DNA from: Opitutus sp. GAS368
GTDB lineage: Bacteria; Verrucomicrobiota; Verrucomicrobiia; Opitutales; Opitutaceae
Length of the DNA: 46,684 nt
Assembly (NCBI GenBank): GCA_945874455.1
Contig: CAMCHO010000013.1
Coordinates: 1-46,684 of the forward strand
Direction: 5' to 3'
Part shown: one piece after another, positions 1 through 46,684 of the stretch
How the letters are laid out: every line of letters starts with the position of its first letter
Position numbering within the stretch: the first letter of the stretch is position 1
Made by a program: the position numbers and the translations under genes
Notes under the pieces: model-generated
Told to the model about the DNA's origin: nothing
Seen by the model: the letters and a program-made list of their open reading frames with translations, nothing else
Databases searched by the model: none

Positions 1-127
1 CATGCCGCGTTTTTCCGTCGCGCAGCGGCACGTCGGCAAACGACGGCCCCAGCGTTCGCCTTGACAGGGAACCACGTCGTCGTTTGGCCACACGCACTTC
101 GTTCGAACCCAACCCCATCACTCGTCC

Positions 128-1657
128 ATGATTCTACGCCGTCTCGTTAGTTGTTTCGCCCTCGCCCTGCTCGCCAACGCCTCGGCCGCCGATCCCACCC
201 CGCGCCGCCCCAACATCCTCTGGCTCGCCGGCGAAAATCTCGCGCACGACCTCGGTTGCTACGGCGCGAAGCACGTGCGCACGCCTCGCCTCGACCGGCT
301 CGCGGCCGAAGGCGTGCGTTACACCAACGTCATCGCGACCAATCCCACCTGCGCACCCAGCCGCTCCGCGTTCTTCACCGGCATGTATCAGACGAGCACT
401 GACACACACCCCATGCGCTCGCATCGCACCGACGCTTACCGACTGCCCGACGGCGTGCGTCCCATCACCCACCGCCTCCGCGACGCCGGGTATTTCACCG
501 CCAACCTCAAGACGCTCGATGGAAAAGAAATCGGCACCGGCAAACTCGATCTAAACTTCGTCAACGAGGGCCCCATCTACCACGAGCACTCCAGCGACTG
601 GTCCGCGCTGCCGAAGGACCGCCCGTTCTTCGCCGTCGTCAACGCCATGGAGTCTGAGTACGACATCTACGACCGCCAGACGTGGAAACACGCGCGCGCC
701 GAGTGGGTCGGCGAGCGGGAGCACGAGAAGATCGCCACCCCCGCCAACGTCACGCCGCCACCCTATTACCCCGACCACCCCGTCGTGCGCGAGGAATGGG
801 CGCGCTACCTCAATTCTGTTTCGGGCATGGACAAACGCTTCGGCGTCGTCCTCGAAAAACTCCGCGCCGAGGGCCGCGAGGACGACACCGTGATCATCTT
901 CTTCGGCGACAACGGCCGCCTCGAGCCCCGCGGGATCCACTGGTGTTACGACAGCGGCCTGCGCGTGCCGCTCATCATCCGCTGGCCGAAAAATTTTCCC
1001 GCTCCCGCCCGCTACGCGCCCGGCACCGTCAACGCTGAGCTGGTCAGCCTCCTCGACCTCACCGCCACCACGCTCGCCGCCGCGAACGTCCCGCGCCCGC
1101 TCTTGATGCAGAGCCACAGCCTCATCGGCGAGCGGACCACTCCGCCGCGCAGCTACGCGTTTGCCGCACGCGACCGTATCGACGAAACCGAGCAGCGTAT
1201 CCGCTCCGTGCACGACCCGCGCTTCCACTACATCCGCACGCTCAGCACCGGCCCGACCTTCGCCTCGCTCAACCGCTACAAGGAAAAATGTTTCCCGATC
1301 TATCCGCTCATGCGCCAGCTCTTGGCCGAGGGAAAACTCACCGGCGCGCCCTTGGAGCTCATGCAACGCACCGGCCCGGGCGAAGAGCTCTACGACCTCC
1401 GCTCCGACCCCCACGAAATCAAGAACCTCGCCGCGTCCACTCAGCCCGAGCATCGCGAAGCGCTCATCCGCCTGCGCGCCGCCCTCGACACGTGGATGGC
1501 CGAAACCGGCGATCGCGGGCACATCCCCGAGCCCCGCGCAATCGTCGCGCCCTTCGCCAAAGAAATGCACGACTGGTTCGGCACCCCCGCCTGGGCGCAG
1601 GCGCAGTCGGGCGCGGCCCCGGCCCCGGCTGCCGCTCCCGCACCCACGCGGCGCTGA
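128..1657 (+). CDS. S1-family sulfatase, heparan N-sulfatase-like
   Basis: A 509-residue exported sulfatase that should hydrolyse sulfate esters or sulfamates on a glycan in the periplasm. A signal peptide (about residues 1-21, ending ASA-AD) is followed by the alkaline-phosphatase-fold core. The formylglycine motif C-A-P-S-R begins at Cys75, and a downstream G-D-N-G supplies metal ligands. The usual first-strand Asp-Asp metal pair reads Glu36-Asn37 (A-G-E-N-L), close to the E-D seen in heparan N-sulfatase-like members. The C-terminal half has the E-L-Y-D-L-x-x-D-P-x-E motif common to these enzymes. The tail is Ala/Pro-rich and probably disordered. It stands alone upstream of a toxin-antitoxin pair. 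Family assignment is firm; substrate is unknown. Confidence 0.93.
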   Translation: MILRRLVSCFALALLANASAADPTPRRPNILWLAGENLAHDLGCYGAKHVRTPRLDRLAAEGVRYTNVIATNPTCAPSRSAFFTGMYQTSTDTHPMRSHRTDAYRLPDGVRPITHRLRDAGYFTANLKTLDGKEIGTGKLDLNFVNEGPIYHEHSSDWSALPKDRPFFAVVNAMESEYDIYDRQTWKHARAEWVGEREHEKIATPANVTPPPYYPDHPVVREEWARYLNSVSGMDKRFGVVLEKLRAEGREDDTVIIFFGDNGRLEPRGIHWCYDSGLRVPLIIRWPKNFPAPARYAPGTVNAELVSLLDLTATTLAAANVPRPLLMQSHSLIGERTTPPRSYAFAARDRIDETEQRIRSVHDPRFHYIRTLSTGPTFASLNRYKEKCFPIYPLMRQLLAEGKLTGAPLELMQRTGPGEELYDLRSDPHEIKNLAASTQPEHREALIRLRAALDTWMAETGDRGHIPEPRAIVAPFAKEMHDWFGTPAWAQAQSGAAPAPAAAPAPTRR

Positions 1658-1748
1658 GCGTATCCGCGTTCCCCGTCCGACGCCTTGCTCCCGCCGTGAT
1701 CTTTGGCGGCCCTGCCCGCACCGGCCTCACGGCTTGACGCGATTTTTT

Positions 1749-1769
1749 TGTCTAACACGATGTTAGACA
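1749..1769. promoter_or_regulatory. Palindromic operator candidate at antitoxin start
   Basis: A perfect inverted repeat with 9-bp arms TGTCTAACA and TGTTAGACA around a CGA spacer. Its last base is the A of the antitoxin ATG at 1769. Antitoxins of Phd/VapB type commonly bind palindromes at their own promoter, so autoregulation is the natural reading. The binding role is inferred; the symmetry is directly visible. Confidence 0.55.
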
Positions 1770-2032
1770 TGAAGAGCGCCAGCATCCGCACCGTGCAGCA
1801 TCAACTCGCCGCGATGATCGCCGAGGTCGAAACGCGCGGCGAAATTGTGATCACGCGGCATGGTCGTCCGGTGGCCCGGCTGTCTCCGGTTGCCCCGGAC
1901 AACGGCTCGCCCGCAGCGGCTGGTTCTCCCGCCGCCATCCGCAGCTATTGGCGCCGCCGTCCGCTCCCGCCCGCCGTGCAATCGACCGTCACGCACGCCG
2001 AACTCGTCGCTGACAGTCGCGGTCCGGTATGA
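1769..2032 (+). CDS. Phd/YefM-type antitoxin
   Basis: An 87-residue antitoxin whose N-terminal half has the Phd/YefM pattern: S-I-R-T-V-Q-H-Q-L near the start, then E-I-V-I-T-R-H-G-R-P-V-A-R-L at about residues 25-38. This half should bind DNA as a dimer. The Pro/Ala-rich C-terminal half should wrap and neutralise the toxin. The start at 1769 gives the normal family N-terminus; an in-frame ATG at 1760 and longer forms add no conserved residues. Its stop overlaps the toxin start as ATGA, typical of a translationally coupled toxin-antitoxin operon. A perfect palindrome covers the start codon and may be the autoregulatory operator. Confidence 0.85.
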   Translation: MKSASIRTVQHQLAAMIAEVETRGEIVITRHGRPVARLSPVAPDNGSPAAAGSPAAIRSYWRRRPLPPAVQSTVTHAELVADSRGPV

Positions 2033-2466
2033 ATGCGACGGCCTACGCCGACACCAACCTGCTGGCTTCGCTCTACCTGGCCGATGCCAATACCCCGGCG
2101 GCGCTGGCGGCCGTCTCCGCCGCCGGCGCGCCGCTCCTGTTGACCTCGTGGCAGCAGTTCGAATTGGAAAACGCATTCCAACTTCGCCTGTTTCGCCGCG
2201 AATCCACCCGCGCCGACCTTGCCAGTGCCGAGGCCCATCTTATCCAGGATATTTCTGCCGGCATGGTCGCCGTCGTTGCTCTGCCCGTGGCGTCCGTCCT
2301 GCCGATCGCCCGTCAGCTGACCGCGCGCCATACGGCCCTCGTCGGCACCCGGGCCTTCGACATTTTCCACGTCGCCGCCGCGCTTCAGCTCAAGGCGACT
2401 CGCTTTCTCACGTTGGACACGCGCCCGCGCGCTCTCGCCCGCGCCGCCGGCTTGCGAACCACGTAG
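2029..2466 (+). CDS. PIN-domain toxin (VapC-like ribonuclease)
   Basis: A 145-residue PIN-domain protein, the expected size for a VapC-type endoribonuclease toxin. Acidic metal ligands are visible as Asp8 (Y-A-D-T-N), Glu45 or Glu47 (T-S-W-Q-Q-F-E-L-E-N), Asp111 (F-D-I-F-H-V-A-A-A) and Asp130 (F-L-T-L-D-T-R). Family members cleave tRNA or other RNA when freed from the antitoxin. The gene starts inside the antitoxin stop (ATGA). All catalytic positions look intact, so the toxin is probably active. Its RNA target cannot be predicted from sequence. Confidence 0.87.
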   Translation: MNATAYADTNLLASLYLADANTPAALAAVSAAGAPLLLTSWQQFELENAFQLRLFRRESTRADLASAEAHLIQDISAGMVAVVALPVASVLPIARQLTARHTALVGTRAFDIFHVAAALQLKATRFLTLDTRPRALARAAGLRTT

Positions 2467-2530
2467 TTCGACCCGCGCCACCACTCAACCACAGGTCCCT
2501 TTACCCATCCTCCAAGCGCTGCTCCTCCCC

Positions 2531-3673
2531 ATGTCCGCCTTCTCCGATCCTCTCCGCGATGCCCGCGAAAAATCCGGTGTCCTCAAATGCCCGTTCCACG
2601 GCGAAGACATCACCATGATCCTCCGCCACGGAGACGTGCGCCAGGCCGCGAAGGATTGGCAGACCTTCAGCTCCGATGCGCCTTTCCGCGTGCCGATTCC
2701 TTCCGAGGAGAAAGTGCGCTCCATGCGCCAGCTGCCCATCGAAACCAATCCGCCCGAGCACGGCGACTACCGCGCCATCGTCGAACCGTTCTTCGCTCGC
2801 GCCAAAGACACCGCCGTCATCGCCCAGGTCGAGGCCCTGATCGACGGCCTGCTCACCTCCGTCCTCGCCCGCGACTCCGTCGAAATCGTCAACGAGTTCG
2901 CCCTACCCGTGCAGTCCCGCGCTCTGACCTATCTGCTCAACGTGCCCGCCTCCGAGGGCGAAATCTGGATCGGCTGGGGAATCCATGTGTTCAAGGTCAC
3001 CGGCGGTGAATTCAAAACCGGCAACGTCCTCGAAGATTATCTCCACCGGAAATTCGACGAGGCCCAGGCCAATCCCGGCGCAGATTTTTTCAGCGCGCTC
3101 ACCCAAGCCACCTATCGCGACCGCAGCCTCACCCGCGAGGAAATGATGGGCTTCGCCAACCTCGCCTTCGCTGGTGGTCGCGACACGATCATCCACACGA
3201 TCTCCTGCGCCCTCGGCCATCTCGCCGAACATCCCGAGGCCCTCGAGTATCTCCGCGCCGACCCCAAGCGCATCACGCTCGCGAGCGAGGAATTTTTCCG
3301 CGTGTTCATGCCGCTCAATCATATCGGCCGCGTGTGTCCCGCCGACACCGACGTCCACGGCGTCCCCGTCAAAGCCGGCGAACGCATCTCGCTCGCGTGG
3401 GCCTCTGCCAATTTCGACGCCACCATCTTCCCTGCGCCCCACGAAGTGCGCCTTGATCGAAAACCCAATCCCCACCTCTCCTTCGGTTTCGGCACCCACC
3501 TCTGCCTCGGCGCCCCGCACGCCCGTCTCATCCTCCGCACCCTCCTTCGCCTCTGCTGCGAACGCGTAAAAGCCATCACGATCCTCCAAGCGACCCAGCA
3601 CGTCGAACGCGAAGCCACCTTCGACCGCACGCTCGGCTATGACGCGCTGACCTTAAAGCTCACCGCCGTCTAA
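2531..3673 (+). CDS. Cytochrome P450
   Basis: A 380-residue soluble bacterial P450 (no signal peptide or membrane anchor). The I-helix oxygen-activation motif is A-G-G-R-D-T at residues 214-219. The ExxR pair is Glu254/Arg257. The haem loop F-G-F-G-T-H-L-C-L-G carries the ligand Cys325. It needs electrons from a ferredoxin and reductase, but neither is encoded nearby. P450s of the CYP236A type oxidatively demethylate 6-O-methyl-galactose in marine polysaccharide users. A similar role in this sulfatase-rich setting is possible but is inference only. The gene is flanked by the toxin operon and a palindromic site, apparently as a single-gene unit. Confidence 0.93.
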   Translation: MSAFSDPLRDAREKSGVLKCPFHGEDITMILRHGDVRQAAKDWQTFSSDAPFRVPIPSEEKVRSMRQLPIETNPPEHGDYRAIVEPFFARAKDTAVIAQVEALIDGLLTSVLARDSVEIVNEFALPVQSRALTYLLNVPASEGEIWIGWGIHVFKVTGGEFKTGNVLEDYLHRKFDEAQANPGADFFSALTQATYRDRSLTREEMMGFANLAFAGGRDTIIHTISCALGHLAEHPEALEYLRADPKRITLASEEFFRVFMPLNHIGRVCPADTDVHGVPVKAGERISLAWASANFDATIFPAPHEVRLDRKPNPHLSFGFGTHLCLGAPHARLILRTLLRLCCERVKAITILQATQHVEREATFDRTLGYDALTLKLTAV

Positions 3674-3725
3674 TCTCCGCCAACGCGGGATCACGCGCCC
3701 CCATCTCTCGAAAAGCTCTAAGAAA

Positions 3726-3748
3726 AGTGTCACGTATTACGTGACACT
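3726..3748. promoter_or_regulatory. Perfect 10-bp-arm palindrome, probable operator
   Basis: Inverted repeat AGTGTCACGT, spacer ATT, ACGTGACACT. It lies about 140 bp upstream of the sulfatase start at 3890 and 53 bp after the P450 stop. No T-run follows, so a terminator is unlikely. An A/T-rich tract with a TAAATA box (3780-3785) sits just downstream, compatible with a promoter. A dimeric repressor site controlling the sulfatase is the best reading. No regulator gene is nearby. Confidence 0.5.
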
Positions 3749-3889
3749 CCCTCTCAAAATGAGCGTTTTTTTGGCAGAATAAATACCGGCGCGATCTTTC
3801 CTCGATCGGGACTTCCCCGCTTGCCGCTTGAAAACACTGCGCCCCTCCTTCGTCATTTTCCCGTCCCGTCAACCACCTCCCCCCGCCCC

Positions 3890-5239
3890 ATGAAACCTCG
3901 CTGCCTCCTCCGCCTCGCCTTCGTCTGCGCGTTGCTCACCCCGTTCCTGTCGTCGAACGCGGCGCAACCGAACATCGTCATTTTCTACGCCGACGATCTC
4001 GGCTGGGGAGAACTCGGCTGCCAAGGCTACACCAAAGACATCCCCACGCCCCACATCGATGCTCTCGCAAAAAACGGCCTCCGCTTCACCAACGGCTACG
4101 TCGCCGCGACCTATTGCAGCCCGTCGCGCGCCGGCCTCATGACGGGCCGTTATCCGACGCGCTTCGGCCACGAATTCAACACCGTCGCCAACACGGTCGG
4201 CCTCCGCAGCGATCAGACCACGATCGCGACGCGACTGAAAACCCTCGGCTACGCCACGATCGCCGTCGGCAAATGGCACCTCGGCAATCAACCGGAAAAC
4301 CTCCCCACTAAGCGCGGCTTCGATGAATTCTACGGCACGCTCAACAACACGCCGTTCTTCCACCCGACCAACTTCATCGATTCGCGCATTTCCAACGAAG
4401 TGCAAACCGTGACCGATCCCAATTTCTACACCACCGACGCCTATGCCGACCGTTCGATCGACTGGATCGAGAAAAATAAAACCAAGCCGTGGTTCCTCTA
4501 CCTGCCGTTCAACGCCCAGCACGCACCGCTGCAGGCTCCCAAAAAATATCTGGAGCGCTTTCCAAAAATCACTGACGAAAAACGCCAGCTGTTCGCCGCC
4601 ATGATGGCCAGCATGGACGACGCCATCGGCCGCGTGGTCGGAAAAATCCGCGCCCTTGGCCAGGAGGAGAACACCCTCATCTTCTTCATCGCCGACAACG
4701 GCGGCCCCACCGCGAGCACGACTTCGCACAACGGCCCCCTCCGTGGTTTCAAGATGACCACCTTCGAAGGCGGCCCGCGCGTCCCCTACATCGCCCAGTG
4801 GAAAGGCAAAATCCCCGCCGGAAAAACCTACGACCTCCCGGTCATGAATCTCGATGTACTGCCCACCGCCATCATCGCCGCCGGCGGCAAGACCGATTCG
4901 TCCTGGCAACTCGATGGAGTCGACCTGATGCCCTACCTCACGGGCAAACTAACCTCGCGCCCCCATCAAACGCTCTACTGGCGCTACGGCCCGCAATGGG
5001 CCATCCGCCACGGCGACCTGAAACTCGTCGTCTCCAAAGGCGGCAGCGGCCAACCGGAACTCTACGACCTCGCCACCGACATCGGTGAATCCAAGGACCT
5101 CGCGTCCGCCCAGCCCGCGAAAGTGAAAGAACTCCAAGCCCTCTGGGATAAATGGAGCGCCGAGCAAGCCCCCGCCAGCACCCCCGACGCCAGCGGCGGA
5201 GGCGCCACGAAAAAGAACAAAAAGAAACAAGGGAAATGA
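3890..5239 (+). CDS. S1-family sulfatase (arylsulfatase-like)
   Basis: A 449-residue exported sulfatase. A signal peptide precedes the core (residues 1 to about 25, S-S-N-A-A-Q-P-N). The metal motif Y-A-D-D-L-G-W-G-E-L-G is followed by formylglycine motif C-S-P-S-R from Cys76, then the catalytic G-K-W-H-L and the D-N-G-G metal loop. The Met at 3890 gives a proper signal peptide; an upstream in-frame ATG at 3821 would add an unlikely 23-residue extension. The C-terminus is Lys-rich (K-K-N-K-K-K-Q-G-K), shared in style with the sulfatase at 35956. A palindrome upstream may control it. Substrate unknown. Confidence 0.93.
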   Translation: MKPRCLLRLAFVCALLTPFLSSNAAQPNIVIFYADDLGWGELGCQGYTKDIPTPHIDALAKNGLRFTNGYVAATYCSPSRAGLMTGRYPTRFGHEFNTVANTVGLRSDQTTIATRLKTLGYATIAVGKWHLGNQPENLPTKRGFDEFYGTLNNTPFFHPTNFIDSRISNEVQTVTDPNFYTTDAYADRSIDWIEKNKTKPWFLYLPFNAQHAPLQAPKKYLERFPKITDEKRQLFAAMMASMDDAIGRVVGKIRALGQEENTLIFFIADNGGPTASTTSHNGPLRGFKMTTFEGGPRVPYIAQWKGKIPAGKTYDLPVMNLDVLPTAIIAAGGKTDSSWQLDGVDLMPYLTGKLTSRPHQTLYWRYGPQWAIRHGDLKLVVSKGGSGQPELYDLATDIGESKDLASAQPAKVKELQALWDKWSAEQAPASTPDASGGGATKKNKKKQGK

Positions 5240-5252
5240 GCGGGTCCGCGCC

Positions 5253-5535
5253 ATAAAACGACCGCGCCTTTTTGTCCTGCTATTTTCACTACAGCGGGCG
5301 TTGCGGCGAGCGGCCGCTGCCACGCCCCACTTGGTTTTATTCCTCGCCGACGACCTCGGCTAGGGCGACCGCAGCGAACATCGCCCCCGCTACCAAGATC
5401 GCGATGTGCCTCGGTTAAGGCACCACACCGCCAGCGACGCCGAAGGGCCCGACTGGTCGCGCCGCATCAGCCCCCCACGGCGGCACCGTGCCCGCCGCCG
5501 ACCACGCGAAGCAGACAAAGCAGGCCGGCCATTAA
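5253..5535 (+). pseudogene. Decayed sulfatase relic
   Basis: A relic of a sulfatase gene. From an ATA (5253) where a start codon would be expected, one frame reads a Lys/Arg-then-Leu-rich signal peptide. It continues H-L-V-L-F-L-A-D-D-L-G, stop, G-D: the sulfatase metal motif with a TAG (5361-5363) where Trp or Tyr normally sits. After a short stretch the sequence jumps to a C-terminal sulfatase tail in another frame, H-H-T-A-S-D-A-E-G-P-D-W from about 5421. This matches H-H-A-A-V-E-A-E-G-P-D-W of the intact sulfatase at 35956-37356. About 400 codons, including the formylglycine region, are gone. It ends at TAA 5533-5535. Confidence 0.75.
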
Positions 5536-5620
5536 GCGGTCGCTTCCGCCCGCAACGAAGCCCCGAAGCAGGAGCGTGCTCGCAGGCGATTCACATTCGC
5601 ACCACGCCCTCGCCTCGGGT

Positions 5621-7300
5621 TCACGGCTTCACCGTCAGCTCCAAAATCCGCCCCGGCAGCCACCCCACGCGGCTCCGTAATTCCGTCTGCCGCGTGTATT
5701 CGAGCACATAAAGTTTACCCGGCCCCGCGATATGCACGTCGATCGGACGGCCCAGCGGCGCGAGGACACTCGTCGTGCGCGCCGTCCACCGGCCATCGGC
5801 GCGGCGCTCCAAGCGCAGGTGCAACACATCGAAGCCGTGCTCTTCGCCCTCGGCCGGGCCCGCGAGGAAACTCCCGATCCGTGCGACGAGAAATCCGTTG
5901 CGCACGCTCGCCGGCCAATCCGCTCCGAGCCACGTGAGCCCCGTCGGCGAGGTGTGCGCGTTGAACGTGCTCGTCGGCTTCCCGTCCATGATCCCGGCAG
6001 GCCCGAGGTTCAGAACTGGCAACACGTAGTCCGGATTCGGCGGCGGCGGCGGCACCATCGTGTGCTCATACCAGCGGTGCGCAGCCGGCGCGTCCCCCAT
6101 CTGGTAGGGGAAACCATGATGCCGCGGCGCCTCGCCGGGCTTCGGCGGCACAATGGGATCCATCTCCTCAGGCGCGTGCGCATCCGGTCCGTTCGAAACC
6201 GTAAAGAGGTTGCCCGCTCCGTCCCAGTCAAAGCTGAACGCATTCCGAATTCCGCGCGCGATGATCTCAATTTTCGGCGCCGCCGACTGCGGGTCCAAAC
6301 GCCACATCACACCAGTGGTGTCCACCTCGCCCATTTTCCCGAGATGTGAAAACACGCCGGTCTCACCCGCATCCGTGCGCGAACCGCTGCTCACGTAGAG
6401 CAAACCGTCGCGGCCAAAACGAATGTCCGACACCCCGTGGTTGTAGGGGCCGATCCCCCACGGATAACTCGTCTGCAGCCACGGCTGCGGCGCGATCGGA
6501 TCGCCCTCGGCATCGAAGCCCGTCGTGCGGTAGATCCCGCATTCGTTCAACACCACCGGCTTGGCCACCACCCGCTGGTTGACCGTAATCCACAGCCGTC
6601 CCGTGTCGTCGCACACGAAACCGAGCGTTTTCAAATCGTCCGACTTCAACCCGACATAGTCTTGGGGCCAGATGATCTGCTTCAGATTTCCGCTGACCGG
6701 TTCGAAGCGCCACACGCCGCCGTCGCGCCCGAGAATATAGAATTTACCGCCCTTGCCGTCGCTCGCCAGTCGCACGGCAAAATCTGGCAGCCGCACCAGT
6801 TCCCGCAGCGCGAACCCCTCCGGTGCCGTCGGCAGCGGACGAAAATCCGCCGCCGCCTTCAGGGCCTCGAAGGTCTTGAAGCCCGCCGTCGCGCGCACCG
6901 CCGCGACGTTATCAGCCGTCACGCGGCCGCCGGTGTTGTCCCACGAGTTGACGACATAGGTGAGCACGTCGGCCACCTGCGCGTCATCGAGGATGATCGC
7001 CGGCATCTGTCCGCGAAACACGCGGCCGTTGACCGTGATCTCCTCTCCGAGCCCGGCGACGATCGCCCGGATCGAAGCGGAACGGTTAGCCGCCAACCAA
7101 TCGGATTTCGCGAGGGGCGGATAGATTGTCGTCACGCCATCGCCCGTCGCCCCATGGCAAATCGCGCAATTGGCAGCGAAGAGCGACTGACCCCGCGCCA
7201 TCGCCGCGGCGAGTTCGTCCGTCGACTCCGCCGCGCGGGCCACCGCCGTGCTCATCACAAGGCCGGTCAAACAGAGAGATCGCAGCAGGGGAAAACGCAT
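5621..7300 (-). CDS. Cytochrome c fused to sorbosone/glucose dehydrogenase-like propeller
   Basis: A 559-residue exported protein. A signal peptide (1 to about 24) is followed by a class I cytochrome c domain (about 25-135) with haem motif C45-A-I-C48-H49 and a distal-Met region (G-Q-M-P). A six-bladed propeller of the glucose/sorbosone dehydrogenase (PQQ-type) family follows, with H-G-V-S-D-I-R-F-G and R-G-I-R-N-A-F-S-F-D. Such proteins oxidise sugars and pass electrons to the fused haem. The start at 7300 gives the signal peptide directly. It is transcribed away from a collapsed sigma factor gene. Its first 410 bp plus upstream region recur at 44341-44941. Confidence 0.86.
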   Translation of the reverse strand: MRFPLLRSLCLTGLVMSTAVARAAESTDELAAAMARGQSLFAANCAICHGATGDGVTTIYPPLAKSDWLAANRSASIRAIVAGLGEEITVNGRVFRGQMPAIILDDAQVADVLTYVVNSWDNTGGRVTADNVAAVRATAGFKTFEALKAAADFRPLPTAPEGFALRELVRLPDFAVRLASDGKGGKFYILGRDGGVWRFEPVSGNLKQIIWPQDYVGLKSDDLKTLGFVCDDTGRLWITVNQRVVAKPVVLNECGIYRTTGFDAEGDPIAPQPWLQTSYPWGIGPYNHGVSDIRFGRDGLLYVSSGSRTDAGETGVFSHLGKMGEVDTTGVMWRLDPQSAAPKIEIIARGIRNAFSFDWDGAGNLFTVSNGPDAHAPEEMDPIVPPKPGEAPRHHGFPYQMGDAPAAHRWYEHTMVPPPPPNPDYVLPVLNLGPAGIMDGKPTSTFNAHTSPTGLTWLGADWPASVRNGFLVARIGSFLAGPAEGEEHGFDVLHLRLERRADGRWTARTTSVLAPLGRPIDVHIAGPGKLYVLEYTRQTELRSRVGWLPGRILELTVKP

Positions 7301-7493
7301 GGCGCGAAACGTTACGATCGCACCCGAGCGGGTCAACCCGCGGCACCACCCGCGCCCAATTTCCCACGCGAAATTTCGGGGCTTGCGACCGTCGCCGCGG
7401 CACCAAACGTCCTCCCGTGATTACGCCCCAATCCGACCCGACGCAGTGGTTCACCGTCGAGCTCGCGCCCCACGAGTCCGCCCACCGCGCCTA
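6893..7493. repeat. Left copy of ~600-bp direct duplication
   Basis: This segment aligns without large gaps to 44341-44941 (constant offset near 37,447). Identity estimated by eye is about 90-95 percent in sampled lines. It covers the cytochrome c domain of the reverse gene, the divergent intergenic region and the first codons of an ECF sigma gene. Both copies lie in the same orientation. Here the cytochrome gene is complete and the sigma gene is broken. Confidence 0.9.
7328..7341. promoter_or_regulatory. GCGGGT-CA-ACCCGC palindrome in divergent promoter
   Basis: A 6-bp-arm palindrome in the intergenic space between the cytochrome gene and the sigma relic, conserved exactly at 44775-44788. 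On the reverse strand it contains TTGACC. A TAACGT box (7309-7314) lies 16 bp further on, so it may be the -35 of the cytochrome promoter, or an operator over it. The short distance to the start codon would make the leader nearly absent. Tentative. Confidence 0.35.
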
Positions 7494-7617
7494 CACGCGC
7501 GGGACCATCGAGCATTCGCGCAACCTCCCCTCCGCGCTTGATCCATTAAAGAGCGCCCGCCCCGCCTCCCTCAAACCGCCGCGTGCCCCCGGCACCCAAA
7601 AAAACCGCGCCAAGTAG
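7417..7617 (+). pseudogene. Collapsed ECF sigma factor gene
   Basis: The GTG-started frame begins as a close copy of the intact sigma factor at 44864 (V-I-T-P-Q-S-D-P-T-Q-W-F against M-I-S-P-Q-S-D-Q-T-Q-W-F). An in-frame loss of about 25 codons then removes the region 2 core (D-D-L-V-Q-E-T-Y). It resumes for a few residues (R-G-T-I-E-H-S-R against R-G-P-V-E-H-P-R) and diverges into an unrelated Pro-rich tail ending at TAG. Region 4 is absent, so it cannot work as a sigma factor. The sulfatase gene starts 18 bp later. Confidence 0.78.
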
Positions 7618-7635
7618 CGCCCACCCCCTTCGACG

Positions 7636-9021
7636 ATGAATTCTTTCCCTTCTGCTCGTTTTTGCGCGTTACCCCTCCTGCTTCTCGCGCTCGCTGCACT
7701 CTCCGCCGCGCCAGCGGCGAGCCCATCGAAACCCAACATCATCTTCATCCTCGCCGACGATCTTGGCTACGGCGACCTCGGCTGCATGGGTGCGACCGAT
7801 ATCAAGACGCCGCACCTCGATCGTCTCGCCGCCGAGGGGGTGAAATTCACCGATTTCTACGCCAACGCCCCCGTGTGCTCACCCACGCGCGCCGGGTTCA
7901 TGACCGGCCGCTGGCAGCAACGCATCGGGCTCGAGTTCGCTTTTGGTTACCAGGTCGAGCAATCGCGTCGCGTCAACGGCGCGTGGGTCCCCGAGCCCGA
8001 CATCCACGGTCTCGGCCTCCCTCTTGGCGAGACCACCATCGCTGATCGCCTCAAAACCGCGGGCTACGCCACCGGCGCCTTCGGCAAATGGCACCTCGGC
8101 TACCGCGACGCCTACAACCCCACCAAGCGCGGCTTCGACGAGTATTTCGGCGAGCTCCTCGGGCATGCTGACTACTACCAACACGCATATTACGACGGCA
8201 CGCCCGCCCTCCGCGAAGGCCTGCAGCCCGTGAAACGCGAGGGCTACTTCACCGATCTCGTCAACGCGCGCGCCGTGAAATTCGTCCGCGATCACGCAGC
8301 GCATCCGTTTTTCCTGTACGTCCCGCATCTCGCCGTGCACGGGCCGTTCCAACCACCTGACGCGCCCGGCACGCCGTTTGTCACCAAGGAGACAATGCTC
8401 CACGGCAGCCGCGCCATCTACAAGGCCATGCTCGAACGCGTGGACCGCGGCGTGGGCGAAATCCTCGCCGAGCTCGATCGACAGGGCATCGCCGAAAACA
8501 CCCTCGTCGTTTTCTCCAGTGACAACGGCGGCGAACGTTGGTCGCGCAACACCCCGCTCTTTCATCACAAGGCCACCCTTTGGGAAGGCGGCATCCGCGT
8601 GCCGTGTCTCATGCGCTGGCCCGCAAAACTCCCGCGCGGAAAAGTCACCGCGCAGATGGGCATCACCATGGATCTGCATGCGACGTTCCTCGCCGCCGCC
8701 GGCATCAGCGCGCCAAGCGAGAAAACCCTCGATGGCCTCGACCTCCTCCCGCTGCTCACCGCCGACGCCGCGCCGCGCGAGCGCACGTTTTTCTGGCGCA
8801 TCGATCGGTCCAACCGCAAGCAGCGCGCCGTCCGCGAGGGCCAGTGGAAATACCTGAACGACGGCAACACCATGGACCTGCTCTTCGACCTCGCCGCCGA
8901 CATCGGCGAGCGCACCAACCTCAATTTCCGCCATCCGGAAATCACCGCGCGCCTGAAAAAGAAACTCGCGGCGTGGGAAGCCGAGATGGACACCTCCGAC
9001 CGCGAGATCCTCGTGCGCTGA
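7636..9021 (+). CDS. S1-family sulfatase
   Basis: A 461-residue exported sulfatase with signal peptide (about 1-25, A-P-A-A-S). The metal motif is A-D-D-L-G-Y-G-D-L-G, the formylglycine motif C-S-P-T-R starts at Cys81, and G-K-W-H-L-G-Y and S-D-N-G-G-E are intact. This spacing resembles arylsulfatase A/GALNS-like bacterial members. The start follows the broken sigma relic by 18 bp. This suggests it was once the distal gene of a sigma/FecR/receptor module whose middle was deleted. No regulatory site is obvious. Substrate unknown. Confidence 0.93.
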   Translation: MNSFPSARFCALPLLLLALAALSAAPAASPSKPNIIFILADDLGYGDLGCMGATDIKTPHLDRLAAEGVKFTDFYANAPVCSPTRAGFMTGRWQQRIGLEFAFGYQVEQSRRVNGAWVPEPDIHGLGLPLGETTIADRLKTAGYATGAFGKWHLGYRDAYNPTKRGFDEYFGELLGHADYYQHAYYDGTPALREGLQPVKREGYFTDLVNARAVKFVRDHAAHPFFLYVPHLAVHGPFQPPDAPGTPFVTKETMLHGSRAIYKAMLERVDRGVGEILAELDRQGIAENTLVVFSSDNGGERWSRNTPLFHHKATLWEGGIRVPCLMRWPAKLPRGKVTAQMGITMDLHATFLAAAGISAPSEKTLDGLDLLPLLTADAAPRERTFFWRIDRSNRKQRAVREGQWKYLNDGNTMDLLFDLAADIGERTNLNFRHPEITARLKKKLAAWEAEMDTSDREILVR

Positions 9022-9228
9022 TCCGGCCCTCTCGCAGCAGCGCCACCGCACCACGTCGTTCCACTGAACGCCGGTCCGCCCTCTCTTTAACCGCCACGCT
9101 TGCCCCACCTCAGCCATCCTCACGCCCCGAGCACGTGCACGCCAAGGGGCTGGCACACCCCGCCGCGGCACCCTCTTCATCTGCGATGCCTACACGCCAT
9201 CGCCCCAAAACGACCGCACCACCCTTCC

Positions 9229-10707
9229 ATGCTCACCGCGGCTGAATCACTCCTGCGACGCTGGCCCCGCCTGCTCGCGTTCGCGGCGCTCACGTCGAGC
9301 CTCCACTCGGCGAACGCTCCTCGTCCCAACATCCTCTTCATTGCCGTCGACGATCTCGGCAGCGTGTTGCACTCGGCCGGCGATCGCGTCGCCTCCACGC
9401 CGAACCTCGACCGACTCGCCGCCACCGGCGTGCGCTTCGACCGCGCGTATTGCCAAATCCCGCTCTGCAATCCGACACGCGCTTCGTTGCTCACTGGCCT
9501 CCGGCCCGACGCGACCGGCGTCTACGATCTGGCACGGCACTTCCGCGCCTCCGTGCCGGAGGTGGTCACCCTGCCGCAGCTTTTCAAAAACCACGGCTGG
9601 TTCAGCGCCCGCGTCGGCAAGCTCTATCACTACGACGTGCCCAGCGGCATCGGCACCGACGGCCTCGACGACTCGCCCTCGTGGAATGTCGTCGTCAACC
9701 CACGGGGGCGCGACGTCACGGACGCCGCCCACATCGTCAATCCCACACCGCAAAAGCCCGTCAGCGCCGCCCTCAGCTGGCTCCGCGCGGAGGGAACCGA
9801 CGAGGAACAGACCGACGGCCTGATCGCCACCGCAGCGATCCGTTTGCTGGAGCAGTCACGCGGAAACCCCTTTTTCCTCGGTGTCGGATTTTTCCGCCCG
9901 CATACGCCCTTCGTCGCGCCAAAAAAATATTTCGACCGCTACCCCATCGGAAAAATTCATTTACCCATCGCTTCACCCGACGACCGCGCCGACATTCCGC
10001 CGGCCGCTTTCGCGCACAACAATCCGACGCCACACTACGGACTCGACGAATCCACGCTCCGCTCCGCTCTCCAAGCCTACTATGCGTCCGTCTCGTTTGT
10101 GGACGCGCAAGTCGGCCGTTTGCTCGACGCCCTCGACCGACTTGGCCTCGCCCGCGACACTATCGTCGTGCTCTGGAGCGATCACGGCTATCATCTCGGC
10201 GAGCATCTCGGCGTCTGGCAGAAACGAACCCTCTTCGAGGAATCCGCCCGCGCTCCGCTGATCATTCGTGATCCGACGGCCCGGGGCAACGGCTCCGCCT
10301 GCGCCCGCATCGTCGAATTCGTGGATATTTTTCCCACGCTCGCCGAACGCTGCGGACTTCCGTTCCCCGCCGATCTGGCCGGCCGCAGCTTGCAGCCGCT
10401 GCTCGCCCATCCAACGGCCGATTGGGACGGCCGCGCCATCACCCAAATTCTGCGCCCGCCCGACGCCCGTTTTTCGCAGCCCGTGATGGGCCGCAGTATC
10501 CGTACCGAACGCTGGCGTTTCACCGAATGGAACGAAGGCCGCGAAGGCGCGGAGCTCTACGATCACACCGCCGACCCCCACGAGCTCCGCAATCTCGCTG
10601 CCGATCCCGCGCACGCCTCCACCGTCCGCGATCTGCGCGCCCGCCTTGCACCGCTCGCCCGCGGCACGGCGCCAGATGCGGTGAACTTCAACCCGGCGCG
10701 ACTGTAG
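9229..10707 (+). CDS. Iduronate-2-sulfatase-like sulfatase
   Basis: A 492-residue exported sulfatase closest in pattern to iduronate-2-sulfatase-like enzymes: [11 protein letters not shown], formylglycine motif C-N-P-T-R from Cys80, then [11 protein letters not shown]. The G-K-L-Y-H motif replaces G-K-W-H, and [11 protein letters not shown] is the metal loop. These enzymes remove 2-O-sulfate from uronic or related sugars. The Met at 9229 opens directly into a signal peptide; an in-frame ATG at 9100 would add an implausible His/Pro-rich leader. The 207 bp upstream shows no clear feature. Family assignment is good; exact sugar is unknown. Confidence 0.92.
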
Positions 10708-10971
10708 TTTGGCAACCGGCCAAATCCGTTCGCGCGCTTGGAGCTCTGAAACCCTCGAGATTTTCCAGGACGGAACGTAGCTAAATTCTTGCAAGCGGTC
10801 GCTGTTGCTCAAGTCGGCTCGGCGCCGGCCGCACTCGACGAAGACGGAGCTTGCCCCATTCGCCCCGCAGTCCCCCTCGTTTATGCTCTGCTGCGTGCCG
10901 ATCCGCTGGATCTGATCCCGCCACCCGACACTTGCCCACGCCGGCCGTTCGCACCAAACAACGCCAGCCCC

Positions 10972-11532
10972 GTGACTCCCGAGCTACCCTCCGACCCTTC
11001 GCCAGCCCCCGTCGACCGCTGGTTCAGCGACCACGTGCTTCCCCACGAGCCGATGCTCCGGGCTTGGTTGCTCAGCCGGTTTCCGCACGGCATCGAGCTC
11101 GACGATCTCGTGCAGGAGGCCTACGCCCGCGTGCTCCGCGCCCGCGCCGCTGGATCCGCCATGCGCTCACCCAAAGCCTTTTTTTTCGCCACAGCCCGCA
11201 ATCTCGCGATCGATCTGCTGCGGCACCGCCAAGTTTCCGGCGAAGCTACCTTAGTGTCTTTCGAGTCCTTGGACGTCTTGGATGAGAGCGACGGCATTCC
11301 CGAGACCGTCGACCGCCACGAAAAACTCGAACGCTTGACCATCGCCATCCAGTCCCTGCCCGCACGCTGCCGCGAGGTCATGACCTTGCGTAAGGTCTAC
11401 GGTCTGTCCCAAAAGGAGATCGCCGCTCGCCTCGGTATTTCCGCGTGCACGGTCTCCGCGCAACTCACCATCGGTGTGCGTAAGTGCACGGAATCGTTCG
11501 CCCGCGATCGCCGCGAAGCGGGTCTCACATGA
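10972..11532 (+). CDS. ECF RNA polymerase sigma factor, module 1
   Basis: A 186-residue FecI-like ECF sigma factor. Region 2 spans about residues 24-90 with D-D-L-V-Q-E-A-Y. Region 4 near the C-terminus carries L-P-A-R-C-R-E-V-M-T-L-R and the helix-turn-helix L-S-Q-K-E-I-A-A-R-L-G-I-S. I chose the GTG at 10972: it gives normal family length and sits in a context like that of the GTG-started sigma at 44864 (CACCAAAC upstream). An ATG at 10789 would add 61 residues without conservation. Its stop overlaps the FecR start as ATGA. It should direct transcription of the receptor/enzyme operon when released by FecR. Confidence 0.9.
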   Translation: MTPELPSDPSPAPVDRWFSDHVLPHEPMLRAWLLSRFPHGIELDDLVQEAYARVLRARAAGSAMRSPKAFFFATARNLAIDLLRHRQVSGEATLVSFESLDVLDESDGIPETVDRHEKLERLTIAIQSLPARCREVMTLRKVYGLSQKEIAARLGISACTVSAQLTIGVRKCTESFARDRREAGLT

Positions 11533-12575
11533 GCCAACCCACGCCCGACGAGCGAGCCGCCGACTGGCTCATCCGGCGCGACCGCGGTCTCACGCCCGGC
11601 GAACAGGATGACTATCTCCAATGGCTCGCCGCCGATCCGCTCCACGGCGATGCCTTCGCGCGCCAGCAAGCCACCTGGCGCGAACTCGACCTCCTCGCCG
11701 ATTGGCGCCCGGAGCACGCGCCGGAAGCTAACCCCGCCCTCCTCACTCCACCGCGCCACGCCACCCGCCGCCCGTGGCGCTGGCTCGCTCCCGCCGCCTT
11801 CGCCGCAGCGGCATGCGTGGCCCTCGCTTTCTTTCTCAACCGCGAAACCCGGCCGACTTCGTCCCTCGTATCCGCGACGCCGACCGTCGCCACCGGCTAC
11901 GAAAAACGCCTCCTCGACGACGGCTCCGTCCTCGAGCTCAACCGCGGCGCCTCCGTCTTCGTAGCCTACACTCCAACCGAACGCCGCGTGCGTCTCCTGA
12001 GTGGCGAGGTGCACTTCACCGTCGCGAAGAATCCCGCCCGCCCGTTCATCGTCAGCGCCGCCGGTGTCGAGACCCGCGCCGTCGGGACCGCCTTCAACGT
12101 CCGCCTCGCCGCCGCCGCCGTCGAAGTCCTCGTCACCGAGGGCCGTGTGCAGGTCACCCCTTCCCTCGCGACCGATGCTCGTTCGTCCGACCCGCTCGCG
12201 CCACCCGAGACCGCAGCCCTCGTCAGCCGCGGTGAGCGTGTGACCATCTCGCTCGCAGCCGATCGGACCCCGGTGACTTCCCCTCCCCTCGTGCCTATCG
12301 CCGTCACCGCCACCGAGATCGCGCGCGCCCTCGCGTGGCAGCCGCGCCTGCTGGAGTTTTCCTCCGCACCTCTCGCGCAAGTCGTCGCCGAGTTTAACCG
12401 CCACAACACCCTCCAGCTCTCCCTCGCCGATCCGGACCTGGCCAGCCTTCCCGTCATCGTCTCGTTTCGGTCCGACAACGCCGAGGGCTTCGTCCGCCTC
12501 CTCGAAGCCACCGCCGGCATCCGCGCCGAACGTCGCCGTGATACGATTTTGCTCCGCCGTGCAAATTCCCCTTAG
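11529..12575 (+). CDS. FecR-family anti-sigma factor, module 1
   Basis: A 348-residue inner-membrane regulator. The cytoplasmic N-terminus (DUF4880-like, A-A-D-W-L-I-R-R-D-R-G-L) should hold the sigma factor. One transmembrane helix spans about residues 84-104. The periplasmic FecR domain has L-L-D-D-G-S-V-L-E-L-N-R-G and R-A-V-G-T-A-F-N-V. A C-terminal module (F-S-S-A-P-L-A-Q-V-V-A-E-F-N-R) resembles DUF4974/STN folds. FecR proteins receive the signal from the STN domain of a TonB receptor. Overlaps the sigma gene by 4 bp. The receptor follows 46 bp downstream. Confidence 0.92.
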   Translation: MSQPTPDERAADWLIRRDRGLTPGEQDDYLQWLAADPLHGDAFARQQATWRELDLLADWRPEHAPEANPALLTPPRHATRRPWRWLAPAAFAAAACVALAFFLNRETRPTSSLVSATPTVATGYEKRLLDDGSVLELNRGASVFVAYTPTERRVRLLSGEVHFTVAKNPARPFIVSAAGVETRAVGTAFNVRLAAAAVEVLVTEGRVQVTPSLATDARSSDPLAPPETAALVSRGERVTISLAADRTPVTSPPLVPIAVTATEIARALAWQPRLLEFSSAPLAQVVAEFNRHNTLQLSLADPDLASLPVIVSFRSDNAEGFVRLLEATAGIRAERRRDTILLRRANSP

Positions 12576-12621
12576 TGTGACCGACGCGGTGGGTCGTCTT
12601 GTAAAGAAACCGAGCTCACTC

Positions 12622-15600
12622 ATGCCCCCACTACCCCGCCCCTCGCGCTGGCTCCGCGCATCCGCCGTCGCCGCTCTGATCGTTTGCCGTGCGCTGGCCG
12701 CACTGGCTCCACCGCAGCACTTCGACCTTCCTGCTGGCGACGCCGCCACCGCGCTCCGTCTCGCCGCCCAGCAAGCCGGTCGCGAAATCATGTTCCCCGC
12801 TGCCATCGTGCAGGGCGTGCGCGTTGCCGCCGTGCGCGGCGACTTCACCCTCGAGGAAGCCGTCACGCGGATGCTCGCGGGCACCGCTCTCCAACTCGTG
12901 CGCGACGCCGGCTCGTCCGCCCTCGCCGTCGGCCGCGCGACGCCCGCCCCAGCGGCTCGCACGCTCCCGGCGGCCACCTCCACCCGCGCGTCCACTCCCT
13001 CGTCGGCCGACACCGTCATCCTCACGCCCTTCGAGGTCTCGACTGACAAAGACCACGGCTACGCCGCCACCGAGACGCTCGCCGGCACGCGCATGCGCAC
13101 CAATCTGCGCGACGTGGGCGCCTCGCTCACCATTCTTACCCCCGAGTTCATGCAGGATCTCGCGGTAAACTCCTTCGACAAGGCGCTGCTGTTCACCCCG
13201 AGTGTCGATGCCGTCGAGGGCGACAACACCCCGAGCAACGACGGCAACGCCACCGGGCAGTTTCTCCGCGGCGGCACGGGCCAAGCCTATTCGATCCGCG
13301 GCTTCACCAACACCGGCAACAACGGACTCCAGACGCTCTCGCACGATTTCTTCAATTCCTTCGAGACCTCCGACAACTACAACCTCGAGCGCCTGACGCT
13401 CGCGCGCGGACCCAACGCCCTGCTCATCGGCGTGGGCGAGCCGCAGGGCGCCGCCATCACCACGACCAAGCGCGCGCAATTGCAGCAGCGGAAAACCCAG
13501 GTGCAGGCGCAGTATGATCGCTGGACCTCGAACCGCGTCGCACTCGACCACAACCAGCCGCTCGTCAAAGACCGACTCGCCTTCCGCCTCAACCTGCTCC
13601 ACGCGGAAAAACGCGAATTCCGGCGCTTCGAGGGCGTCAATCAGGACCGCCTGACGCTGGGCGTGACGGCCCGGCCCTTGGCCCACACCAAAATCACCGT
13701 CAACCACGAGAACTACAGCAACCACCGGAACATCGTCCCGCTCGCCTGGGCGTTCGACAGCGGCGTGATCCAATGGCTGGCGAACGGCCGCCCCACGGTT
13801 GATTTCGTTCCCCAGGGCATCGCGTGGGCCACGGCCAACCGCGCGTTCGTCGATGCCAGCGGCAATCGCCTCCGGGTCGCCCCGGGCGTCGTAAGCGCCG
13901 ACGGATTCGTCCGCTCCGTGGCCGACTTTAATCCGCGCAACGCCATCACTCAGAATGCCGCGCAGCAACAGGTCTACATCACAGGTCTCAAACTCGCGAA
14001 TCCGGTGGTGAACATGCGGTTTCAGGGCGTGATGCAGACCGATACCTTCGGCGGCGCGAGCACCCAGAGCGTGCAAACCGTCGATCCGTTTCAGCTCTAC
14101 GGTCTGAGTCGCGATGCAAACCTCAATGGCGGCACGTGGGACCAGCCGGAGCAGCGCGACCACGGTCGCTGGACCACCGCGTTCATCGAGCAAAAGATTC
14201 TCGAAGGCCTCTACCTCGAACTCGCGGGCAATGCCGGCCGGCATCACCGCACCTACGCTCCCGACGCGTTCAACGTCATCAAGCTCGACGTCAATCGCTA
14301 CCTCCCGGACGGGTCGGTCAATCCCGGCTACCTCGTGCCCTACGGCGACACCCTCGGCCAGCTCCGGGACGAAATCGCGCAATCCGACGAGTATCGCGCG
14401 ACGCTCTCCTACGAAGTGGATCTCGGAAAAATTCATCGCTGGCTGGGGCGGCAGAACTTCGCCGCGTTGGGCCAGCAGACCCGCAATAAGTCGGACACCA
14501 ATATCATGCGCTACTACAACCTCGCCACGATCGGCCTCGCCGGCACCGGCTGGTCCGGCGACGCGACGGCTGCGGCCAGCACCCTCCGCGGCCGCGCCTA
14601 TTATGTGAACGGTCAGGTGCCTGCGCTGCCCGATCAGCATTTCTTTTCGGCGAACCTCGCCCAAATCAACGCCCTTGGCCGTATGGTCGGCGGCAGTGCC
14701 AACGACGCCGCGCCGATCAACTTCGCGCTCCGCCAGCATCTCAACGCCGTGAAGTCGGGTTTCGCCCACGAAGCGCTTTCCTTCGGGTGGCAGTCGTGGT
14801 GGTTGCAGAACCGTCTCGTCACGGTGGCCGGCTACCGCCGCGACGGCACGAAGAGCTACGTCCCGGAGACTCTCCGCGGCTTCATCGATCCCGCCATTCC
14901 CGGCTCGGCCACGGACCCGCTCAAGCGTTACTTCACGTCGTCGGTGGCGGTGCCGCTCAAAGCCACCCCGAGTGTCGACACGGCCGGTATTTCCCGCACC
15001 TTCGGCGCGGTCTTCCACGCTTTGCCGTGGCTCTCGCTGAACTACAGCCGCTCGACCAATTTCAATCCGGTCGCCGATGCCTCGTGGAAAAACTATCAGA
15101 GCGAATCGGCGCCCAATACCACCGGGCGAACCGAGGACTACGGCGTGCGTTTCTCGCTGCTGGACGGCCGGCTCTCCGTTGGCTTCAACCGCTTCGTGGC
15201 GGCGGCCAACGATCAGGCGCGTCTCGCCAATCAATACCGCGCCCCGCTCAACAGCATCCTCAATCGCCTGCGCACGAATTACCGGGATTTTGGCGACTCG
15301 CACTTCATCCAGATGGACACGCCGGCCGGCCCCATCGTGAACCTCGTGGACAACGTGAGCGATACGTGGAGCTACCGCGCCACCGGCTACGAACTGAACA
15401 TCACCTTCAATCCCTCGCGGAACTGGCGCGTCGCACTGACGGGAAGCGAAAACAGCAATGTGCTCGGCACCCACCTCACGTCGCTCGGCCGCTATCTCAA
15501 CAGCGCCGCACCCTTCGAGGGTCTCGCAACCTGGCGAAAATTCGCCAGCGAACTCCGCAAGGTGGAGGCCGGCCAGCGCTCCGCCTCCTTCGATCTCAAT

Positions 15601-16140
15601 CCGGCCGATCCGGCCGCCCGCAGCAAAGCCGGAGCGGACGCCCTCCTCATCGAGCAACAGACCGCCACCGCGGAACGTTCCTACCAGGACGAACTCGCCA
15701 TCGAGGGCATCACGACCAGCCGCAACGGCCGTTATGCGTTCAACGGACTCATCACTCACGTATTCCCGAAAGAGGGTCGGCTGAAGGGCTGGTCCGTCGG
15801 CGGCAACTTCCGCTGGCGCAGCGCGAGCACCATCGGCTACCTGCGCACGCCGAACGCCGCCGGCATTCCCAATGGCGTCATCGATCCCGCCCGGCCGCTG
15901 AAAGGCGCGGACAATGGGGAGCTCGGCGCCATGCTCTCTCACGAGCGCCGCATCTTCCGGAACGTCACCCTGCGCACGCAGCTCAACGTGGAAAATCCAC
16001 TCGACTGGAGCAAACCGCGGCTGGTCTCAAGCGACTACGATACCAACGGCGTTCTTGGCACCGCGAATGCCATCGTCCCCCTCCGCTGGGAACTGCGCCG
16101 GCCCCGTAATTTTATCCTCACCGCCACCTTTGGGTTCTGA
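12622..16140 (+). CDS. STN-domain TonB-dependent receptor, module 1
   Basis: A 1172-residue outer-membrane transporter/signal transducer. It has a signal peptide (1 to about 32) and an STN signalling domain (about 33-105, F-D-L-P-A-G-D-A-A-T-A-L). A Pro/Ala linker leads to L-T-P-F-E-V-S and the plug (from about 148, G-T-R-M-R-T-N-L-R-D-V-G-A-S). A very long barrel ends in Phe (F-I-L-T-A-T-F-G-F). The plug wording is typical of Opitutaceae receptors. Such proteins import large oligosaccharides or chelates and signal to FecR. The start at 12622 gives the signal peptide; an earlier in-frame Met at 12538 overlaps FecR and is less likely. The ligand is probably a glycan given the downstream enzymes. 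Confidence 0.92.
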   Translation: MPPLPRPSRWLRASAVAALIVCRALAALAPPQHFDLPAGDAATALRLAAQQAGREIMFPAAIVQGVRVAAVRGDFTLEEAVTRMLAGTALQLVRDAGSSALAVGRATPAPAARTLPAATSTRASTPSSADTVILTPFEVSTDKDHGYAATETLAGTRMRTNLRDVGASLTILTPEFMQDLAVNSFDKALLFTPSVDAVEGDNTPSNDGNATGQFLRGGTGQAYSIRGFTNTGNNGLQTLSHDFFNSFETSDNYNLERLTLARGPNALLIGVGEPQGAAITTTKRAQLQQRKTQVQAQYDRWTSNRVALDHNQPLVKDRLAFRLNLLHAEKREFRRFEGVNQDRLTLGVTARPLAHTKITVNHENYSNHRNIVPLAWAFDSGVIQWLANGRPTVDFVPQGIAWATANRAFVDASGNRLRVAPGVVSADGFVRSVADFNPRNAITQNAAQQQVYITGLKLANPVVNMRFQGVMQTDTFGGASTQSVQTVDPFQLYGLSRDANLNGGTWDQPEQRDHGRWTTAFIEQKILEGLYLELAGNAGRHHRTYAPDAFNVIKLDVNRYLPDGSVNPGYLVPYGDTLGQLRDEIAQSDEYRATLSYEVDLGKIHRWLGRQNFAALGQQTRNKSDTNIMRYYNLATIGLAGTGWSGDATAAASTLRGRAYYVNGQVPALPDQHFFSANLAQINALGRMVGGSANDAAPINFALRQHLNAVKSGFAHEALSFGWQSWWLQNRLVTVAGYRRDGTKSYVPETLRGFIDPAIPGSATDPLKRYFTSSVAVPLKATPSVDTAGISRTFGAVFHALPWLSLNYSRSTNFNPVADASWKNYQSESAPNTTGRTEDYGVRFSLLDGRLSVGFNRFVAAANDQARLANQYRAPLNSILNRLRTNYRDFGDSHFIQMDTPAGPIVNLVDNVSDTWSYRATGYELNITFNPSRNWRVALTGSENSNVLGTHLTSLGRYLNSAAPFEGLATWRKFASELRKVEAGQRSASFDLNPADPAARSKAGADALLIEQQTATAERSYQDELAIEGITTSRNGRYAFNGLITHVFPKEGRLKGWSVGGNFRWRSASTIGYLRTPNAAGIPNGVIDPARPLKGADNGELGAMLSHERRIFRNVTLRTQLNVENPLDWSKPRLVSSDYDTNGVLGTANAIVPLRWELRRPRNFILTATFGF

Positions 16141-16144
16141 ACCA

Positions 16145-17722
16145 ATGACCAACCTCCTGCTCGCCTTCCTGCTCCTCGCCGTCGCTTGCCACGCCCGGAC
16201 CGTCACCGTCTCCGATCACGGTGCCGTGGGCGATGGCACGACGCTCAACACGCACGCGCTCCAGCAAGCCATCGACGCCTGCCATGCCTCGGGCGGTGGC
16301 AAGGTCGTGTTTTCAGCCGGCAACTACGTCACCGGAACACTCTTCTTGAAGAGCAATGTCATCTTGCACCTCGAGGCAGGGGCCACGCTGGCGGGCAGCA
16401 CGAACTTCAAGGACTATGCGCCGAACGTTTTTCGGAATCAGTATGCCGACCGAAACAAGAAAGAGGGCTGCCTGATCTTCGCAGAAAACGCATCTAACAT
16501 CGGGATCGAGGGAAAAGGAAAAATCGACGGCCGCGGCCATCGCAGCAATTTCCCCCATCCGGACGACCCCAAAAAAGACCGGCCCATGCTGCTCCGTTTC
16601 CTCCGCTGCACGAACGTCTCGCTGGAAAACGTCGAGCTCGTCAATCCCGCCAGCTGGACGCTCGCGATGATCTATTGCCGGCGCGTCAACATCCAGGGCG
16701 TCACCATCCACGCCAAAGTGAACAGCAACGGCGACGGTCTCGATTTCGACGGCTGCGAAAACGTCACCATCAGTAACTGCGTGATGGATACGAGTGACGA
16801 TTCCATCTGCCTGCAATCGTCACGCCCCGATACGCCGTGCCGTCTGTTCACCATTACAAATTGCATCATGACCAGCCTGCGGGCGGCGATCCGCATCGGG
16901 ATGCTGTCCACCGGGGATTTTTACGGAATCACCGTCGATAACTGCGTCTTCCACGACATCAACGACGCGGCCATCAAGATCCAGATGAACGAAGGCGGAA
17001 AAATGGACGGCATGCAGTTCTCGAACCTGATTTTCAAAGACGTCATCAGCGCGGTCTTCATGACGTTCAACAACTACACGGTGTATGTGGACGGCCCCCC
17101 CGAGCCCGCGCCGCTGCAAAGCATGAAGAATTTCCGTTTCAGTAATTTTCAGATCACCGCGAAAACCAACCCCAAAGAAATCGCCAAGCCCCTGATCATG
17201 CTCACCGGCCTGCCCGGTCACCCCATCGAAAACGTGACCTTCAGCAATATCGCAATCTTGGCGCAGGGCGGCGGCTCGGTTGCCGATGGGGCGATCCGCT
17301 CGATCCCCGAGCTGGCGCGCGTGCGGCCGGAATTCACCCAATTCGGCAAAGTCGTTCCCGCCTATGGCCTCTACGCGCGCCACGTGAGGGGACTCGCGCT
17401 CGATCACATCGTGCTCGAGACCCTCACTCCCGAACACCGCCCCGCCGTGATCTGCGACGATGTCAGCGATCTGGAATTTTCCGACAGCAAGATCGCGGCC
17501 TCCGCCGAATCCGAAAGCTCGATACGCCTGCAAAACGTGCAACGCGCGTGGATTCGCAACAGCCGGGCAATCGGCCGCAGTCCGACCTGGGTTCAGGTGG
17601 AGGGAACCGCGAGTAAAGAGATCCTGCTCACCGGCAATAATCTGAGGAACACCGAAAAGCTGTTCACCGTTTCCCTTGGCGCCACCAACGACGCCGTCAC
17701 CGCGCAGCACAACACCCCATGA
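16145..17722 (+). CDS. GH28-like right-handed beta-helix glycosidase
   Basis: A 525-residue exported parallel beta-helix protein of the polygalacturonase (GH28) clan. Signal peptide is about 1-17. The family opener V-T-V-S-D-H-G-A-V-G-D-G is followed by repeated N-V-T-I-S-N-C type coils. Candidate catalytic acids are N195-G-D197-G-L-D200 and D218-D219 in D-T-S-D-D-S-I-C. The classic G-H-G and R-I-K subsite motifs are not seen; A-I-R-I-G stands near the latter. It may therefore act on something other than plain polygalacturonate, for example a branched or sulfated uronan. Starts 4 bp after the receptor stop and overlaps the next gene by ATGA, so co-transcription is likely. Confidence 0.84.
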   Translation: MTNLLLAFLLLAVACHARTVTVSDHGAVGDGTTLNTHALQQAIDACHASGGGKVVFSAGNYVTGTLFLKSNVILHLEAGATLAGSTNFKDYAPNVFRNQYADRNKKEGCLIFAENASNIGIEGKGKIDGRGHRSNFPHPDDPKKDRPMLLRFLRCTNVSLENVELVNPASWTLAMIYCRRVNIQGVTIHAKVNSNGDGLDFDGCENVTISNCVMDTSDDSICLQSSRPDTPCRLFTITNCIMTSLRAAIRIGMLSTGDFYGITVDNCVFHDINDAAIKIQMNEGGKMDGMQFSNLIFKDVISAVFMTFNNYTVYVDGPPEPAPLQSMKNFRFSNFQITAKTNPKEIAKPLIMLTGLPGHPIENVTFSNIAILAQGGGSVADGAIRSIPELARVRPEFTQFGKVVPAYGLYARHVRGLALDHIVLETLTPEHRPAVICDDVSDLEFSDSKIAASAESESSIRLQNVQRAWIRNSRAIGRSPTWVQVEGTASKEILLTGNNLRNTEKLFTVSLGATNDAVTAQHNTP

Positions 17723-19929
17723 ATTATCCCCGGACCCTCGCGTCGGTCGCCGCCTTGGCGGGCGGCTTTCTGTTGGTTGCCGGGGTGGCCGCCGCCGCCG
17801 CCGACTCCCTTGAGACGGTGGCGCGGCCGGCGACGACCCGCGTCAACCCGTTTTACGTGGGCAACCGCGCCCCGTTGCTGCCGGGGCCGTTGGTCAAACT
17901 CCCGATCGGCAGCATCAAACCGCATGGCTGGTTGCGCCAGCAGTTGGAGCTGCAGGCCGGTGGCTATTTCGGCCATCTGCCAGAACTGAGCCGGTTTCTC
18001 ATCAAAGAGGGCAATCCGTGGCTCAGTCCAGTGGGCGAGGGCGAAAAATTCTGGGAAGAGGTGCCGTATTGGTTAAAGGGCTACGGTGACCTCGCCTACG
18101 TCCTCGGTGATCCGAAGATGATCGCGGAGGCGAAGGTGTGGATCAACGGCGTCATCGGCAGCCAGCGGGAGGACGGATGGTTCGGACCGCGCGCCAATAT
18201 CAAGTCGCCGCGCGTCCACAGCACCGGCAAGCCAGACCTGTGGCCGAACATGCCGGTGTTGAACGCGCTGCAGGCCTATCACGAATACTCCGGCGATGAA
18301 CGGGTCATCCGCCTGATGACAAAATATTTTGCGTGGCAACTCGCGGTTCCCGACGCGGATTTTCTTCCGCCCCTGTGGCAGAAACAGCGCGGCGGCGACA
18401 ATATCGCCAGCGTTTACTGGCTCTATAATCGCACGGGCGATCCACGGCTGCTCGAACTGGCGACGAAAATTTTCCACAAGATCGCCAATTGGACCGAGGG
18501 CGTGCCGGATTGGCATAACGTCAATATCACGCAGGCCATGCGCGGGACACCGACCTATTACCTGCAGTCGAAGGATCCGCGGCACCTCGCAGCCCCGGAG
18601 CGCAACTACCAGACCGTGTGGGGGCTCTACGGCCAGGTGCCCGGCGGAATGTTTGGCAGCGACGAAAACTGCCGGCCAGGTTTTGTCACGGCCCGTCAGG
18701 CGGTCGAGACGTGCGGCATCGTTGAGATGATGCATACCTGTGAGGAAATCCTGAAGATCGACGGCAGCCTTTCGTGGGCGGATCGCTGCGAAGACGTCGC
18801 GTTCAACTCCCTCCCCGCCACGACGACGCCCGACTTCCGGGCGCTGCGCTATCTCACCGCGCCCAATCTCGTCGTCTCCAGCAGCAAGAACAAGAGCCCC
18901 AAAATCCAGGACCCGGGTCCCAAGTATCAGATGAATCCGCACGCCCACCGCTGCTGCCAGCTCAACATGGGCCAGGGCTGGCCGTATTATGCCGAGCACC
19001 TCTGGATGGCGACCCCCGACAGCGGCCTCGCCCTCGTCTTTCCGTCAGACTCGATCGTCACCGCGAAGGTCGGCGACGGCACCGAGGTCCGCATCACGGC
19101 GACCACGCGTTATCCCTTCGACGAGGACATCGGGCTGACGCTAGCGCTGCCGCGCACCCAGGAATTTCCGCTGTATCTGCGCGTGCCGGGCTGGTGTGAG
19201 CGGGCGGAACTCTGGATCAACGGCCGACCCATCGCGGTGCAATCGCGGCCCCAGACCTTTCTCCGCATAAATCGGGAGTGGAAAAACGGCGACACCATAA
19301 AACTCCGCTTGCCGATGGAGGTGCGGGTGCGGACCTGGGCCAAAAACGCCCACAGCGTCTCCGTCGATCGCGGCCCGCTCTCCTATTCGTTGAAAATCGC
19401 CGAACGCTACGTGCCCCTCGACGGCGCGCAGGCCATCACCAAAGACTATCTGCCCGACGCCTGGCGCCGGGAATTGACGAAGACACAACTCGCCGCCTGG
19501 CCGGCGTTCGAGATTTTTCCGAACACGCCGTGGAACTACGGGTTGGTTTTTGATCGGGCGGACGTGGCGGCATCGTTCACGTTCGCGAAAAAAACGTGGC
19601 CGGCGGCGAGCAATGTCTGGGGCAGTACGGACGCTCCCGTTGAAATCAAAGCCAAAGGACGCCGGATTCCCGCGTGGCAGGTAGATGAAACCGACCTCGT
19701 GGGTTTGATCGCGGAAAGTCCCGTGCGGTCAGACGAACCCGTTGAAGAAATCACGCTGATCCCGATGGGCGCGGCCCGCTTGAGGATCTCGGCCTTCCCC
19801 GTGATCGACAACGGACCGAACGGAAAACCTTGGACCGCGCCCCCTGAACCGGTCACCAAGGTCACTCCGCGCCAAGCAGCGGCGATGAAGAAAGAGGCGG
19901 AAAAGGCGGCCGCTGCGGACAAGAAATAG
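17719..19929 (+). CDS. GH127-like (DUF1680) beta-L-arabinofuranosidase family enzyme
   Basis: A 736-residue exported enzyme of the DUF1680/GH127 group. A signal peptide (about 1-28) precedes an (alpha/alpha)6 barrel (to about residue 430), then beta-sandwich domains. The zinc/thiolate catalytic set of this family is recognisable: Glu330-x-Cys332 (V-E-T-C-G) and the adjacent Cys412-Cys413 (H-R-C-C-Q). These correspond to the Glu-x-Cys and Cys-Cys of known beta-L-arabinofuranosidases. GH127 and related families cut beta-L-arabinofuranosides, but some act on other sugars. The C-terminus is Lys/Ala-rich. Overlaps the GH28-like gene by 4 bp and precedes a sulfatase by 29 bp. Confidence 0.87.
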   Translation: MNYPRTLASVAALAGGFLLVAGVAAAAADSLETVARPATTRVNPFYVGNRAPLLPGPLVKLPIGSIKPHGWLRQQLELQAGGYFGHLPELSRFLIKEGNPWLSPVGEGEKFWEEVPYWLKGYGDLAYVLGDPKMIAEAKVWINGVIGSQREDGWFGPRANIKSPRVHSTGKPDLWPNMPVLNALQAYHEYSGDERVIRLMTKYFAWQLAVPDADFLPPLWQKQRGGDNIASVYWLYNRTGDPRLLELATKIFHKIANWTEGVPDWHNVNITQAMRGTPTYYLQSKDPRHLAAPERNYQTVWGLYGQVPGGMFGSDENCRPGFVTARQAVETCGIVEMMHTCEEILKIDGSLSWADRCEDVAFNSLPATTTPDFRALRYLTAPNLVVSSSKNKSPKIQDPGPKYQMNPHAHRCCQLNMGQGWPYYAEHLWMATPDSGLALVFPSDSIVTAKVGDGTEVRITATTRYPFDEDIGLTLALPRTQEFPLYLRVPGWCERAELWINGRPIAVQSRPQTFLRINREWKNGDTIKLRLPMEVRVRTWAKNAHSVSVDRGPLSYSLKIAERYVPLDGAQAITKDYLPDAWRRELTKTQLAAWPAFEIFPNTPWNYGLVFDRADVAASFTFAKKTWPAASNVWGSTDAPVEIKAKGRRIPAWQVDETDLVGLIAESPVRSDEPVEEITLIPMGAARLRISAFPVIDNGPNGKPWTAPPEPVTKVTPRQAAAMKKEAEKAAAADKK

Positions 19930-19958
19930 CCGCGACGTTTACACTCAAATAACCACTC

Positions 19959-21356
19959 ATGCCCCAAAACCTCATCGCTCACGTGATCAGACTCGCCCTG
20001 TACGGAGTCGTCGCCTCGGCGGCGTTCGCCGCCACGCCCGCTCCCACCACCGCCGGTCGCCCCAACATCGTGTTCATCCTCGCCGACGACTGGGGCTGGG
20101 GCGATCTCGGATCGCACGGCCACGCGTATCTCAAAACGCCGCACCTCGACCAACTCGCCGCCGCGGGCACCGACTTTCGCCAATTCACCGTCGCCGGCAG
20201 CGTGTGCTCACCCAGTCGCACCGCGCTCATGACCGGACAGTTTCCCGCGCGGTTCAGCATCCACGGGCATTTCGCCACGGTGCAGAGCCATGTACAGCGC
20301 GGGATGCCCGACTGGCTGAACCCGCAGGCGGTGCTGCTGCCGCGACTCTTGCAACAAGCCGGCTACGCGACCGCGCACTACGGAAAATGGCACCTCACCA
20401 ACATCATGGTGCCGGATGCCCCGTTGCCCTCAGAATACGGATACGACACCTACGGCACTTACAATTGTCCCGGCCCGCAGATGCCCGTGCACGACGATGT
20501 GAAGCACTCGATCGCGTTCATCGAAAAAAGCCGCGCGGCCGGGAAGCCGTTCTTCCTCAACCTGTGGATTCACGAACCCCACACGCCGCATTATCCGAAG
20601 CCGGAATACCTGGAAAAATTTGCGCATCTGCCGGACGAGGCCCAGCGGATTTACGCCGCAGTGATCGCCCACGCCGACGCGCGCATCGGCGAACTGCTCG
20701 CCGCGCTGGATCGGCTAGGTCTAGCGAAAAACACCCTTGTGGTCTTCACCTCCGACAACGGCCCCGAAATCACCGGTCCGGCTGATCGCCGCATGGGCGA
20801 AGACGAGTCGACCGGGCCCGGATTCAGCAGCTGGGCCTCCGTCGGCAGCACGGGCGGGCATCGCGGCCGCAAACGTTCCCTGCTGCAGGGCGGCATCGGC
20901 GTACCCTTCATCGCCCGCTGGCCCGGCAAGATCCCCGCCAGCAACGTTGACGACACGACGCCCCTCACGGCCGTGGATCTGCTGCCGACGTTGTGCGCGC
21001 TGGCGGGCGCCCCATTGCCGGGAAGTTACGCCCCTGACGGCGTCGACCAGAGCGAGGCGCTGTTGGGTAAATCCACCTCGCGACGCGCCAAGCCGATCTT
21101 CTGGCAATGGCCGACGCCGGGCAAACCCGGGGACAGTTGGCCGACCCTTGCCGTGCGCGATGGCGACGGAAAACTACTGGTTGGAAAAGATACGAAGCCC
21201 CTCGAGCTTTTCCGTTTTCCTCAGGACCGATGGGAAAAAACCAATGTCGGCGAACAGGATCCCGCCGAGGTGAAGCGCCTCCAGTCGCTCCTTGCCGCTT
21301 GGACGGCGACCCTCCCCCGCCAACCCGATCCGCAGTGTTTTTCCAAAACGCGCTGA
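19959..21356 (+). CDS. S1-family sulfatase, module 1
   Basis: A 465-residue exported sulfatase ending the module 1 operon. Signal peptide is about 1-25. The metal motif is A-D-D-W-G-W-G-D-L-G, the formylglycine motif C-S-P-S-R starts at Cys83, and G-K-W-H-L and T-S-D-N-G-P are intact. Only 29 bp separate it from the GH127-like gene, so it is likely co-expressed and desulfates the same glycan. The 659-bp space that follows suggests the operon ends here. Confidence 0.93.
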   Translation: MPQNLIAHVIRLALYGVVASAAFAATPAPTTAGRPNIVFILADDWGWGDLGSHGHAYLKTPHLDQLAAAGTDFRQFTVAGSVCSPSRTALMTGQFPARFSIHGHFATVQSHVQRGMPDWLNPQAVLLPRLLQQAGYATAHYGKWHLTNIMVPDAPLPSEYGYDTYGTYNCPGPQMPVHDDVKHSIAFIEKSRAAGKPFFLNLWIHEPHTPHYPKPEYLEKFAHLPDEAQRIYAAVIAHADARIGELLAALDRLGLAKNTLVVFTSDNGPEITGPADRRMGEDESTGPGFSSWASVGSTGGHRGRKRSLLQGGIGVPFIARWPGKIPASNVDDTTPLTAVDLLPTLCALAGAPLPGSYAPDGVDQSEALLGKSTSRRAKPIFWQWPTPGKPGDSWPTLAVRDGDGKLLVGKDTKPLELFRFPQDRWEKTNVGEQDPAEVKRLQSLLAAWTATLPRQPDPQCFSKTR

Positions 21357-21487
21357 GCCCAGCCACACGTCGGGACCTTTCGCGCCGCACAAACATGGTT
21401 CGCAGGGAAGAGTGAGTCACGACCGCGGAGAGGACTCCGGCATTGCTCCACGGATTCAACGTGGATCGCACCGATCGAAATGGCGGA

Positions 21488-21565
21488 CCTCCCACAGATT
21501 CAGAAACGCCACAGATGTTAAACTAGAATGCCGACCATCTGCGGTCTCTTTGAATCTGCGGGAGG
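21488..21565. repeat. Imperfect 30-bp-arm inverted repeat
   Basis: The arms 21488-21517 and 21536-21565 pair at 24 of 30 positions around an 18-base loop. The arms contain CACAGATT and CACAGATG-like words, a style seen in REP-like intergenic hairpins. No T-run follows, so a simple intrinsic terminator is unlikely, though a role in transcript ending or stability after the module 1 sulfatase is possible. Confidence 0.55.
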
Positions 21566-21680
21566 CCCAAACCAGGAACCAAGAAACAGTCCCATGACAG
21601 AGGGATAAAACCGGGTATTCTCTGCGTCTTTGCTCGGTCCCTGCGGTGTCAAAGGCTTGGGGCGACTGAATCTCCCAAAC

Positions 21681-21800
21681 ACCAACCCTCCACCCACTCC
21701 AAATTGGGGATCTATTTTTAGAAGGCCGGACCTCGCGAATCAGAATCGTGTGTCAGAATCGGGACCACCAGCAACCAGCGGGTTGACCCCTTCCGGCTCC
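21681..21800 (+). repeat. Dispersed element, partial copy
   Basis: It shares two blocks with 35671-35712 (around CCAAATTGGGG) and 35849-35915 (around GACCTCGCGAATC, then CAGCAACCAGC-GGTTGACC). Here the blocks are adjacent; in the other copy about 135 bp separate them. The terminal 25 bp (21769-21793) match 35523-35547 exactly in reverse complement. Only one end of the inverted-repeat pair is found here. Confidence 0.65.
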
Positions 21801-22015
21801 CGTGCAGCGGCTTGAATCATCCTGGCAGCAATGCGGCGAGGTCATCGTGCGGTCGGGCGTTGACGTGTGCGGCCTTGATCATCGCGTCGGCGGCCCCGAG
21901 GATGGCTGTCAAAGTCGGGCAAAATACTCAGGGGCTTGCGTCGTGTGTTATTCTCCGGTTTCCGAACTCAGTATCCTGCGCAATTTCCCGTCCTGCCGCC
22001 GCTGCACCACCCGCC

Positions 22016-22555
22016 ATGCCCCCAGCCGATCCTGCAATTGCCCGGTGGTATGCCGACGAGCTGCAACCGCACGAAGCGCCACTGCGGGCCTGGCTGGCAA
22101 GTCGCTTCCCCAATCTCGCCGACGCGGATGACATCGTACAGGAATCGGTGATGCGGGTGCTGAGGGCGCGGGGCAGCGGGCCGATTCTATCGCCCAAGTC
22201 TCTGCTTTTCGTCGCCGCCCGCAACCTCGCCCTCAACCGTTTGCGCGACGCGCAGCGCGAACCGGTGCAATCTTTAGCGGATTTCGACCTCGGCGGTGTC
22301 TTAGATGAGCATGAGGACATCCGTGAAACCGTCGCCCGTCTGGAGGAATTTCGCGTGCTGATCGAAGCCATCCAGTCGCTGCCGAAGCGCTGCCGGCAGG
22401 TCATGACCCTGCGGCGGATTTACGGTCTTTCGCAGAAAGAAGTGGCGGCCCAACTCGGCATATCGGAACACACCGTCGAGGCTCAGAGCACCATCGGCCT
22501 CGACAAATGCGCGGAATTTTTCCGGGCGCGTGGGCACGTCTCCCGTCGATCATGA
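22016..22555 (+). CDS. ECF RNA polymerase sigma factor, module 2
   Basis: A 179-residue FecI-like ECF sigma factor. Region 2 contains D-A-D-D-I-V-Q-E-S-V and region 4 L-P-K-R-C-R-Q-V-M-T-L-R with helix-turn-helix L-S-Q-K-E-V-A-A-Q-L-G-I-S. The Met at 22016 gives the usual length; an in-frame ATG at 21812 would add 68 non-conserved residues. Its stop overlaps the FecR start as ATGA. It closely resembles the module 1 sigma in region 4, so target promoters may overlap. It should drive the receptor and enzymes that follow. Confidence 0.9.
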   Translation: MPPADPAIARWYADELQPHEAPLRAWLASRFPNLADADDIVQESVMRVLRARGSGPILSPKSLLFVAARNLALNRLRDAQREPVQSLADFDLGGVLDEHEDIRETVARLEEFRVLIEAIQSLPKRCRQVMTLRRIYGLSQKEVAAQLGISEHTVEAQSTIGLDKCAEFFRARGHVSRRS

Positions 22556-23598
22556 ATGAACGCCTGCCACCATCCCCCAATCACCGCGCCATCGAGCGGG
22601 AGGCTGCTGCCTGGGTCGTGCGGGAAGAGCGCGGTCTCACGGCGGCGGAGCAGGACGCGCTGTCACACTGGCTCGCCGCCGATCCCAGCCACGGTGAGAT
22701 CCTGCGCGAGCGGCGTTGGGCGTGGCGGGAGTTCGATCGCATCGCCGGTTTGCCCGCGACCCTGACCCCGGCGCCCGATCCCGATTTGCTCGCCCCACGC
22801 GCGGCCCGATCCAAGGGTTCTTCGCCTCGGTGGCGGGTGTTCGCCTGGGTTTCGGCTGCTGCGGCGGCGGCGACCATCCTGCTGTGGGTCGCCGAAGCGC
22901 CCCGCAAGGTTCCCTCCGGACAACTCGCACCTTCGCGGCTCTCGACGGCCCTGGCCGCCCCGTGCGAGCAGCGCACCCTCGAGGATGGCTCGCTCGTGCA
23001 ACTTAACCGCGGTGCGCAACTCAGCATCGATTTCACGGCCGGCGTGCGGCGGGTCCGACTGATGCGGGGCGAGGCGCACTTCGCTGTCGCCAAGAATCCG
23101 GAGCGACCCTTCGTCGTGGAGGCGGGAGGCGTCACCGTCCGGGCGGTCGGTACAGCTTTCAATGTCCAGCTCACCTCGGCGGCGGTGGAGATCGTCGTGG
23201 CGGAGGGTCGCGTGGCAGTTGACCGCGAGGCCGAGGCTCATTCGAACCCGATGGCATCTGTGCTGGATGCGCATCAGCGGGTCGTCGTCCCCCTGCGCGA
23301 AACCGGGCTTGGCCCGCCGGCGGTCACCTTGAGCGAGGCGGAACTCACCGCCCGTCTCGTCTGGCAGCCCCGGATGCTGGATTTTACCGATGCGCCGCTC
23401 GCGAGCGTCGTGGAGGAATTGAATCGGCGGAACCCGGTGCAACTCGTCCCGGAGTCCGCGGCGCTGCGCGAACTGCGGGTCAATGCCAGCATCCGCTCGG
23501 ACAACGTGGAAGGATTCGTCCGTCTGCTGGAGTCGAGTTTCGACCTGCGGGCGGAGTGGCGCAGCGAGACGGAGATTGTCCTGCGCCGCGTCCGTTAA
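22552..23598 (+). CDS. FecR-family anti-sigma factor, module 2
   Basis: A 348-residue regulator, the same length as its module 1 counterpart. The cytoplasmic sigma-binding domain has A-A-A-W-V-V-R-E-E-R-G-L. One transmembrane helix lies at about residues 95-114. The periplasmic FecR core has L-E-D-G-S-L-V-Q-L-N-R-G and R-A-V-G-T-A-F-N-V. The C-terminal DUF4974-like module has F-T-D-A-P-L-A-S-V-V-E-E-L-N-R. Coupled to the sigma gene by a 4-bp overlap. The receptor begins 76 bp downstream, so a separate sigma-dependent promoter could lie in that gap. Confidence 0.92.
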   Translation: MNERLPPSPNHRAIEREAAAWVVREERGLTAAEQDALSHWLAADPSHGEILRERRWAWREFDRIAGLPATLTPAPDPDLLAPRAARSKGSSPRWRVFAWVSAAAAAATILLWVAEAPRKVPSGQLAPSRLSTALAAPCEQRTLEDGSLVQLNRGAQLSIDFTAGVRRVRLMRGEAHFAVAKNPERPFVVEAGGVTVRAVGTAFNVQLTSAAVEIVVAEGRVAVDREAEAHSNPMASVLDAHQRVVVPLRETGLGPPAVTLSEAELTARLVWQPRMLDFTDAPLASVVEELNRRNPVQLVPESAALRELRVNASIRSDNVEGFVRLLESSFDLRAEWRSETEIVLRRVR

Positions 23599-23674
23599 TC
23601 CGGCGAAATGAGGCGGGCGTAATTCTTTTCCATCCGACTTAGCGGAAATCTCCGTGGCTGGGGTCATAGGGGGT

Positions 23675-26600
23675 ATGAACCGTGCAAACCCCGCCTCGCC
23701 CCGAGCGCCACGACGCCGACTGTCGCACCTACGAATCGCTGCCCTCGGCCTGTTGCTGCTGGGTTCTATCTCAGGTCTTCTGTGCGCCTCAGACGCGGCA
23801 CGCGACTTTGACCTACCGGCCGGTCAGGCGCGCGACACGCTCAAGCGTTTTGCCGCTCAGGCGCAGGTGGAGATCGTCTTCCCGAGCGAGAACACTCTCG
23901 GCGTGGCGACGAACGCCGTCCGGGGTCGCCTCTCCCCCGAGGAAGCGATAGCCGCGCTGCTGGCGGGCACAAATCTGACCGCGACGCGCGAACCCAAGAC
24001 TGGCTCTTATTCAGTCCGCCCGAGGCCCTCCGATCCAAACGGGCCAAGGGCGGCGCAAGAGATCGCCAGCCCGAAGCCAACCGCCAACACCTCCTCCCCA
24101 AGTCCGACGAAACAGTCCGCCGCAGGATCCATCATCGAACTCTCCCCTTTCGTCACCAGCGAAAAGTCGGTCACCGGTTATGCCGCCACCGAAACGCTCT
24201 CGGGCACGCGCATGCGCACGGATCTCAAGGATGTCAGCGCCTCCCTCTCCATCCTCACCCCGGAGTTTCTCCAGGATCTCGGCGTTACCTCCTTTGAAAA
24301 GGCCCTGGAATACACACCCAGCGTCAACCTCGACCAGGGCGATGCCATCGGCAACGGCGGCGTCGCGCTTCGTGGCAGCAACGGCCAGTCCTTTTCCATC
24401 CGCGGCTTTGCGGGCAGTGTGACTGGGGATCAGAGTATCTCCAACGACTTTTTCGCCAGCGCCGGCCCGAACGATATCTACAACACCGAGCGCGTCACTC
24501 TTTCCCTCGGGCCCAACGCGCTGCTTATCGGCGTCGGTAGTCCCCAAGGCGCGGTCGTAACCTCCACCAAGCGCGCCAAGCTCACAAGAACCGCCACCAA
24601 GGTCTTCCTTCAAGGGGACCACTGGGGATCCCACCGTGCTTCGTTTGACCATGACCAGCCGATCATTGCCGGGAGACTCGGTCTCCGCCTCAACGGTCTT
24701 TACGATCGGCAACGCGAGTTTCGGGGCAACGAAGGCAAGAACCAGGAGCGCGTCACGCTCAGCGTCGTCGCCAAGCCGTGGGAAAACACGAAGGTCACGG
24801 TCAATCATGAGAACTACGACACCGCCTTAAACAACGCCGCGCTGGTCTGGGGCTTCGACGGTGCTGCGCTCGCGTGGATGGCCGCCGGCAAACCCGTCGT
24901 CGGCAACGACCCCAGGAACTACCTTTTGAACAACAACGCCCAGAGCCAGGTGCTCGTCCGCGGCCTGAGCCTCGCCAATCCGCTCGTGAACATGCGCGCC
25001 CAGCGGACGATACCCGCCGCCATCTTTGGCGGCGTCTCCAGCAACAACTACATGTCCCTGCGCCCCTGGGAGACCTTCGGCCTCAGGCAGGATAACTATC
25101 TGTACGGCGGCACGCGGACGAATCCACCCAACAAACAGCGCGGCAACTGGACCCACCTCTTCCTCGAACAAAAGCTCGCCCCCAACCTCTACCTCGAACT
25201 CGCCGGTGCCCGCGCCCGACACCACCGCGACCTCGACCAGAACAACCAAACGCTGGTCACCATCGATCCCAACCCAAGGCTGAGCAACGGTTCGCCCAAC
25301 CCCGGCTACCTCGTCCCCTACAACGATAGCGGTGTGATGCTCTCTCTCGTCGAGGACGCCAAGAGCGACGAGTACCGCGCCACCGTGTCCTACGAGCTCG
25401 ACCTCGCCCGCCGCAGCCAATGGCTCGGACGCCATAGCTTTTCGCTCCTCGGACAGACCGGCACGAGCTACTTTACCCGCGACAGCATGCGCGTCTTCAA
25501 CCTCGCCACGATCGGCCGCGCCGGCTGGGGCAATGCCGCCACAGCCAACGTCAACCGGTTTAACGTCCGGCACTATTTTCTCAACGGAAACGTCCCTGAA
25601 TTCTGGGCCGCCTCCGAACTCATGGACCATGCCAAGGAGATCTCCGCCTACGGCAGTCTCATCGGCGCCGCCGAAAACGACCGCTCTCCGGTCGATCTCC
25701 GCCTCCTGCCCTTTACCACCCCCATCCACAACAAATCCACCACCGACAGTCTCTCCCTCGGCTGGCAGGCCCGCTGGTTGAGAGACCGGCTGGTCACCCT
25801 TTTCGGCTATCGCACGGATCACCTCACGGCCTATGGCGCCCCGACCTCGCAGAATCTCATCCTACCCGAGACGGTCGGCAAATCCACCAGTGCCACCTAT
25901 GACTACCGGTTCTTCGACCTCGCCAGCGACGTGAAACCCATCCAGTTCGGCAATGACAACCGCGGTATTTCGCGCACCCACGGCGCCATGTTCCACGTCT
26001 TCTCCTGGCTCAGCCTGGGCTACACCCGTTCCGACAACTTCACTCCGGGCAGGCCCACTATCCCGACGCCCATCGGCACCTCCTATTCCAATCCCAGCGG
26101 CGAGACCCAGGACTTCAGCGCCAATCTTTATCTGTTGGACAATAAGCTGTCCGTTCGTCTCACGCACTTTGACACCACCGCCAGAAATCAAATCTACATC
26201 GTCGGCACGAAATACGGGGGAGCCCGAAACATCCTGCAACGCCTCCAAGACAATTATAAGACCGCGGGCGATTCGCACTTCCAAGCGATGCAGAGTCTCT
26301 ACCCGGTGCAAAACCAATCCCCTCCCGACGTGCGCGACACCAAAGCTACCGGGTGGGAGCTGACGGTCGTCTACAACCCCACCCGGCAGTGGCGGGTCGC
26401 CCTCTCCGGCAGTTCCAACAAGAACACGCTCTTCGTCGACGACAAGTATGCCGGCCTCTACCTCTTCACCGACACCGCCTTCGAAGGCCTCGGCACCTGG
26501 CGCACCCTGGCCGACGAACTCCAACGAGTAGCTTCCAGCACCGCCTCTAGGTATTTCGACCTCAATCCCACCAATAGCGCCGATCGCCAGAAGGCCCAGG

Positions 26601-27103
26601 ACGACGCCACTTACATTAGGCTGCAGGCCGACAGCATGGAGAGAAGCTACCGCGACGGTCAGCAGCTCCTCGGCCGAAGCCAGATTCGCAACGGCGGCCA
26701 ATACAACTTCAACGGCCTCACCGCCTACGACTTCACCGAAGGCAGACTCAAGGGATGGACCATGGGCGGCAACTTCCGCTGGCGCTCCGCCCCCATCGTA
26801 GGCTACCGCCGGCTGCTGGACACCAGCGGCCGCCCTGGGCTTCAGACCGCTAAGCTTCCTCTCATGGGCAAGGACACGTGGGACTTTGGCGCTCTGATCG
26901 CGTGGCGCCACAAGCTGGGCAGAAAAGTCGATTTCCGAGTCCAGCTCAACATTCAGAACCTCCTCAACGAAACCGATCCCCTCCTCACCGCTATCGATAC
27001 CGATACGAATGCGGTCTATGGCACCGCCAACGCCGAAGTCCCGGTCTACTACACACTACGGCGCCCTCGCAATTTTGTCCTCAGCACCACCTTCGAGTTC
27101 TGA
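23675..27103 (+). CDS. STN-domain TonB-dependent receptor, module 2
   Basis: A 1142-residue outer-membrane receptor. Signal segment is about 15-40 (Leu-rich). The STN domain spans about 44-114 (F-D-L-P-A-G-Q-A-R-D-T-L). A Ser/Pro/Thr linker leads to L-S-P-F-V-T-S, the plug (G-T-R-M-R-T-D-L-K-D-V-S-A-S) and a barrel ending F-V-L-S-T-T-F-E-F. The ATG at 23675 is preceded by a purine-rich TAGGGGGT that can act as ribosome binding site; a GTG at 23654 is the alternative. Similar throughout to the module 1 receptor but clearly diverged, so it probably binds a different glycan. Confidence 0.92.
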   Translation: MNRANPASPRAPRRRLSHLRIAALGLLLLGSISGLLCASDAARDFDLPAGQARDTLKRFAAQAQVEIVFPSENTLGVATNAVRGRLSPEEAIAALLAGTNLTATREPKTGSYSVRPRPSDPNGPRAAQEIASPKPTANTSSPSPTKQSAAGSIIELSPFVTSEKSVTGYAATETLSGTRMRTDLKDVSASLSILTPEFLQDLGVTSFEKALEYTPSVNLDQGDAIGNGGVALRGSNGQSFSIRGFAGSVTGDQSISNDFFASAGPNDIYNTERVTLSLGPNALLIGVGSPQGAVVTSTKRAKLTRTATKVFLQGDHWGSHRASFDHDQPIIAGRLGLRLNGLYDRQREFRGNEGKNQERVTLSVVAKPWENTKVTVNHENYDTALNNAALVWGFDGAALAWMAAGKPVVGNDPRNYLLNNNAQSQVLVRGLSLANPLVNMRAQRTIPAAIFGGVSSNNYMSLRPWETFGLRQDNYLYGGTRTNPPNKQRGNWTHLFLEQKLAPNLYLELAGARARHHRDLDQNNQTLVTIDPNPRLSNGSPNPGYLVPYNDSGVMLSLVEDAKSDEYRATVSYELDLARRSQWLGRHSFSLLGQTGTSYFTRDSMRVFNLATIGRAGWGNAATANVNRFNVRHYFLNGNVPEFWAASELMDHAKEISAYGSLIGAAENDRSPVDLRLLPFTTPIHNKSTTDSLSLGWQARWLRDRLVTLFGYRTDHLTAYGAPTSQNLILPETVGKSTSATYDYRFFDLASDVKPIQFGNDNRGISRTHGAMFHVFSWLSLGYTRSDNFTPGRPTIPTPIGTSYSNPSGETQDFSANLYLLDNKLSVRLTHFDTTARNQIYIVGTKYGGARNILQRLQDNYKTAGDSHFQAMQSLYPVQNQSPPDVRDTKATGWELTVVYNPTRQWRVALSGSSNKNTLFVDDKYAGLYLFTDTAFEGLGTWRTLADELQRVASSTASRYFDLNPTNSADRQKAQDDATYIRLQADSMERSYRDGQQLLGRSQIRNGGQYNFNGLTAYDFTEGRLKGWTMGGNFRWRSAPIVGYRRLLDTSGRPGLQTAKLPLMGKDTWDFGALIAWRHKLGRKVDFRVQLNIQNLLNETDPLLTAIDTDTNAVYGTANAEVPVYYTLRRPRNFVLSTTFEF

Positions 27104-27138
27104 TCGAACCGATCTGCCCAAACTCCGATAACGATTGC

Positions 27139-27309
27139 ATGCATCGTCGCTCCTTTCTCACCACGGTCGGCAGCGCCACGGCCGGGTTTGCCTTCGCCCG
27201 CGCCGCGCACAGCGCTACTGCCACCGCCGTGCCCTCGTATCTGCGCTCGCAGGCCTCGCTCTACGCCAAGGACGGCTCGCCCTACCTTTCTACTGAATCG
27301 TTGGCATAG
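27139..27309 (+). pseudogene. Tat-signal stump of a truncated exported protein
   Basis: A 56-residue frame starts H-R-R-S-F-L-T-T-V-G, a clear Tat signal, and runs A-V-P-S-Y-L-R-S-Q-A-S-L-Y-A-K-D before ending at TAG. That mature start resembles the opening of some GH29 alpha-L-fucosidase-like proteins, but this rests on memory and is weak. The body of the gene is missing; a sulfatase starts 26 bp on. It follows the receptor by 35 bp, where the first enzyme of the operon would sit. Most likely an enzyme gene truncated by deletion. Confidence 0.55.
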
Positions 27310-27335
27310 AAACCGCCCAACCCATCAATAATTCC

Positions 27336-28853
27336 ATGAACGGCGCTCTTCCTCCCATCCTCCTTCGCTGGGGTTGGCTCCTGGCCGCTAGCGCGCTCCT
27401 GCATGCGGCAGCTTTCGCCTCCGCCGCGACTCCGCCCAACCTTATCTTCCTGTTTTCCGACGACCAGAACGCCCGCGCGATCGGCTACGAAAACCCAGAG
27501 GTGATCACCCCGCACCTCGACCAGCTCGCGCGCGAGGGCGTGCGGTTCACCAATCATTACAACACCACCTCGATCTGCATGGCCAGCCGGTGCAACGTGC
27601 TCACCGGCCTCTACGAGTACCGCCACGGCTGCAACTTTGACCATGGCGACCTCGCGCGCCGCTTCCTCGAGGAATCCTACCCCGTGCTCCTGCGGCGCGC
27701 CGGCTACATCACCGGCTTCGCCGGAAAAATCGGCTTCGACCTCAAGGGAGAAAAATTCGACGCGCTGGCCTCGTTTTTCGACCGCTGGGCCGGCGGGCCC
27801 GGTCAGACGTTTTACGAAACGGAAAAGAACCCCGGCATCGCCCGCTATGCCACACAGTATCCGCACTGTTCTCGCGCCTACGGAGCGTGGGCGGTCGATT
27901 TCCTCAAGACGGCGAAAGCCACCGGCAAACCCTTTTGCCTGTCGGTCAGCTTCAAGGCGCCTCACCTGCCGTTCACGCCCGATCCGCAGGACGCGAAGCT
28001 CTACGCAGGCAAGAAGTTTTCCCGCCCGCCCAACTACGGCGTGGACCGCGGCCGCCATCTCTCAGCCCAGGCGCGCACCAGCCGTGCCGCCACCGGCTAT
28101 CGCGAATGGATCAACGACTATGATAATTCCGCCGCGGCCTACTACGCGTTGATCACCGGAATCGATGCCGCCGTCGGCATGATTCGCGAGGCGCTCACCC
28201 GCGAGGGCCTCGCCGCCAACACGGTCATCGTCTACACCGCCGACAACGGTTACAGCATGGGCGCGCACGGTTTTGGCGACAAGGTGCTCCCCTACGAGGC
28301 CGCCTCGAAATCGCCGCTCATCGTCTTTGACCCGGGCCTGCCGCGAGCCCACGCCGGCACGGTGAGCCACGCCCTCACCGCCAACGTCGATGTCGCCGCG
28401 ACCCTCCATGCGCTCGCCGGCGTGCCGGCCCCTGCCGGCATCGATGGGAAGAGTCTTCTGCCCCTCCTCACCGCCCCGCAGGGCCGCGTGCGCGACGCCC
28501 TGCCGCTCTTCAATTTCTGGGGCGCCGTCTCCGCGCAAACGCTCGCCATCGTCACGCCCGGATGGAAGTACGTCTACTGGTCTTACGGAGGTGAGGGGAT
28601 GCAGCCGACCGAGGAGCTTTTTGCCCTCGCGGCGGATCCCTACGAGCTGAACAACCTGGCGGCCGACGCCCGCCATGCCGCGCAGCTCGCGACGCTGCGC
28701 CGCGCCTACGACACCGAACTCGCCGCGATCCAGGCCCGGCTCACCTCCGGCCACGACTACGAAAAATACCCCATGCTCTTCAGCCGCACGATCCCTTGGA
28801 GCGAAAAATCCGCCCCCCCGCCAGCCCCCAAAGCGAAACGCAAAGCGCTGTAA
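27336..28853 (+). CDS. S1-family sulfatase with C-M-A-S-R active site
   Basis: A 505-residue exported sulfatase. A signal peptide (about 1-30) precedes L-F-S-D-D-Q-N-A-R-A-I-G. The modification site reads C-M-A-S-R from Cys81, that is C-x-A-x-R rather than the usual C-x-P-x-R. The normal G-K-W-H motif is G-K-I-G-F, so the catalytic His is not in its usual place. The metal loop T-A-D-N-G-Y and the later Lys (G-D-K-V-L) are kept. It belongs to a divergent sulfatase branch but should still be active if its Cys is matured. Lies in the module 2 operon before the MocA-type gene. Confidence 0.9.
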   Translation: MNGALPPILLRWGWLLAASALLHAAAFASAATPPNLIFLFSDDQNARAIGYENPEVITPHLDQLAREGVRFTNHYNTTSICMASRCNVLTGLYEYRHGCNFDHGDLARRFLEESYPVLLRRAGYITGFAGKIGFDLKGEKFDALASFFDRWAGGPGQTFYETEKNPGIARYATQYPHCSRAYGAWAVDFLKTAKATGKPFCLSVSFKAPHLPFTPDPQDAKLYAGKKFSRPPNYGVDRGRHLSAQARTSRAATGYREWINDYDNSAAAYYALITGIDAAVGMIREALTREGLAANTVIVYTADNGYSMGAHGFGDKVLPYEAASKSPLIVFDPGLPRAHAGTVSHALTANVDVAATLHALAGVPAPAGIDGKSLLPLLTAPQGRVRDALPLFNFWGAVSAQTLAIVTPGWKYVYWSYGGEGMQPTEELFALAADPYELNNLAADARHAAQLATLRRAYDTELAAIQARLTSGHDYEKYPMLFSRTIPWSEKSAPPPAPKAKRKAL

Positions 28854-28955
28854 CCAAGCGGCGCGATTCCCGGCAATCAGTCCCGCCCCAACCGGGAGTC
28901 ATCGCACGAAATACGTGAGCCCAGCCGCCCCCAACCGCGACAATAAGTCCTGCCA

Positions 28956-30311
28956 ATGAAACCTCACCTGCTCACGCGACGGTCCTTTCTCCTGCGAAGC
29001 TCCGCCACCGCCTTGGCGGCTAACGTCGGCATCTCCAGTCGCATCTTTGGCGCCGGGGCTGCCGTCCCCCCCAGCAGTCGCATCAACCTCGGCTTCATCG
29101 GCACGGGGCGTCAGGTCTTCCACGCCAATCTGCCGGGCTTTCTCTGGCGGACCGATGTCCAGGTCGTCGCCGTCTGTGACGTCGATCGCTGGCGCGCGGA
29201 GAAAGCGCGTGACAAGGTGCACGAGACCTACGCCGAGGCGAAGGCCTCCGGTTCCTACAACGGCTGCGCCGTGTACGAAGACTTCCGCGAGCTGCTCGCG
29301 CGGCCTGACATCGACGCAGTGATGATCTCCACGCCAGACCATTGGCATGCCGTCATGGCGATCGCCGCCGCCCGCGCCGGCAAGGACGTCGCCCTCGAAA
29401 AACCGATCTCCCTCAGCCTCACCGAGGGCCGCGCCATCGCGGACGCGATGAAACAGCACGGCCGCATCTTCCGCACCGACACCGAAGTGCGCTCCAACCC
29501 GCGCTTCCCGCGGCTTTGTGAGATCGTCCGCAACGGAGGCATCGGGAAAGTGCGGCGCGTGATCGCCACCGTGCCGAAGAGTCCAGATCCCATCGCGGGG
29601 TTTCCGGCGGCAATGCCGGTGCCGCCGGACTTGAACTACGCCCTCTGGCAGGGCCCGGCCCCCGACCGGCCCTACACCCAACAACGGGTCCATTTTCCGC
29701 GCGGCGGCCTCGGCTACATCGCCGGCCAGGTCCCCGGATGGTCCCAGATCACCGACTACAATCTCGGCAACCTCAACAACTGGGGCGGGCACATGCTAGA
29801 CATCACTCAGTGGGCCCTCAACACCGAGCGCACCGGCCCGGTCGAAGTATCCGCTCGGGCCGAGTTTCCGCCCCACTCCCTCTGGGATGTCCCCCGGAAC
29901 TTCGAGGTCCGCTACCGCTACGCTAGCGGCATCGAAGTCGACTACACCGACGCCGGCACCGCGAGCGTGCGCGTCGAAGGCACCGACGGCTGGGTCGAAA
30001 ACACCTGGTTCAAGTCCGACGGCTTCAAGGCCAGCAAGCCCGAGTTGCTGAAATGGAAGCCCGGCCCCGGCGAACTCGCCCTCCCGGTGGTCGATGAAAG
30101 GGAGGATTTCATCGCCTGCGTGAAGAGCCGCCGCGAGACCATCATCCCTGCCGAGGTCGGCCATCGCGCCGCGAGCATGGCGCAGATCGCGTACATCGCC
30201 GCCAAGCTCGGCGGCACCCTCAATTGGGATCCCTTGCATGAGCGCTTCCCCGACAGCGCCGAAGCCAACCGCCTGCTCTCCCGCCCCCTGCGCGGACCGT
30301 GGAAACTCTGA
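28956..30311 (+). CDS. Tat-exported Gfo/Idh/MocA-family oxidoreductase
   Basis: A 451-residue NAD(P)-dependent oxidoreductase. Tat signal T-R-R-S-F-L-L-R-S-S sits at about 7-16. A Rossmann fold carries G-F-I-G-T-G-R, and the family E-K-P motif is Glu148-Lys149-Pro150. The substrate-side helix has N-N-W-G-G-H-M-L-D-I-T-Q-W. Exported members with bound NAD include GH109-type glycosidases, while others oxidise or reduce sugars; which applies is open. Upstream gap is 102 bp; downstream the fusion gene starts 14 bp after the stop. Likely co-transcribed with the lyase-like and glycosidase-like genes. Confidence 0.9.
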   Translation: MKPHLLTRRSFLLRSSATALAANVGISSRIFGAGAAVPPSSRINLGFIGTGRQVFHANLPGFLWRTDVQVVAVCDVDRWRAEKARDKVHETYAEAKASGSYNGCAVYEDFRELLARPDIDAVMISTPDHWHAVMAIAAARAGKDVALEKPISLSLTEGRAIADAMKQHGRIFRTDTEVRSNPRFPRLCEIVRNGGIGKVRRVIATVPKSPDPIAGFPAAMPVPPDLNYALWQGPAPDRPYTQQRVHFPRGGLGYIAGQVPGWSQITDYNLGNLNNWGGHMLDITQWALNTERTGPVEVSARAEFPPHSLWDVPRNFEVRYRYASGIEVDYTDAGTASVRVEGTDGWVENTWFKSDGFKASKPELLKWKPGPGELALPVVDEREDFIACVKSRRETIIPAEVGHRAASMAQIAYIAAKLGGTLNWDPLHERFPDSAEANRLLSRPLRGPWKL

Positions 30312-30325
30312 TCCCCCGCTTCCCG

Positions 30326-33067
30326 ATGCCTTCGTTGCTTCGTCAGCTCCCTGCCTTTGCCCTCGCGAGCCTCCTCACCTCCTGGGCCGCTCCAGCCACC
30401 ACGGATGCCGGCCGGGCCAATCCATTCTTCGCTTTCGACAATGGCGTGGGGCGCGGCGACGGCTGGTCCCCAGAAAAGCAGGCCGTCACCCTCGCGCGCC
30501 TCGGCTACGCCGGCATCGGCTACACCGGGCTCGACGACCTCGCCACCCGCCAGGCCGCGTTCCAGACCGCCAGCCTGCGCATCTTCAGCGTCTATGTCGC
30601 CGCCGACGTCGCGAAGACACCCGCCTTCGATCCCAGGCTCCCCGAGTCATTTCCGCAACTGGCCGCCACCGGGACCGACGTCTGGCTGACCCTGCCCGGC
30701 AAGTCGTCCAACGACGAGAGCGCCGTCGCCATCGTCCGCGAACTCGCCGAGGCCGCCGCGCGCCACGGCGTGCGCATCGTCCTGTATCCACACAAAGGAT
30801 TCTTTGTTGCCACGGCGGAGGACGCCCTCCGCGTCGTCCGCCAGGTGAACCGCCCCAACGTCGGCCTGACGTTCAACCTCGCCCACGAACTCGCCGCCGG
30901 CCACGCCGGCCGTCTCGCCCTGATCATCAAGGCGATCGCGCCGCACCTCATGCTCGTTTCCGTCAACGGCGCCGACCCCTCCGGCGGCTGGGAGCAGTTC
31001 ATCCGTCCACTCGACGAAGGCAGCCTCGACGTCGCTGCCGTGCTCCGGCACCTCGACGCCGCCGGCTACCGCGGCCCCATCGGCCTCCAATGCTACAACA
31101 TCAAAGGGGAACCGGACACGCTACTGCTGCGGTCCATCGCCGCCTGGCGAAAGCTGCCAGACACGACCGCCGCGCCGCCGCCAGCGGCCACGCCGAGCTT
31201 CGCGACGCTCCTGGACGCGGCGCAGGCTGACGAGTCCCTGGCCGGTGCGCGGCAATCTCTCATCGCCGCGGCCCGCAAGGCTGCCGCCGAGCCGATCATT
31301 CGCCGGTGCTACACGCTCGAAGAGATCGGCAAGAACCGCACTTTCTACGACGGCCGGGCCGACGCCCTCGACGGGGAGAACAAGTTCCTCTTCGCCTCCG
31401 CTATGGCTGATTTCGGTGCGGCGGGGACCGTGGCCGCGGAACTGCCCTTGATCGCCGCCGCTGCCCGTCTCACCGGCGACGGTTCGTTCAAGCGGCGCGT
31501 GCTCGCGCAGCTCGAGGAAATGTCCACGTGGTCGCCCCTGCAGCGTACCGGCTGGACGCGCTCCTCCCCCGGGAAACGTCTGCCCAAGGATGGCAAAGAC
31601 GGTTCGTGGCTGGCCACCGGCACCGGCGTCCGCGCCATCGCTGACACGCTCGAGATCCTGGCGCCGGAGGACGTGCCGCCGGAACTGCGGGCGAGACTCG
31701 AGTCGCTGCTGCGGGCCGAGATCGCCGAGGTGATGGAAGACTGGCGGCTCCGGCGGCAATGGTTCGTCAAGTCGAACAACCCCATCACCAACCAATGGGT
31801 GCTGCCCAACGAGGGACTGGTGCGCGCCTGCGTGCTCCTCGGCCGCCAGAATTTTCCAAACGAGTACGAGCTGGGCGTGACCAACCTGCTGCGCAGCCTC
31901 GACGCGCAGGGCACCGACGGAGAATTCAAGGAAGGCCTGCATTACGCGATGTTCACCGTCACGTCGCTGATGGCGGCGGCAAGGGCGACCGCCCGCGACG
32001 GCGACCGCCGCCTGATCGACCACCCGTTCCTTCAGCGCTTCCCGCGATGGGTCATCCACCACCTCCAGCCTGCCCGCAAGATCATCAATGCCTTCGACTG
32101 CTTCTCCAACTCGGCGCCGCGTCATGAAGGCGCGATGTTGGATATGCTCGCGGCCTGCGGGAGCCACCTTGCCAGCCGCGAAGCGGTCTGGGCGATGCGC
32201 CACCTGTTCGACGGTCCTCCGGACAAGCTGGAAGGACTGTTCAGCCGCGCCATGCCGGTCGCGACCCAGGAGCCACCGCTGTTTGCAGCTTACGAGCGCG
32301 CGACGCGCGTCAACTGGCGCGACCACTGGGACGATGGCGGCAGCGGCGTTTGGATCCGCGGCGGCCACACGGACGATCAGCACGACCACAAGGATCGCGG
32401 CCACGTGAACTTCATTCACCAGGGCCGGTGCATCCTCATCGAGGCCGGCACGCCCGCCTACCACAACCCCCGGATGCTCTCGCACTACGCCTCCGGCCTG
32501 GGCCACAACGTGCTGCAGATCGGCGATGCGGCCCCGCCGACCAATTCAACCCAGACGCCCCCTGGCTGGCAAAAGGCGAAGGCCGTCGCGCCCATTCAGG
32601 TGCAGCGGTTGGACGCGACCGGCGGTGAAGTCAGCGTGGATGCGACCGCCGGATACGATGACCTTGAGCGATGGCGCCGCGCGGTGAAGTGGACAACCGA
32701 CACGGTCGAAGTCCGAGACGACGTCGCGCTGGCCGGCGCCAAGACCGGGCAAATCCTGTTCCGCTGGCACCTGGGCACCCGCCATCCCGTCGAGGTCTCC
32801 GGCCAAGACGGCAAGTGGCAGGTCTCGTGGCCGGACGCGACGATGGCGATCGAGTCGGCCACCGCGCTCGAGGTGACCCAGGAGCAGTTGCCCGACCACA
32901 CGCTGGAGGAGCGCACCTGGGAGGAAACCGGCAAAGATTGGCTGCACGCCTGCGTGATCGTGCGCACGACCACACCCGCAACCTCCGCCGGGATCGTCAC
33001 GCGCGTCGTGGCTCGATCTCCGGCAACGAACGCCGAATCAACCCCCAAGACAGGATCCAACCCATGA
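30326..33067 (+). CDS. TIM-barrel epimerase-like domain fused to heparinase II/III-like lyase
   Basis: A 913-residue exported two-domain protein. After a signal peptide (1 to about 25), residues about 30-275 resemble xylose-isomerase-like TIM barrels (L-A-R-L-G-Y-A-G-I-G-Y-T-G, then H-G-V-R-I-V-L-Y-P-H). A Pro/Ala linker (about 276-290) follows. The rest resembles heparinase II/III-type lyases: an (alpha/alpha) toroid with N-Q-W-V-L-P-N-E-G and E-G-L-H-Y-A-M-F, then a beta-sandwich with H686-D-H688-K-D690-R-G-H. Lyases of this class cleave uronate polymers by elimination. The Met at 30326 opens the signal peptide; a GTG at 30299 overlaps the previous gene. Overlaps the next gene by ATGA. Confidence 0.85.
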   Translation: MPSLLRQLPAFALASLLTSWAAPATTDAGRANPFFAFDNGVGRGDGWSPEKQAVTLARLGYAGIGYTGLDDLATRQAAFQTASLRIFSVYVAADVAKTPAFDPRLPESFPQLAATGTDVWLTLPGKSSNDESAVAIVRELAEAAARHGVRIVLYPHKGFFVATAEDALRVVRQVNRPNVGLTFNLAHELAAGHAGRLALIIKAIAPHLMLVSVNGADPSGGWEQFIRPLDEGSLDVAAVLRHLDAAGYRGPIGLQCYNIKGEPDTLLLRSIAAWRKLPDTTAAPPPAATPSFATLLDAAQADESLAGARQSLIAAARKAAAEPIIRRCYTLEEIGKNRTFYDGRADALDGENKFLFASAMADFGAAGTVAAELPLIAAAARLTGDGSFKRRVLAQLEEMSTWSPLQRTGWTRSSPGKRLPKDGKDGSWLATGTGVRAIADTLEILAPEDVPPELRARLESLLRAEIAEVMEDWRLRRQWFVKSNNPITNQWVLPNEGLVRACVLLGRQNFPNEYELGVTNLLRSLDAQGTDGEFKEGLHYAMFTVTSLMAAARATARDGDRRLIDHPFLQRFPRWVIHHLQPARKIINAFDCFSNSAPRHEGAMLDMLAACGSHLASREAVWAMRHLFDGPPDKLEGLFSRAMPVATQEPPLFAAYERATRVNWRDHWDDGGSGVWIRGGHTDDQHDHKDRGHVNFIHQGRCILIEAGTPAYHNPRMLSHYASGLGHNVLQIGDAAPPTNSTQTPPGWQKAKAVAPIQVQRLDATGGEVSVDATAGYDDLERWRRAVKWTTDTVEVRDDVALAGAKTGQILFRWHLGTRHPVEVSGQDGKWQVSWPDATMAIESATALEVTQEQLPDHTLEERTWEETGKDWLHACVIVRTTTPATSAGIVTRVVARSPATNAESTPKTGSNP

Positions 33068-35355
33068 AAAAGTTTCAGCCCATCAATCGCCGGGAGTTTC
33101 TCCAAAGAGCGTCCACCGCGTCCGCCGCGATTTCGTTCGGCGCACTCGCCAGCCAAATTCCGGCGGCAGCCGCAACGCCCACGACTGGCGCGCCGGCACT
33201 CACCTTGGACGACCTGGGCACGGCCTGGCTTCGCCGGCGGATGACCCGGCCAGCCGCCATGCCGGGCCTGGGAAACGACCTGGGGTCGGTGCAGATCGAA
33301 GCGGACATTGCCGCGATCAAGCATCCGGTCTTTCCGCCCTATAGCGGAGGCAACGAGATCACGGCGCTGACCCTGATTAATGGGCGCAGTCTCGCGCAGG
33401 CGGTACCGCACGTGGAGATTCGCTGGCGGGCGTTCGAGGTGGAACGTCGCTGCGAGGCCGGCGGCTGGCACTTAAGCAGCCGCACCTCGCTGTTGCCCGG
33501 GCAGCCCGGGGCGGTCGTGCGGGTCCGCGTCGAGAATCGCCACGGCGCGCCACGGCGGTTGCGCCTCGGCTTCCTGCTTTCCGGCCGCGCGATGAACCAA
33601 GGTGCCGATGGTTATTCCTGGCGGGTGCCGGCGATCCCGACCGAACCAGGGTCGTTGATGATCCATGACGGTTTGCAACAGACTGTGCAACGGGCGCTGG
33701 ATGGGGCGGGAGTACTGCTGACCAACGAGGCAGGGAACGCCTTTAGCGTGCAGGGTTGCCGGCCCGCCCCGGATCGCTGGAACACGGAGCGTTCCCCCTC
33801 CTGGGAACGCGATCTGAAGGCCGGCGAGGTGTTCGAGGTATCCCTACTGTTCACTTTTCATTCCGATCGCGAACAAGCCGGGCAAATCGCCCGGCAATGG
33901 TACGGCCGGGAAGACGAGGCCTTTGCCGCCGGCCGCCTCCGGTGGGAATCACTCTGGCAGGCCGCGTTCACGCCGAACAATGGCATTTTCAGCGGTTCGC
34001 TGCCTGTGGTCCACACGCCCAACGCGGCCCTCGCAAAACTATACTACATGGGCGTGCTCTCGCTGGTGGCATCCCGCCGGCAATATGGTTGGGGGGTCGT
34101 TGACCCCAGTTACGTTACACTCTGGCCCCGCCGCGGCGAAGGCTCCGCTTACCTCGCCTGGGATTTGCCCTACACCAGCGGTCTGCTCGCCCGACTCGAT
34201 CCCGCGGTCTTGAGCAAGATGATGCGCCTGCAGTTCTCCGCACCGTGGCTGGACTACCAGAAAACCAACCTGTTTTCCGGAGAACACAGCGGCTGGCCGT
34301 GTTGCGCCCAGCCTCAAGCGGTGAGCACGGCCGCGCTCAACCTCTGGCGCTGGCAGGGCGACCAGTCGTGGCGCCAATGGAAGATCACCCAACTGCCCCG
34401 CCAAGCCCAAACCAGGCGCGGCAAGGCCGCCAATCCCGTCCGGGCGAAATCGGACGGCGACGGGAAGACGGTGGAGACGACCGGCGAAGCTGTCTTCCGT
34501 CAGGCCGTTGAAGTCCACCGGCAACGCCGGCTCCCGAACCGGGCGCTGGTGGACTTTGGTCCGCGCAACGCCTACCTCGAGTGCATCACCACCTACGCCC
34601 ACGGCACGGCCGGGCATACCGCCGTGCAGGCGTGGGCCTTGGCTGAATCCGCGCGGGCGTTCGGCGATCCCCCCGCTAGCGAGCGGCCAGACTTGTTGAA
34701 CGCGATTCGCTCGCTCTACCGCGAGGGGAAGGGCTTCTTCGCCTGCGAATACCCCGATGGCAGCCGGCGCGACGCGGCCAATCTCTACGACGTCGGCCTG
34801 GTCCTCAATCACATGGGCCAAGAGCTGCCGCCAGCCTGGGTCGCCGAAATCACGCGCTTCGTGCGGGAAACGCTCGCGACGCCGACTTGGGCGCATTGCC
34901 TGTCGCCCACCGATGCTGACACGGCGAGCGGCCTGCGCGCGGACCATCAATGGGCGGGGTGCTTTGGCGCCTGGCCCGCGCAGTTCCTGCTCGGCGCGAT
35001 GCGCGCGGGTCATTGGGATCCGTGGTTTGAAACTTGGATCGGCGGGCTCGCACGCATCACGGCGCAGGGTCCGTTTGCCCAGGCCTACTGGGCCGAAGAC
35101 ATGTCCGAACCGGAGGCCGGCGCCGCGGCGAAGGTTTTTGACGACCTACCCCAAGGCAACCACTGGGCTATTGCCAGCGGAGCGCATTTTGCCGAGATGG
35201 TGCTGGATGGCGTTGCCGGACTGCACGCAACCGCCGGCGGCACGCTGGAGGCAGACACGAGGGAATGGCCGCTCCGCCAGGGATTGCAGGTGACGGGAAT
35301 CGCGCACCGGGGGCACCGCTATGTGCTGGATAAGAGTCTCCAGCAAATCTCATGA
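33064..35355 (+). CDS. Tat-exported six-hairpin glycosidase-like protein
   Basis: A 763-residue protein with Tat signal N-R-R-E-F-L-Q-R-A-S (about 8-17). An N-terminal beta-rich domain (about 50-270) has D-L-G-S-V-Q-I-E and repeated beta strands. A helical part (about 290-740) has Trp-rich motifs such as W-D-L-P-Y-T-S-G and H-S-G-W-P-C-C. The layout resembles (alpha/alpha)6 glycosidases or ulosonate-type hydrolases, but I do not recognise a specific GH family and cannot name the catalytic acids. Its start overlaps the lyase fusion stop (ATGA), so the two probably work on the same glycan, perhaps hydrolysing the lyase products. Confidence 0.7.
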   Translation: MKKFQPINRREFLQRASTASAAISFGALASQIPAAAATPTTGAPALTLDDLGTAWLRRRMTRPAAMPGLGNDLGSVQIEADIAAIKHPVFPPYSGGNEITALTLINGRSLAQAVPHVEIRWRAFEVERRCEAGGWHLSSRTSLLPGQPGAVVRVRVENRHGAPRRLRLGFLLSGRAMNQGADGYSWRVPAIPTEPGSLMIHDGLQQTVQRALDGAGVLLTNEAGNAFSVQGCRPAPDRWNTERSPSWERDLKAGEVFEVSLLFTFHSDREQAGQIARQWYGREDEAFAAGRLRWESLWQAAFTPNNGIFSGSLPVVHTPNAALAKLYYMGVLSLVASRRQYGWGVVDPSYVTLWPRRGEGSAYLAWDLPYTSGLLARLDPAVLSKMMRLQFSAPWLDYQKTNLFSGEHSGWPCCAQPQAVSTAALNLWRWQGDQSWRQWKITQLPRQAQTRRGKAANPVRAKSDGDGKTVETTGEAVFRQAVEVHRQRRLPNRALVDFGPRNAYLECITTYAHGTAGHTAVQAWALAESARAFGDPPASERPDLLNAIRSLYREGKGFFACEYPDGSRRDAANLYDVGLVLNHMGQELPPAWVAEITRFVRETLATPTWAHCLSPTDADTASGLRADHQWAGCFGAWPAQFLLGAMRAGHWDPWFETWIGGLARITAQGPFAQAYWAEDMSEPEAGAAAKVFDDLPQGNHWAIASGAHFAEMVLDGVAGLHATAGGTLEADTREWPLRQGLQVTGIAHRGHRYVLDKSLQQIS

Positions 35356-35523
35356 ACCGCCGCCCAATCATCCGCCACGCTCACCCTGCGGCAGTCGGTC
35401 GTTCCGCCCGGCTTGGCGAATGGTCCTGCTGCTCCTCTCGCCCGCGTGGCTGGGCGTTGCTTCGGCGGCCACTACTTTGTGTCACCCGACGGCCGAGAGC
35501 GACCCGACGGAGTGGGCGACTCG
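35352..35523 (+). pseudogene. Frameshifted stump of a beta-helix exported enzyme
   Basis: Directly after the glycosidase-like gene (ATGA overlap at 35352). A signal peptide can be read from ATG 35420 (M-V-L-L-L-L-S-P-A-W-L-G-V-A-S-A). A different frame then gives H-Y-F-V-S-P-D-G (35470-35493), the hallmark opening of right-handed beta-helix polysaccharide lyases/hydrolases. The two are one frame apart, and the sequence stops being protein-like where an inverted repeat begins at 35523. Best read as a fourth operon gene that was frameshifted and cut off by the element. Recognition rests on short motifs. Confidence 0.5.
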
Positions 35524-35909
35524 AAGGGGTCAACCCGCTGGTTGCTGCAGTCGTCGCGAGAGGGCGGCTCGAACCGACGCTGCGGCGCCCATGCTGTGAT
35601 ACCGCGCGCCGGGAAACTGAAGGCGAATTCGTCGTGCCATGACCCCGACGCAACCTGCGCACCTTCCTGAACACCCAGCCTCCATCTACCCCAAATTGGG
35701 GTTCTATTCTTACCGTGAAATTCAGCCGAGAGCTGAGAGCAAAACTAAACGGTGAACTTAGCTTATAGGTCGGGCGGTGTGCGCGTCTGCTCTGGAAATT
35801 GGGCTCTCATCTCTTCGCTCTGAGCACTCGACTCCATGGTTCTGGCTTAGAAGGCTTGACCTCGCGAATCTGAGTCGGGAGCACCAGCAACCAGCCGGTT
35901 GACCCTTTT
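35523..35909. repeat. MITE-like element with terminal inverted repeats
   Basis: About 387 bp with no coding potential. The left end (35523-35547) and right end (about 35885-35909) are inverted copies with only two or so mismatches over about 24 bp. Internal blocks at 35671-35712 and 35849-35880 also occur at 21681-21800, where the left end is missing. No transposase is nearby, and I could not define a target-site duplication. A non-autonomous transposable element is the best guess; a recombined REP cluster is the alternative. It fills most of the 600-bp gap before the sulfatase at 35956. Confidence 0.5.
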
Positions 35910-35955
35910 CGGCTCACCCGTCACCTCAGATTCTTAGCCCAACAGCCCATCCCGT

Positions 35956-37356
35956 ATGAAAAACCCCCTCCGCCTCGCGCTTGCCCTTTTCGCGTCTTTC
36001 TTCGTTCCCCGTTTTTCGTTCGCCGCGCAACCGAACCTCATCCTTTTCCTCGCGGATGACCTCGGCTACGGCGACCTCGCCAGCTACGGCCACCCCATCA
36101 TCAAAACGCCGAACCTCGACGCGTTCGCGCACCAGGGCGTCCGGCTCACGCAGTGCTACTCCGCCAGCGCCGTGTGCAGTCCATCGCGCTCGGCCCTGCT
36201 CACGGGCCGCACCCCGTTTCGCAACGGCGTCTACACCTGGATCGCCGAGGGCGGTGTCGCGCACTTGCGCACGAGTGAAATCGCCTTGCCGCGACTGCTC
36301 AAGGGCGCGGGCTACGCGACCTGCCATAGCGGCAAGTGGCATCTCAACGGCCTGTTCAACAATCTCGCGCAGCCGCAGCCCGGCGATCACGGCTACGACT
36401 GGTGGATGGCCACGCAGAACAACGCCGGCCCGTCGCACGAGAACCCGAGCAATTTCGTCCGCAACGGCCAGCCGGTCGGCCCGCTGCAGGGCTACTCCGC
36501 GCCGCTCGTCGTCAGCGAGGCGATCACGTGGCTGCAGGAAAAACGCGACACCTCGAAGCCGTTCTTCCTCGCGGTGTGGACGCACGAACCGCACTACCCG
36601 ATCAAATCGGACCCCAAGTTCAAGGCCTTGTATCCCAATCTCACCGACGATGTGCAGCGCGAGCACCACGCCAACGTCACGCAGATGGATCACGCCTTCG
36701 GGATGCTCATGAAATCGCTCGACGAGCAGAAGCTCACCGACAGCACGTTTGTTTTTTTCACCTCGGACAACGGCCCCGAAGGCGACGGCATCACGACGCC
36801 CGGGCGCGGTTCCAGCGGCGGCTTGCGCGAACGCAAGCGCTCCATGCACGAGGGCGGCATCCGCGTGCCGGGCCTCGCGCGCTGGCCCGGCCACCTCAAG
36901 CCCGGCACGACGAGTGACGTGCCCGTCATCGGCAGCGACGTGTTTCCCACGATGCTCGCCATCGCCGGCGTCAAGCCGCCCGCCGACCGCGTGCTCGACG
37001 GCGTGAACATTTTGCCCGTCCTCACCGGCACCGTGACGAAACTCGCCCGCCCGCAGCCGCTCTACTGGCGGCTCAATATGGCCCCGAACGCGAAGGTCGC
37101 GATGCGCGTGGACGACTGGAAGATTCTCGCCAACGCGGAACTCACCGAGTTCGAACTCTACAATCTCAAAACCGACGCCCGCGAAACCACCGACCTCAAG
37201 GCCACGGAGCCGCAACGTTTCGCGGCGTTGCGCGACCAACTCCTCAAGCACCACGCTGCCGTCGAAGCCGAAGGCCCCGATTGGTGGCGGCACCTAGGTC
37301 CAAGCGGCCTCGCAAAGGTGGACGGACCTGCGGTGAAAAAGGGGAAGAAGCAATAG
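35956..37356 (+). CDS. S1-family sulfatase
   Basis: A 466-residue exported sulfatase. A signal peptide (1 to about 23, S-F-A-A-Q) precedes F-L-A-D-D-L-G-Y-G-D-L-A. The formylglycine motif C-S-P-S-R starts at Cys74, and G-K-W-H-L and T-S-D-N-G-P are intact. The C-terminus is Lys-rich (V-K-K-G-K-K-Q). The relic at 5253-5535 is clearly derived from a close paralogue of this gene: both the metal motif and the A-E-G-P-D-W tail match. It stands about 50 bp after the MITE-like element and is followed by an aldose epimerase gene. Confidence 0.93.
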   Translation: MKNPLRLALALFASFFVPRFSFAAQPNLILFLADDLGYGDLASYGHPIIKTPNLDAFAHQGVRLTQCYSASAVCSPSRSALLTGRTPFRNGVYTWIAEGGVAHLRTSEIALPRLLKGAGYATCHSGKWHLNGLFNNLAQPQPGDHGYDWWMATQNNAGPSHENPSNFVRNGQPVGPLQGYSAPLVVSEAITWLQEKRDTSKPFFLAVWTHEPHYPIKSDPKFKALYPNLTDDVQREHHANVTQMDHAFGMLMKSLDEQKLTDSTFVFFTSDNGPEGDGITTPGRGSSGGLRERKRSMHEGGIRVPGLARWPGHLKPGTTSDVPVIGSDVFPTMLAIAGVKPPADRVLDGVNILPVLTGTVTKLARPQPLYWRLNMAPNAKVAMRVDDWKILANAELTEFELYNLKTDARETTDLKATEPQRFAALRDQLLKHHAAVEAEGPDWWRHLGPSGLAKVDGPAVKKGKKQ

Positions 37357-37500
37357 TCCGACGGTCGCCGCCCCAGAGCTGTTCTCCGCCAGCACGCCGC
37401 TATTTAGAAAAGATTCTCATCGGCCTCCGCGCGCATCGTTGCTTTGCTCCCCATTCTGTTGACCAAGGTTATCCGTCAAATCGAACCAACCCCGCCCCCC

Positions 37501-38628
37501 ATGAAAACCAACGCCCTCATCCTCGCCCTCGCGCTGACCACCGACGCCATGTCCACTGAGCCACCCAAGACTGAACCGTTTGGCCAGACGCCCGATGGCA
37601 CGCCGGTCGAAGTCTTCACGCTCACCAACCAGCATGGCATCAAGCTGCGCACGATGACCTATGGAGCCATTGTGCTCAACCTCGAAACACCGGACCGCAA
37701 CGGCCGGAACGCCGACATCGTGCTCGGCTACAATACGCTCGCTGACTACGTCAAAGACACACCCTACTTCGGCGCGATCGTGGGTCGCTACGGCAACCGC
37801 ATCGCGAAGGGAAAGTTTAGCGTCGACGGCAAGGCGTACACGCTGGCGACGAACAACGCTCCCGGCGGTATCCAATGCTCGTTACACGGCGGGTTGAAGG
37901 GTTTTGACAAGGTCGTGTGGCGCGGCGAAGCGCTGGTGATGAAGGGAGCGCAGGGAGTGAAGTTTACCTACACCAGCAAGGACGGCGAGGAGGGTTACCC
38001 CGGCACGCTCAAGCTGAGCGTCACGTATCTACTTACCGACGACAACGAATGGCGCATTGATTACGAGGCGACCACGGACAAGGCCACGCCGGTCAACGTC
38101 ACGCAACACAGCTACTTCAATCTCAGAGGCGAAGGTAACGGCGACATCCTCGGCCATGAGCTGACGTTCAAGGCCGCGAAGTTTACGCCGGTCACCGTCG
38201 GCCTCATTCCCACGGGCGAGCTACGCCCGGTCAAAGGCACGCCATTCGACTTCACCACTGCGCATAAGATCGGCGAGCGCGTGCAGGCCAAAGACGAGCA
38301 GATGACGTTCGGCGGCGGCTACGACCACAACTGGGTGCTCGACAACCAAAGCGGGAAACTGGCGCTCGCCGCCACCGTGCGGGAACCCACGTCAGGCCGC
38401 GTGCTCGAGGTGCTCACCACCGAGCCCGGGATGCAGTTCTACTGCGGCAATTTCCTCGACGGAAAACTCACCGGCAAGAGCGGCCAGCCCTATCCGTTCC
38501 GCAGCGGCTTTTGCCTCGAGACGCAGCACTATCCCGATTCCCCCAACCAGCCCTCCTTCCCGAGCACCATCCTTAAACCCGGGCAGACGTTAAAGAGCAC
38601 GACCGTCTATCGTTTCAGCGCGAAGTAA
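37501..38628 (+). CDS. Aldose 1-epimerase (mutarotase)
   Basis: A 375-residue galactose-mutarotase-family enzyme that interconverts alpha and beta anomers of free aldoses. Diagnostic positions are present: G-N-R-I-A, His129 in L-H-G-G, His203 in Q-H-S-Y-F-N-L (general acid) and Glu340 in C-L-E-T-Q-H-Y-P-D (general base). The short hydrophobic N-terminus (M-K-T-N-A-L-I-L-A-L-A-L) looks like an export signal, so it may act in the periplasm on sugars released there. The Met at 37501 was preferred over one at 37444 for this reason. Stands 144 bp after a sulfatase. Confidence 0.92.
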   Translation: MKTNALILALALTTDAMSTEPPKTEPFGQTPDGTPVEVFTLTNQHGIKLRTMTYGAIVLNLETPDRNGRNADIVLGYNTLADYVKDTPYFGAIVGRYGNRIAKGKFSVDGKAYTLATNNAPGGIQCSLHGGLKGFDKVVWRGEALVMKGAQGVKFTYTSKDGEEGYPGTLKLSVTYLLTDDNEWRIDYEATTDKATPVNVTQHSYFNLRGEGNGDILGHELTFKAAKFTPVTVGLIPTGELRPVKGTPFDFTTAHKIGERVQAKDEQMTFGGGYDHNWVLDNQSGKLALAATVREPTSGRVLEVLTTEPGMQFYCGNFLDGKLTGKSGQPYPFRSGFCLETQHYPDSPNQPSFPSTILKPGQTLKSTTVYRFSAK

Positions 38629-38739
38629 CGTGAACGCCACCGGCACACTCCACACCGCGCGGTGGTTCGCCCCTTCGGCGGTGCGAGCCGCCTCGGGAGT
38701 TCTCCCACGCGCGTCATGCGGGCCCCGCTGTTCGCCGAC

Positions 38740-41565
38740 ATGAAACGGCTCGCCGCTTGCGTACTGCTGGCCGCCCTCCCGGCGATGGCGACCGAACCGG
38801 TTGACTTCAGCCGCGACGTGCTGCCGATCCTTTCGGCCCATTGCTTCAAGTGCCACGGCCGCGACGAGGCGCAACGCAAAGGCAAACTCCGCCTCGACGT
38901 GCGCGCCGACGCCCTTGCCGCGCGCGACGACTTCCGCCCAATCGTGCCCGGCAAACCCGCCGAGAGTGAACTCCTCCTCCGCGTTATTTCCAAGGACGAG
39001 GACGAGCGTATGCCGCCTGCCGACGCCGGCCGGCCGCTCACCGCCGCCGAAACCCAAACCCTCCGCGACTGGATCGCGCAGGGCGCCGACTACACCGAAC
39101 ACTGGGCCTTCATCGCCCCCCGGCGCGCGCCGCTCCCCGCAGTGGTCAACACGCTGTGGCCGCAGACGCCCATCGACCGCTTCGTCCTCGCGCGACTCGC
39201 AGCCGAAAAATTCCACCCCGCCGCCCGCGCGTCGCGCGAGACCCTCATCCGCCGCGCTACGCTCGATCTCATCGGTCTGCCGCCCACGCCCGAAGAAATC
39301 GAGACGTTCCTCGCCGACCAGGCCCCCGACGCATACGCGAAGCTTGTCGACCGCCTCCTCGCCTCGCCGCAGTACGGCGAGCGCTACGGCCGCCACTGGC
39401 TCGACGTCGCGCGCTACGCCGACTCCGGCGGCTTCGAGACCGATCTCTTCTTCGGCCACGCGTATCGCTATCGCGACTACGTCATTCGTTCGTTCAACGC
39501 CGACAAACCGTTCGACCGTTTCATCAAGGAGCAGATCGCCGGCGACGAACTTTTCCCTGGCGATGCCGACGCGCGTCTCGCCACCGGCCTCTACACCACT
39601 GGCCCCGTCCTGCAGGAAGCGGGCATGGTCGCCGGCAAACTCGAATACGATCAGAACACTGACTGGATCGACACCACGGGCGCCGCGTTCCTCGGGCTGA
39701 CCCTGGCCTGCGCCCGCTGTCACGACCACAAATACGATCCCCTTTCGCAGCGGGAGTATTTTTCGCTCCAGGCTATTTTCGCCCCGAGCGACCAATTTGA
39801 TTATTCCGTCGAGGGCAAGAAACTCCGCGACCGCGCGGCGCTGAAGACCACGCTCAAGGAATTCGAAGCCGAGCAGGCCCGCCTCCGCGCCCAGCGCGAA
39901 TCCGATCCCGGGCGCCGTGAGGTGCTGCTGCGAAAAGCCGGCGAGGCTTTCATCGAGAACACTCCGGCGCTCAAGACCCGCGTTGAAAACAGCAAAAAGT
40001 TCGACGCCATCCGGCACGCCGTCGAACGCTTCCACCGCAATCCCGGAGCGAATCACGCCAACGACGCGCTCGTCGAGCAGGACGGCGACGACAACAACCT
40101 CGTCGTCGCGCTGAAGGCCGAGTTGCAGGGCCTGCTCCGCGGCCATCCGGCCGGCCAGGACGAAACCGGTTTCCTGAACATCGGCATCGTCGCGCTGCTG
40201 AATCCACTGCCAACACCGCGCACTCCCGCCCGCGTCGCGGCGACGGCGTCTGCGCCCGCACCCGTCGCCCTGCCGGCGCCCACACCCCGTCCCACGGACG
40301 CGGCACCCACTCCGCCAGCCGGAGCGAAACCCGGGGCTATTGTCCTCCCGCCGCCGAGTCCGAGAAATTTTTCCGACGGCGGCCTCAACAACCGGCGCGC
40401 GTTCGACGCTCTCACGACCGACGAAGAAAAACGCGCCTTCCTCAGCGCGCTTGGCCGCCAGCAGATCGACCGGCCGCAGCCCGCGGGCTATGTCGAGGAT
40501 CTCGAAGCGCTCCGTCTCGACCTCGGCCAGAAGCATCAGGGAGATGCTTCCGCCCTTCCGATTCGCGTGCTGGATCACCGCGAGAAACCTCTCGCGATCC
40601 ACCTGCTCAAACGCGGCGAACTCGAGACGCCTGGCGAGGCCGTCGCGCCCGGCCTGCCGGAAAGATTCGCCGGTGGTTTCGATTTCGACTTCGCCACAAT
40701 CCCACCGGAGCGCCATCGCAGCGCCCTCGCCGCGTGGATCGCGTCGGACAAGAATCTCCTCACGGCACGCGTGATCGCGAACCGCGTCTGGCAATGGCAT
40801 TTCGGCGAGGGGCTCGTGCCGACGCCGAACGATTTCGGCATTCGGGGCGAACGTCCGACGCATCCCGCCCTGCTCGACTGGCTCGCGATCGAGTTCGTCG
40901 CCCACGGTTGGAGCATCAAGTATCTCAATCGTCTCATCATGCTTTCGAGCACCTACCAGATGGCCGCGACCGCCGACGCCGCGACCCTCGAACGCGATCC
41001 CGCAAACCGGCTGCTCACGCGTTTTCAGCCGCACCGCCTGCAGGCCGAAGTTGTGTGGGACAGCATTCGCGCCGCGTCCGGCACGCTCGATCGCACGATG
41101 TTCGGCCTGCCCATAGCGCCACCACTCGACGAGCAGGAGCAAATTGGCAATCACCGCAAATGGCCCGCGAGCACGCCCGACGAAGCGAACCGCCGCGCGA
41201 TCTATATCGTCGTGAGACGCTCGTTCCGTTTCCCGATGCTGGCCGCGTTCGACCTGCCGGACAACACCGCGAGCTGTGGCCGGCGCGACATCACCACCGT
41301 GCCGAACCAGGCACTCACGCTCATGAACAACCGCACGATGCGCGAGCAGGCGGACGCGTTTGCCGAGCGGCTGCTCCGCGAAACCCAGGGCGATCTCGCC
41401 GCGTTGCCCGCGCGCGCGTGGCTCCACGCCTACGGTCGCCCCATCGCGAATGACGAACGCGCCCGCGTCGCCGAGTCGCTGCGCGCGCGCGCCGACACCA
41501 AGGCCGCCGTCAGCGATCTGTGCCTCGCGCTCTTCAACACGAACGAGTTCATCTACCAGCAATAA
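38740..41565 (+). CDS. PSD1-type cytochrome c protein (DUF1549/DUF1553)
   Basis: A 941-residue exported protein of the Planctomycetes-Verrucomicrobia PSD1 type. Signal peptide is about 1-17. The N-terminal cytochrome-like domain has haem motif C35-F-K-C38-H39 and R-M-P-P. A DUF1549 region carries D-R-L-L-A-S-P-Q-Y-G-E-R-Y-G-R-H-W-L-D and a second C324-A-R-C327-H328-D-H-K-Y-D-P. An Ala/Pro-rich low-complexity stretch (about 490-540) precedes the C-terminal DUF1553 region with N-R-V-W-Q-W-H-F-G and V-P-N-Q-A-L-T-L-M-N-N. Biochemical role is unsettled; electron transfer in sugar catabolism is often suggested. Starts at the Met giving the signal peptide. The DUF1501 gene follows after 11 bp. Confidence 0.9.
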   Translation: MKRLAACVLLAALPAMATEPVDFSRDVLPILSAHCFKCHGRDEAQRKGKLRLDVRADALAARDDFRPIVPGKPAESELLLRVISKDEDERMPPADAGRPLTAAETQTLRDWIAQGADYTEHWAFIAPRRAPLPAVVNTLWPQTPIDRFVLARLAAEKFHPAARASRETLIRRATLDLIGLPPTPEEIETFLADQAPDAYAKLVDRLLASPQYGERYGRHWLDVARYADSGGFETDLFFGHAYRYRDYVIRSFNADKPFDRFIKEQIAGDELFPGDADARLATGLYTTGPVLQEAGMVAGKLEYDQNTDWIDTTGAAFLGLTLACARCHDHKYDPLSQREYFSLQAIFAPSDQFDYSVEGKKLRDRAALKTTLKEFEAEQARLRAQRESDPGRREVLLRKAGEAFIENTPALKTRVENSKKFDAIRHAVERFHRNPGANHANDALVEQDGDDNNLVVALKAELQGLLRGHPAGQDETGFLNIGIVALLNPLPTPRTPARVAATASAPAPVALPAPTPRPTDAAPTPPAGAKPGAIVLPPPSPRNFSDGGLNNRRAFDALTTDEEKRAFLSALGRQQIDRPQPAGYVEDLEALRLDLGQKHQGDASALPIRVLDHREKPLAIHLLKRGELETPGEAVAPGLPERFAGGFDFDFATIPPERHRSALAAWIASDKNLLTARVIANRVWQWHFGEGLVPTPNDFGIRGERPTHPALLDWLAIEFVAHGWSIKYLNRLIMLSSTYQMAATADAATLERDPANRLLTRFQPHRLQAEVVWDSIRAASGTLDRTMFGLPIAPPLDEQEQIGNHRKWPASTPDEANRRAIYIVVRRSFRFPMLAAFDLPDNTASCGRRDITTVPNQALTLMNNRTMREQADAFAERLLRETQGDLAALPARAWLHAYGRPIANDERARVAESLRARADTKAAVSDLCLALFNTNEFIYQQ

Positions 41566-41576
41566 AAAATTTTCCC

Positions 41577-43067
41577 ATGAGTAGCCACCGCTGCCCCGGC
41601 CCCTTCGGCACGCCCCTCGACGCCACTTCGCGCCGCCACTGGATCACCCAGGTCGCCGGCGGCATGGGCGCGTGGGCGCTGCTTTCGCTGCTCGAACGCG
41701 ACGGCCTCGCCGCGTCGCTCGCGCCCGCGATCTCCGGTGCCGACCGCGGCACGAATCCGCTCGCGCCGAAGCTGCCACATTTCGCCGCGAAGGCCAAGTC
41801 GGTGATTTTCCTGATGATGGCCGGCGGCCCGAGTCAGATGGAGACCTTCGATCCGAAACCGCTCCTCAACACACTGGCGGGGGAGAAAATGCCCGCGAGC
41901 TTCGGCAAGATTCCCGCGCAGTTCACCGACGTCACGCAGCAACCGCTGCTCGGCTGCAAGATCCCGTTCCGCGAATGCGGCGAGTCGCGGATTCCCATCT
42001 CGGACGCATTTCCGTTTCTCCAGCAGCACGCCGACCGGCTCGCCGTCATCCGTAGTTGCCACCACGACGGCTTCAACCACTCGCCGGCCCAATACGCCCT
42101 CACCACCGGCATGACCCGGCTCGGTTTCCCGAGCATCGGGGCGTGGATCACCTATGGGCTCGGCTCAGTCGCCGACAATCTCCCGGCGATGGTTGTGATG
42201 ACCGATCCCGACGGAAAAATTAAAGGCGGCACGCCGTGCTGGGGCAACGGCTTCCTCCCCGCCGTCTATCAGGGTTCACCCGTGCGGGCCACGGGCGCAC
42301 CCATTCTCTACGTCAACCGCCGGCCGGATGAATCCGCGGAGAGCCAGCGCTCGACGCTCGACCTCGCGCAGTGGCTCAACCGCCGCCACTCCGCGCAGAC
42401 CAGCGCCGCCGCCTCGGAACTCGATTCGCGCATCGCCGCCTACGAGCTCGCGTTTCGCATGCAGACGGCCGCGCCCGAGGCCACCGACATCATGCGCGAA
42501 TCCGCCGAGACGCGGAAACTCTACGGCGTCGACGATGAAAAGACGCGCGACTTCGGCACGCGCTGCCTCATCGCGCGCCGGCTCACCGAGCGCGGCGTGC
42601 GCTTCGTGCAGGTCATCTCCGGCAGCGGCGACAGCAAGGATTGGGATCACCACGACGACGCCTACGAAGGCACGCTGCGCCAGGCGAGGAAAGTCGACCA
42701 GCCGATCGCGGCGTTGCTCCAGGATCTCGCGGCGCGCGGTCAGCTCGAGGAAACGCTCGTCGTGTGGTCGGGCGAGTTCGGCCGCACGCCGACGTCGCAG
42801 GGCGGCAAGGGCCGCGATCACAACCCGAACGGCTTCACGATGTGGATGGCCGGCGGCGGCATCAAGGGCGGCAAGATCATCGGCGCCACCGACGAGCTCG
42901 GCCTGCGCGCCGTCGCGGACAAAGTGCATGTCAACGATGCGCACGCGACGATGCTGTCGCTCCTCGGCCTCGATCACCGGAAGCTCACCTATCTCTTCCA
43001 AGGCCGCGAATACCGTGCCACCGACGTGGGCGGCGACAACGATCTCGCGCGGCGGCTGATCATCTGA
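41577..43067 (+). CDS. DUF1501 protein (sulfatase-fold, Tat-like signal)
   Basis: A 496-residue DUF1501 protein, the usual partner of PSD1 cytochromes. The N-terminus S-R-R-H-W-I-T-Q-V-A-G-G-M-G looks like a Tat signal. The core has A-K-S-V-I-F-L-M-M-A-G-G-P-S-Q-M-E-T-F-D and W-S-G-E-F-G-R-T-P, both family hallmarks. The fold is related to alkaline phosphatases/sulfatases, but the formylglycine motif is absent, so sulfatase activity is not expected. Function is unknown; the constant pairing with PSD1 implies a shared complex. The next gene starts 3 bp after its stop. Confidence 0.9.
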   Translation: MSSHRCPGPFGTPLDATSRRHWITQVAGGMGAWALLSLLERDGLAASLAPAISGADRGTNPLAPKLPHFAAKAKSVIFLMMAGGPSQMETFDPKPLLNTLAGEKMPASFGKIPAQFTDVTQQPLLGCKIPFRECGESRIPISDAFPFLQQHADRLAVIRSCHHDGFNHSPAQYALTTGMTRLGFPSIGAWITYGLGSVADNLPAMVVMTDPDGKIKGGTPCWGNGFLPAVYQGSPVRATGAPILYVNRRPDESAESQRSTLDLAQWLNRRHSAQTSAAASELDSRIAAYELAFRMQTAAPEATDIMRESAETRKLYGVDDEKTRDFGTRCLIARRLTERGVRFVQVISGSGDSKDWDHHDDAYEGTLRQARKVDQPIAALLQDLAARGQLEETLVVWSGEFGRTPTSQGGKGRDHNPNGFTMWMAGGGIKGGKIIGATDELGLRAVADKVHVNDAHATMLSLLGLDHRKLTYLFQGREYRATDVGGDNDLARRLII

Positions 43068-43070
43068 CGC

Positions 43071-44243
43071 ATGAACATTGCCCGCGCCCTTTCACTCGCC
43101 GCGCTGCTGCCCGCACTCGCGTTGGCCAACGCGCCCAAGCTCCCCGGCGTCACCTCGGCGATCCAGACCGCCCTGGACGCGCAGGAGATTTCCGGTGCCG
43201 TCACGGTGGTCGTCACCAAGGACACAGTGCTCCACCGCGCAGCGCTCGGATTCGCCGACCTCGCGGAGCAAAAGCCAATGCAGTCGGACACGATTTTCTG
43301 GATCAAATCGATGACGAAGCCCGTCACCGGCGTCGCGATCCTGCTGTTGCAGGACGAAGGCAAACTCAACGTCGACGATCCCGTCGCGAACTACCTTCCC
43401 GAGTTCAGCGGCTTGAAAACGCCCTCGGGCCAGCCGGCCAATCTGACCATCGCGCACCTCCTCACGCACACGTCCGGGCTCGGCGAAGGATGGGGTGAGA
43501 GCGGCAGCGCCACGGATCCTGCGCGCACCCTCGCCGATCTTGTGCGGCAGGCGCTCGCGAGCCCCATGCAATTTGAGCCGGGCGCGCGCTGGAAATACAC
43601 GCAGTCGGGCATCAACACCGCCGGCCGCATCGTCGAAATCGTCAGCGGACTCACCTTCGATCAGTTTCTCCAGCAGCGTCTGTTCGATCCACTCGGGATG
43701 AAGGACACGACGTTTTATCCGACCGCCGCCCAGATGCCGCGTATCGTCACCCGCTATACGAAAAACAAGGAGACGGGAAAACTCGAACCCGTCGCACCGC
43801 GCCCAGATATCCTCGCGCGCGATCGTCCGCCCCTCGCGACATCGGGGATTTATTCGACCGGCCCCGACTTCGCGCGCCTTTGCCAGATGCTGCTCAACGG
43901 CGGAGCGCTCAACGGCCGGCGCTTCCTCCAGCCGGAGACGGTTAAACGATTCTCGACGCCGCGCACCGGCGGGCTCAAGGCGGGTTCCGCGCCCGGCACC
44001 GCATGGGGCCTCGGCTGCAGTATCGTCGGCGAGCCACAAGGCGTGACGGCGATGCTTTCACCCGGCACCTACGGCCACGGCGGGGCGTTCGGCACGCAGG
44101 CCTGGATCGATCCGGTGAAGGGCGTCGCCTACATCCTGATGATCCAGCGCGAAAAATTCGGCACCCCCGGTTATCGCAACGGCGACGACACCGCGGTCCG
44201 CAGGGATTTCCAGCAAGCCGCCGCCGATGCTCTCACAAAGTAG
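43071..44243 (+). CDS. Serine hydrolase, beta-lactamase/DD-peptidase family
   Basis: A 390-residue exported class C beta-lactamase-fold hydrolase. Signal peptide is 1 to about 20 (A-L-A-L-A-N-A). The nucleophile motif S80-M-T-K83 is intact. A Y-T-Q-S-G motif stands where Y-x-N is usual, and G-H-G-G-A-F-G-T takes the K-T-G position. Such proteins are usually esterases or peptidases rather than resistance enzymes. In this setting removal of acyl groups from a glycan is possible but unproven. Placed 3 bp after DUF1501, so probably in the PSD1/DUF1501 operon. Confidence 0.9.
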   Translation: MNIARALSLAALLPALALANAPKLPGVTSAIQTALDAQEISGAVTVVVTKDTVLHRAALGFADLAEQKPMQSDTIFWIKSMTKPVTGVAILLLQDEGKLNVDDPVANYLPEFSGLKTPSGQPANLTIAHLLTHTSGLGEGWGESGSATDPARTLADLVRQALASPMQFEPGARWKYTQSGINTAGRIVEIVSGLTFDQFLQQRLFDPLGMKDTTFYPTAAQMPRIVTRYTKNKETGKLEPVAPRPDILARDRPPLATSGIYSTGPDFARLCQMLLNGGALNGRRFLQPETVKRFSTPRTGGLKAGSAPGTAWGLGCSIVGEPQGVTAMLSPGTYGHGGAFGTQAWIDPVKGVAYILMIQREKFGTPGYRNGDDTAVRRDFQQAAADALTK

Positions 44244-44322
44244 ATCTGGCATCAACTTGCCCTCGGCACGAGTCCGACGGTTAAACACCGCAACTGATTC
44301 GCACGAAAAACGTCGATGCCTT

Positions 44323-44748
44323 TTAAACCGAGCTTAAGGCGCGCACCGCCGCGACGTTATCAGCCGTCACGCGCCCGCCAGTGTTGCCCCAAGAGTTGAC
44401 GACATAGGTGAGCACGTCGGCCACCGGCGCGTCATCGAGAATGATCGGCGGCATCTGCCCGCGAAACCCGCGGCCGTTGACCGTGATCTCCTCTCCGAGC
44501 CCGGCCACAATCGCCCGGATCGCAGCGGAGCGGTTCGCCGCCAACCAGTCGGATTTCGCGAGCGGCGGATAAATTGTCGTCACGCCATCGCCCGTCGCCC
44601 CATGGCAAATCGCACAATTGGCCGCGAGGAGCGACTGACCCCGCGCCATCGCCGCCGCGAGTTCGTCGGTCGACTCCGCCGCGCGGGCCACCGCCGTGCT
44701 CATGACCAGGCCGGCCAAAGAGAGAGATCGCAGCAGAAGCAAACGCAT
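44323..44748 (-). CDS. Truncated copy: stand-alone cytochrome c domain
   Basis: A 141-residue frame nearly identical to the N-terminus of the gene at 5621-7300: signal peptide, haem motif C-A-I-C-H and cytochrome fold. It breaks off after A-A-V-R-A with a foreign L-S-S-V and stop. The break is close to the domain boundary, so the product could still fold as a small periplasmic cytochrome c. No frameshift is seen. It diverges from the intact sigma factor gene at 44864, the arrangement also kept at 7300/7417. Whether it is functional or a relic is undecided. Confidence 0.7.
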   Translation of the reverse strand: MRLLLLRSLSLAGLVMSTAVARAAESTDELAAAMARGQSLLAANCAICHGATGDGVTTIYPPLAKSDWLAANRSAAIRAIVAGLGEEITVNGRGFRGQMPPIILDDAPVADVLTYVVNSWGNTGGRVTADNVAAVRALSSV

Positions 44749-44941
44749 CAGCGGGTAGCTACGATCGCACCCGAGCGGGTCAACCCGCGGCACCACCCGC
44801 GCCCAATTTCACTCGCGAAATTTCCGGGCTTGCGACCGTCGCCGCTGCACCAAACGTCCGGCAGTGATTTCGCCCCAATCCGACCAGACGCAGTGGTTCG
44901 CCACCGAGCTCGCGCCCCACGAGCCCGCCCTCCGCGCCTAT
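44341..44941. repeat. Right copy of ~600-bp direct duplication
   Basis: The counterpart of 6893-7493 in the same orientation, 37.4 kb away. Homology stops abruptly at 44341 inside the cytochrome gene. On the other side it continues into the sigma gene, where the left copy has suffered a deletion. Sampled 60-bp lines differ at 3 to 5 positions. Confidence 0.9.
44775..44788. promoter_or_regulatory. GCGGGT-CA-ACCCGC palindrome, right copy
   Basis: Identical to 7328-7341 and in the same place between the divergent cytochrome and sigma genes. Its preservation in both copies fits a promoter or operator role but could simply reflect recent duplication. The inner 12 bases GGGTCAACCCGC also occur in the left end of the MITE-like element at 35527-35538. 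Confidence 0.35.
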
Positions 44942-45388
44942 CTCCACGGTCTCGTCAACCCGTCCGACATCGACGACCTCGTGCAGGAAACCTACGCCCG
45001 CCTCCTTCGCGCTCATGAACGCGGCCCGGTCGAGCATCCGCGCGGCCTCCTCTTCGCCACCGCCCGGAACGCCGCCCGCGACCTCTTCCGCCGCCGCACC
45101 ACCGCCAACACAATTCCGATAACGGATTTCGTCGCCTCGCGCGTCTTCGACTCCGCACCCAACGCCGCCGAGACCGCCAGTCGCCAGCAAGAGACCGACC
45201 TGCTCGCGACGGCGATCGCGGAACTGCCGCCGCGCTGCCGTGAAATCCTCGTCCTCCACAAATTTGAAAACCTCTCCCACCGTGAAATTGCCGAAAAACT
45301 CGGCATCTCCGTGCACACGGTCGAAGCGCAACTCACGAAAGCTCTCCACCGCTGCGAAGAATTTTTCGCGCGCCACGGCCTGCCATGA
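44864..45388 (+). CDS. ECF RNA polymerase sigma factor, module 3
   Basis: A 174-residue FecI-like ECF sigma factor starting with GTG. Region 2 has D-I-D-D-L-V-Q-E-T-Y-A-R-L. Region 4 has L-P-P-R-C-R-E-I-L-V-L-H and helix-turn-helix L-S-H-R-E-I-A-E-K-L-G-I-S-V-H-T-V. Complete, unlike its paralogue relic at 7417. Its stop overlaps an ATG of a small repeat-filled frame, and the FecR gene starts about 210 bp further on. In the other two modules FecR overlaps sigma directly, so the repeat appears to have been inserted between them. Confidence 0.92.
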   Translation: MISPQSDQTQWFATELAPHEPALRAYLHGLVNPSDIDDLVQETYARLLRAHERGPVEHPRGLLFATARNAARDLFRRRTTANTIPITDFVASRVFDSAPNAAETASRQQETDLLATAIAELPPRCREILVLHKFENLSHREIAEKLGISVHTVEAQLTKALHRCEEFFARHGLP

Positions 45389-45600
45389 AACCTGTGTCCC
45401 GTAGCGGCGAGCGCCAGCAAGCCGACGCGCCTACCCCTAGCGCCTACTCTCCCCATCGTAGCGGCGAGCGCCAGCAAGCCGACGCGCCTCCCCTTAGCGC
45501 CTGCTCTCCCCATCGTAGCGGCGAGCGCCAGCAAGCCGATGGCTTCATCCGCTCGGCGCTCCGCCTCCAGGCGGTCCAGCATCCGCCTCTCGCCCAATGA
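45385..45600 (+). CDS. Small repeat-derived ORF between sigma and FecR
   Basis: A 71-codon frame coupled at both ends by ATGA overlaps: its ATG sits in the sigma stop and its TGA in the FecR start. It contains two and a half copies of a peptide R-S-G-E-R-Q-Q-A-D-A-P from a 57-bp DNA tandem repeat. It has no recognisable domain, signal or membrane segment. Most likely an accidental frame created by repeat insertion in multiples of three, which may still keep translation flowing from sigma to FecR. Confidence 0.3.
   Translation: MKPVSRSGERQQADAPTPSAYSPHRSGERQQADAPPLSACSPHRSGERQQADGFIRSALRLQAVQHPPLAQ
45401..45539. repeat. 57-bp tandem repeat, about 2.4 copies
   Basis: Units start at 45401, 45458 and 45515 (period exactly 57). 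Each opens with GTAGCGGCGAGCGCCAGCAA; the third unit is cut after 25 bp. The copies differ by only a few bases. The period is a multiple of three, so the frame stays open. The core GTAGCGGCGAGCG resembles G+C-rich REP-like intergenic words. There are no unique spacers, so it is not a CRISPR array. Confidence 0.85.
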
Positions 45601-46684
45601 GCGCCGCTTTCTCCCCTCCCGAAGACTCCGCCCTCCGCGCGACCGCCGCGCAGTGGACAATCCGTCGCGACCGCGGCCTCTCTGCGTCCGAGTCGATCGA
45701 CTACGAACTCTGGCTCGCTGCCGATCCACGTCACGCCGCCGCCATGCAACGCTCCGCCGCCGCGTGGTCTCGCCTTGATCGCATTCCGGAAAGCGCCGCC
45801 GCGCCCGTCCTCGCCACCGCCACGCGCCGCCGCTCCTTCTGGCGTCGCTCCCTCGCCTTCGCGCCCCTCGCCACTGCCGCCGCCGTCGCGCTCGTCGCAC
45901 TCCACCTCACCCGCCCGTCCGCCACCACTCCCTCCGCTTCCGCCGCACTCGCGCCCGCCTCCGCTTCCGCTTCCGCCGCTACGTCGCCCTCCTCCGCCCC
46001 GCGCCAGCTCACGCTCTCCGACGGCACCGTCGTCCAACTCAACACCGGCGGCGAAGTCCTCGAGCAATTCACCCCGGCCGAGCGCCGCGTACTTCTCTCA
46101 CACGGCGAAGCGCATTTCGCCGTCACCAAAAACCCCGCACGCCCCTTCGTCGTTCAAGCGGGCAACGTCGACGTCCGCGCCGTCGGCACCGCGTTTAATA
46201 TCCACCTCAAGGCCGCCACGGTCGACGTCCTCGTTACCGAGGGCGTCGTCCAACTCAACCGCCCGTCGGCGCAGGTTCCCGTCGTCACCATCGCCGCGCC
46301 CCCCGACAACCTTCCGCGCCTCAACGCCAACGAACGCGCCGTCGTCTCCCTCGCGCCCACGTCGCCCACCTCACCCGCATCGCTCGCGCCCGCCATCGTC
46401 GTGACCACCGCAACCCCCGACGACATCGCCCGCACTCTCGCCTGGCAGGCCCCGCTGCTGCGCCTCGGCGGCTCGACGCTCGCTGAGCTCGTCCTCGAAT
46501 TCCAACGCCGTTCCGGCCAGCGCGTCATCCTCGCCGATCCTGCCCTCGCGTCGCTCCGCGTCGGCGGCCGTTTCCGCGCCGACGACCTTGCGGGCTTCAC
46601 CCACCTTCTCGCCACCACCCTCGATCTCGAAGTCGAACATACGGCCGACGACACGCTGGTGCTGCGAAAAAAATCTTCCACTCC
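45597..46684 (+). CDS. FecR-family anti-sigma factor, module 3 (3' end outside window)
   Basis: At least 362 codons, open to the window end. The sigma-binding domain has A-A-Q-W-T-I-R-R-D-R-G-L and W-L-A-A-D-P-R-H. One transmembrane helix lies at about residues 85-104. A long Ala/Ser/Pro linker follows. The FecR core has L-S-D-G-T-V-V-Q-L-N-T-G and R-A-V-G-T-A-F-N-I. The DUF4974-like module (L-A-E-L-V-L-E-F-Q-R-R-S-G) is near the end. By analogy with modules 1 and 2 only a few residues are missing and an STN TonB receptor should follow. The ATG lies in the TGA of the repeat-filled frame. Confidence 0.9.
   Translation, partial: MSAAFSPPEDSALRATAAQWTIRRDRGLSASESIDYELWLAADPRHAAAMQRSAAAWSRLDRIPESAAAPVLATATRRRSFWRRSLAFAPLATAAAVALVALHLTRPSATTPSASAALAPASASASAATSPSSAPRQLTLSDGTVVQLNTGGEVLEQFTPAERRVLLSHGEAHFAVTKNPARPFVVQAGNVDVRAVGTAFNIHLKAATVDVLVTEGVVQLNRPSAQVPVVTIAAPPDNLPRLNANERAVVSLAPTSPTSPASLAPAIVVTTATPDDIARTLAWQAPLLRLGGSTLAELVLEFQRRSGQRVILADPALASLRVGGRFRADDLAGFTHLLATTLDLEVEHTADDTLVLRKKSST

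Follow-up and report, generated by a model that had tools for sequence, protein, structure and literature searches.

The window, a stretch of 46,684 nt, holds an open reading frame for a 913-residue protein in which a signal peptide is followed by a TIM barrel, a Pro/Ala linker, and a heparinase II/III-type lyase, in that order (Table 1); an in-frame GTG lies at 30299. Pfam places AP_endonuc_2 (PF01261) at residues 131-276 (E 3.3e-20; 73.3 bits vs. a curated cut-off of 31.1) and Hepar_II_III_C (PF07940) at residues 684-839 (E 3.9e-12; 46.6 bits vs. a cut-off of 24), and neither Pfam nor NCBIfam has a family that covers the whole protein. This agrees with a preliminary description of the locus, which had proposed an exported protein with a TIM barrel at about residues 30-275, a Pro/Ala linker, and a heparinase-like remainder containing an H-D-H-K-D motif (found at 686-690), and which knew of no standard family with this order.

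The two halves were modeled separately with AlphaFold2, the TIM half from a 27-sequence alignment (mean pLDDT 92.9, pTM 0.88) and the lyase half from a 38-sequence one (mean pLDDT 92.6, pTM 0.92). The first, as the preliminary description expected, models as an eight-stranded TIM barrel (Z 25.5 to 1i60 in VIA-align), nearest in fold to IolI, IolE, YcjR, and ketose 3-epimerases (Z about 25; Foldseek, VIA-align). The second combines an alpha/alpha toroid with a beta-sandwich and is nearest to lyases of families PL15, PL35, PL33, and PL12 (Foldseek E down to 4e-22; Z 28.8 to 6ljl and 27.2 to 8khw in VIA-align). A PDB search with the single full protein retrieved matches for the TIM half only; the lyase half was matched by way of profiles, and remotely (PL33, 2e-11; PL35, 4e-10; also PL15).

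The gene just upstream encodes an exported Gfo/Idh/MocA oxidoreductase, a probable partner of the fusion protein. Its best NCBIfam match is NF058561 (BT_2158_fam glycoside 3-dehydrogenase), at 108.9 bits far below the cut-off of 750; it is 48% identical to the Gfo of a DUF1080-Gfo-TIM operon in genome G348, and 43% to that of the Runella operon described below. No gene for DUF1080, the 3-keto-disaccharide hydrolase family, occurs among the window genes scanned. The downstream 763-residue protein matches nothing in Pfam, NCBIfam, or the PDB sequences; at another locus (L090), a relative 46% identical to it is encoded close to a solo lyase and an alpha-L-fucosidase. The seven sulfatase-like genes around the fusion suggest a highly sulfated substrate; the natural first guess is a sulfated polysaccharide that carries uronates. 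The window contains no Rfam or tRNA feature.

Table 1. Positions of the fusion gene, its putative functional residues, and its neighbors in the window.
Feature	Position	Strand	Basis or remarks
Sulfatases (six)	128-1657, 3821-5239, 7636-9021, 9100-10707, 27336-28853, 35956-37356		Pfam or NCBIfam
GH127-like protein	17719		Pfam
Sulfatase-like gene (seventh)	19959-21356		By sequence
TonB-dependent receptor with STN domain	23654		
Exported Gfo/Idh/MocA oxidoreductase, 451 aa	28956..30311	+	Pfam GFO_IDH_MocA, GFO_IDH_MocA_C2; 14 bp upstream of fusion ORF
Fusion ORF, 913 aa and stop	30326..33067	+	Orthologue in G393
Signal peptide, residues 1 to about 25, without lipobox Cys	30326..30400	+	Read from sequence (MPSLLRQLPAFALASLLTSWAAPATT)
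TIM barrel, residues 31-277	30416..31156	+	Pfam PF01261, AlphaFold2, Foldseek, VIA-align
Tyr154-Pro155-His156, invariant	30785..30793	+	27/27 relatives; Tyr at beta-5 metal-ligand place, His at AtOGE catalytic His place
Asn184...His187 (N-L-x-H)	30875..30886	+	Asn at Asp metal-ligand place; His invariant
Ser212-Val-Asn214-Gly215	30959..30970	+	Ser/Thr at His metal-ligand place
Gln255, invariant	31088..31090	+	27/27 relatives; last Glu ligand place, aligned with Glu in 5hmq
Pro/Ala linker (TTAAPPPAATP), residues about 278-300	31157..31225	+	Low pLDDT at end of TIM model; length difference in G393
Heparinase II/III-type lyase, alpha/alpha toroid and beta-sandwich, residues about 301-897	31226..33016	+	Pfam PF07940, AlphaFold2, Foldseek, VIA-align
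Asn489-Gln490, probable carboxylate neutralizer	31790..31795	+	36/38 relatives; placed by motif vs. PL15/PL35/PL39
E-G-x-x-Tyr540, probable catalytic Tyr	31931..31945	+	Tyr 37/38; aligned with Tyr241 of GAGase VII (8khw)
His686-Asp-His688-Lys-Asp690, probable catalytic His and two metal ligands	32381..32395	+	36, 37, and 37 of 38
Glu706, probable metal ligand	32441..32443	+	Glu 35, Asp 2 of 38
His727-Asn728, possible last metal ligand	32504..32509	+	37/38; placed by motif only
Downstream gene, 763 aa, Tat-like signal	33064..35355	+	Overlaps fusion stop

Reality and distribution of the fusion

The source assembly is fragmented (333 contigs), and a join created by misassembly or a frameshift might be suspected. 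The same fusion is however found, without a stop, in a second assembly, that of an uncultured Opitutae MAG of the same genus (G393, contig CAJAYO010000263.1), where it is 95% identical and flanked by the same Gfo, downstream, and sulfatase genes. The linker there is 13 residues longer. The fusion is real; the G393 genome rules out an artefact, the chance of which we consider negligible. A comparison of the two copies indicates mild purifying selection, with dN/dS about 0.53 in the barrel and about 0.32 in the lyase, although few changes underlie both values.

The preliminary description proposed looking for this arrangement in other Verrucomicrobiota, and it proves to be rare there, G393 being the sole other case: at the thresholds used, no further fusions were found in overlapping sets comprising 388 genomes from the phylum, 57 relatives, 252 family members, and 373 genomes from the order. 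The lyase half is found at 54 loci in named genome contigs, one of them fused, and is widespread in unfused form (Hydrogenedentota, Planctomycetota, Lentisphaerae, Armatimonadetes, and Opitutaceae). Both halves are usually separate exported proteins. No viral contig yielded a relative of the barrel. On the evidence of these searches, the architecture is new, and a literature search found no paper describing a TIM barrel-heparinase protein; the novelty claimed earlier applies to this combination and not to either domain, each half belonging to a known superfamily.

The presence of the fusion in just two closely related genomes, and the freedom of its linker to vary in length and sequence, would also fit an accidental joining of adjacent genes with no functional coupling, in which case cleavage of the linker may let the two halves work independently. 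We regard this as improbable: the frame is free of stops in both genomes, the catalytic residues of both halves are intact, and on several separate branches of its family the barrel has been joined to enzymes that act on glycans.

The lyase half

The putative functional residues of the lyase half form the Asn/Tyr/His set and His/Asp metal loop typical of heparinase II/III-type enzymes, and Asn489, Tyr540, His686, His688, Asp690, Glu/Asp706, and His727 are each retained in at least 36 of 38 aligned rows. In the profile match to 8khw, the His686-Asp690 stretch aligns with His397 and the Mn loop of GAGase VII; a catalytic Tyr, His, and Mn loop have been described for PL35 lyases (PMC12088678). 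These residues make the C-terminal half a likely active uronate lyase. Together with the fold, they suggest a beta-elimination in which Asn489 would neutralize the uronate carboxylate, Tyr540 and His686 would serve as acid and base, and the His/Asp metal site would hold the loop.

Two relatives of this half differ from the common pattern. One (L034, 1240-3270, from the same genome as L117) has lost the catalytic Asn, Tyr, and His as well as the metal residues, and is perhaps an inactive lyase. Another (L118, 3446-7837) lies in an open frame with 889 codons ahead of the lyase domain; this extension ends in lyase-like sequence, so that the frame may encode two lyase domains in tandem.

The barrel subfamily

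The barrel is a member of an exported subfamily in which Tyr154-Pro155-His156, His187, Gln255, and Trp274 do not vary. The preliminary description had suggested a check for TIM metal ligands, and these are missing: where IolI-type enzymes have Glu, Asp, His, and Glu, profile alignments to 1i60 and 5hmq place Tyr154, Asn184, Ser212, and Gln255 (the register of Tyr154 follows a strand reading of the 1i60 match, at a point where HMMER puts a two-residue gap). The replacements characterize the whole subfamily and are not decay following the fusion.

A classic divalent-metal isomerase or epimerase, rearranging the sugar that the lyase releases, is the reading that fold and Pfam family would by themselves bring to mind, the nearest structures being of this type. 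Because all four ligands are replaced across the subfamily, an ordinary metal-dependent enzyme is unlikely, and the best NCBIfam isomerase matches are far below their cut-offs; we consider this reading very improbable. Of the earlier proposal that the barrel might isomerize or bind a sugar, the isomerase part accordingly loses ground, and the gene context and DUF1080 fusions described next point instead to 3-keto-sugar chemistry.

A Gfo/Idh/MocA gene is the immediate co-directional neighbor at 9 of 35 subfamily loci (in 7 of 28 genomes), where 0.5 would be expected from the number of Gfo genes in the same genomes. The associated P of 1e-9 is only indicative, because the loci were taken as independent and co-direction was set at 75%. 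The remaining 26 solo barrel loci have no adjacent Gfo gene. Besides the G348 operon, an AraC-DUF1080-Gfo-TIM set with the same YPH, NLCH, and GIQCY signatures is found on a Runella rosea plasmid (NZ_CP030852.1; L146, 4818-8870), so that this 3-keto-glycoside gene set may be passed among hosts; a Spirosoma plasmid encodes a more distant relative of the barrel, without the YPH signature. The source genome of the window (G000, 5.07 Mb) has 63 Gfo/Idh/MocA and 32 DUF1080 matches, so that, if the bifunctional reading given below holds, 3-keto chemistry may be a major way for these bacteria to use glycans.

Little studied as it is, the barrel family has been joined to several different sugar-chain enzymes. 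It is fused to DUF1080 in two proteins (L057, 1295-5158, also with HEAT repeats; L062, 2525-4033), to the C-terminus of GH97 enzymes in two more (L052, 2772-5618; L053, 3393-6014), and in three (L019, 2272-3420; L020; L056) to a following unnamed domain of about 380 residues, which in L019 has no Pfam or PDB sequence match. In the family tree, the heparinase fusion, the unnamed-domain fusions, and the two DUF1080 fusions lie on separate branches, while the GH97 fusions form one clade. The window barrel clusters with five solo barrels (support 99/94), two of which are in Gfo operons (G348 and G101). The fusion probably arose by the joining of two neighboring genes where a Gfo-TIM pair adjoined a lyase gene.

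Possible roles and characterized relatives

Taken together, the domains and their setting suggest a periplasmic two-domain enzyme of a sulfated-polysaccharide utilization locus. Its lyase would cut uronate chains, and the upstream dehydrogenase would make 3-keto-sugars or 2-hydroxy-3-keto-glycals for the barrel, a sugar-isomerase relative without the usual metal site, to convert; there His156 and His187 may move protons in an elimination or hydration. To this bifunctional reading, which for the barrel draws on gene context, fusions, and the retained His residues, we give roughly even chances. Such barrels have precedent, TIM barrels with 3-keto-glycoside eliminase and hydratase activities being known (PMC10628242). 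In Bacteroides thetaiotaomicron, the dehydrogenase BT2158 converts glucosinolates jointly with a second protein, which can be BT2156 or the DUF1080 protein BT2157 (reviewed in PMC12385236), and BT2157 has been described as a 3-ketotrehalose hydrolase (PMC9007349); a partner of the BT2156 or BT2157 sort is thus plausible for the window dehydrogenase. Counting against the bifunctional reading are the replacement of the metal ligands that the Agrobacterium O-glycoside beta-eliminase AtOGE needs, the lack of a DUF1080 gene among the window genes scanned, the low score of its Gfo against the BT_2158 family, and the many solo loci with no Gfo neighbor.

As the main rival, the barrel might be a non-catalytic sugar-binding module, like a CBM, that targets or anchors the lyase. 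The loss of the metal ligands would be consistent with this, as would the variety of partners to which the barrel is attached at either end (GH97-TIM, TIM-DUF1080, TIM-heparinase). Its barrel mouth, however, has His156, His187, Gln255, and Tyr154 invariant in 27 of 27 relatives, and many relatives stand alone, several of them within Gfo operons; this possibility seems to us unlikely, though it deserves to be kept in mind.

Returning to the catalytic reading, a broader and more tentative proposal is that barrels with the YPH and NLCH signatures are metal-independent 3-keto-sugar lyases or hydratases that have repeatedly been plugged into glycan enzymes (here a heparinase-type lyase; elsewhere GH97, DUF1080, and the unnamed domain), and that in the window protein uronate and 3-keto elimination are coupled. 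We think this somewhat doubtful as a whole. If the bifunctional reading holds, a single exported protein would carry out two glycan eliminations, across C4-C5 of uronates and C1-C2 of 3-keto-sugars, and an uncharacterized exported barrel family would gain a role in the recently recognized 3-keto-glycoside pathway. While the heparinase fusion is confined to a rare and local occurrence, the repeated joining of the barrel family to other enzymes is the more general lead, and the more interesting point.

Among characterized systems, the PL35 and PL33 enzymes (GAGase II and VII, 8khv and 8khw; BtPL33HA, 8r6z), PL15 (Atu3025, exoHep), and PL12 (HepIII) share the toroid and beta-sandwich fold, the Asn/Tyr/His set, and the His/Asp metal loop with the window lyase, at about 10-17% identity. 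They differ from it in having Asn or His where the window lyase has Gln490 next to the catalytic Asn, and in lacking an N-terminal TIM barrel. For the barrel half, IolI, IolE, YcjR, and ketose 3-epimerases have the same fold but keep the metal ligands that it has lost. The protein of structure 5hmq likewise contains an AP_endonuc_2-type barrel that is joined in nature to an enzyme domain unrelated to it; the partner is however a 4-hydroxyphenylpyruvate dioxygenase, from another pathway, and it retains Glu at the last ligand position. AtOGE, whose gene lies next to a glycoside dehydrogenase gene as the window barrel does, requires a metal and binds Mn through His132, Asp163, His189, and Glu233 (PMC10628242), which are Tyr, Asn, Ser, and Gln in the window barrel; it is not exported with a lyase domain. 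Its catalytic His134 is two residues past the beta-5 ligand position, as is His156 in the window barrel. Finally, the B. thetaiotaomicron BT2156-BT2159 operon for glycoside 3-oxidation includes a DUF1080 gene, in contrast to the surroundings of the window fusion, together with Gfo and a further gene, an arrangement resembling the DUF1080-Gfo-TIM operons in which relatives of the barrel are found.

Follow-up and report, generated by a model that had tools for sequence, protein, structure and literature searches.

The DNA analysed here, henceforth "the window", is the whole of one contig (G000:C13; 46,684 bases) of the 5.07-Mb assembly of Opitutus sp. GAS368, which consists of 333 contigs and is 95.5% complete. 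At the far end of the window a gene for an ECF sigma factor and a fecR gene are separated by a repeat-bearing open frame, referred to below as the bridge, and the features of this junction are the following:

44864..45388, + strand: ECF sigma factor gene, 174 aa, GTG start, with Pfam domains Sigma70_r2 and Sigma70_r4_2
45385..45600, + strand: bridge, a 71-codon open frame from sigma to fecR, with no Pfam match and neutral codon usage
45400..45539, + strand: tandem array of period 57, 2.5 copies, 96% matches
45401..45425, + strand: GTAG REP core, copy 1, starting 12 nt past the sigma stop
45458..45482, + strand: GTAG REP core, copy 2
45515..45539, + strand: GTAG REP core, copy 3
45540..45596, + strand: non-repeated rest of the spacer, reaching the fecR start, of equal length in the relative G003
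45597..46682, + strand: fecR (DUF4880 and FecR domains), truncated where the contig stops at 46684

The sigma ORF ends with the letters CCATGA, its TGA stop sitting within ATGA, and the start context of fecR at 45597 is CAATGA; the bridge is thereby joined to its neighbors by two stop/start overlaps of 4 nt, at 45385–45388 (sigma/bridge) and at 45597–45600 (bridge/fecR), and the sigma–fecR spacer amounts to 208 nt. In modules 1 and 2 of the window sigma and FecR overlap directly via ATGA, at 11529–11532 and 22552–22555, respectively. An earlier note on this DNA had described the 57-bp tandem repeat between sigma and FecR, the ATGA joints on both flanks of the repeat-bearing frame and the direct overlaps of modules 1 and 2, and all three descriptions are borne out, with the qualification that the coordinates assigned there to the repeat (45385–45600) are those of the open frame.

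Identity and dispersal of the repeat

The 57-bp unit belongs to a GTAG-tagged REP, a short hairpin repeat of the REP/RAYT mobile world, whose core consensus is GTAGCGGCGAGCGCCAGC[A/G]AGCCG. A search of the genome of origin with the 25-nt core, allowing up to 3 mismatches, yielded 96 sites (39 forward and 57 reverse) as opposed to none for the reversed control, so that the array lies far beyond what chance would produce. The repeat is not peculiar to the sigma–FecR junction, the element being a REP dispersed over the genome. GTAG is found at the 5′ foot of nearly all core matches, being occasionally replaced by GGAG, GCAG or GTGG, and the sites come as singles, as inverted pairs 31–41 nt apart and as direct arrays. 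Inverted pairs of the BIME/REPIN type are present at L018, L031, L043 and L045, and in the direct arrays the spacing is constant, or nearly so, at each locus and varies from locus to locus, the values recorded at loci other than the present one being 28, 31/32, 35, 37/38, 39, 41, 42, 45, 47/48, 51, 65 and 69/70. At L018 (G000:C50) two REP clusters, at 640–772 and 2035–2201, have matching flanks and are separated by ~1.3 kb, an arrangement suggestive of a local duplication.

The hairpin nature of the repeat is supported by the covariation of its stem, as determined with copies collected by means of an anchor while the outer stem columns were left free (183 occurrences, 68 of them distinct). Among the 68 distinct copies, column pair 6–23 is occupied by G-C (23), C-G (18), T-G (11) and T-A (5), with 11 unpaired, and column pair 7–22 by G-C (36), G-T (23) and A-T (5), with 4 unpaired; depending on the column pair, 57–66 of the 68 are paired. 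The 57 paired copies at 6–23 were equalled by 0 of 5000 shuffles, a figure that overstates significance since the copies are related and that should not be taken as a probability. The stem contains GA/RA mismatches and the predicted fold of the hairpin is no more stable than that of shuffled sequences, a point counted against an explanation by REP insertion. Of 200 genomes from the family, 32 have a degenerate core (GTAGCNGCGAGCGCCAGCNAG), including all 9 of the genus.

Transposase genes and the repeat

A RAYT specific for this REP was sought around the four Y1_Tnp (PF01797) genes of the genome of origin and at 56 further loci. The REP is absent from the fetched flanks of all four genes, two of which carry other repeat families, and this lack of a linked RAYT within the flanks fetched in the genome of origin was counted against an explanation by REP insertion. 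In other genera two RAYT loci, L118 and L120, are located near this REP; L120 was considered as its REPtron and rejected because the N-terminus of the L120 protein bears a different repeat. A C114-type RAYT (at least 60% identity) is present in 16 of the 200 family genomes, and 11 of these 16 are REP-positive versus 21 of the 184 genomes without it (Fisher 8e-7, with kinship ignored and a threshold set post hoc); the C114-type RAYT is thus a candidate partner of this REP, and no stronger designation is intended.

Other repeat families were also seen to be associated with transposase genes. At L049:2594–3517 (G000:C166) a RAYT-like Y1_Tnp has both its own termini encoded by a different repeat (SAGVPAGI..KADEDVGAP), the gene looking as if the repeats on its flanks had become part of it, and the same applies, with another repeat, to the L120 protein. 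At L012 (G000:C29) a further Y1_Tnp gene is surrounded by a third repeat family, with tandem/inverted repeats of 46 bp and 107 bp.

The sigma–fecR junction in related genomes

Eighteen sigma orthologues with at least 69% identity were placed, each contig being counted once, which entailed merging contig twins (L051 with the window, L052 with L137, L053 with L141 and others); among the 24 loci, L138 and L143 stand in for their respective twins L217 and L226, L052 stops short of fecR, and the rearranged L233 (twin of L145) was dropped from the junction counts. The REP is present at the junction in 3 of the 18 orthologues, namely in the window, with three cores, and in G003 (Opitutaceae bacterium F1-60-MAGs102) and G008 (Opitutae bacterium RE-9nov16-252), with two cores each, the distance from the sigma stop to the first REP being 12 nt in every case. 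Since the sequences of the relatives are metagenome assemblies, these unit numbers are provisional. The spacers of the window and of G003 differ by exactly one 57-bp unit, the bridge having 71 codons in the former and 52 in the latter, with ATGA at either end in both. As anticipated in the earlier note, the difference in copy number leaves the frame open, with three cores as well as with two, in all three species; both ATGA joints are retained in G003, whereas the contig of G008 stops before fecR.

Of 17 readable junctions ten are short, nine having gaps of 0–3 nt and one a 4-nt overlap, and seven have long spacers, measuring 208 nt in the window, 151 nt in G003, 137 nt in L139, 210 nt in L140, 64 nt in L149, 68 nt in L144 and 26 nt in L223. 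FecR starts with ATGA in nearly every relative, even where there is no spacer at all, so that the 3′ joint of the bridge comes nearly free. The L139 spacer (L139:3517–3653) contains an unrelated long palindrome with an RNA fold of −68.9 kcal/mol over 137 nt. The L149 spacer contains a GTAG hairpin that was considered as a second dispersed REP and rejected, this being present in a single copy in its genome.

REP arrays inside and outside genes

Frame and strand were compared for 30 single-orientation arrays from 53 sources (the window, L013–L047 and L308–L324, the last group having been selected for closely spaced REP sites), genes being called by a custom codon-score caller trained on 22 ORFs of the window, which also supplied the gene calls behind the overlaps of modules 1 and 2, the codon scores and the counts of co-directional REP junctions given below. 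The spacing is divisible by 3 in 8 of 8 arrays inside predicted genes versus 7 of 22 outside (Fisher 0.002; 0.0007 when the window's own array is omitted), a contrast inflated by the circumstance that an array breaking the frame splits the ORF and is therefore not called as lying inside a gene. The earlier note had held that the repeat being a common dispersed element with no frame preference would speak against its proposal; half of this applies, the repeat being a common dispersed REP with 96 sites, and its in-gene arrays keep the frame.

Throughout the 53 sources, all 19 single-orientation REP insertions in predicted genes are on the coding strand, and the antisense core, as read from its sequence, has no stop in any of three frames; the in-gene inserts are translated as RSGERQQAD or VAASASKP. 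Individual cases include a DEAD-box/DUF3516 helicase (L037:515–3523; G000:C241) with seven in-frame tandem 42-bp REP units (PRSGERQQADPSGL repeats), i.e., seven units of 14 residues, which separate Helicase_C from DUF3516; an ABC ATPase that has two ABC stretches; and a 2-oxoacid dehydrogenase E2, in which the REP insert falls in the linker between the E3-binding and catalytic domains.

Origin and possible role of the bridge

In the most likely reading, which we regard as probable, a REP insertion changed its length in place and the open bridge is a tolerated by-product. According to this scheme, a GTAG REP would have been inserted between sigma and fecR, at a junction that was probably short, before at least three species of the genus diverged, and the array would then have grown or shrunk at this site by entire 57-bp units, slippage or unequal exchange being the presumed mechanism; FecR would either initiate independently, as almost all genes of the window must do given the scarcity of Shine–Dalgarno motifs, or be fed in part by ribosomes relayed through the bridge. 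Three circumstances account for the open frame of the bridge: two of the three forward frames of the REP core are free of stops, a period divisible by 3 preserves any open frame, and ATGA happens to be read at both flanking junctions. What counts against the by-product reading is that none of the seven long junctions, which represent six origins, has a stop ahead of the FecR ATGA in the frame that ends there, and that in the comparison with G003 the frame survived 17–19 substitutions in addition to the 57-bp copy difference, which is more than neutrality needs.

The alternative placed next attributes the open bridge to selection for a relay of ribosomes that restart from sigma to bridge to fecR; this is a tentative proposal and on balance we doubt it. 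Its premise is that the REP pushed fecR 151–208 nt away from sigma, too far for direct termination–reinitiation. The premise relies on the report that direct reinitiation is nearly lost at ~20 nt in E. coli and H. volcanii (PMC10666635), so that with a spacer of 151–208 nt fecR would be expected to lose its coupling to sigma, barring a restart of ribosomes on the bridge. In its favor are also the ATGA at both ends in the window and in G003, with a one-unit copy difference that keeps the frame, and the existence of REP-free bridges, one of 23 codons with ATGA at both ends in L149 and one of 43 codons with an ATGA joint onto fecR in L139. None of the five long-spacer lineages that were tested has a stop in the bridging frame, nor has the 26-nt spacer of L223, and for the five lineages the chances of an open frame in dinucleotide-shuffled spacers are 0.15 (window) or 0.29 (G003), 0.64, 0.52, 0.83 and 0.93; their product, ~0.04 with the window's spacer or ~0.08 with that of G003, is weak and was noticed post hoc. 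Against the relay, starts within ATGA are the rule in this DNA, being seen at 17 of 27 other predicted starts of the window, so that the double ATGA weighs less than it appears to; a bridge start beside the sigma stop is lacking in L140 and L144, L223 has no bridge start at all, and of the 18 co-directional junctions with this REP the window's alone has an ATGA-to-ATGA bridge, L318 having a loose one, a count that also speaks for the by-product reading. Moreover, independent initiation of FecR is plausible, a Shine–Dalgarno-like motif preceding just one of the 29 starts predicted in the window, and for the same reason the missing motif before fecR was rejected as proof of coupling. As judged from the DNA, coupling of the two genes and tuning of the sigma:FecR ratio by the repeat, as envisaged in the earlier note, are no more than possible, and under the relay hypothesis the number of units might shift the FecR:sigma ratio.

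An effect at the level of RNA, whereby REP hairpins would damp sigma translation or alter the decay of the sigma or fecR part of the mRNA, comes third and appears rather unlikely. It would be in keeping with the position of the first REP, 12 nt past the sigma stop in the window, G003 and G008, and with what is reported on REPs of E. coli lying no more than 15 nt from a stop codon (PMC12306157). On the other hand, the predicted hairpin is no stabler than shuffles, the distance of the other co-directional REPs to the stop upstream of them ranges from −4 to 228 nt, without any general stop-proximal placement, and ribosomes restarting at ATGA would unfold the hairpin. These three explanations are not fully exclusive of each other. 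It is highly improbable that a small protein with a function of its own, such as a third partner of sigma and FecR, is made from the bridge: the frame is open in three species, but there is no Pfam match, the codon score per codon is 0.020 as opposed to 0.262 for sigma and 0.224 for fecR, and the changes with respect to G003 are 14–16 nonsynonymous to 3 synonymous, compared with 34 to 31 in sigma. The bridge thus displays neither purifying selection nor gene-like codon usage in these comparisons, its peptide being unconstrained, and it is missing from the orthologues with short junctions; as a gene it was rejected.

A more general proposition would have REP arrays serve as frame-preserving relay spacers of variable length, with selection keeping a content-free ATGA-to-ATGA ORF once a hairpin element has split a coupled pair of sigma and anti-sigma, unit changes acting as heritable steps in the dose of anti-sigma, and the same fix being reached with other inserts in L139 and L149; taken as a whole, this would seem improbable.

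Relation to known systems and significance

GTAG REPs have been described, in a 2013 study (PMC3733652), as abundant and partly intragenic in Opitutus terrae, and both the clusters of GTAG REPs and their presence inside ORFs are already on record there. The present family resembles those of that study in its GTAG tag, its short imperfect stem and the alternative complementary bases of the latter, as well as in forming dimers and clusters, in its many copies and in the occurrence of some of these within ORFs in a verrucomicrobium, a likeness drawn from the description of those families. It differs from what is described there in the prominent direct tandem arrays with locus-specific periods, one of which lies at a sigma–fecR junction. 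The same source sets aside REPs in hypothetical proteins of <120 aa as plausibly spurious, and the window's bridge fits this class. According to the same paper, the RPE palindromes of Rickettsia are likewise palindromic repeats tolerated in-frame as protein inserts, whereas they constitute other families and have no GTAG tag.

Pseudomonas fluorescens, too, is known to have tandem REP arrays of an ordered kind, and the REPINs of its strain SBW25 (PMC3116915) share with the present family the occurrence of singlets and inverted pairs as well as of ordered tandem arrays in which the flanks are repeated along; the SBW25 clusters, however, adjoin RAYT genes, a linkage that was not found here. The overlaps of 4 nt between co-directional partners, as in modules 1 and 2, are like those of the ATGA termination–reinitiation pairs (PMC6728339, PMC10666635), from which the present junction departs in that its two partners are separated by an ORF that is made of repeats and lacks protein constraint. 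A narrowly worded literature search on REPs and operon translational coupling returned no published report of a REP-built relay ORF, and none was found joining FecR, ECF sigma and anti-sigma in Verrucomicrobi.

If nothing beyond a REP insertion is involved, the junction represents another case of a known mobile repeat, and would still document a unit-wise copy difference between species at a fixed junction and an in-frame rule for arrays within genes. If, on the other hand, the relay were true, it would show how bacteria keep the stoichiometry of two partners once a repeat has split their operon, and would offer a natural copy-number series for measuring reinitiation through a nonsense ORF.
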